Shown: positions 1 through 27,591 of the stretch, piece by piece
Layout of the letters: every line of letters begins with the position of its first letter
How positions within the stretch are numbered: position 1 is the first letter of the stretch
IMG/VR virus record: IMGVR_UViG_3300020056_000131
Coordinates: 1-27,591 of that record
Direction: 5' to 3' (one strand)
DNA length: 27,591 bases
Origin: a virus
The notes under the pieces: generated by a model
What the model saw: the letters and a program-made list of their open reading frames with translations, nothing else
Databases searched by the model: none
Told to the model about the DNA's origin: nothing
Program-made: the position numbers and the translations under genes

Positions 1-395
1 TTGCAGTTGAATTCAACCTTCCGATCTTTACAGCAACGCAGACTAATCGAACAGGGTTCACGTCGTCGGATGTGGGCCTCGAGGACACTAGCGAGTCCTT
101 TGGATTGCCCGCTACTGCAGATTTTATGTTTGCCGCCATCTCTAACGAAGAACTTGAGAGCCTCGGTCAGCTCCTCATCAAACAACTCAAAAACAGATAC
201 AATGACCCCGGTCTCCATCGTCGATTTGTCGTTGGAGTCGACAGATCAAGAATGAAGTTGTATGATGTAGAACAGAATGCGCAAAATAACATTGGACCTG
301 ACATCGCTGATAAGCCAGTCATGGACAATACAGAGTTCGGTGAAGGTCTTAAACGAGAAAGGTTTGATAAGACGGTTTTCGATAGCTGGAAATGA
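1..395 (+). CDS. 41: Replicative DNA helicase, gp41-like (3' end only)
   Basis: C-terminal about 130 residues of a DnaB/T4 gp41-type hexameric helicase, which unwinds duplex DNA ahead of the phage fork and works with primase. The open frame enters from the window edge (first full codon at base 3) and ends with TGA at 393-395. Visible hallmarks are TATQTNR near the start, then DTSESFGLPATAD, a stretch typical of the end of the RecA-like ATPase core. These are followed by IKQLKNRYNDP and RRFVVGVDRSRMKLYD, which closely resemble the gp41 C-terminus as I remember it. An ATG at base 72 lies inside this conserved core, so it is not the true start. The gene ends in an ATGA overlap with the sulfotransferase gene. 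The Walker motifs lie upstream of the window, so activity cannot be judged here. Confidence 0.88.
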   Translation, partial: AVEFNLPIFTATQTNRTGFTSSDVGLEDTSESFGLPATADFMFAAISNEELESLGQLLIKQLKNRYNDPGLHRRFVVGVDRSRMKLYDVEQNAQNNIGPDIADKPVMDNTEFGEGLKRERFDKTVFDSWK

Positions 396-1048
396 AACAC
401 AACATATATTTTCACCAACCCAAAACTGGCGGTCATACAATTTGGTCAGCCATTCGTGGTACTCAAATCACTGATATTGAAAAGCCAGAATGCCATATCA
501 CTGATGATGTAACTTGGCATAAAGTACATTTTGGCTATCCCAATCAAGATCTAATTGACAAATGTAACAGTAGTGGTGGCACATTCTTTATTAGTCTTAG
601 AGATCCTGCCACACATTTGGTTTCTTTTTATAATATGATTCGAATGCAACATATCGAAGATCCAAACGAGCATGTGTCTTCTACACCATTATTATGGGAT
701 TGGAGTTGGGAACAAAATAATCTAAAACGAATGATAGAGTTAGAATTGCTAGAAGCTGTGTATTCTTTTAGTGCTGCTCGTTATAGGAATATATTGTCGT
801 TTCTCTATTTGCAAGATATCAATGATATACAAATTTTAAATCAAGAAACTCTTGATTTTGATATACAAACAAAATTAGGATTAGAAGAGTTTCAGTCTGA
901 GAATGTGACAGCAGAGAATGCTAAGAAATATGATGGCTTTCAAGTAGCAAAACTAGACACACTCGAAGATGATTTAAAAACACAATTGTACAAATTCTTA
1001 GAAACAGATTACTATTGGTACAACTTATTTCAGGAAGCATTTAAATGA
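392..1048 (+). CDS. Sulfotransferase family protein
   Basis: Predicted 218-residue cytosolic sulfotransferase, which would move sulfate from PAPS to an acceptor, usually a sugar hydroxyl. HQPKTGGHTI (residues 8-17) matches the 5'-phosphosulfate loop of the family. FFISLRDPATHLVSFY (about 65-80) matches the 3'-phosphate site, with R70 and S78 in the expected places. This pattern is closer to Sulfotransfer_2 and polysaccharide sulfotransferases than to aryl sulfotransferases. The ATG overlaps the helicase stop (ATGA), and the gene overlaps the next one by 4 bases, so it is translated as part of an operon. It looks more AT-rich than the helicase, which fits recently acquired cargo. A second, divergent sulfotransferase lies at 7204-7776. 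Acceptor unknown. Confidence 0.78.
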   Translation: MKHNIYFHQPKTGGHTIWSAIRGTQITDIEKPECHITDDVTWHKVHFGYPNQDLIDKCNSSGGTFFISLRDPATHLVSFYNMIRMQHIEDPNEHVSSTPLLWDWSWEQNNLKRMIELELLEAVYSFSAARYRNILSFLYLQDINDIQILNQETLDFDIQTKLGLEEFQSENVTAENAKKYDGFQVAKLDTLEDDLKTQLYKFLETDYYWYNLFQEAFK

Positions 1049-1230
1049 AAAAGTTTAGAATCAAGTTTACACATTGGAAAGACGAGAATAAAGAACTCGT
1101 AGAAGTAGGCACAATGCCTGAAGTATTGAACAACCCGATGTCTGAGAAGTTTGTATTGCAGACCGATCGTGGTGAGTTCGTAGACATTCGTAAAAGCACT
1201 GTCGTGGAGGGACCGACACTTGTCGATTGA
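1045..1230 (+). CDS. Small hypothetical protein, 61 aa
   Basis: Not recognised. A 61-residue soluble protein with a basic start (MKKFRIKF) and mixed beta-like sequence, with no signal peptide or membrane segment. The start overlaps the stop of the sulfotransferase (ATGA), and its last 11 bases overlap the DUF3310 gene, whose ribosome binding site GGAGG at 1206-1210 lies inside this frame. The tight coupling on both sides and the intact frame support a real gene. Function cannot be inferred. Confidence 0.6.
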   Translation: MKKFRIKFTHWKDENKELVEVGTMPEVLNNPMSEKFVLQTDRGEFVDIRKSTVVEGPTLVD

Positions 1231-1522
1231 GTATAAATTTAATGAAGAGGAATTAGTAAACGAGTTAGCTGACTACATTGACTCTACATATGATCAACAC
1301 TATGCAAAAGGCAAGTTCCAAGCCACAGAGTTTATCATTGATGGCGGTCATGGTGAAGGGTTCTGCTTAGGCAATATCCTCAAGTACACACAGCGATACG
1401 GACAGAAAGATGGTAAGAATCGTAAGGATCTGATGAAGGTATTACATTATGCTCTCATGGCTCTCCATGTTCACGATCTGGAGCATCAAGAGCCTACGGA
1501 TTGGCGTAATATATCCCAATGA
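1220..1522 (+). CDS. DUF3310 family protein
   Basis: A 100-residue protein resembling the DUF3310 (SaV-like) family found in many phages, often near nucleotide-metabolism genes. It is sometimes labelled nucleotide kinase-like, but no activity is established to my knowledge. The signature is the central run containing GHGEGFCLGNILKYTQRYGQK, then RKDLMKVLHYALMAL (about residues 43-80), matching the family pattern of FxxGNxxKYxxRxGxK followed by DLxKaxxYL. A TTG at 1220 is the likely start because GGAGG at 1206-1210 lies 9 bases upstream and the frame gives MSIEYKF. It is the last gene before the 161-base gap. Confidence 0.8.
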   Translation: MSIEYKFNEEELVNELADYIDSTYDQHYAKGKFQATEFIIDGGHGEGFCLGNILKYTQRYGQKDGKNRKDLMKVLHYALMALHVHDLEHQEPTDWRNISQ

Positions 1523-1617
1523 TCTAAAAATGTTATTATTAACATAAAATAGTCTAAGAAAATCTCTTTACAAATCATAGACTTGCGTCACTCCAGAAAC
1601 TCCAATGAAATCAATAA

Positions 1618-1646
1618 CTTAGGGATGTACATATCCGGCCCCTAAG
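1618..1646. repeat. Inverted repeat CTTAGGG / CCCTAAG around a promoter
   Basis: Perfect 7-base arms at 1618-1624 and 1640-1646 separated by 15 bases. The loop contains the candidate -35 hexamer (1625-1630), and the right arm ends just before the -10 hexamer (1648-1653). No T-run follows, so it does not look like a simple terminator. It could be a protein-binding operator or a weak RNA hairpin in read-through transcripts. The rest of the gap 1523-1683 holds two weaker pairings (TGTTA/TAACA near 1530; AGTCTA/TAGACT between about 1551 and 1582) and no convincing gene. Confidence 0.5.
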
Positions 1647-1653
1647 GTATAAT
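1625..1653 (+). promoter_or_regulatory. Host-type promoter ATGTAC-N17-TATAAT
   Basis: A perfect -10 hexamer TATAAT at 1648-1653 with a hexamer ATGTAC (1625-1630) exactly 17 bases upstream. Expected start of RNA is near 1660, giving a leader of about 24 bases that contains AAAGGA (1671-1676), 7 bases before the ATG at 1684. The identical pair with identical spacing occurs before the primase gene (17217-17245), which strengthens both. It lies in the largest gap of the window. The -35 matches TTGACA poorly, so a phage-specific or activated promoter is possible. Confidence 0.6.
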
Positions 1654-1683
1654 GGTTCCTGTAAATTACTAAAGGACGTTGAT

Positions 1684-2007
1684 ATGGCTAAGCAACTTTA
1701 TATCTCAGAGTTTTTCGCAGACACTTACAGCGGTGGCAACACCATTCCTTGGGACGTTGCTGCTAAGTACTTTCGTAACGCTAGCTTTGGCAAGTTCTAC
1801 GCTGACGGTGAGGGTCTACTCGAAAACCTGATCGGTTTCGAAAAGTTCTACGACAAGCAGCTCGCAGGAATTGGTCGCGACGACGAGTGGACTGATTCTG
1901 GCTATGAGTGTGAAGACGACTTCTACTCAGATTGGTGCTGGGAAATCTGTGCCTTCAACGTTCTTTGCGAAGGCTTTGGTAAACTGTTTGCACCGAAAGC
2001 TGCATAA
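1684..2007 (+). CDS. Hypothetical acidic protein, 107 aa
   Basis: Not recognised. A 107-residue acidic soluble protein rich in aromatic residues, with three cysteines in its last third (YECEDDFYSDWCWEICAFNVL, roughly residues 79-98). No signal peptide or obvious membrane helix. The start is well supported: AAAGGA at 1671-1676 with 7-base spacing, directly behind a strong-looking promoter. Its own promoter and good ribosome site suggest high expression early in infection, as is common for small host-takeover proteins; that role is inference only. A late-type box overlaps its stop codon. Confidence 0.65.
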   Translation: MAKQLYISEFFADTYSGGNTIPWDVAAKYFRNASFGKFYADGEGLLENLIGFEKFYDKQLAGIGRDDEWTDSGYECEDDFYSDWCWEICAFNVLCEGFGKLFAPKAA

Positions 2008-2010
2008 ATA
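2003..2010 (+). promoter_or_regulatory. Late-type promoter box CATAAATA
   Basis: One mismatch from the T4 late box TATAAATA. It overlaps the stop codon of the preceding gene and sits about 16 bases before the lipoprotein ATG at 2027. The same CATAAATA, also overlapping a GCA TAA gene end, occurs at 4609-4616. Confidence 0.45.
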
Positions 2011-2026
2011 ATACGGAGGTATTCTT

Positions 2027-2452
2027 ATGAAATACTTATTAGCAGTTCTAGCTTTGTCATCGATGATTGGTTGTGCGAGTCAACCTTCTACTTACGAAGA
2101 TAACTCTACTCCTGATAAGCGAGATATCAAAGCAACAGGTCAAGCGGCAACTGAAGCTGCTCGGTCAAATAGTAGTCGTAATGGTAACATTCAGACGACA
2201 ACTCATACACCTATCAAGGTATCTCATATAGATACATACGATATGCAAAATGGTCGTTATGTAGTCTATGGTCCTGATGGCAAGCGCGATCATCGTGCAG
2301 AATTAAGGTTGTTGCGTGATCGTCAAAATTCTCGTAATGGTCGTGGCCAATATGGTGAATATACTAGTAATCAAATGAGTCGCGAATTTGATCATCGCAT
2401 GAAGCGTAAGATTGATAAAGAAGTACAGAGATTCATGGATAAGATATTCTGA
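2027..2452 (+). CDS. Predicted lipoprotein, 141 aa
   Basis: A 141-residue protein with a classic lipoprotein signal: MKYLLAVLALSSMIGC, where SMIGC forms the lipobox and Cys16 would be lipidated after cleavage. The mature part is polar, rich in Asn, Arg and Asp, with a basic C-terminal third (RMKRKIDKEVQRFMDK). It should sit in the periplasm anchored to the inner or outer membrane. GGAGG at 2015-2019 is 7 bases before the ATG. The stop overlaps the next start (TGATG). No family recognised. Phage lipoproteins of this sort can act in superinfection exclusion or as outer-membrane spanins, but nothing here decides between these. Confidence 0.72.
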   Translation: MKYLLAVLALSSMIGCASQPSTYEDNSTPDKRDIKATGQAATEAARSNSSRNGNIQTTTHTPIKVSHIDTYDMQNGRYVVYGPDGKRDHRAELRLLRDRQNSRNGRGQYGEYTSNQMSREFDHRMKRKIDKEVQRFMDKIF

Positions 2453-2610
2453 TGGATATAAATATTAAAAGAATTACCAAAGTTGTACTAGTCACTCCTA
2501 TTGTGTTACTATGGGATGTAGTATTTTGGTGTATTAGTAAGCTCTATAAGGGCGCTACGTGGGTCGATCAATTCGGTGGCGAAAAGATCGATGAATTTTT
2601 GGACAATTAA
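2452..2610 (+). CDS. Small membrane protein, 52 aa
   Basis: A 52-residue frame with one clear hydrophobic segment (about residues 11-28, VVLVTPIVLLWDVVFWCI) followed by a polar C-terminus ending in DEFLDN. The ATG overlaps the lipoprotein stop as ATGA/TGATG, and the next gene's GGAG begins right after its TAA, so it fits the tight operon exactly. It is too short for most gene callers. The segment carries an internal Pro and Asp. Possible roles are a holin-like or regulatory micro-protein. No homologue recognised. Confidence 0.6.
   Translation: MDINIKRITKVVLVTPIVLLWDVVFWCISKLYKGATWVDQFGGEKIDEFLDN
2457..2464 (+). promoter_or_regulatory. Late-type promoter box TATAAATA
   Basis: An exact T4-type late box, but it lies inside codons 2-5 of the 52-aa membrane protein gene. 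It would serve the genes from 2621 on. Because the surrounding sequence is AT-rich coding DNA, chance cannot be excluded. Confidence 0.35.
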
Positions 2611-2620
2611 GGAGAACGAC

Positions 2621-2797
2621 ATGGCTCAAGTTGCAAAACTTCCCCTTGAAACAATGAATAAAGTGCTTGGCGTACTGGGCAATTTGCCGTACGGTCAAGT
2701 AGCTGAGTTGATTCAAGAAGTTCGCCAAGCTACTCAGGTTGTAGAAGAACCTGATGCTGAAGGCGAAGAACCGGCCCCTGCGCCCGACGCGGAATAA
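2621..2797 (+). CDS. Conserved small phage protein, 58 aa
   Basis: A 58-residue protein with an amphipathic helical first half (MAQVAKLPLETMNKVLGVLG, then LPYGQVAELIQEV) and a low-complexity acidic Pro/Glu/Ala tail. The ATG at 2621 is chosen over upstream in-frame starts because GGAG at 2611-2614 lies 6 bases before it and an earlier start would overlap the 52-aa gene. The KLPLETxNxVL opening looks familiar from small proteins of marine phages, but I know of no assigned function. The helix plus acidic tail would suit a small DNA-mimic or partner-binding protein; that is speculation. Confidence 0.62.
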   Translation: MAQVAKLPLETMNKVLGVLGNLPYGQVAELIQEVRQATQVVEEPDAEGEEPAPAPDAE

Positions 2798-2800
2798 ATT

Positions 2801-2983
2801 ATGGACCCCATACTTGGAATCATAGGACTTGGCTACATCGCATTTAAGATGTGCATTGTCTTATTGATGATTGGTTTTGTTCTATGGTTCTTAGTAGAAT
2901 TCGGGGCAGTAATTTTTAAACTTTTCTTTTATGGATGTGTGACTGTGTTATCTCTTATTGGGCTAACATGGTTACTCGTCTAG
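2801..2983 (+). CDS. Small two-helix membrane protein, 60 aa
   Basis: A 60-residue, almost wholly hydrophobic protein with two predicted membrane helices (about residues 4-33 and 36-59) and only a few charged residues. It starts 3 bases after the preceding stop, and its last 16 bases overlap the start of a lipoprotein gene in another frame. Size and topology would fit a small holin or antiholin, but there is no adjacent endolysin in the window, so the role stays open. Confidence 0.6.
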   Translation: MDPILGIIGLGYIAFKMCIVLLMIGFVLWFLVEFGAVIFKLFFYGCVTVLSLIGLTWLLV

Positions 2984-3159
2984 CATTCGTTTTATTATTA
3001 TCTTCGTGTGCTCTCCGGCCGCCTGACGACTGGGGAGTTACTATCGAGGACATGGAAGGAATGGGAAATCCTGACATTGATGAGTGTCAAATCACTTTCA
3101 ATGGGGAAGTTCCGATGGTTCCATGTACTATTGAGTTGAATTTGGAATGGGAAATTTAA
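2968..3159 (+). CDS. Small predicted lipoprotein, 63 aa
   Basis: A 63-residue protein beginning MVTRLAFVLLLSSC, a short lipoprotein signal with lipobox LSSC and Cys14 as the lipidated residue, followed by ALRPPDDWG. The ATG at 2968 is preferred over one at 2935 because it places the signal peptide at the true N-terminus. The start lies inside the 3' end of the two-helix membrane protein, and the end overlaps the psiE-like gene by 13 bases. Mature length is about 50 residues, with two further Cys that could pair. An outer-membrane spanin of Rz1 type is one reading, though the Pro content is lower than usual and no coiled-coil inner-membrane partner is adjacent. Confidence 0.62.
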   Translation: MVTRLAFVLLLSSCALRPPDDWGVTIEDMEGMGNPDIDECQITFNGEVPMVPCTIELNLEWEI

Positions 3160-3554
3160 AACAAAAGATAGGCAGTGCTATCACACATGCCGAAAAAGCA
3201 ATTCTATTATTCGTAGTCGCTGGTACTATATGGGCTGCCGGCTATGATATTATTGGAATGTTTCAACAACAAGGAAAGATGGCCTTGGGTGATCTTTTCT
3301 TGTTATTCATTTACGCTGAAATTCTGGGTATGGTCGCTGCTTTCTATCAGAGCGAACGTATACCGGTAACTCTCCCTCTCATCATTGCGATGACTGCTCT
3401 CACACGCATGATCATACTACAGACTAAAGGCACTGATGCTCTCAACATCATCTATGAGTCTGCCGGCATTTTAATTCTCGCTACTGCAGCCTATATTATG
3501 ACGAAGAAAGATTATATCTCATTGAAGAAAGGCGATCTTCGTGAAAGTCATTGA
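3147..3554 (+). CDS. PsiE-family membrane protein
   Basis: A 135-residue protein resembling the PsiE (phosphate-starvation-inducible) family, whose biochemical role is unknown. Four hydrophobic segments are visible (about residues 17-36, 45-66, 70-90 and 100-118). The family-like core is GDLFLLFIYAEILGMVAAFY followed by RIPVTLPLIIAMTALTRMIIL; the charged residue in the second segment and the RIPV loop are characteristic. Length matches the usual 130-140 residues. It starts within the preceding lipoprotein gene and overlaps the GTG start of the oxygenase gene by 14 bases. Marine phages often carry phosphate-stress genes, so it may tune the infected cell's response to low phosphate. Confidence 0.72.
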   Translation: MGNLKQKIGSAITHAEKAILLFVVAGTIWAAGYDIIGMFQQQGKMALGDLFLLFIYAEILGMVAAFYQSERIPVTLPLIIAMTALTRMIILQTKGTDALNIIYESAGILILATAAYIMTKKDYISLKKGDLRESH

Positions 3555-4056
3555 TAATATTTTTTCTGAAGAAGAGTTGCAAATCATTCATAAAGATTTT
3601 AATTCTCTTATCGATACTAGTGATGAGCTAAAAGCAAGCAAAGAACAATGGTGCACAAATCGATATGCATGGCAACCATACCTGTACCGAGGTAAAACAG
3701 GTCATGTATTATATCATCCAGTATGTATTGGGGTCAAGTCGTTTGTTTTAGAAAAAATTAAAGAATATTGTACTCCAAATAAAGATACTCAAGTTAGTTA
3801 TTATATTTGGGGTCCAAATTCTGGAATTAATCAACATAGTGATGAATCGTACACGTGTGCATTTACATTTTATTTGCAAGATTGGCCGATAGAATGGGGT
3901 GGTCAATTAATAGCAAAGATAGATGATAAAGCATGTATAATTCCTGCAAAATATAATAGAATGGTAGTAAATGACGATACTACACTTCATTGGGTAACGA
4001 CAGTCAGAAATATAAAAAACTACGGTCGACACACTATACAGGTTTTTGTGAAATGA
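3541..4056 (+). CDS. 2OG-Fe(II) oxygenase
   Basis: A 171-residue prolyl-4-hydroxylase-like dioxygenase using 2-oxoglutarate, O2 and Fe(II). The metal triad is visible: H99-S-D101 in GINQHSDES, and the distal H150 in TTLHWVTTV. R163 in GRHTIQVF is the expected 2-oxoglutarate carboxylate ligand. EWGGQLIA (about 118-125) is the usual strand between them. The length is that of a bare catalytic domain. The GTG at 3541 gives MKVIDNIFSE, typical of the family's opening; translation is coupled to the psiE-like gene and ends in ATGA with the next. Substrate unknown: protein, nucleotide or sugar hydroxylation are all possible. Confidence 0.82.
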   Translation: MKVIDNIFSEEELQIIHKDFNSLIDTSDELKASKEQWCTNRYAWQPYLYRGKTGHVLYHPVCIGVKSFVLEKIKEYCTPNKDTQVSYYIWGPNSGINQHSDESYTCAFTFYLQDWPIEWGGQLIAKIDDKACIIPAKYNRMVVNDDTTLHWVTTVRNIKNYGRHTIQVFVK

Positions 4057-4613
4057 ACAGATTTATTATTGAAGAAACACCGCAGCGTTGTGCTCAGTCA
4101 CATTGCGACAAACACGTACCGAAGATGTACGTTGAAGAAGCACAGATGCTATCGACTGTGCATCGTCTCCTTGATGGTACTGAGGAGCGTCGACCTTCAA
4201 AGTCAGGCAAGACTATGCAACGTTATTGGAAATTGCCTGATGAGCGCGAGGATGTCCTCTATTCTGCCGTACATGTAAAACATCCGTGTACTGTATGGGC
4301 TATGGAGACGGCAGGTAATTACAAGTGGGCATATCAGATGTTCCTCTACCTCGGCATCGAGTACAACTATCGATACAACAAGTATCACAAGACAGATGAG
4401 CTTGATGGTTGGTTGTGTTTTCCTCCTAACAACATTAATCCATCCGAAGAAGTGACTCCTATGCCGCTCGCGATGGGTGCAAATCCCGAATGCATGAATC
4501 CTGACGATGTGATGGGTTCTTATCGAGCATTTTACCAAACCAAACAAGAACGATTTAAAATGGTTTGGACAAAACGGCCTGTACCTGAATGGTTCGAATA
4601 CTCCGCAGCATAA
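4053..4613 (+). CDS. Conserved T4-like phage protein, 186 aa
   Basis: A 186-residue soluble protein that I recognise only as a family recurring in T4-like and other phages. Conserved-looking signatures are CAQSHCDKHVPKMYVEEAQMLST (about residues 13-35, with the DKHVxKMxxExxQxLS pattern), then DEREDVLYSAVHVKHPCTVWAM, NYKWAYQMFLYLGIEYNYRY, and a Pro-rich end. The conserved His, Asp, Lys and Glu suggest an enzyme. Similar proteins have sometimes been labelled pyrimidine-dimer glycosylases, which I do not find supported by visible motifs. The ATG at 4053 overlaps the oxygenase stop (ATGA). It closes the operon; a late-type box overlaps its stop. Confidence 0.65.
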   Translation: MNRFIIEETPQRCAQSHCDKHVPKMYVEEAQMLSTVHRLLDGTEERRPSKSGKTMQRYWKLPDEREDVLYSAVHVKHPCTVWAMETAGNYKWAYQMFLYLGIEYNYRYNKYHKTDELDGWLCFPPNNINPSEEVTPMPLAMGANPECMNPDDVMGSYRAFYQTKQERFKMVWTKRPVPEWFEYSAA

Positions 4614-4616
4614 ATA
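4609..4616 (+). promoter_or_regulatory. Late-type promoter box CATAAATA
   Basis: One mismatch from TATAAATA, lying between operons. It is 25 bases before the ATG at 4642, which has a strong GGAGG at 4632-4636. This position fits a late promoter for the nuclease/ligase-like pair. Confidence 0.55.
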
Positions 4617-4641
4617 GTTATACACTATTTCGGAGGTCGTC

Positions 4642-5418
4642 ATGGCTAGACTCACCAAAGTATCTGAGTTGGATGCTGATTTTATTGCGCGTGCAACTCA
4701 AGTTACGTCATTCAATATTCGTGGTGCAGATTTTGAATCTCTCAAATATAAAAACGAGATTCAACATCTGTACGCCACTTATATGTTCAAAGGATTTGAT
4801 CTGTCTAAAACCATCAAAGGCATGGATGTGACTAAAGTCAATAATCTTATCAATGATCTCAAGACAATCGATCGTCAAGCATTTAATAATCTATATGACT
4901 TTCAACCAAAAGGCGTGGGTCCTGGTGAATGCCTACTATATTTCTTAATTGATGATGCTACACTCGGTGGAGGTACATCTGCTGGTGTTGATATGAAAAT
5001 TGGATCAAAACTTTTCGAAGTCAAGGGCGCTAATTTAGCAGGTGATAAAAAGTCTGTAACTGGATTTAAATTGGGTGGTACAGTGGACCTTACAGATATG
5101 GTGAATAAAGCTGTACAAATGAAAGAATCTCTTGGGTTTGCTACCATGGGCAAAGGCAAGAATGAAGTAAATAAGACTCAAATAGAAGCAATCAAGAAAA
5201 CATATCCAAAAGAATGGAAAGCAATTGAAACAGAATATGCTAATAAAGCATACAAATATTTTGGAAATATCCCTGTGATTTTCTTCAATAATAATCGCAG
5301 CGGCCCAAAATTAACAACTGCTGCTGGTCATGTGATCAAAGCAGATCCAGTTAAAAAGACTGACATTATGATCGATGTTATTACTCAAGGCACTATTAAA
5401 CCCAAGATTAAAGTCTAA
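4642..5418 (+). CDS. Putative PD-(D/E)XK-like nuclease, late gene
   Basis: A 258-residue protein of unknown family. The strongest hint is GPGECLLYFLIDDA (about 93-106) followed by GVDMKIGSKLFEVKGA (about 115-130). Glu96, then Asp117-x8-Glu126-x-Lys128, has the spacing and beta-hairpin setting of a restriction-endonuclease-like active site. The remainder is helical, with a late IPVIFFNNN strand. It follows a late-type box and GGAGG, and ends one base into the start of the ligase-like gene (TAATG), so the two are translated together. If correct it would be a DNA- or RNA-cutting enzyme made late; the alternative is a structural protein with a coincidental motif. Confidence 0.5.
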   Translation: MARLTKVSELDADFIARATQVTSFNIRGADFESLKYKNEIQHLYATYMFKGFDLSKTIKGMDVTKVNNLINDLKTIDRQAFNNLYDFQPKGVGPGECLLYFLIDDATLGGGTSAGVDMKIGSKLFEVKGANLAGDKKSVTGFKLGGTVDLTDMVNKAVQMKESLGFATMGKGKNEVNKTQIEAIKKTYPKEWKAIETEYANKAYKYFGNIPVIFFNNNRSGPKLTTAAGHVIKADPVKKTDIMIDVITQGTIKPKIKV

Positions 5419-6647
5419 TGAAAAAATTCGATAAGTATATAGTAGAAGCCAAGAACACTCATATGGAACATGTGGAGGATTTGATATTCAATGAAGGCGT
5501 GGTTGGAACTAGAAAGGCTATTAATTTCCTACGTGATTTACGAGATATGTTATCAGGTAGTAGCAAAGCTTCTGTCTCTCGCACCGTCAAATGGGACGGT
5601 GCTCCTGCTGTATTCGCGGGCATCGATCCGACAGACGGTAAGTTTTTCGTTGCTAAAAAAGGTGTATTTAACAAAAACCCAAAAATCTATAAGACTCCCG
5701 CAGACGTCAAAGCTGATACTACAGGAACTCTTACTGATAAACTCCTCGTTGCGCTCGAAGAATTCAGCAAACTTGGAATCAAAAAAGGCGTATTTCAGGG
5801 TGATTTGATGTTCACCAAAGGAGACGTCAAAAAGGAAACCATCGATGATGAGTCTTATTTTACTTTCCAGCCTAATACTATTGTCTATGCTGTTCCTGTC
5901 AAAAGTCCGCTCGGACGTGAAATTAGTAAAGCTAAAATCGGAGTTGTATGGCACACTACTTATACTGGAAACGATTTTGTTTCTATGCGGGCTAGTTTTG
6001 GTAAACAGATTGCTTCTACCTTTAATAATGTAGCCGGTGTATGGCAGACCGATGCTACTTATCGAGATGAAACAGGAAACGCTACATTTACTTTAGCTGA
6101 AACTGAAAGAGTAACTGCACTCTTATCACAGGCGGGTACAGTTTTTAATAATACGCCTGCAGAATTGATTAACTATTTTCATGAGAATAAAACCATGCTA
6201 GATCTCATCAAAATATTTAATAATAGTTATGTTAGAGGTGGCAAACGAATTAATCCGCGTACACACACTCAAGCATTCATGAATTGGATTACTGATCGAT
6301 ACAAAAAAGAACTTGATAAATTAAAAACACCAGCTAGCAAAGCAAAGAAAAAAGCTGAGATGAAAAATACAATGAGATTTTTTAGTCGATTTAGAAAGCC
6401 ACAAATTCAAAATGTATGGACATTAATGGTTCTGCTGTCAGACGCTAAACAGATGATCATAAATAAAATGAATAAAGCTGGTTCTCTTCGAACCTTTCTT
6501 AGAACTCGTACAGGTTTTAAAGTTACAGCACCAGAAGGTTTCTGTGCTATCGATCATTTGAGCAACGATGCTGTCAAGATTGTAGATAGAATGGAATTTA
6601 GTAAAGCTAATTTTAGCCCTGATGTGATAAAAGGATGGCAACGATAA
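5418..6647 (+). CDS. KxDG nucleotidyltransferase/ligase-like protein (DUF6267-like)
   Basis: A 409-residue protein with features of the covalent nucleotidyltransferase fold (ATP-dependent ligases). TVKWDGAPAVF contains K58-W-D60-G61, matching ligase motif I where the Lys takes AMP. FFVAKKGVFNK (77-86) and VFQGDLMF (125-132) fall where motifs Ia and III are expected. YAVPVKSP and KAKIGVVWHT (171-180) may be motifs IV and V. I recall this as a large phage family (DUF6267) without proven activity. The N-terminus MKKFDKYIVEA resembles the T4 capsid-targeting peptide MKTYQEFIAE, with IVE/A fitting a prohead protease cut. The C-terminal 160 residues are basic. It is translationally coupled to the putative nuclease gene. 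Confidence 0.6.
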   Translation: MKKFDKYIVEAKNTHMEHVEDLIFNEGVVGTRKAINFLRDLRDMLSGSSKASVSRTVKWDGAPAVFAGIDPTDGKFFVAKKGVFNKNPKIYKTPADVKADTTGTLTDKLLVALEEFSKLGIKKGVFQGDLMFTKGDVKKETIDDESYFTFQPNTIVYAVPVKSPLGREISKAKIGVVWHTTYTGNDFVSMRASFGKQIASTFNNVAGVWQTDATYRDETGNATFTLAETERVTALLSQAGTVFNNTPAELINYFHENKTMLDLIKIFNNSYVRGGKRINPRTHTQAFMNWITDRYKKELDKLKTPASKAKKKAEMKNTMRFFSRFRKPQIQNVWTLMVLLSDAKQMIINKMNKAGSLRTFLRTRTGFKVTAPEGFCAIDHLSNDAVKIVDRMEFSKANFSPDVIKGWQR

Positions 6648-7223
6648 ATGCAAGGAAGACACTTAGGCGGTCACTGCGGTGTGACTCATTTAGATCATGG
6701 CGCTATTGATTGGGCCATAGAAGAATTTGATATTAAATCAATGCTCGACGTCGGCTGCGGGCCCGGGGGCATGGTCAATTTAGCAGTCAGAAAAGGATTA
6801 AAAGCACATGGCATTGATGGCGATCGAAAAATCGCCGAGAGTTGGTTTAACAAATCAATGTTTACTATACATGATTTTCAAGACGGTCCTCCAACAATTA
6901 ACGAAACATACGATTTGTGTTGGTCGGTAGAATTTGTAGAACATGTGTACGAGCAATATATGGATAATTATGTTGCTGCATTTCAAAAATGTCGTGTACT
7001 CTTTATGACGCACGCTGTACCTGGTCAAGGCGGACATCATCACGTCAACGAGCAAGAAGAAGATTATTGGCTTCAAAAAATTGAGAGTTATGGATTTAAG
7101 TTTAGTCGACAGCATACTACTAAATTAAAAGAAGTAACAACAATGAATACAGATGGCGGCCGATGGGCACCATACGTTAAATTAACCGGACTTGTATTCA
7201 TCAATGAAAAGTTTAATAATTAG
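6648..7223 (+). CDS. Class I SAM-dependent methyltransferase
   Basis: A 191-residue Rossmann-fold methyltransferase. SMLDVGCGPGGM (31-42) is motif I for S-adenosylmethionine binding, AHGIDGD supplies the acidic residue ending strand 2, and DLCWSVEFVEHV is the post-motif region. Later THAVPGQGGHHHVNEQ is His-rich and resembles the loop in small sugar- or peptide-modifying phage methyltransferases. The ATG directly follows the previous stop. Its last 20 bases overlap a sulfotransferase gene. It opens the island 6648-10143, and a sugar acceptor is likely from context only. Confidence 0.8.
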   Translation: MQGRHLGGHCGVTHLDHGAIDWAIEEFDIKSMLDVGCGPGGMVNLAVRKGLKAHGIDGDRKIAESWFNKSMFTIHDFQDGPPTINETYDLCWSVEFVEHVYEQYMDNYVAAFQKCRVLFMTHAVPGQGGHHHVNEQEEDYWLQKIESYGFKFSRQHTTKLKEVTTMNTDGGRWAPYVKLTGLVFINEKFNN

Positions 7224-7776
7224 TCAGCCAAAATCAGGCACATATCTGCTTGCTAACGTGCTCCAAAATATGGGGTTGATGTTTACATATATGCATATCA
7301 ATGCCGGAGCGTATGACAGATATAATCCTCAAGATCTAGAAGATGGTCGTAAACATCCAGAAAGATATCGTACAAAAGCTAGTATCGAAGAAGCACTCGA
7401 ACAAATTAATGATAATGAGTTTGCTGTTACACACCACATCTATAGTCAAAAACTAGAGCAACAGCTATATAATTTTAAAAAAATTATCTTACATAGAAAT
7501 CCAAAAGATGCTGCTGATAGTTGGAATAGATGGAATAAAGAGAGTGGTAGAAATAGACCTCGAAAAGTAACCATACCAGATAGTATCAAGAAATGGTCTG
7601 ATAAAAGATGGACGTTTACTTTATCTTTTGAGGATATGATAAATAAAAATACAAAGGTTATCGATGACCTACAACAGTTTTTATTCGCTGAAATAAAATA
7701 TAATAGTCTAGATATTTTAGAGTTGAGTCTATCACAAGATTCCCTAACAAAGAGTAGTTTGAGAAATGTTAATTAG
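7204..7776 (+). CDS. Sulfotransferase family protein
   Basis: A 190-residue PAPS-dependent sulfotransferase. SQPKSGTYLL (7-16) is the 5'-phosphosulfate loop in near-consensus form, and ILHRNPKDAADSW (95-107) gives the 3'-phosphate site with R98 and S106. The ATG at 7204 is chosen over a TTG at 7192 because it places the loop at residue 7, as usual. It is shorter than the 250-300 residues of most family members, so the acceptor side is compact. It overlaps genes on both sides and is only distantly similar to the sulfotransferase at 392-1048. It probably sulfates a glycan built by the neighbouring glycosyltransferases. Confidence 0.8.
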   Translation: MKSLIISQPKSGTYLLANVLQNMGLMFTYMHINAGAYDRYNPQDLEDGRKHPERYRTKASIEEALEQINDNEFAVTHHIYSQKLEQQLYNFKKIILHRNPKDAADSWNRWNKESGRNRPRKVTIPDSIKKWSDKRWTFTLSFEDMINKNTKVIDDLQQFLFAEIKYNSLDILELSLSQDSLTKSSLRNVN

Positions 7777-8287
7777 TGATGAATATAAAAATGTACTTAG
7801 ACAAACACGTGAAGAATCTAAAACTCGATGGGGTGACACAGGTCGCCAATATGTTAGAGAAGTTTTACCTCTCCTTCAAAAAGAAACGTATGTAGATATC
7901 CTCGATTATGGTGCCGGTCATGGCACTTTCGGCGCTTCTTTACCCAATCAATATCAAGTAACCGAATACGATCCAGGTTTTGCAGATAAAGCAGACAACA
8001 ATATACCTCGTTCTTTTGTGGTATGTTGTGATGTGCTTGAACATATAGAACCAACTCTCATTGAATCAGTACTTGATGATCTTCAACGCTGTACACTCGA
8101 CAAAGGTTATTTTGTTATCAGTTGTAGACCAGCTGCAAAAATATTATCTGATGGTAGAAATGCACATCTGATTGTAGAAGATCAATCATGGTGGAAAGAA
8201 AAACTTAATACAAGATTTAATCTATTATCAGAAAAGTGGGATGATAGACAGAAAAATTATATAGTTTATGTTTCCCGAAAAAATTAA
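7766..8287 (+). CDS. Class I SAM-dependent methyltransferase
   Basis: A 173-residue methyltransferase. VDILDYGAGHGTFGASL (43-59) is motif I, YQVTEYDPGF marks strand 2, and VVCCDVLEHIEP is the motif that often follows in the UbiE/Methyltransf_11 group. The end of the protein forms the usual beta-strand pair (NLLSEKWDDRQKNYIVYVS). It overlaps the sulfotransferase before it by 11 bases and the GT29 gene after it by 20. It is unlike the methyltransferase at 6648 outside motif I, so the two probably act on different positions or acceptors. Confidence 0.78.
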   Translation: MLISDEYKNVLRQTREESKTRWGDTGRQYVREVLPLLQKETYVDILDYGAGHGTFGASLPNQYQVTEYDPGFADKADNNIPRSFVVCCDVLEHIEPTLIESVLDDLQRCTLDKGYFVISCRPAAKILSDGRNAHLIVEDQSWWKEKLNTRFNLLSEKWDDRQKNYIVYVSRKN

Positions 8288-8807
8288 TGTAATAGGAAAT
8301 GCTCAAAGTTTATTCAATAAAAATTACGGAGAGCAGATAGACAAATATCCTACGGTAAGATTTAATTACATAGAAAATCTGAAGCCACAAATACAGGGTA
8401 CAAGATGGGATTATATGGCAACGAGCGATCCAAAACAAATAGCTCGTTGGAATAAAGCGGCTGAATTGCCTTTTCATACTTTTTTGTTTACGATATGGGC
8501 AGAAAAAGAAAAAAGGCATGTCACTGGCGACAAATACAAGGGAAAGAGTGTATATAGAATACCAGACAAAATATGGACAGAATTAAATAATATTAATCCT
8601 CGACCTTCGACTGGTTTATCTGTTTTATATCTTTTTGATCAATTGAATATCGCTGAAGTGAATGTATACGGATTTGATTTTAAAGAAACAAAAAGCTATT
8701 ATAATTCTGCTGATACAGATAATCGACAAAGTTCTATGCACAATTACGATCAAGAAAAAAAATATATAAATCAGATGATTGAAAAAAATAACTGGAATAT
8801 ATTTTAA
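8268..8807 (+). CDS. GT29-like glycosyltransferase (sialyltransferase family)
   Basis: A 179-residue protein with the sialylmotifs of family GT29. Motif L is INVIGNAQSLFNKNYGEQID with RFN at 31-33. Motif S is PRPSTGLSVLYLFDQL (111-126) leading to VYGFDF. Motif VS is H158-x4-E163 in HNYDQEKKYI, where the His is the catalytic base in characterised enzymes. GT29 members transfer sialic acid or related keto-sugars from CMP-sugars. At 179 residues it is much smaller than animal enzymes but has the core. No CMP-sugar synthesis gene is in the window, so donor supply would come from the host or elsewhere. Overlaps of 20 bases and 1 base with its neighbours show operon translation. Confidence 0.72.
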   Translation: MFPEKINVIGNAQSLFNKNYGEQIDKYPTVRFNYIENLKPQIQGTRWDYMATSDPKQIARWNKAAELPFHTFLFTIWAEKEKRHVTGDKYKGKSVYRIPDKIWTELNNINPRPSTGLSVLYLFDQLNIAEVNVYGFDFKETKSYYNSADTDNRQSSMHNYDQEKKYINQMIEKNNWNIF

Positions 8808-9478
8808 TGAAAGCATTTATTTTAAGACACGACAGCACATTATCATATGAATATGCAGAGATTGCAGCAGAGTCGTGTGATGAACATAAAATTGAATGGG
8901 AATATTTTGAAGGATTCAGCAATATGTTGGGTTCTGATGCTCATAAACAAATCGGTGTCATTGAAAATCCAAAGAAAACACTAAAACCTATTAATTCAGA
9001 TAGTAATAAGGCGCAACTTTGTACAGCTGGTCATGTCGCTATATGGAAACATATCGTAGATACTCGTATGCAATCGGCCATCATATTAGAACACGATGCT
9101 GTAATGCTACAAGAATTCGATTTTAATATTAATTATGATTGTATCGTTGCATTGGGATATAAATTAAAAGATAAGAATCAATATAATCATGTCAAAGATA
9201 AAGTTGCATTGAGAAAAATAGATAAACATAGTGGATCACATGCTTATGTTATTACTCGCGGTGCTGCTGAACAAATGCTTGATAATATCAGAGAGATGGG
9301 AACATCTGGTTGTGTCGATCAACATGTTTTTAGAGCAAATACTCTCAGAAAAAATGTACCGCTGTATATTGCAGATCCCGTTTGTGCGATCGGTTGGATA
9401 AGAAAATCCACAATATGGGGCGCAGCAAGTTTAGTTAACTTTGATTATATTGATTCATTTAAAAAGAATTTATCATGA
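8807..9478 (+). CDS. GT25-like glycosyltransferase, copy 1
   Basis: A 223-residue protein resembling LPS-type GT25 glycosyltransferases. AQLCTAGHVAIWKHI (69-83) matches the family GxxxSHxxxW-type helix. AIILEHDAVM (91-100) carries the acidic metal/donor-binding triad (EHD, 95-97). GSHAYVITRGAAEQML (143-158) is the downstream family block, followed by CAIGWIRKST. It shares all these blocks in order with the next gene, so the two look like an old tandem duplication. It overlaps the GT29 gene by 1 base and the second copy by 4. Confidence 0.78.
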   Translation: MKAFILRHDSTLSYEYAEIAAESCDEHKIEWEYFEGFSNMLGSDAHKQIGVIENPKKTLKPINSDSNKAQLCTAGHVAIWKHIVDTRMQSAIILEHDAVMLQEFDFNINYDCIVALGYKLKDKNQYNHVKDKVALRKIDKHSGSHAYVITRGAAEQMLDNIREMGTSGCVDQHVFRANTLRKNVPLYIADPVCAIGWIRKSTIWGAASLVNFDYIDSFKKNLS

Positions 9479-10143
9479 AACCAGCGCAGGCTTATATACT
9501 AAAAACAATTGATGAACGATCTCAAAAATATGCATCTGATGTAGCAGATTCGTGTAGAGAGGTAGGATTACCGTGGGAATATGTTGAATGGTATCAAGGC
9601 AAACCAGAATTAGCATGGCAAAATACCGGTGTTCCTAAACCAACTAAGGTAAGTGGCGGTGCTGCTGCACAGTGTTGTTATAGTGGTCATATTGCAATTT
9701 GGAAAAAGATAGCGGATAGCGGGAAAGCTGCTATCGTATTAGAACATGATGGAATGATGTTGTGGCCTGTGAATGTGGAAATACCTGAAAATATGATTGT
9801 CGTCCTGGGATATAAACTAGAACATCCTACAAATTATGATCATCGAGCCGCAGGTCCTCCATTTCAAATTATTGATGTAAAAGGTGGTGGTCATGAAGGT
9901 TCTCATGCATATGCTATTACACCGAAAACTGCCGAAAAATTATTAGAAGAAATTGCCACAATGGGTTGTTCAGGTGCAATCGATAATCAATATTTTCTGA
10001 AATCTCGTAGGTCTAAAATTCCTATTAAAATCATGAGTCCTACTCCAGCTATCGGTTGGATACGAGAATCTACAATACAAAGTAGATCATCAACTAAAAA
10101 TTATGAGTTCATTCCTTCTTTTAAAGAACATTTAAAATCATAA
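9475..10143 (+). CDS. GT25-like glycosyltransferase, copy 2
   Basis: A 222-residue paralogue of the preceding gene. The matching blocks are AQCCYSGHIAIWKKI (65-79), AAIVLEHDGMML (85-96, EHD 90-92), GSHAYAITPKTAEKLL (142-157) and PAIGWIREST near the end. The region between the first strand and the GH helix differs clearly between the copies, suggesting different acceptors or sugars. It starts by ATGA overlap with copy 1 and is the last gene before the late promoter at 10147. With GT29, two methyltransferases and a sulfotransferase it completes the sugar-modification island. Confidence 0.78.
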   Translation: MKPAQAYILKTIDERSQKYASDVADSCREVGLPWEYVEWYQGKPELAWQNTGVPKPTKVSGGAAAQCCYSGHIAIWKKIADSGKAAIVLEHDGMMLWPVNVEIPENMIVVLGYKLEHPTNYDHRAAGPPFQIIDVKGGGHEGSHAYAITPKTAEKLLEEIATMGCSGAIDNQYFLKSRRSKIPIKIMSPTPAIGWIRESTIQSRSSTKNYEFIPSFKEHLKS

Positions 10144-10146
10144 TTG

Positions 10147-10154
10147 TATAAATA
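10147..10154 (+). promoter_or_regulatory. Late-type promoter box TATAAATA
   Basis: An exact T4 late box in a 67-base gap, right at the head of the largest virion-related block. RNA would start near 10160 and leave a leader of about 50 bases before the ATG at 10211. The leader contains the short repeats GTTAGG and AAGGC twice each, with only a weak ribosome site. Confidence 0.65.
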
Positions 10155-10210
10155 CCTGTAGAAGTTAGGCTGCGGCAGACCTTCGTTAGGATAAGGCTAA
10201 GGCAATCTCC

Positions 10211-11563
10211 ATGAAAAAGGTAGTTATCGCGTTCGGTCGTATGAATCCTCCTACGATTGGCCACGAAAAATTAGTTACAAAAATTAAAATGGTTGCACGG
10301 AAGAATCGTGCGACACCTATGCTCTTCTTATCTCATTCGCAAGATAAGAGAAAAAATCCCCTTTCCTACGAAGATAAAATCCGCCTCGCTAAAAAAGCAT
10401 TTGGACCTATGGTACAAAATTCAAATGCTCGAACAATTATTGACGTTGCAAAACAATTACAAAACAAATATAACGAGCTTATTGTTATAGGCGGATCTGA
10501 TAGAGTAGATGATTTTCAGAAGTTATTAAATACATATAATGGTAAAGATTATAACTTTGATAAGATTACCGTGGTATCAGCAGGTGAAAGAGACCCTGAT
10601 TCAGACGATGTTTCAGGCATGAGTGCTTCTAAATTAAGATCACTCGCATATGCTGGTAAATTTACTCAATTTAAATCTGGTCTGCCAAAAAGAATACAAA
10701 GAGGTTCAGAGGCAAAAGATATGTACGATAAAATAAGAGATGTTGCTGGCGTATCTGAAGACAAAAATTTACAAGAAGTCTTGACAATGCAACAACGTCT
10801 AAAGCGCAAGCAAATGATGAAGCGCATTAAAGGCAAAATTAAGTTAGGCAAAAGACGAGCTAAATATAAGATTGCAAATACCGATAAGTTAAAAAAGAGA
10901 TCGATGAAAAAGGCAAGAGAAGCCATACGAGCTAGAATTGCTGGATCTCAGGGCAAAAATTATAAAGATTTGCCATACGCCGGCCGTCAACAAGTCGATA
11001 AAAAGGTTGAAAAGAAAAAGGATATTATTTCGCGGCTTGCAAAGCGAATGTTGCCTAAAGTTAAAAAAGCCGAGATGGAAAGAGTACAAAAAGCTAGAAA
11101 GACTCGAAAAGAATCTGTTGAGTCTGAAATGATTATGAGAATCATTGATAAAATTAATTTAGAAAAAATATCAGAGAAGGTAGAACACAATCTTCGAAAG
11201 AAAAGTGAAAAATATAATATTACTTTTGAAGAAATTCGCGATCGATATACTGAATACAAGCAAGAATGGTATCTTGTAGATACAGACTTAAGTGCTGAGC
11301 AATATGCATTTGACAATTTAAATCATGATTTAATTAATGAGAAAGGTGAAGATGCAAAAGGTCATAAGAGACCGACAGAAGACGGAGCAGGTTTGACACG
11401 TAAAGGTGCAAAAGCGCACGGTGTTAAGACCGCGGTAACAACACCGCCCTCTAAACTCGATCCAGACGGTAAAGCAGCTGGTAGACGAAAGTCTTTCTGT
11501 GCTCGCTCGCGAGGATGGACAGGTGAGAGGGGAAAAGCAGCACGACGTAGGTGGAACTGCTAA
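10211..11563 (+). CDS. NMNAT-like nucleotidyltransferase with basic virion-type tail
   Basis: A 450-residue fusion. The N-terminal about 175 residues are a cytidylyltransferase/NMNAT-like domain: FGRMNPPTIGH (8-18) is the HxGH-type active site, VIGGSDRVDDF is the middle block, and SGMSASKLR resembles the ISxTxxR nucleotide-binding motif. Residues about 195-385 are very basic and probably helical, and include EITFEEIRDRYTEY-like text. The C-terminal block TEDGAGLTRKGAKAHGVKTA through SFCARSRGWTG to RRRWNC resembles the DUF6321 module of phage late proteins. A plain metabolic NMNAT is about 200 residues, so the basic extension is unusual and suggests DNA or virion association. It is the first gene after an exact late box, and its stop overlaps the next ATG. 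Confidence 0.68.
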   Translation: MKKVVIAFGRMNPPTIGHEKLVTKIKMVARKNRATPMLFLSHSQDKRKNPLSYEDKIRLAKKAFGPMVQNSNARTIIDVAKQLQNKYNELIVIGGSDRVDDFQKLLNTYNGKDYNFDKITVVSAGERDPDSDDVSGMSASKLRSLAYAGKFTQFKSGLPKRIQRGSEAKDMYDKIRDVAGVSEDKNLQEVLTMQQRLKRKQMMKRIKGKIKLGKRRAKYKIANTDKLKKRSMKKAREAIRARIAGSQGKNYKDLPYAGRQQVDKKVEKKKDIISRLAKRMLPKVKKAEMERVQKARKTRKESVESEMIMRIIDKINLEKISEKVEHNLRKKSEKYNITFEEIRDRYTEYKQEWYLVDTDLSAEQYAFDNLNHDLINEKGEDAKGHKRPTEDGAGLTRKGAKAHGVKTAVTTPPSKLDPDGKAAGRRKSFCARSRGWTGERGKAARRRWNC

Positions 11564-12294
11564 TGGCAATTTGGAACAAAGACTCGCAATCATATCTAGC
11601 AAATAATAAAACATTATTTGAAGCTGTAGTCGTTGCTCCGTTTGTTTCTGCTGGTTTGCCTGCAGGTCAGCAACATATTAATAAATTTGGTTATACAGGT
11701 ACAGATATCAATGGTACTGCCACGATATGGGATGGATGTGGCACAACGGCACTGTATCCATATCCATCGAGTGGTGTTGTTGCAATTACATCTTCGAGCG
11801 GTACTGACACAGGAGAAATAGTCGAAGTTCAAGGTCTTGATGATGATTATAATCAAGTGATCGAAGACATTAACGTTGGTTCGTCTGGTGCAACAACTTT
11901 CTCTCGTATCTTTCGTGCTCGTATGAAGGATGCAACAAACGTCGGACTTATTAGTATCAATCAAGGCGCATCACTTGCGGCACAGATTATAGCAGGAAAT
12001 GGTCAGACTCTAATGGCAGTCTATACGATTCCTGCAGGTAAGACTGGATATTTGATAAAATTCCAAGGAAGTTCGGATAAGTCGACAGCAGTACAATTTA
12101 AATTATTTGCTCGACCTTTTGGAGAGGCATTTAACTTAAAAGGACAATGGGGAACACAGGGTGGAAACGTTGTAACATATGATTACCCAATTCCTCTGAC
12201 TTTTGCAGAAAAAACAGATTTAAAGATTGATTTTACAACCGGAAACAACTGTGGCGGTGGTGCAATCTTTGATGTTTTATTAGTAGATAACTAG
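11563..12294 (+). CDS. Putative virion structural protein, 243 aa
   Basis: A 243-residue protein rich in Gly, Thr, Ser and beta-type sequence, without signal peptide or membrane segment. The ATG at 11563 gives MAIWNKDSQSYLANNKTLFE; an upstream GTG would add four residues but sits in the preceding coding end. The central part (EIVEVQGLDDDYNQVIEDIN, about 88-107) and a late block with YTIPAGKTGYLIKFQGSS look like jelly-roll or beta-sandwich decoration or tail-accessory proteins of marine T4-like phages, as far as I can recall. The late promoter and neighbours agree with a virion role. Exact function not determined. Confidence 0.6.
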   Translation: MAIWNKDSQSYLANNKTLFEAVVVAPFVSAGLPAGQQHINKFGYTGTDINGTATIWDGCGTTALYPYPSSGVVAITSSSGTDTGEIVEVQGLDDDYNQVIEDINVGSSGATTFSRIFRARMKDATNVGLISINQGASLAAQIIAGNGQTLMAVYTIPAGKTGYLIKFQGSSDKSTAVQFKLFARPFGEAFNLKGQWGTQGGNVVTYDYPIPLTFAEKTDLKIDFTTGNNCGGGAIFDVLLVDN

Positions 12295-12295
12295 G

Positions 12296-12303
12296 CGTAA
12301 ATA
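12296..12303 (+). promoter_or_regulatory. Weak late-type box CGTAAATA
   Basis: Two mismatches from TATAAATA, ending one base before the ATG at 12305. If used, the transcript would start inside the gene, so it may rather serve downstream genes or be chance. Confidence 0.2.
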
Positions 12304-12304
12304 A

Positions 12305-12655
12305 ATGAAAACTTTTTTAGAATATACAGAAAATCAAAAAAGAGTTAAAGACAAAATTAATAGAGAGAAGGAAGCTGATAAAGAAAAACACGATCGTATG
12401 ATGGATCGTGCTCGTACTCGCGATACTCGTAAAAAGAATACAATGACTGAAGAAGGTGGTTCATTTGCTGCGAAAGCTGCAAAGTCTGGTATCTCAGCAA
12501 GTACATTGCGTAAAGTTTACAACAGAGGTGTTGCAGCATGGAAAACAGGTCATCGACCTGGCACGACTCCACAACAATGGGGTCATGCACGTGTCAATGC
12601 TTTTATTGCAAAGAAAAAGAAAGGTGGACTCAACCACGATAAAGATCTAGCGTGA
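12305..12655 (+). CDS. DUF5824-like late protein with capsid-targeting-like N-terminus
   Basis: A 116-residue very basic protein. The N-terminus MKTFLEYTE resembles the T4 internal-protein capsid-targeting peptide MKTYQEFIAE. A charged helical linker follows (about 10-48). The C-terminal module STLRKVYNRGVAAWKTGHRP then PQQWGHARVNAFI and KKKKGGLNHDKDL matches the DUF5824 pattern found repeatedly in phage late proteins. There is no obvious ribosome site before the ATG, so translation is probably coupled to the upstream gene, whose stop is 10 bases away. A role as a packaged internal head protein is inference. Confidence 0.65.
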   Translation: MKTFLEYTENQKRVKDKINREKEADKEKHDRMMDRARTRDTRKKNTMTEEGGSFAAKAAKSGISASTLRKVYNRGVAAWKTGHRPGTTPQQWGHARVNAFIAKKKKGGLNHDKDLA

Positions 12656-12662
12656 GGATATT

Positions 12663-12968
12663 ATGGCAGATTTAAAGGATACAAGCGAAATACAAGGACT
12701 CATGTCCGCTGTGAAAGATATTATGAAAGGTAATCAAAACCTTTATCAGCAGGATTTAGAGAGACAATTTAATTTTCCCGGTGCTACAGCACCAGTAGAG
12801 GAACCAGTAGATGATATTAGCGGAAGCGATTCAGAGGAACAAGTTGAAGTCAGCAGCGAAGAGCCTGTCGAAGCTAGCTCGGACGAACACATCAGTTCGG
12901 AGAGTGATGCAGAAGTTACAGACGGGGAAGTTGCCGACGAAACAGGATCTGAAATCAGTCAAGGGTAA
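12663..12968 (+). CDS. Acidic late protein, 101 aa, 3' half overprinted
   Basis: A 101-residue protein: a helical first 40 residues (SEIQGLMSAVKDIMKGNQNLYQ region) and a strongly acidic Ser/Glu/Asp tail of about 55 residues. GAGG at 12654-12657 is 5 bases before the ATG. The last 158 bases are also read in another frame as the start of the 893-residue basic protein. The acidic tail could mimic DNA or bind the basic partner. It may be a prohead-core or scaffold-type protein, but I do not recognise a family. Part of the acidic composition may simply follow from the overlapping frame. Confidence 0.55.
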   Translation: MADLKDTSEIQGLMSAVKDIMKGNQNLYQQDLERQFNFPGATAPVEEPVDDISGSDSEEQVEVSSEEPVEASSDEHISSESDAEVTDGEVADETGSEISQG

Positions 12969-15492
12969 AGAGCAAGACGATGTAGTAATGGCTTTGACTC
13001 AGGCGATTGGACCTGACGAAGCGATTAAGTTGCTCGAAATGTGTGACATGTCTAAGCATGCTGCTAAGCTTGTGCCTAATAAGAAGGGTGATCCCGATGG
13101 GCCTCTACCAAAATGGGGAGAACCTGAAGGTGTTGAAGATGCAATCAAGAAAACACCTGGTCAAAAGAAAGTAAAAGAAGCCTGTTGGGACGGATACAAA
13201 AAAGTTGGTATGAAGAAAAAAGGTAAGAAGCGTGTACCTAACTGTGTACCAGAAGAGAAAGAAGTTAAAACAATTAAGGTTGGTGAAGATGCAGTAGGTA
13301 GTGATCAATGCCATTATGCACTTGTCATGGATAGAAAAGTTACAGCTGTTGGTACTAAAGACGAGATGCTTGCGAAGTGTAAAGAAGAGGGTGGTCGAGT
13401 TTGGGTATCTACTAAAAGGGTTGGTGACGTTGTCGAAGAACGATCAGCACAAGATCCTGACATTAAAGATCGTAAGGGTACACAACCAGCCGCGTATCAT
13501 AAAGGTTTAAAGAAAACAACAAAAGCCAAGCGAGATGCACACTTTAAGAAGCATGGCAAGAAAGCAGACGACGATGCATCAGCATACAAAGATGCACCTG
13601 GCGATAAGAAAGCAAGGAAGGGAGACATGCCTAAGTCTAAGTATACTAAGTTTGTAGATAAGATGATGGACGAAGAGCACGAAATACATGTAAAGCTTGA
13701 TCATCTCGATGGTGACTCTCGACAAAAGAAAGCTGGTGCAGTGATGCGTAAGCACGAAAGAGCGGGTCATATCGAGTATGTAGGCAATACTGATAAGGGT
13801 GTTGTGTTTAAAGCGAAGAGTAAACAACATGCTGATCGTTTGCATCGAGATCTAAAGCCGCATGCAACTGGTGTAGAACATACAAATGAAGAAACTCAGA
13901 TTACTGAGATTTCAAAAGATACGGCTCGTAGCTATTTCAACAAAGTTGGTGATAAGAGCAAGAAAGAAATTGAGAAGAGAAAGGCAAAAGGCGGACCTCA
14001 GCGAGCGATGAAAACAATGTATCCTGACCATAAGGTAAGCGAAGCTGCTGAGTATCATGTTACTAAACCAGGTGGATCTTTACGTAAACCTGATAGTGTA
14101 CATAAGTCAAAGTCAGATGCAATGAAGCACGCATTCAAGCTCTCTGGTAATAAGCATCGCGGTGCCCATGGAGCTCAAGTGTTCCGTGTACATAAAGGTA
14201 CAGTATCACACGGTTTTGATACAGAAGGTCGTTCACGACACCTCGGTCTCGACCACGGTAAAATGACCGGTAAGAAACCAATCCGTGAAGGAAAATATGC
14301 TGTCGATATTGAAGGGATGCCGCGTTTCTATATGAATTCAGATTCACCGGGTCGTGTGAAGATTGCATTACGACAAATGCTAAAGAAAGCAAATGCTATC
14401 AAGAGTGTAACTCGTACTTTTGATCCACAAATTAAAGCAGATCTGCGACAGCGTCTGAAAGATGCATCAACAGATATGCATACTAATTACGTATCAGAAA
14501 AACTCAAAGCATCAGATGATATGGGTAAATGGGTAGATGATTTTAAAGATTCTGATGCACCACAATTTAAGGGGAAATCTATGAAGAAGAGACGTCAAAT
14601 GGCGATTGCTGCTAAGCTTTCAGCTATGCGTGAAGGCACTGAGGCTTATGGCAAGTCAGTAAATAAAATAGCTGATGATAAGAAGAAAGCTGCTATCTCT
14701 TCTTCTGATAAGAACAAGCTTGGTAAGATTGCTGACATGATGAAGAAAGAACGCGAATCTAAAGTATCAGAAGCAATGTCGCCCGAATCTCGGAAAGCAC
14801 ACGGTCGAATGTTTAAGGCCGCTGCGAAGAAGAAATATGATGCTGATACAAAAGCTGCAGCACAAGCCGAACGTGAAAAGCGGTTAAAGGCAAAAGGTTG
14901 GGTCAAGAATGATCGTGGCGGTATGTCAAAGGTAAGCGAAGAAGAAACACAAGTCGATGAAGGTGCATACAAAGGTAAAGATGCATTTGGTCGTGGTGTG
15001 ACTGCTGCATTACGTGGTGGCAAAGCTGGTGCTTATATGTCAAAGAAAGCCAAAGAGCGTTCTGATATGAATAAGAAGAACGATCCAGGTTCTGCGAAGA
15101 AAGGATATGCTCTCAGTGTAACTGACAAAGATAAGGCAATGAAGAAAGCGCGAAAGAAAGGTCTGAACCCTAAGCATCCTTCTACTAATTATAAGCGGAA
15201 GTTGCCTGAAGAAAAACAAAAGAAAGATCATCAGACAATCAGCTATGTTACACATGGTGGCCAAAAAGGCAAAGTACAAGTACACAAAGACAATGCCTTT
15301 AAAGCGCTGAATCATTATCGTAAGAATAATAAGAGTGCACAATTTGAAGAGACTGATTCATGGAAAAAAGATTCTGGTTGGAAAAAAGCTCCGGCCGAAC
15401 GCAAAGATGAATATGGCAATACTATTAAGAAGCAAAACATTGCCAAACATCTTGCACGTAAAGCAATGAAACAAACGGAGAAAAAATCATGA
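12811..15492 (+). CDS. Large basic modular late protein, 893 aa
   Basis: An 893-residue Lys-rich protein made of distinct modules. The start at 12811 is supported by AGAGGA (12797-12802) with 8-base spacing. Modules: a helical opening (MILAEAIQRNKLKSAAKSL); CWDGYKKVGMKKKGKKRVPNC (125-145); a small beta domain (168-208); a DUF5872-like block (about 214-282, DIKDRKGTQPAAYHKGLKK); two alpha/beta modules (288-355 and 410-485); KWVDDFKDSDAPQFKGKS (573-590), a module I have seen in phage late proteins; and basic repeats to the end. Modules are joined by short hydrophobic-x-Glu motifs (LAE5, ITE366, VSE411, IRE493, VSE654, VDE717), like T4 prohead protease sites. It may be a virion polyprotein packaged with DNA. 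No enzyme motif seen. Confidence 0.68.
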   Translation: MILAEAIQRNKLKSAAKSLSKLARTNTSVRRVMQKLQTGKLPTKQDLKSVKGKEQDDVVMALTQAIGPDEAIKLLEMCDMSKHAAKLVPNKKGDPDGPLPKWGEPEGVEDAIKKTPGQKKVKEACWDGYKKVGMKKKGKKRVPNCVPEEKEVKTIKVGEDAVGSDQCHYALVMDRKVTAVGTKDEMLAKCKEEGGRVWVSTKRVGDVVEERSAQDPDIKDRKGTQPAAYHKGLKKTTKAKRDAHFKKHGKKADDDASAYKDAPGDKKARKGDMPKSKYTKFVDKMMDEEHEIHVKLDHLDGDSRQKKAGAVMRKHERAGHIEYVGNTDKGVVFKAKSKQHADRLHRDLKPHATGVEHTNEETQITEISKDTARSYFNKVGDKSKKEIEKRKAKGGPQRAMKTMYPDHKVSEAAEYHVTKPGGSLRKPDSVHKSKSDAMKHAFKLSGNKHRGAHGAQVFRVHKGTVSHGFDTEGRSRHLGLDHGKMTGKKPIREGKYAVDIEGMPRFYMNSDSPGRVKIALRQMLKKANAIKSVTRTFDPQIKADLRQRLKDASTDMHTNYVSEKLKASDDMGKWVDDFKDSDAPQFKGKSMKKRRQMAIAAKLSAMREGTEAYGKSVNKIADDKKKAAISSSDKNKLGKIADMMKKERESKVSEAMSPESRKAHGRMFKAAAKKKYDADTKAAAQAEREKRLKAKGWVKNDRGGMSKVSEEETQVDEGAYKGKDAFGRGVTAALRGGKAGAYMSKKAKERSDMNKKNDPGSAKKGYALSVTDKDKAMKKARKKGLNPKHPSTNYKRKLPEEKQKKDHQTISYVTHGGQKGKVQVHKDNAFKALNHYRKNNKSAQFEETDSWKKDSGWKKAPAERKDEYGNTIKKQNIAKHLARKAMKQTEKKS

Positions 15493-15641
15493 AGAAATTT
15501 AAGGATTTTGTAGCGGAGAAGAAAGAACTTTCTCCTGCACAGAAAAAACATCTTGACGTTGATGACGATAATGACATCGATGCAGAAGACTTCAAGAAGT
15601 TGAGAGCTAAGAAAGAGAAAGCTGTCAAGGATGACGACTAA
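15489..15641 (+). CDS. EF-hand mini-protein, 50 aa
   Basis: A 50-residue protein whose ATG overlaps the stop of the large basic gene (ATGA). It begins MKKFKDFVAE, again close to the T4 capsid-targeting peptide MKTYQEFIAE. Residues 23-34 (DVDDDNDIDAED) fit a calcium-binding EF-hand loop, with acidic or Asn ligands at loop positions 1, 3, 5, 7, 9 and 12 and Ile at position 8, followed by FKKLRAKKEK. A single EF-hand with a following helix recalls dockerin repeats and could dimerise on calcium. The combination of a packaging-like N-terminus with a metal loop suggests a small internal head component; that is inference. Confidence 0.62.
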   Translation: MKKFKDFVAEKKELSPAQKKHLDVDDDNDIDAEDFKKLRAKKEKAVKDDD

Positions 15642-15647
15642 TAAATA
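15640..15647 (+). promoter_or_regulatory. Late-type promoter box AATAAATA
   Basis: One mismatch from TATAAATA, overlapping the stop of the EF-hand gene. The gene at 15678 begins 30 bases on, with GGAG at 15666-15669. Position and spacing fit a secondary late promoter. Confidence 0.4.
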
Positions 15648-15677
15648 ACTGTTTAACACTAAGACGGAGAATAAGAA

Positions 15678-16013
15678 ATGTCTTTATTCGGTAAAAGAGA
15701 CCAGAAATCAGATGCGCCTAAGTTTACTGCGAAAGCTGAAACTGGTGAATCAGGTCAAGATCTGTTCGGTACTGAGGTATTCGGTGTCAGTGATGCTGAA
15801 TCACAAGCTGCTCGAGGTGATGGTAAAGGTAGTGTACCTCCCGGTTGGGTAAAGGTCACGACTGGAACTGGTGGCCGTTCAGGCCGAGTCACTCACGAGA
15901 CTTTGGCTTGCGCTGGTATTACGGGCGATGCAACTGATTTTGCTAATACATCTACTTTGGATGTCGCTAATACTACTGGTACAGCTGACGACGCCACTAT
16001 GCCTGATAGTTAA
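15678..16013 (+). CDS. Putative virion-associated protein, 111 aa
   Basis: A 111-residue protein rich in Gly, Thr, Asp and Ala. It has a basic opening (MSLFGKRDQKSDAPKF), a middle PPGWVKVTTGTGGRSGRVTH and a tail of short acidic Thr/Ala stretches ending in PDS. The GTGGRSGRVxxETL pattern is one I associate with small structural proteins of marine T4-like phages, but no function is known to me. GGAG sits 8 bases before the ATG. It follows a late-type box and precedes conserved T4-like phage genes. Confidence 0.58.
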   Translation: MSLFGKRDQKSDAPKFTAKAETGESGQDLFGTEVFGVSDAESQAARGDGKGSVPPGWVKVTTGTGGRSGRVTHETLACAGITGDATDFANTSTLDVANTTGTADDATMPDS

Positions 16014-16029
16014 TCAATAAAAGATTATT

Positions 16030-16419
16030 ATGACACCATTGAATGAGTCTAGTTTTTTACTTTATGCTGCTGCGAGTTACACAAATACAGTATATGATAT
16101 CGAAGAATTTTATGATGATTTGAAGAGATTCAAATATCTAAAGCGACTATTTTCTCGATATGTAGAAAAAAATGAACTAAAAGAAAGATTGATTTTAAAT
16201 CACATTATTACACTATATAATGTATTTCATCATGAGGCTGCTACGCGCATGCTATTTTATAAGATTGATGAAGAGCATTGGGGTATTTTAAAAACTTTCT
16301 TGTTATTTCTACAATATATGCCTAATACGGTAATGAATATAGAATATGAAGGGTGTCATATAAAGTCAGATATGATTAAAGTAGATTTAAAAATAGCAGA
16401 AATCTTAAGGAGTTTATAG
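16030..16419 (+). CDS. Conserved T4-like phage protein, 129 aa
   Basis: A 129-residue helical protein. The blocks DIEEFYDDLKRFKYLKRLFSRY (about 24-45), ERLILNHIITLYNVFHHEAATRML and EEHWGILKTFLLFL belong, from memory, to a family (DUF7207-like) found at this position in T4-like cyanophages next to a gene like the following one. No catalytic motif or membrane segment is clear. The stop TAG overlaps the GTG start of the next gene (TAGTG). Function unknown. Confidence 0.68.
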   Translation: MTPLNESSFLLYAAASYTNTVYDIEEFYDDLKRFKYLKRLFSRYVEKNELKERLILNHIITLYNVFHHEAATRMLFYKIDEEHWGILKTFLLFLQYMPNTVMNIEYEGCHIKSDMIKVDLKIAEILRSL

Positions 16420-16928
16420 TGGCAAAAGGTGCTATCGATTTAGCAGCCATTTATATGTTTTTAAAGAGACTTGTAACTCCTTTTGAGCAATGGGATGCAT
16501 ACAAAACTGGACTAATTGACAAAAACGGTAAAGTTATTGTTGTGAAGGCAGACAGAACGCCTGAGCAAGAAAAATCGTTTGGTTATTTTGATAGATTAGT
16601 AGCTAACCTGAAAAAACTGCTAGGTAAAATTCCTGGAGGCAAGACGCGTATAGCGTCATTTGCCGCAGCTTTATTATTGCTTAAAGAAAAAAATTTAGAT
16701 CCTGATGATATTGAATATTTAGAAGAATGTTTGAATTACTATATGAAAGAGGCTACATTATTAGTAGAGGACGGAGCAGTTGTTCCTACTAATAATACAA
16801 CCATGGGTCCTGGAATGGGCGATGATGCTCAAGCATTTCCAAAGAAAAAGAAAAAAAGGAAAACACAATTCATCACGCGTAACTACATTGAAATCAATGG
16901 TAAACGCAAACGTATTTTTAAGGGCTAA
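16419..16928 (+). CDS. Conserved T4-like phage protein, 169 aa
   Basis: A 169-residue protein with GTG start at 16419. The conserved-looking core is IYMFLKRLVTPFEQWDAYKTGLID (about 11-34), then GYFDRLVANLKKLLGKIPGGKT and FAAALLLLKEK. A variable Gly-rich linker and a very basic end (PKKKKKRKTQFITR) follow. This gene order with the preceding one is shared with T4-like cyanophages as I remember. The basic tail suggests contact with DNA or membrane phosphates. Function unknown. Confidence 0.65.
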   Translation: MAKGAIDLAAIYMFLKRLVTPFEQWDAYKTGLIDKNGKVIVVKADRTPEQEKSFGYFDRLVANLKKLLGKIPGGKTRIASFAAALLLLKEKNLDPDDIEYLEECLNYYMKEATLLVEDGAVVPTNNTTMGPGMGDDAQAFPKKKKKRKTQFITRNYIEINGKRKRIFKG

Positions 16929-16930
16929 TA

Positions 16931-17215
16931 ATGGCTGAGACACATACAAAACGTTTAGATCGCATCGAAGAAAAAATCGATAAGTTAGGTGATGCGATGA
17001 TCTCTTTAGCGCGGGCTGAAGAGAAATTGATTGCTATTGAACAAAACAATCATTCGAATTTTGAAAGATTAAATCGTTTCTCAGCTAAGTTAGATGATAT
17101 AGAGAAAAAAGTAGATGATAATGCCTATACTATTAGAATTATTAATAGATTATTTTGGATAGGTGTAACAGCAGTCGTAGCACTTGTATCCTCTCAACAC
17201 TTGCCTTGGGGATAG
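16931..17215 (+). CDS. Coiled-coil protein with C-terminal membrane anchor
   Basis: A 94-residue protein: an N-terminal heptad-rich coiled coil (about 5-65, KRLDRIEEKIDKLGDAMISL and similar) followed by one hydrophobic segment (about 72-90, RLFWIGVTAVVALVS). This architecture matches XhlA-type haemolysin/holin-associated proteins and related small T4-like phage proteins. AAGGG at 16920-16924 lies 6 bases before the ATG. As the last gene of the late block it could help lysis, but no endolysin is next to it. Confidence 0.65.
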   Translation: MAETHTKRLDRIEEKIDKLGDAMISLARAEEKLIAIEQNNHSNFERLNRFSAKLDDIEKKVDDNAYTIRIINRLFWIGVTAVVALVSSQHLPWG

Positions 17216-17216
17216 C

Positions 17217-17245
17217 ATGTACAAAACCTGAAAAATGGTTATAAT
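17217..17245 (+). promoter_or_regulatory. Host-type promoter ATGTAC-N17-TATAAT before primase
   Basis: TATAAT at 17240-17245 with ATGTAC at 17217-17222, exactly 17 bases apart and identical to the pair at 1625-1653. Start of RNA is expected near 17252, about 22 bases before the primase ATG. It opens the replication and nucleotide block, and its -10 lies in the loop of the hairpin at 17224-17268. Confidence 0.62.
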
Positions 17246-17268
17246 AGCTCTATAGCTATTTCAGGTTT
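17224..17268. repeat. 10-base inverted repeat enclosing the primase promoter
   Basis: Perfect arms AAACCTGAAA (17224-17233) and TTTCAGGTTT (17259-17268) with a 25-base loop that holds the TATAAT. The right arm contains the only AGG near the primase ATG (17274). RNA reading through from the late block would form the stem and hide it, whereas RNA starting near 17252 lacks the left arm. A weak terminator of the late operon is the alternative, but the following bases are TATATTA rather than a T-run. Confidence 0.6.
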
Positions 17269-17273
17269 ATATT

Positions 17274-18290
17274 ATGTGGTTAGAACAAAAGTATATTGGT
17301 CTCATCTCCAACCGATTAGACCGATTTAAGAGGGTAAAAGCTCAACATTATAATTTTAGGTGCCCCGTTTGTGGAGACTCCCGAAAAAATAAGTACAAAG
17401 CACGTGGTTGGATATTTCCAAAAGACGATGGCGGATTTTTGTACCATTGTCATAATTGCAGTATTACTTTGGGTATCGATAAGCTCCTTGAGTTAGTCGA
17501 TCCAATAGTATATCAGGAATTCATCCGCGAAAAAATATCCGATAATCTGTCTCCGGTAGTAGATCGAAAGCAGTCAGAGGCCGAAGTACTGGCTATTAAG
17601 ATGAAACCTCCCAAGTTCGTTAAGTCTAGCGAGCTAAAAAATCTCAAAAAAATCTCACAATTGCCTCACGATCATCCCGCAAAGGCATATATAAACAAGA
17701 GACAAATTCCTACACCGTATCATGCTAAGCTGTTCTATGCTCCGCGGTTTAAGCAATTCGTTAACAGCGTGATACCAGGAAAGTTTGATACGTTAGATAA
17801 CGATGAACCACGTCTCATTATACCGTTTCTCGATGAGGATAAAAACCTCTTCGGATTTCAAGGACGATCATTTCGTAAAGATGGCATACGGTATATAACA
17901 ATAATGATCGACACAAAGAAGTCTAAAGTCTTTGGCTTAGATACATGTGATCGCTCACAAACTCACTACATTCTCGAAGGTCCAATTGATTCGATGTTTG
18001 TAGATAACTCAATCGCAATGGCTGGTGGATCTATTGATTGGGATTTAGTGAATGAAAACAGCGTTTTTGTTTACGATAACGAACCACGATCAATTGAAAC
18101 ATGTGCTAAAATTGAGAAGACAATAGATAAAGGATATAAGGTGGTCATATTCCCAGAGTCAATCAAATCGAAAGATGTGAATGACATGATTTTATCGTCC
18201 GAGACTATGTACATCAACGACGTTTTAAGAGATAATATATCCTCTGGACTCGAAGCGAAAATACATTACACTGCGTGGAAAAGAATATGA
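17274..18290 (+). CDS. 61: DNA primase, gp61-like
   Basis: A 338-residue DnaG-type primase subunit, making RNA primers for the lagging strand with the gp41 helicase. The N-terminal zinc ribbon is CPVCGDS (C30, C33) with HCHNC (C59, C62). The middle catalytic part shows LIIPFLDEDKNLFGFQGRSF and HYILEGPIDSMFVDNSIAMAGG, the latter fitting TOPRIM with its Glu. VFVYDNEPR supplies a further acidic pair, and SKDVNDMIL is typical of the end of the domain. Length matches T4 gp61 (about 340). It follows its own promoter and hairpin. In T4, genes 41 and 61 lie close together; here about 17 kb of late and cargo genes separate them. Confidence 0.88.
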   Translation: MWLEQKYIGLISNRLDRFKRVKAQHYNFRCPVCGDSRKNKYKARGWIFPKDDGGFLYHCHNCSITLGIDKLLELVDPIVYQEFIREKISDNLSPVVDRKQSEAEVLAIKMKPPKFVKSSELKNLKKISQLPHDHPAKAYINKRQIPTPYHAKLFYAPRFKQFVNSVIPGKFDTLDNDEPRLIIPFLDEDKNLFGFQGRSFRKDGIRYITIMIDTKKSKVFGLDTCDRSQTHYILEGPIDSMFVDNSIAMAGGSIDWDLVNENSVFVYDNEPRSIETCAKIEKTIDKGYKVVIFPESIKSKDVNDMILSSETMYINDVLRDNISSGLEAKIHYTAWKRI

Positions 18291-18523
18291 ATCATCTTTT
18301 GATATCGACATTTATCAATGAAGACAATGCTCGTAAGGCTGAAGTATTCAAAGATAAGTATCATTATGGAGTACATATGTACGAGAAAGAAACAAAAGCG
18401 TGGGGTTATGGTCGCTGGATTCTTACACGTACCGAATTGTTAGAAAAACACAATGTACACTATGCAGAAGATTTAGCAGAAAATTACGTTCAAAGATGGG
18501 GCGCATTCAAAGATGGAAATTGA
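18287..18523 (+). CDS. Hypothetical protein, 78 aa
   Basis: Not recognised by name. A 78-residue soluble protein with aromatic-rich centre (EKETKAWGYGRWILTRTELLE) and a C-terminal helix. The ATG at 18287 overlaps the primase stop (ATGA) and is preferred to a GTG twelve bases upstream inside primase. It overlaps the next gene by 11 bases. Its position between primase and a nuclease suggests it belongs to the replication transcript. Confidence 0.6.
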   Translation: MNHLLISTFINEDNARKAEVFKDKYHYGVHMYEKETKAWGYGRWILTRTELLEKHNVHYAEDLAENYVQRWGAFKDGN

Positions 18524-18728
18524 TTTATCAGCTCTCATTACAGTTGCATTGATGTTTATTTCTTATCAGGTGGGACAATTGATTGGCAAAGCAGAAGCAT
18601 ATCATGCAGGGTTTATCAAAGGTGCCAGCGACGGCATAGATAAAATTTTACACGTACTTAAAAAAGATTATGGCATTATCATGGGTTATGATGATGTTGT
18701 GATCGAATCGGATAATAGGGCAAAATAA
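18513..18728 (+). CDS. Small membrane-anchored protein, 71 aa
   Basis: A 71-residue protein with one N-terminal hydrophobic segment (about 5-22, LSALITVALMFISYQVGQL) and a soluble remainder that contains AYHAGFIKGASDGIDKILHVL. The hydrophobic part lacks a cleavable signal and would anchor it in the inner membrane. It overlaps the preceding gene by 11 bases and ends on the first base of the SNase gene (TAATG). No family recognised. Confidence 0.58.
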   Translation: MEIDLSALITVALMFISYQVGQLIGKAEAYHAGFIKGASDGIDKILHVLKKDYGIIMGYDDVVIESDNRAK

Positions 18729-19165
18729 TGTTTAGATACAATTGCGTAATTCGCAGGATTGTCGATGGCGACACTGTGGATGTAGATATCGATCTCGGTT
18801 TCGGGATTTGGCAACATAACGAAAGAGTTCGTATTCATGGTATTGACACACCAGAATCTCGTACTCGAGACAAAGTCGAAAAGCAATTTGGTTTATTGGC
18901 AAAGAAATATGTAGAAAGTCGATTGCCAGTAGGATCTAATGCAGTACTTGTTACTGAAAAACCTGGTGATGATGCAAAGGGTAAATTCGGCAGAATTTTG
19001 GGTAAGTTCGAAATATATGATCATGAGACCGATAGTTTTATGTTTTTAGGAGACATTATGATCCGCGAAGGTCATGCAGTTCCTTATTTTGGTTTAAGTA
19101 AGGAAGACATTAAAGAGGCACATCTTGCCAACCGTCAAAAACTGCATGAACGCGGAGTGATCTAA
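18728..19165 (+). CDS. Staphylococcal-nuclease-like (SNase) protein
   Basis: A 145-residue SNase/thermonuclease-fold protein, calcium-dependent in studied members and able to cut DNA or RNA. RIVDGDTVDVDI (9-20) carries the first metal Asp. RVRIHGIDTPESR (about 33-45) supplies the key Arg, Asp and Glu. GKFGRILGKF holds the second catalytic Arg, and GHAVPYF ends the barrel. All catalytic residues are present. AGGG at 18717-18720 is 7 bases before the ATG. No signal peptide, so it acts in the cytoplasm; with nrdA directly after it, it may release nucleotides from host nucleic acid for phage synthesis. Confidence 0.85.
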   Translation: MFRYNCVIRRIVDGDTVDVDIDLGFGIWQHNERVRIHGIDTPESRTRDKVEKQFGLLAKKYVESRLPVGSNAVLVTEKPGDDAKGKFGRILGKFEIYDHETDSFMFLGDIMIREGHAVPYFGLSKEDIKEAHLANRQKLHERGVI

Positions 19166-21468
19166 TGATTCAAAACATTCAAGTTACGAAGAGAGATGGC
19201 GAAAGAGAAGTCTTAGATCTCGAAAAGTTTCATCGCGTAGCTGCGTATGCATGCGATGGACTAAACGGAGTATCTGCATCCGAGCTTGAAATCAAAACTC
19301 ACATTCAGTTCTACAATAATATTAAGACTGTTGATGTACAAGAGATGTTGATCAAAGCAGCTGCTGATCTTATCACTGAAGAAACACCGAACTACCAATA
19401 TGTAGCAGGTCGTCTGATCAATTATGGGTTGCGCAAAGAAGTTTATGGTAAGTTTGATCCACCTTCTTTAGTAGAACATATCATTAATGAAATTGCTGCG
19501 TTTAGATATGATCCTGTGCTCATGAACAAATATAGTCGAGAAGACATAGAGTTTCTCGATACGAAGATTGATCATGATCGAGACTTTGCACTAACTTATG
19601 CCGCAATGGAACAAATGCGTGGCAAGTATCTCGTTAAAGATCGTGTGACTGGCGAAATCTTTGAAACACCTCAAATGGCAATGATGTGTATTGCTATGAC
19701 GTTATTTGCAGATTATGAGAAGAATAGAATGGAGTGGGTGGTGAAGTTGTATAATGCACTCAGTAATTTTGATATTAGTCTGCCTACACCTATCATGGCG
19801 GGAGTACGAACGCCTCAACGACAGTTCTCGTCTTGCGTACTTATCGAGACTGATGATTCACTGGACTCTATCAATGCAACAGCCTCGTCAATTGTTAAAT
19901 ACGTTTCTCAAAAAGCTGGTATCGGTGTCGGTGCCGGTCGCATCCGTGCTTTGGGCTCTGCTGTGCGCAATGGTGATACTAGTCATACTGGTATTATCCC
20001 CTTTCTTAAGTATTTTCAAAGTGCTGTTAAAAGTTGTTCGCAAGGTGGTGTTAGAGGCGGAGCGGCTACTATCTACTATCCAATTTGGCACTACGAAGTA
20101 GAAGATTTACTCGTACTCAAAAACAACAAAGGTACCGAAGAAAATCGTGTCCGTAATATGGATTATGGCGTACAGTTCAATCAAGTTATGTATGAACGAC
20201 TAGTCAGAGGCGAGGACATTACTTTGTTCTCGCCACATGAATGCAAAGATATGTACGAAGCATTCTTTACTGATACTGACAAGTTCCGTGATCTCTACGA
20301 AAAATACGAACGTAAGACTTCTATTATGAAGCGCTCTGTTCCAGCTCGTGATCTCTTTGCTGCATTTATGCAAGAACGAAAAGACACTGGTCGTATCTAT
20401 TTAATGAACGTTGACAATGCGAATGATCATGGTGCATTTAAGAAAGAACTCGCGCCAATTCGTCAGTCGAACCTCTGTTGCGAAATTAATCTTCCCACTA
20501 CGCCACTCAACGATCTACACGATGAGAACGGCGAGATTAGTCTGTGTACTCTGGCTGCTATTAATTGGGGCAATGTCAAGAAACCATCTGACTTCGCATT
20601 GCCATGTGAATTGGCCGTTCGCGCGCTCGATGCATTGCTCGATTATCAAGACTATCCTGTCAAGGCCGCTTTTGTGGGCTCTATGAACCGTCGGCCACTT
20701 GGTGTAGGCATTATTAACTTTGCCCATTGGCTAGCAAAGAATGATACGAACTATCAAGATCCGAACCTCGAACTAATACATGAATATGCAGAAGCATGGT
20801 CATATCACCTAATTCAAGCATCTGCTGTACTCGCTGCTGAAAAGGGTGCATGTTTGAAATCAAATGAAACCAAATATCATGACGGTGTATTACCCATCGA
20901 CACATATAAGACAACAGTCGATGAATTGGCAAAGCCAGATTACAAAATGGATTGGGGTACATTGCGTGATTTGTTACAAAAAGTTGGTATTCGTAACTCA
21001 ACACTGATGGCGCTGATGCCTGCTGAGACGTCTGCGCAGATTAGTAATAGTACGAATGGTATTGAACCACCACGCTCGCTCATCTCTGTAAAACAATCAA
21101 AAGATGGTGTGCTGAAGCAAGTTGTTCCTCAGATCGGCCGACTCAAGAATAAGTACGATTTACTTTGGGATCAAAAATCACCTGAAGGTTATTTGAAGAT
21201 CATGGCTGTATTGCAGAAATTTATCGATCAAGGTATCTCTGTGAATACTAGCTACAATCCTCTGCATTATGATGAGGAAAAGATTCCACTGTCATTGATG
21301 ATGCAACACATGTTGATGTTCTATAAGTATGGTGGCAAACAACTCTACTACAACAACACTTATGACGGAGCTGGCGAAATCACAGACGAACGTGATCCAC
21401 CTATTGAAGAACAAGCACCTGTTTGTGATCTCAGTAATCCTGACGACTGTGATGCTTGTAAAATTTAA
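19165..21468 (+). CDS. nrdA: Ribonucleoside-diphosphate reductase, alpha subunit (class Ia)
   Basis: A 767-residue large subunit that reduces ribonucleoside diphosphates to deoxy forms. An N-terminal ATP-cone lies at about 3-90 (VTKRDGEREVLDLEKFHRVA). FSSCVLIETDDSLDSI holds the first active-site Cys, and NLCCEINLPT holds the thiyl-radical Cys region with its Asn and Glu. LMPAETSAQISNSTNGIEP is the substrate and phosphate loop. The C-terminal end DDCDACKI carries the redox CxxC reloaded by glutaredoxin. Length is close to E. coli NrdA (761). GGAG sits 7 bases before the ATG. The glutaredoxin at 24805 is a plausible partner and NrdB lies one gene downstream. Confidence 0.95.
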   Translation: MIQNIQVTKRDGEREVLDLEKFHRVAAYACDGLNGVSASELEIKTHIQFYNNIKTVDVQEMLIKAAADLITEETPNYQYVAGRLINYGLRKEVYGKFDPPSLVEHIINEIAAFRYDPVLMNKYSREDIEFLDTKIDHDRDFALTYAAMEQMRGKYLVKDRVTGEIFETPQMAMMCIAMTLFADYEKNRMEWVVKLYNALSNFDISLPTPIMAGVRTPQRQFSSCVLIETDDSLDSINATASSIVKYVSQKAGIGVGAGRIRALGSAVRNGDTSHTGIIPFLKYFQSAVKSCSQGGVRGGAATIYYPIWHYEVEDLLVLKNNKGTEENRVRNMDYGVQFNQVMYERLVRGEDITLFSPHECKDMYEAFFTDTDKFRDLYEKYERKTSIMKRSVPARDLFAAFMQERKDTGRIYLMNVDNANDHGAFKKELAPIRQSNLCCEINLPTTPLNDLHDENGEISLCTLAAINWGNVKKPSDFALPCELAVRALDALLDYQDYPVKAAFVGSMNRRPLGVGIINFAHWLAKNDTNYQDPNLELIHEYAEAWSYHLIQASAVLAAEKGACLKSNETKYHDGVLPIDTYKTTVDELAKPDYKMDWGTLRDLLQKVGIRNSTLMALMPAETSAQISNSTNGIEPPRSLISVKQSKDGVLKQVVPQIGRLKNKYDLLWDQKSPEGYLKIMAVLQKFIDQGISVNTSYNPLHYDEEKIPLSLMMQHMLMFYKYGGKQLYYNNTYDGAGEITDERDPPIEEQAPVCDLSNPDDCDACKI

Positions 21469-22106
21469 TGGCGTTCTTAGTACATAATCTACCTCCAATC
21501 CCTGTCATGGTTCGTAAAGAGTATCTCTATGATCTCGAATACGGCCATGGCGAGTTTACGCCAGGTGTATGGACATCAGTCAAATCGGTGACAGGTAAAG
21601 CGCTGTACTTTGAAACACTATTAACAGATTATGGCGCGTTGTTTGATAAGCTACCAATATCTGCATTCGTATGGAAGACAGATCTCGATTTCGATCTGCC
21701 GCTCGACATATTACAATTATGGGACTGCTTTGACTATCATATAACTGTTATACAGAAACCACTTTTGTCAAGTTGTAAGTTTTTCGGCAAAGATAAGCAG
21801 TTTCATGAAGGCGAATATTTGTTTACAATAGATAATTGTCATGCAGACAAGAACGTGCTCAACGAAAACTTTAGTGAACATGATCCAGAACACAAGTCAT
21901 TTAACATTATTCAACTAGACAATGGTCAATTTGCAGCTCAGCCGAACAACAGAATTATTTGGCGAGACTCGAGTTTAACTATCGACGAGCCACAGACGCC
22001 TGACTTTAAGGTTTGTACACAAAACTATCATGTAGAAACTGAACCAAAGTGGAGTGTGGGTCATACAGATGAGTGGAGTTATAAAACAAAGGAAGAAGCA
22101 GAATAA
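21468..22106 (+). CDS. Conserved phage protein between nrdA and nrdB, 212 aa
   Basis: A 212-residue soluble protein. From memory, the same gene sits between nrdA and nrdB in T4-like cyanophages and relatives. Matching text is VRKEYLYDLEYGHGEFTPGVW (about 15-35), SVKSVTGKALYFETLLTDYGALFDKLPISAF, LQLWDCFDY and GEYLFTIDNCH with IIQLDNGQFAAQPNNR. It starts on the last base of nrdA and ends on the first of nrdB, so the three are translated together. No enzyme motif is clear; the conserved linkage hints at a role with the reductase or simply shared timing. Confidence 0.72.
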   Translation: MAFLVHNLPPIPVMVRKEYLYDLEYGHGEFTPGVWTSVKSVTGKALYFETLLTDYGALFDKLPISAFVWKTDLDFDLPLDILQLWDCFDYHITVIQKPLLSSCKFFGKDKQFHEGEYLFTIDNCHADKNVLNENFSEHDPEHKSFNIIQLDNGQFAAQPNNRIIWRDSSLTIDEPQTPDFKVCTQNYHVETEPKWSVGHTDEWSYKTKEEAE

Positions 22107-23149
22107 TGTCCGTATTTCATACACAAAAAATTGATTTTACAACACAACCAGCATTCTTTGGCCCTCGTGTAAACATCGCGCGCTATGATAAGCAACGCTA
22201 TCGTATTTTCGAGACATTGACTGATAAGCAACTCGGTTTCTTTTGGCGTCCCGAAGAAGTTGACGTTACTCGCGATAGTAAAGACTTTAAAAATCTAACT
22301 CAGCACGAACAACATATCTTTACGAGCAATCTGAAACGTCAGATCTTGCTTGACTCAGTACAAGGGCGCGGTCCCGTTGAGACGTTCATGCCTTTGTGTT
22401 CGTTACCTGAACTTGAGAACTGGCTCGTAACATGGGCCTTCAGCGAGACCATTCATTCCCGATCTTATACACATATTATTCGTAATGTGTATTCAGATCC
22501 TTCTAAAGTATTCGATGAGATGCTAGACATCAAAGAGATTGTCGACTGTGCTAAATCTATTTCGAAATACTATGATAACCTTGCAGAGAATCCAACGAAA
22601 AGAAATCTATGGCTTGCATTGAACGCTGTCAATGCACTCGAAGGCATTCGATTCTATGTGTCATTCGCTTGTAGTTGGGCATTCGCTGAGCTAAAGAAGA
22701 TGGAAGGTAATGCAAAGATTATTAAGTTTATTGCACGCGACGAGAATGTGCACATGGCATCTACTCAGCAACTCATCAAGCTGCTACCTAAAGAAGACAA
22801 AGACTATGCCAAAATTGCTATAGATACAGAGGACGAGGTAAAACAAATTTTTCGTGATGTACTTGATCAAGAAAAAGCATGGGCCGAATATCTCTTTAAA
22901 GAGGGTTCGATGATCGGTTTAAACGCAGAGCTCCTGGGTGAGTATGTGGAGTGGTTAGGCAATAAGCGTATGTATGCCATTGGCCTCTCTAATGAACGAG
23001 GTGGATCTGATCCTTTGCCATGGACACAGAAATGGATTAGCGGTGCTGAAGTACAAGTTGCACCACAAGAAACTGAAATTACATCTTACATTGTAGGCGG
23101 TATTAAGAAAGATGTTGATGATGACACATTTAAGGACTTTTCATTTTGA
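22106..23149 (+). CDS. nrdB: Ribonucleoside-diphosphate reductase, beta subunit (class Ia)
   Basis: A 347-residue radical-generating subunit with a di-iron/tyrosyl site. FSETIHSRSYTHI shows Glu, His and Tyr at spacing 0, +3, +7, exactly as E115, H118 and Y122 of E. coli NrdB. NALEGIRFYVSFACSWAF supplies the third Glu region, and ARDENVHMASTQQL the last Glu and His. The C-terminus (DDDTFKDFSF) is the acidic-aromatic tail that docks NrdA. Iron ligands and radical Tyr are all present, so an active class Ia enzyme is expected. The stop overlaps a TTG start of a cargo gene. Confidence 0.95.
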   Translation: MSVFHTQKIDFTTQPAFFGPRVNIARYDKQRYRIFETLTDKQLGFFWRPEEVDVTRDSKDFKNLTQHEQHIFTSNLKRQILLDSVQGRGPVETFMPLCSLPELENWLVTWAFSETIHSRSYTHIIRNVYSDPSKVFDEMLDIKEIVDCAKSISKYYDNLAENPTKRNLWLALNAVNALEGIRFYVSFACSWAFAELKKMEGNAKIIKFIARDENVHMASTQQLIKLLPKEDKDYAKIAIDTEDEVKQIFRDVLDQEKAWAEYLFKEGSMIGLNAELLGEYVEWLGNKRMYAIGLSNERGGSDPLPWTQKWISGAEVQVAPQETEITSYIVGGIKKDVDDDTFKDFSF

Positions 23150-23805
23150 TTGATTTTGCCTCAAAAGTATTTAATAATTTTTTTATCAATGAAATAAAAA
23201 AAATAGATAGAGAAACCAGAAAAAAATGGAACGTATTACATATCGGTGACACTAATATACAAGATTGGAACAGTATAAAAACTTTACTTGATTATGAAGA
23301 TATACATGAAAGACCCAAAGATATGTATGAAATGTATAGGTATTTGGGTTTTTTACATGTAGATATAGTGAATATAAACAATTTTGAAGATTGGTCACAA
23401 GATAATAAAAAATACGATTTTATTTTTAATTGCCATAGTTCTGATGTTTTCTTAGATCAAATAAAATTTCATGAGACATTGAATGATATTACAAAAGATC
23501 AATCACAAATTTTACATGTGGTACCATATTATTCTCCATTTGAAATGGGGTTTTATTCATTTAATCCAGCATTTTTTGCAAAAATGGCCAGTCATTTTAA
23601 TTATGCTATCAAACATAGCTACATAGGAAGTCAATCATTGGCTTCATTGCAAAAAATAGAAATAGTAAATGAAATCGCGCGTGAAAGATATGCACAGCGA
23701 CATTTTTTAGACATAAAACCGACTGCAGATAAAGGTTTAGTAGGGGCAGTTTTTATTTCAGTAGTTTTCGAAAAGGGTATAATAGATGTACAAGAAAACG
23801 ATTAA
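23146..23805 (+). CDS. Methyltransferase-like protein, 219 aa
   Basis: A 219-residue protein resembling a degenerate class I methyltransferase. VLHIGDTN stands where the SAM loop would be (no GxGxG). KYDFIFNCHSSDVFLDQIKF and the block ILHVVPYYSPFEMGFYSFNP followed by FFAKMA look like strands 4-5 of FkbM-related sugar methyltransferases. It is markedly AT-rich compared with nrdB. The start is TTG at 23146, overlapping the nrdB stop. It seems to be cargo inserted in the nucleotide-metabolism transcript. Loss of the Gly loop raises doubt about SAM binding. Confidence 0.5.
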   Translation: MIDFASKVFNNFFINEIKKIDRETRKKWNVLHIGDTNIQDWNSIKTLLDYEDIHERPKDMYEMYRYLGFLHVDIVNINNFEDWSQDNKKYDFIFNCHSSDVFLDQIKFHETLNDITKDQSQILHVVPYYSPFEMGFYSFNPAFFAKMASHFNYAIKHSYIGSQSLASLQKIEIVNEIARERYAQRHFLDIKPTADKGLVGAVFISVVFEKGIIDVQEND

Positions 23806-23956
23806 TTGCAGATCATGCGAAGTCAAGTGTGACGTAATTATTCGTCAGACTAATTTTGATGATGAAGAAATGCCAATTGAGTTTTGTCCAATTTGCAGCG
23901 CTTCTCTTGAAGACCAACAATTTGAATATGATGATGACATGGAGTTAGAATGGTGA
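23786..23956 (+). CDS. Small zinc-ribbon protein, 56 aa
   Basis: A 56-residue protein with Cys8, Cys11 and Cys15 (INCRSCEVKC) and Cys34/Cys37 (FCPIC), so a CxxC...CxxC ribbon is likely. The C-terminal part is highly acidic (DDDMELEW). It overlaps the methyltransferase-like gene by 20 bases and the dCMP deaminase by 7. It could bind nucleic acid or a protein partner; a role as a small transcription modulator is possible but not shown. Confidence 0.6.
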   Translation: MYKKTINCRSCEVKCDVIIRQTNFDDEEMPIEFCPICSASLEDQQFEYDDDMELEW

Positions 23957-24411
23957 GAGATAGTATTAGCTCGGCATGGGATCGCAAGTTCTTAGCGTTA
24001 GCACAACACATCTCAACATGGTCGAAAGATCCGTCTAAAAAGATTGGTGCTGTAGCCGTTGGTCAAAATCGTAATATTCTCGCCACGGGATATAATGGAT
24101 TCCCAAAAGGAATACAAGACACTGAAGAGAGACTCAATAATCGCGAGACAAAATATGAGCTTGTGGTACACGCTGAAATGAATTGTATATATAATGCTGT
24201 AGAGAATGGTGTTTCACTCAAAGGTGCACATCTCTATGTTTATGGATTACCTATCTGCCACGAATGTGCAAAAGGCGTAGTACAAGTTGGTATAGGTAGA
24301 GTAATCGTCGAAGATGCATTATGCGCCGAACAACGGTGGTCAGATAGTTTTGCCAAATCAAAAAGAATATTCTACGAAGGGAATGTCGTCGTTAACTACT
24401 GCAAGCTATGA
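23950..24411 (+). CDS. cd: dCMP deaminase
   Basis: A 153-residue zinc enzyme converting dCMP to dUMP for dTTP synthesis. VVHAEMNCIYNAV carries the catalytic His and Glu. GLPICHECAKGVVQVGIGRV gives the PxxCxxC zinc ligands. SKDPSKKIGAVAV and GYNGFPKG are the substrate-side motifs of the family. It is shorter than T4 gpcd (193) because the zinc-binding insertion is absent, as in many phage and bacterial forms. The ATG at 23950 overlaps the zinc-ribbon gene. It works with the reductase genes upstream. Confidence 0.92.
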   Translation: MVRDSISSAWDRKFLALAQHISTWSKDPSKKIGAVAVGQNRNILATGYNGFPKGIQDTEERLNNRETKYELVVHAEMNCIYNAVENGVSLKGAHLYVYGLPICHECAKGVVQVGIGRVIVEDALCAEQRWSDSFAKSKRIFYEGNVVVNYCKL

Positions 24412-24829
24412 AAATCCTTGGATACATCTATTAGAAGGTTGGGCCCTCGAATCAGAGCATGTACAAAATTATTATGGTATGGTATACTTGTTAATTAATA
24501 AAGAAACTAAACGCAAGTATATCGGCAAAAAATTTTTTTGGAGTAAAAAGACATTACCTCCTCTCAAAGGCAAGAAGAGAAAGAGAAGATCATTAGTCGA
24601 GTCAGACTGGAAAAAATACTACGGATCAAATCAACAACTCAAAGATGAGCTCGCGAATGGTGCAGAGTTCGAACGATATGTTGTACAACTGTGTGAAACA
24701 AAAACAGAGTGTGCATATTGGGAAATGGATTATCAGATTAGATGCGAAGCATTACTGACTGAAGAATACTACAACGAATTCATTGGTGGAAAGATAAACG
24801 GAAAATGGCTAAAGAAAAAGAACACATAG
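24383..24829 (+). CDS. SegE-like GIY-YIG endonuclease-like protein
   Basis: A 148-residue protein resembling T4 SegE-type putative endonucleases. NYYGMVYLLINKETKRKYIGKKFFWS (about 29-54) has the GIY-YIG pattern in diverged form (GMVY...YIGKK). ESDWKKYYGSNQQLKDEL and YVVQLCETKTECAYWEM follow, with a Glu in the usual catalytic position. The ATG at 24383 is chosen because an upstream start would lie deep inside the deaminase gene; no good ribosome site is seen. There is no separate DNA-binding domain apart from the basic loop KGKKRKRR. It may cut DNA near its own gene, or be a domesticated relative. Confidence 0.62.
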   Translation: MSSLTTASYENPWIHLLEGWALESEHVQNYYGMVYLLINKETKRKYIGKKFFWSKKTLPPLKGKKRKRRSLVESDWKKYYGSNQQLKDELANGAEFERYVVQLCETKTECAYWEMDYQIRCEALLTEEYYNEFIGGKINGKWLKKKNT

Positions 24830-25047
24830 TAGTTTTTACTCAATCAGGGTGCCCGCCGTGTGATTTGTTAAAAATGTATATAGAGCAAAGAGGAATAGAT
24901 TGCGAGCTTATTGAGGTAGACACCGATATACAACGAAAAGTATTACAACAAATATATCCGGATATCTCAGAAAAAGGATTTCCTTATGCTGTTGTTAATA
25001 ATCGATATGTTCATGAATTAATGTTATATTTGGAGAGTGGATTATAA
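24805..25047 (+). CDS. Glutaredoxin
   Basis: An 80-residue thioredoxin-fold protein with active site CPPC in VVFTQSGCPPCDLLK (9-23), the cis-Pro loop EKGFPYAVVNN and a short C-terminal helix. This is the minimal glutaredoxin/NrdH length. It probably reduces the C-terminal CxxC of NrdA, as T4 NrdC does. CPPC is unusual against the common CPYC of glutaredoxins and may alter its redox potential. It overlaps the preceding gene by 25 bases and the next by 1. Confidence 0.85.
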   Translation: MAKEKEHIVVFTQSGCPPCDLLKMYIEQRGIDCELIEVDTDIQRKVLQQIYPDISEKGFPYAVVNNRYVHELMLYLESGL

Positions 25048-25223
25048 TGTTAGATGTTTGGAGAGTAAAAAAGACACGAGAAATCGTATATCCGATGGGA
25101 AAACAAGATAGTAACTATACTTTATGTTTATTCAGACATAAAAATCAAACTAAATCTGGTAATTATGGAAATGTTCGCGCTGTACGCACTGATAATTTGA
25201 TCAAGGATCGTGAAAATGGCTGA
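25047..25223 (+). CDS. Small hypothetical protein, 58 aa
   Basis: Not recognised. A 58-residue basic protein (MLDVWRVKKTREIVYPMG start) without membrane segment. Its ATG overlaps the glutaredoxin stop (TAATG), and its end overlaps the GT4 gene by 8 bases, whose AAGGA lies inside it at 25203-25207. The complete coverage of the gap and coupled starts support it as a gene. It reads like a beta-rich fragment (YTLCLFRHK, NVRAVRTDNL). Confidence 0.55.
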   Translation: MLDVWRVKKTREIVYPMGKQDSNYTLCLFRHKNQTKSGNYGNVRAVRTDNLIKDRENG

Positions 25224-26217
25224 GATACTTGGCGGAAAATTTGTTCGTAATGAAACAAATCAAAAATCGATGGGCGGTACCGAACAACTAACTCTAAAAG
25301 TTGCAGAACGATTGGATAAAAGCCTACTGGAAGATTTTCAAATCGTTTCTTCACGTTTCCGCGAACTCGACGAAGACAAAATACGTATATTTTGGGCTCA
25401 TGATTTACCAGGTGATCCAGAATCTGAATTTCTTGCTACAGAACATGGTAAAATGAAGTTTCACAAATATGTTTTTGTCTCAAATTGGCAAATGCAGGGT
25501 TACATTGCTCGTTATGGTTTAAATCATTCTGATTGTATTGTACTAAAAAACTTTATTGATCCAATTGATGAAGTAGAAAAAGATAAAGAAAATATTAATC
25601 TCATTTATCATTCTACACCGCACCGTGGTTTAAATATTTTAGCGGCTGTGTTTGACAAATTGTGTGAAAAATATGACAATATTCATCTCGATGTATATTC
25701 ATCTTTTAAATTATACGGTTGGGATCAGAGAGACGAACAATATAAGAGTGTGTTTGAAGCTCTTGAAAAAAATCCTAATGTGACGAATCATGGTACAAAA
25801 TCAAATGACGAGATAAGAACCGCACTACAAAAATCTCACATTTTTGCATATCCTACTACATGGCAAGAAACATCTTGTTTATGTTTACTCGAAGCTATGT
25901 CGGCAAGAAATCTTTGTGTGCATTCGAATTATGGAGGTATTTTCGAAACCGCTTCTCATTGGACAAATATGTATCAATACAATGAAAAACCAACAGCCCA
26001 CGCAGCTGCATGTTATAACATGTTAGATATTACCATTGAAAATTTTAACGATATGTATTTGAACACACAGCCGTCAAAAATATACACTGATACTTTTTAT
26101 AGCTGGACTAATCGAAAATCTGAATGGGAAGCTTTACTAAAATCACTTAAATTAGCTATAACAGATCGTTCTATTCCTGATCCGCCGCCGGAGATTTTTA
26201 GTTACAGTACTACATAA
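25216..26217 (+). CDS. GT4-family glycosyltransferase
   Basis: A 333-residue GT-B glycosyltransferase. The N-terminal half has GGTEQLTLKVAERL (23-36) for acceptor binding and FWAHDLPGD. The C-terminal donor domain begins at LIYHSTPHRGLNIL, shows NHGTKSNDEIRTALQKSHIFAYPT, and has the EX7E signature in QETSCLCLLEAMSA. The ATG at 25216 is chosen over a GTG at 25210 because AAGGA at 25203-25207 is then 8 bases away. It transfers a nucleotide-activated sugar with retention in known members; the acceptor is unknown. It is another sugar-modifying cargo gene, remote from the 6648-10143 island. Confidence 0.82.
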   Translation: MAEILGGKFVRNETNQKSMGGTEQLTLKVAERLDKSLLEDFQIVSSRFRELDEDKIRIFWAHDLPGDPESEFLATEHGKMKFHKYVFVSNWQMQGYIARYGLNHSDCIVLKNFIDPIDEVEKDKENINLIYHSTPHRGLNILAAVFDKLCEKYDNIHLDVYSSFKLYGWDQRDEQYKSVFEALEKNPNVTNHGTKSNDEIRTALQKSHIFAYPTTWQETSCLCLLEAMSARNLCVHSNYGGIFETASHWTNMYQYNEKPTAHAAACYNMLDITIENFNDMYLNTQPSKIYTDTFYSWTNRKSEWEALLKSLKLAITDRSIPDPPPEIFSYSTT

Positions 26218-26230
26218 TATAAATACTATT
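26218..26230 (+). promoter_or_regulatory. Late promoter TATAAATACTATT, next to ATG
   Basis: An exact TATAAATA (26218-26225) followed by CTATT, which I recall as the extended T4 late consensus. It abuts the ATG at 26231. With T4 spacing the RNA would begin at or next to the ATG, giving a nearly leaderless message; there is no ribosome site upstream. Confidence 0.65.
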
Positions 26231-26551
26231 ATGGGTAAAGTAATAGAATTTCCATTAGATCGCAGATATGAACAGATGGCTATAGCAGATGGTTTTGCTA
26301 ACTATTCTGTATTTGAATCTGCAGAAATAGAAACAGAAGAATTTTTGAGCGAACTTTTATCAGGAATGCATGCATCTTCATATGATATATCTAATGAGAA
26401 TTTTATAACTGATATTTCATTTTTATATGAGACTATGAAATCTCTAATATATAAAATGAATGATGTATATCATCCTATTCAAGATTTTTCTCATTCTCTT
26501 TATAGTCCAATGTTCTGCAATAACACATCTCAATTAGAATTTGATTTTTAG
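26231..26551 (+). CDS. Hypothetical protein, 106 aa
   Basis: Not recognised by function. A 106-residue acidic soluble protein beginning MGKVIEFPLDRRYEQMAIAD and ending in QLEFDF, with helical centre (EETEEFLSELLSG-like region and ITDISFLYETMKSLIYKM). The ATG immediately follows a late box and has no ribosome site. The C-terminal acidic-aromatic end recalls clamp- or polymerase-binding tails of T4-like late cofactors, but this is only a resemblance. It is followed by a host-type promoter for RNase H. Confidence 0.55.
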   Translation: MGKVIEFPLDRRYEQMAIADGFANYSVFESAEIETEEFLSELLSGMHASSYDISNENFITDISFLYETMKSLIYKMNDVYHPIQDFSHSLYSPMFCNNTSQLEFDF

Positions 26552-26552
26552 G

Positions 26553-26581
26553 TTTACAAGACCACTTTTATTTGGTAGAAT
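26553..26581 (+). promoter_or_regulatory. Host-type promoter TTTACA-N17-TAGAAT
   Basis: TTTACA at 26553-26558 and TAGAAT at 26576-26581 with 17 bases between, in the 57-base gap before RNase H. RNA would start near 26588. The leader contains GGAG (26598-26601), 7 bases before the GTG start at 26609. Confidence 0.6.
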
Positions 26582-26608
26582 ATACTAGTAAATAAGTGGA
26601 GTTTAACA

Positions 26609-27445
26609 GTGATTATTTTAGATTACAACCAAGTAGCCCTTGCCAACCTTATGGTCAGTGGCCCAAAGAATGTTCAAGTTAACGAGGATTTGCTACGGCA
26701 TATGATCCTCAACTCAATTCGCTCAAACAAAGTCAAGTTCGAACAAGAATTCGGCGAGCTAGTCATCGCATGCGATGCTACGTCTAACTGGCGCAAACAG
26801 TTTTTTCCGTACTATAAAGCAAATCGTAAGAAGAATCGTCAAGATTCCGGACTAGATTGGAATGAGATTTTTCGTGTGCTAAACATGGTCCGCGATGAGC
26901 TTGCCGAGTTCTTCCCTTATCCTACTGTTCGAGTAGAACATGCTGAAGCTGATGATGTGATTGCTACACTGTGTCATGAACATGGTCGCGAACTCGGCGG
27001 TGAACCAATTCTTATCCTATCAGGTGACAAAGACTTCCAACAATTGCAGAAGTATGCAAACGTCAAACAGTTCGATCCTGTGCGTAAGCGTTTTATTAAA
27101 TGTAATGATCCTGAACTTTTTCTTAAAGAACACATCATCAAAGGTGATACAGGCGATGGTATTCCTAATGTGTTGAGTTCTGATGATACGTTCGTGGCCA
27201 ATGCACGACAGAAGCCGCTACGAGCAAAACGTATGGATGAATTGCTCAAAGAAGTTCCTGAAGATTTACTACACAATTATCATCGTAATAGTATGATGAT
27301 CGATCTAGATCGTGTACCTTCAGAAATCAAGCAAGAAACGTTGCAACAACTATCTGAACAAAGTAACAAGACTCGTGCAAAATTGTTTAACTATTTTATC
27401 AAATACAAACTCAAAAACCTAACCGAATGCATATCGGAGTTTTAA
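26609..27445 (+). CDS. rnh: RNase H / 5'-3' exonuclease, T4 rnh-like
   Basis: A 278-residue FEN-1-type nuclease that removes RNA primers and flaps from lagging-strand fragments. MIILDYNQVALANLM gives the first metal Asp. VIACDATSNWRKQFFPYYKANRK is the conserved core with its Asp, Arg and Lys. VEHAEADDVIATL and ILSGDKDFQQLQK are the two acidic motifs, and GDTGDGIPNVLS the helix-hairpin Asp pair. Length is close to T4 RNase H (305). A GTG start at 26609 is chosen because GGAG is 7 bases upstream and the first residues are the conserved strand. The likely DNA ligase follows directly. Confidence 0.92.
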   Translation: MIILDYNQVALANLMVSGPKNVQVNEDLLRHMILNSIRSNKVKFEQEFGELVIACDATSNWRKQFFPYYKANRKKNRQDSGLDWNEIFRVLNMVRDELAEFFPYPTVRVEHAEADDVIATLCHEHGRELGGEPILILSGDKDFQQLQKYANVKQFDPVRKRFIKCNDPELFLKEHIIKGDTGDGIPNVLSSDDTFVANARQKPLRAKRMDELLKEVPEDLLHNYHRNSMMIDLDRVPSEIKQETLQQLSEQSNKTRAKLFNYFIKYKLKNLTECISEF

Positions 27446-27446
27446 A

Positions 27447-27591
27447 ATGGCAATAAAATTAATCAGTGATATCTTTAAAGAAGTTGAAAAAACAACAGGC
27501 AGAAAGAATAAGATCGCTAAACTTCAAGAATACGAGGGCAATAATGCTTTCATGCAAATCTTAGAAGCAGTATGTGATGTACGGATAATCT
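27447..27591 (+). CDS. Probable ATP-dependent DNA ligase, N-terminus only
   Basis: The first 48 residues of a gene cut by the window end. The opening (MAIKLISDIFKEVEKTTGRK, then NKIAKLQEYEGN, then QILEAVCD) resembles the N-terminal helical part of T4 gp30-type ligases, with a helix, a KxxKxxxLxxY-type stretch and a following helix. Its location one base after RNase H fits Okazaki-fragment joining. The KxDG active site would lie beyond the window, so the call rests on weak N-terminal similarity and neighbourhood. Confidence 0.45.
   Translation, partial: MAIKLISDIFKEVEKTTGRKNKIAKLQEYEGNNAFMQILEAVCDVRII

What the first reader, a model, noticed from the sequence alone, without database searches (positions are those of the whole stretch)
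4642..6647. Late nuclease-like / ligase-like gene pair
Seen: a protein with E...D-x8-E-x-K (PD-(D/E)XK-like) is translationally coupled to one with K-W-D-G (covalent nucleotidyltransferase motif I) plus later motif-like blocks, both behind a late-type box. Known: phage replicative ligases are usually early genes; late expression of a cut-and-join pair is unusual. Inference: it may process ends of packaged DNA, repair nicks in the capsid or host cell, or act on RNA on entry. This is a strong candidate for an undescribed system.
Basis: partly seen in the sequence, partly recalled or inferred. Interest (0 to 1): 0.7.

Follow-up and report, generated by a model that had tools for sequence, protein, structure and literature searches.

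The report
Capsid-packaged nuclease and ligase-like cassette
Marine relatives of phage T4 carry a late gene cassette in which a constantly swapped DNA-cutting enzyme sits next to a conserved ligase-like protein, and short leader tags on members of the cassette match the address label T4 uses to load proteins into its capsid, so the enzymes are probably injected into the next host together with the DNA.

Summary
ORF 4642-5418 has E96...D117-x8-E126-x-K128, invariant in 46 non-redundant homologues. ORF 5418-6647 is Pfam DUF6267, with invariant K58-x-D-G, QGD, EG and K387. They overlap as TAATG.

New findings:
(1) DUF6267 begins MKKFDKYIVE|AKN, which fits the T4 capsid-targeting sequence (IPII and IPIII are MKTYQEFIAE|A). 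In three relatives' genomes this pattern marks 1-3 of about 500 ORFs, always in this locus. In T4 it marks only IPII and IPIII.
(2) Cyanophage DUF6267 lacks exactly this leader, and there the downstream cytidylyltransferase (NMNAT-like) carries it. The tag is on at least one of the three gene products in nearly every locus.
(3) All four tagged cytidylyltransferases that I checked were found in purified cyanophage virions by published mass spectrometry. In phage S-SCSM1 a homologue of the nuclease-slot protein of the window's closest relatives was found too.
(4) The nuclease gene is a swappable slot. Its flanks are 81-97% identical, while the slot protein is about 42% identical or unrelated.
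(5) Late-promoter boxes are enriched upstream of the slot.

DUF6267 as a nucleotidyltransferase is probable but unproven: no significant fold match to a solved structure. No enzymatic activity is shown. Most likely it is an injected enzyme module that attacks non-self DNA.

The parts
4609..4616 (+). late-promoter-like box CATAAATA, 33 nt upstream of the nuclease start
   Evidence: one mismatch to TATAAATA; enrichment upstream of slot genes in related loci
4642..5418 (+). slot protein: PD-(D/E)XK-type nuclease, 258 aa, no Pfam/PHROG family; this copy has no CTS
   Evidence: located directly upstream of DUF6267 in nearly all 80 IMG/VR loci found with the family profile
4927..5025 (+). predicted active site E96...D117-x8-E126-x-K128 (codons 4927, 4990, 5017, 5023)
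   Evidence: invariant in 46 non-redundant homologues
5416..5420 (+). TAATG stop/start overlap (translational coupling)
   Evidence: same or ATGA overlap in most related loci
5418..5447 (+). capsid-targeting-sequence-like leader MKKFDKYIVE, predicted gp21 cut after E10
   Evidence: residues 1-15 have pLDDT below 50
5418..6647 (+). DUF6267 (PF19782) protein, 409 aa, predicted divergent covalent nucleotidyltransferase (ligase-like)
   Evidence: E 2.8e-107; AlphaFold pLDDT 85.4, pTM 0.77; BFVD matches
5589..5600 (+). motif I K58-W-D-G
   Evidence: K58, D60, G61 invariant
5796..5807 (+). motif III-like Q127-G-D-L
   Evidence: Q127, G128, D129 invariant
6093..6473 (+). helical insertion (residues 226-352) between motifs IIIa and IV
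   Evidence: AlphaFold secondary structure
6534..6590 (+). motif IV-like E373-G374 and motif V-like K387...R391
   Evidence: invariant; strands 374-379 and 384-388 in model
10147..10154 (+). exact TATAAATA upstream of the cytidylyltransferase gene
   Evidence: such boxes upstream of 42 of 120 related genes
10211..11563 (+). cytidylyltransferase / NMNAT-like protein, third gene of the module (untagged here)
   Evidence: PF01467 and phrog_3041; directly downstream of DUF6267 in most relatives

Best explanation
The pair belongs to a late-expressed cargo module of T4-like phages: a hypervariable PD-(D/E)XK nuclease, the conserved DUF6267 protein (predicted ligase-type nucleotidyltransferase) and an NMNAT-like cytidylyltransferase. 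One or more of the three carry a T4-type capsid-targeting leader (here DUF6267). The leader brings the module into the prohead core, the gp21-type protease cuts after E10, and the mature enzymes are ejected with the DNA at the next infection. There the nuclease most likely attacks non-self DNA (host chromosome, plasmid or competing phage). The conserved ligase-like partner most likely seals or spares the phage's own DNA. Shown: gene order and coupling, invariant active-site residues, cassette exchange, leader specificity and its switching between subunits. Published: virion presence of the cytidylyltransferase in four cyanophages and of one slot protein. Inferred: that the three form a complex, cleavage after E10, injection, DNA as target, ligase activity.
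For: Leader: 86 pattern-positive + strand ORFs against 0 of 703 - strand ORFs and 0 of 5610 shuffles. In a 160-kb relative it marks only DUF6267 among 536 ORFs. In the T4 regions read it marks only IPII and IPIII among 603 ORFs. Position rules match the tested T4 CTS (PMC9026906). Cyanophage DUF6267 starts exactly after the predicted cut. Tag switching: DUF6267 tagged in 112 of 117 non-cyanophage pairs; 67 of 67 cytidylyltransferases tagged in the cyanophage set. Virion MS: tagged cytidylyltransferases in S-SM1, S-SZBM1, S-CREM2 and S-SCSM1 (N-termini); S-SCSM1_90 is a slot homologue labelled virion protein. gp21 family present in 5 of 6 long relatives. Nuclease residues. Cassette exchange. 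Late boxes. Nucleotidyltransferase: motifs, strand order, RNA/DNA ligases and capping enzymes among the BFVD matches below the homologues.
Against: DUF6267 itself has not been detected in a virion. In S-SZBM1 neither DUF6267 nor the slot protein was listed, though both are untagged there. S-SCSM1 has a virion slot protein but no DUF6267 between slot and cytidylyltransferase, so DUF6267 may be dispensable in some phages. The window's own nuclease has no leader, so it would need to ride on DUF6267. No PDB fold match at E <= 0.001 for DUF6267 and no profile match to T4 Rnl2. The nuclease was not folded. No activity or target is known. The authors of the virion studies note that such proteins could be carry-over in CsCl preparations.
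Confidence: 0.55

Rival explanations
1. DUF6267 is the phage's own highly diverged DNA or RNA ligase for replication, recombination or repair in the producing cell, and the neighbouring nuclease is a recombination or packaging nuclease; the leader is incidental.
For: The locus lies in the replication gene cluster. Five of six relatives searched have no recognisable DNA or RNA ligase (G001, G002, G005, HTVC008M, Melnitz-3), while T4 has both. DUF6267 is common in T4-like cyanophages, where it is untagged.
Against: G003 has a conventional DNA ligase besides DUF6267. Replication genes are normally early, but the cassette has late-type boxes. A housekeeping nuclease would not be exchanged wholesale between near-identical flanks. 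The leader is almost unique to this locus. S-SCSM1 has the slot and cytidylyltransferase without DUF6267 between them.
Confidence: 0.18
2. The swapped nuclease is a toxin-like or restriction-like weapon and DUF6267 is not a ligase but an adaptor or immunity partner: it escorts the nuclease into the capsid, keeps it silent in the producing cell and releases it on injection.
For: Conserved partner next to a hypervariable effector. The leader is nearly always on DUF6267 and only sometimes on the nuclease in the non-cyanophage set. Large helical insertion and no significant fold match to known enzymes.
Against: K-x-D-G, QGD, EG and K387 are invariant like a catalytic site, which an adaptor would not need. 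One partner would have to recognise many unrelated slot families.
Confidence: 0.15
3. The leader is not a capsid-targeting sequence but a docking peptide that holds the enzymes of this locus together on some other scaffold.
For: It occurs on several neighbouring genes at once. Cleavage after E10 has not been seen for any of these proteins.
Against: Same residue pattern as the T4 CTS at the positions shown to matter, found in T4 only on IPII and IPIII. All four tagged cytidylyltransferases checked were found in virions. CTS-less homologues start at the predicted cut.
Confidence: 0.07
4. Nothing functional links the pair; overlap and proximity are ordinary phage gene packing, and the cytidylyltransferase in virions is a preparation contaminant.
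For: Phage genes commonly overlap. The authors of the virion studies mention possible carry-over.
Against: The nuclease family sits directly upstream of DUF6267 in nearly all 80 loci found by its own profile. The leader goes with virion detection in the four phages checked.
Confidence: 0.05

Closest known systems
T4 internal head proteins IPI, IPII, IPIII and Alt (capsid-targeting sequence, cut by gp21, injected)
   Same: 10-residue N-terminal leader with aromatic residues at 4 and 7, I/L at 8 and E at 10; variable cargo behind a conserved leader (PMC3012670, PMC9026906)
   Different: Cargo here is a larger enzyme module (nuclease, ligase-like protein, NMNAT-like protein) rather than small basic proteins or an ADP-ribosyltransferase; the tag switches between subunits; cleavage and injection not demonstrated
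Pfam DUF6267 (PF19782) / PHROG 455 / T4-like GC 71
   Same: The ORF2 protein is a full-length member; 461 phage records hold a relative
   Different: The family has no assigned function; the leader, the slot and the predicted active site are not described in the material available here
Covalent nucleotidyltransferases: DNA ligases, T4 RNA ligases 1 and 2, mRNA capping enzymes
   Same: Order of motifs I, III, IIIa, IV, V on predicted strands; ligases and capping enzymes appear among the weak fold matches
   Different: No significant fold or sequence match; D instead of E in motif III; second Lys of motif V missing; 127-residue helical insertion
PD-(D/E)XK restriction-endonuclease-like nucleases
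   Same: E...D-x8-E-x-K invariant; other slot families have D...S-x-K, like the Cfr10I/Bse634I type (own knowledge)
   Different: No detectable sequence homologue in Pfam, PHROGs, PADLOC or PDB
NMNAT-like / cytidylyltransferase proteins reported in cyanophage virions (S-SM1, S-SCSM1, S-SZBM1, S-CREM2)
   Same: Homologue encoded at 10211-11563; in most relatives it is the third gene of this module
   Different: Earlier papers propose NAD+ synthesis and did not, in the passages read, link them to a targeting leader, DUF6267 or the nuclease slot

Membership tests
T4-type CTS internal head protein | N-terminal leader with aromatic at 4 and 7, I/L at 8, E at 10, (I/L)xE cut motif | tested here: met
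   MKKFDKYIVE; E10 invariant in 63 sequences of A3; T4 controls IPII and IPIII
T4-type CTS internal head protein | phage encodes a gp21-type prohead protease | tested here: met
   Peptidase_S77 in 5 of 6 long relatives, including the closest one; not in the 27.6-kb window, which is a fragment
T4-type CTS internal head protein | late expression | tested here: inconclusive
   late-box enrichment upstream of slot genes; no transcript data
T4-type CTS internal head protein | present in virions | tested here: inconclusive
   published MS: cytidylyltransferase in 4 phages and slot homologue S-SCSM1_90; DUF6267 itself not detected
T4-type CTS internal head protein | leader cleaved after E and protein injected | not testable with these tools
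   needs semi-tryptic virion proteomics and injection assay
PD-(D/E)XK nuclease | conserved acidic residue, D and (E/D)xK triad in order | tested here: met
   E96, D117, E126, K128 at 100% in 46 homologues
PD-(D/E)XK nuclease | restriction-endonuclease-like fold | not tested
PD-(D/E)XK nuclease | metal-dependent DNA cleavage | not testable with these tools
   biochemistry needed
covalent nucleotidyltransferase / ligase | KxDG with invariant Lys | tested here: met
   K58, D60, G61 invariant in A5
covalent nucleotidyltransferase / ligase | motifs III, IIIa, IV, V in order | tested here: inconclusive
   QGD, PNTxxY, EG and K387 present in order, but D for E in III and second Lys of V absent
covalent nucleotidyltransferase / ligase | nucleotidyltransferase fold | tested here: inconclusive
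   confident model with matching strand order, but no PDB match at E <= 0.001; ligases and capping enzymes only as weak BFVD matches; hhalign to Rnl2 negative
covalent nucleotidyltransferase / ligase | lysyl-AMP formation | not testable with these tools
   adenylylation assay needed
Pfam DUF6267 | match above the curated cut-off | tested here: met
   359.8 bits against 27
T4 RNA repair (Pnkp + Rnl1) | kinase-phosphatase plus RNA ligase acting on cleaved tRNA | tested here: inconclusive
   zeta-type P-loop kinase and HAD genes with the leader occur in some related loci, not seen beside the pair in the window; RNA_ligase family absent from 5 of 6 relatives

The most novel reading that the evidence does not exclude
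T4-like marine phages load a swappable nuclease, together with a conserved ligase-like partner and an NMNAT-like enzyme, into the capsid as one tagged complex and inject it to destroy rival or host DNA while sparing their own, with the targeting tag free to move between subunits: a capsid-delivered polymorphic effector system.
Probability: 0.35. Interest if true: 0.88.

Novelty: new variant of a known kind. Interest (0 to 1): 0.72.

Why it matters
DUF6267 is one of the widespread unknown proteins of T4-like marine phages (461 phage records). If it and its neighbours are packaged and injected, this assigns a delivery route to a large unannotated gene set, gives a likely reason why NMNAT-like proteins keep turning up in cyanophage virions, and provides a simple sequence rule (the leader) for finding injected cargo in uncultured phages. 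The rapid swapping of the nuclease between near-identical flanks points to a conflict role, testable in cultured phages.

Tried and rejected
Sequence-level assignment of either protein: Pfam, PHROGs, PADLOC and PDB gave nothing beyond DUF6267 itself. hhalign of DUF6267 against a T4 Rnl2 family alignment failed. Foldseek against PDB gave no hit at E <= 0.001 with either model. hhalign between slot families gave only three pairs above 20% probability, so common descent of the slot nucleases is not shown; the shared D...(E/S)xK could be convergent or too diverged to see. The late box was rejected as evidence from the window alone. A first two-by-two table of leaders on DUF6267 and slot used a pattern too strict for 9-residue leaders, a second attempt failed on the cytidylyltransferase pattern, and both were replaced. 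An RNA_lig_T4_1 search of the window found nothing and its control did not ring, so it is uninformative. I considered that the cytidylyltransferase supplies NAD+ to an NAD+-dependent ligase; it stays a guess.

Full report
Observation. ORF 4642-5418 (258 aa) and ORF 5418-6647 (409 aa) exist as described and overlap as TAATG. The first has no Pfam or PHROG family; the second is Pfam DUF6267 (359.8 bits, cut-off 27) and PHROG 455, whose profile also covers a cytidylyltransferase. DUF6267 relatives occur in 461 phage records, mostly T4-like cyanophages. The nuclease has close relatives in only six Vibrio phage records of that collection but in 164 IMG/VR stretches when its family profile is used.

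Nuclease. In 46 non-redundant homologues E96, D117, E126 and K128 are 100% conserved, the order and spacing of a PD-(D/E)XK active site. Nothing in PDB, Pfam or PADLOC matches.

The slot. The gene directly upstream of DUF6267 is exchanged. Relatives whose DUF6267 is 84-88% identical to the window's, and whose preceding gene is 81-97% identical, carry a slot protein that is either 41-42% identical to the window's nuclease or has no blastp match to it. Over 227 DUF6267 genes, 171 distinct slot proteins fall into 22 single-linkage groups. Conserved D...(E/S)-x-K signatures appear in the large groups 0, 1, 3 and 8 and in part of group 2; several small groups show them by eye. Some slots hold other things: a zeta-toxin-type P-loop kinase, an HD domain, an HNH-like ORF. 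Homology between slot groups is not demonstrated. Conversely, the nuclease family found by its own profile sits directly upstream of DUF6267 in nearly all loci, sometimes with one gene in between.

DUF6267. K58-x-D-G61, Q127-G-D129, P152-N-T154, E373-G374 and K387...R391 are invariant in alignment A5, which spans 31-85% identity to the window protein. AlphaFold with A5 gives pLDDT 85.4, pTM 0.77, with residues 1-15 disordered and a helical insertion at 226-352. The strand order around the motifs is that of ligase nucleotidyltransferase domains (own knowledge of Rnl2). Foldseek against PDB has no match at E <= 0.001. Against BFVD, homologues (among them a 591-aa S-PM2 protein named as a cytidyltransferase) are followed by a tail of weak matches in which mRNA capping enzymes, RNA ligases and DNA ligases recur (ranks 23, 25, 30, 42, 46, 48, 50). 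hhalign to the T4 Rnl2 family fails. I rate the nucleotidyltransferase assignment at about 0.7.

The leader. DUF6267 starts MKKFDKYIVE|AKN. T4 IPII and IPIII start MKTYQEFIAE|A. In T4 the first 10 residues of IPIII are the capsid-targeting sequence, positions 4 and 7 matter for targeting, 8 and 10 for processing, and gp21 cuts after (L/I)xE (PMC9026906). The pattern M..[FY]..[FY][LIMV].E was found in 86 + strand ORFs of the first loci against 0 of 703 - strand ORFs and 0 of 5610 shuffles; most of the 86 are DUF6267 homologues, so these are not independent. Genome-wide in three long relatives a slightly wider form of it marks 1 of 536, 3 of 476 and 1 of 546 ORFs, always DUF6267 and in one case also the two genes before it; about 0-0.2 are expected. 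Over 603 ORFs of the T4 regions read (about 94% of the genome) it marks only IPII and IPIII.

Natural tests of the leader. Cyanophage DUF6267 begins M(A/S)KNTHLEHLEDD, that is, exactly after the predicted cut. In those genomes the downstream cytidylyltransferase carries the leader in 67 of 67 cases in view, for example MRFRQFIIE|A. In the other set DUF6267 is tagged in 112 of 117 pairs, three more have the tag on the slot protein, and the remaining two (L032, L141) have near-miss leaders. So at least one member is tagged almost everywhere, as expected if one tag serves a complex; the complex itself is inferred. These pairs are related sequences, so the counts overstate independence.

Virion data. 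The cytidylyltransferase was detected in virions of S-SM1, S-SZBM1, S-CREM2 and S-SCSM1. All four begin with the leader: MKKFSAFLNE|A, MRFRQFIIE|A, MKNFSSFLTE|A and MKSFLQFLKE|A. In S-SCSM1 the preceding gene, SSCSM1_90, is labelled virion protein in the record and is homologous to slot proteins (best E 2.6e-23; 5e-13 to that of L016, whose DUF6267 is 85% identical to the window's). It has no leader of its own, consistent with riding on a tagged partner, and no DUF6267 lies between it and the cytidylyltransferase. In S-SZBM1 the untagged DUF6267 and slot protein were not listed. The authors caution about carry-over in CsCl preparations.

Late expression. [TC]ATAAATA occurs within 75 nt upstream of 53 of 154 slot genes, 42 of 120 cytidylyltransferase genes, 6 of 128 DUF6267 genes and 40 of 907 other ORFs. 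The window box (CATAAATA, 4609-4616) would not stand out alone. gp21-type proteases are present in 5 of 6 long relatives.

Mechanism and rivals. Best supported: a late, tagged, capsid-loaded enzyme module ejected into the next host. That the nuclease attacks non-self DNA rests on its hypervariability and on the analogy with T-even internal proteins, described as a highly diverse set of defence proteins sharing only the CTS (PMC3012670). The chief rival is that DUF6267 is a diverged ligase working in the producing cell: five of six relatives searched have no other recognisable DNA or RNA ligase, though one has a normal DNA ligase as well. An adaptor or immunity role for DUF6267 is also open.

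Verdict. The delivery principle is known from T4; the cargo, its cassette exchange and the tag switching were not found described in the papers searched, which cover only an open-licence library.

Noticed in passing
window 6648-10143: Methyltransferase (PF08241) at 6648-7223 and, by sequence inspection only, a sulfotransferase-like ORF, a second methyltransferase-like ORF and glycosyltransferase-like ORFs lie between DUF6267 and the cytidylyltransferase, which are neighbours in most relatives.
   Followed up: no
window 3541-4056: Best PHROG hit is 'DNA endonuclease V' (phrog_19810), but Pfam gives 2OG-Fe(II) oxygenase; the PHROG label looks wrong.
   Followed up: no
window 4053-4613: phrog_624 'DNA binding protein', 81-97% identical in the closest relatives, marks the conserved left edge of the exchange slot.
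   Followed up: partly
window 12811-15492: 893-aa lysine-rich ORF with no Pfam family and only weak PHROG hits; basic, repetitive.
   Followed up: no
L027 6239-6859, L046 2751-3794, L058 4171-5016, L074 7453-8001: HAD phosphatase-like, zeta-toxin-type P-loop kinase and HD-domain genes with the same leader next to DUF6267 in related loci; the HAD genes have weak hits to the RNA-repair HAD_SAK_1 family.
   Followed up: partly
L333 7027-7236 (SSCSM1_93): Small virion protein of S-SCSM1 ends in TFKEFLEYIE, a leader-like sequence at the C-terminus.
   Followed up: no
L096 2705-4090: HAD-type domain fused to the N-terminus of the window-type nuclease.
   Followed up: no
L004 7992-9771 (S-PM2, AJ630128): DUF6267 appears split over two CDS in this record, the second starting inside DUF6267, whereas BFVD lists a 591-aa S-PM2 protein matching full-length DUF6267; likely a frame difference between the two S-PM2 sequences.
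   Followed up: partly
L005 7965-8759 (Vibrio phage Va1): Nuclease homologue with no DUF6267 in the 16.8 kb held around it.
   Followed up: no
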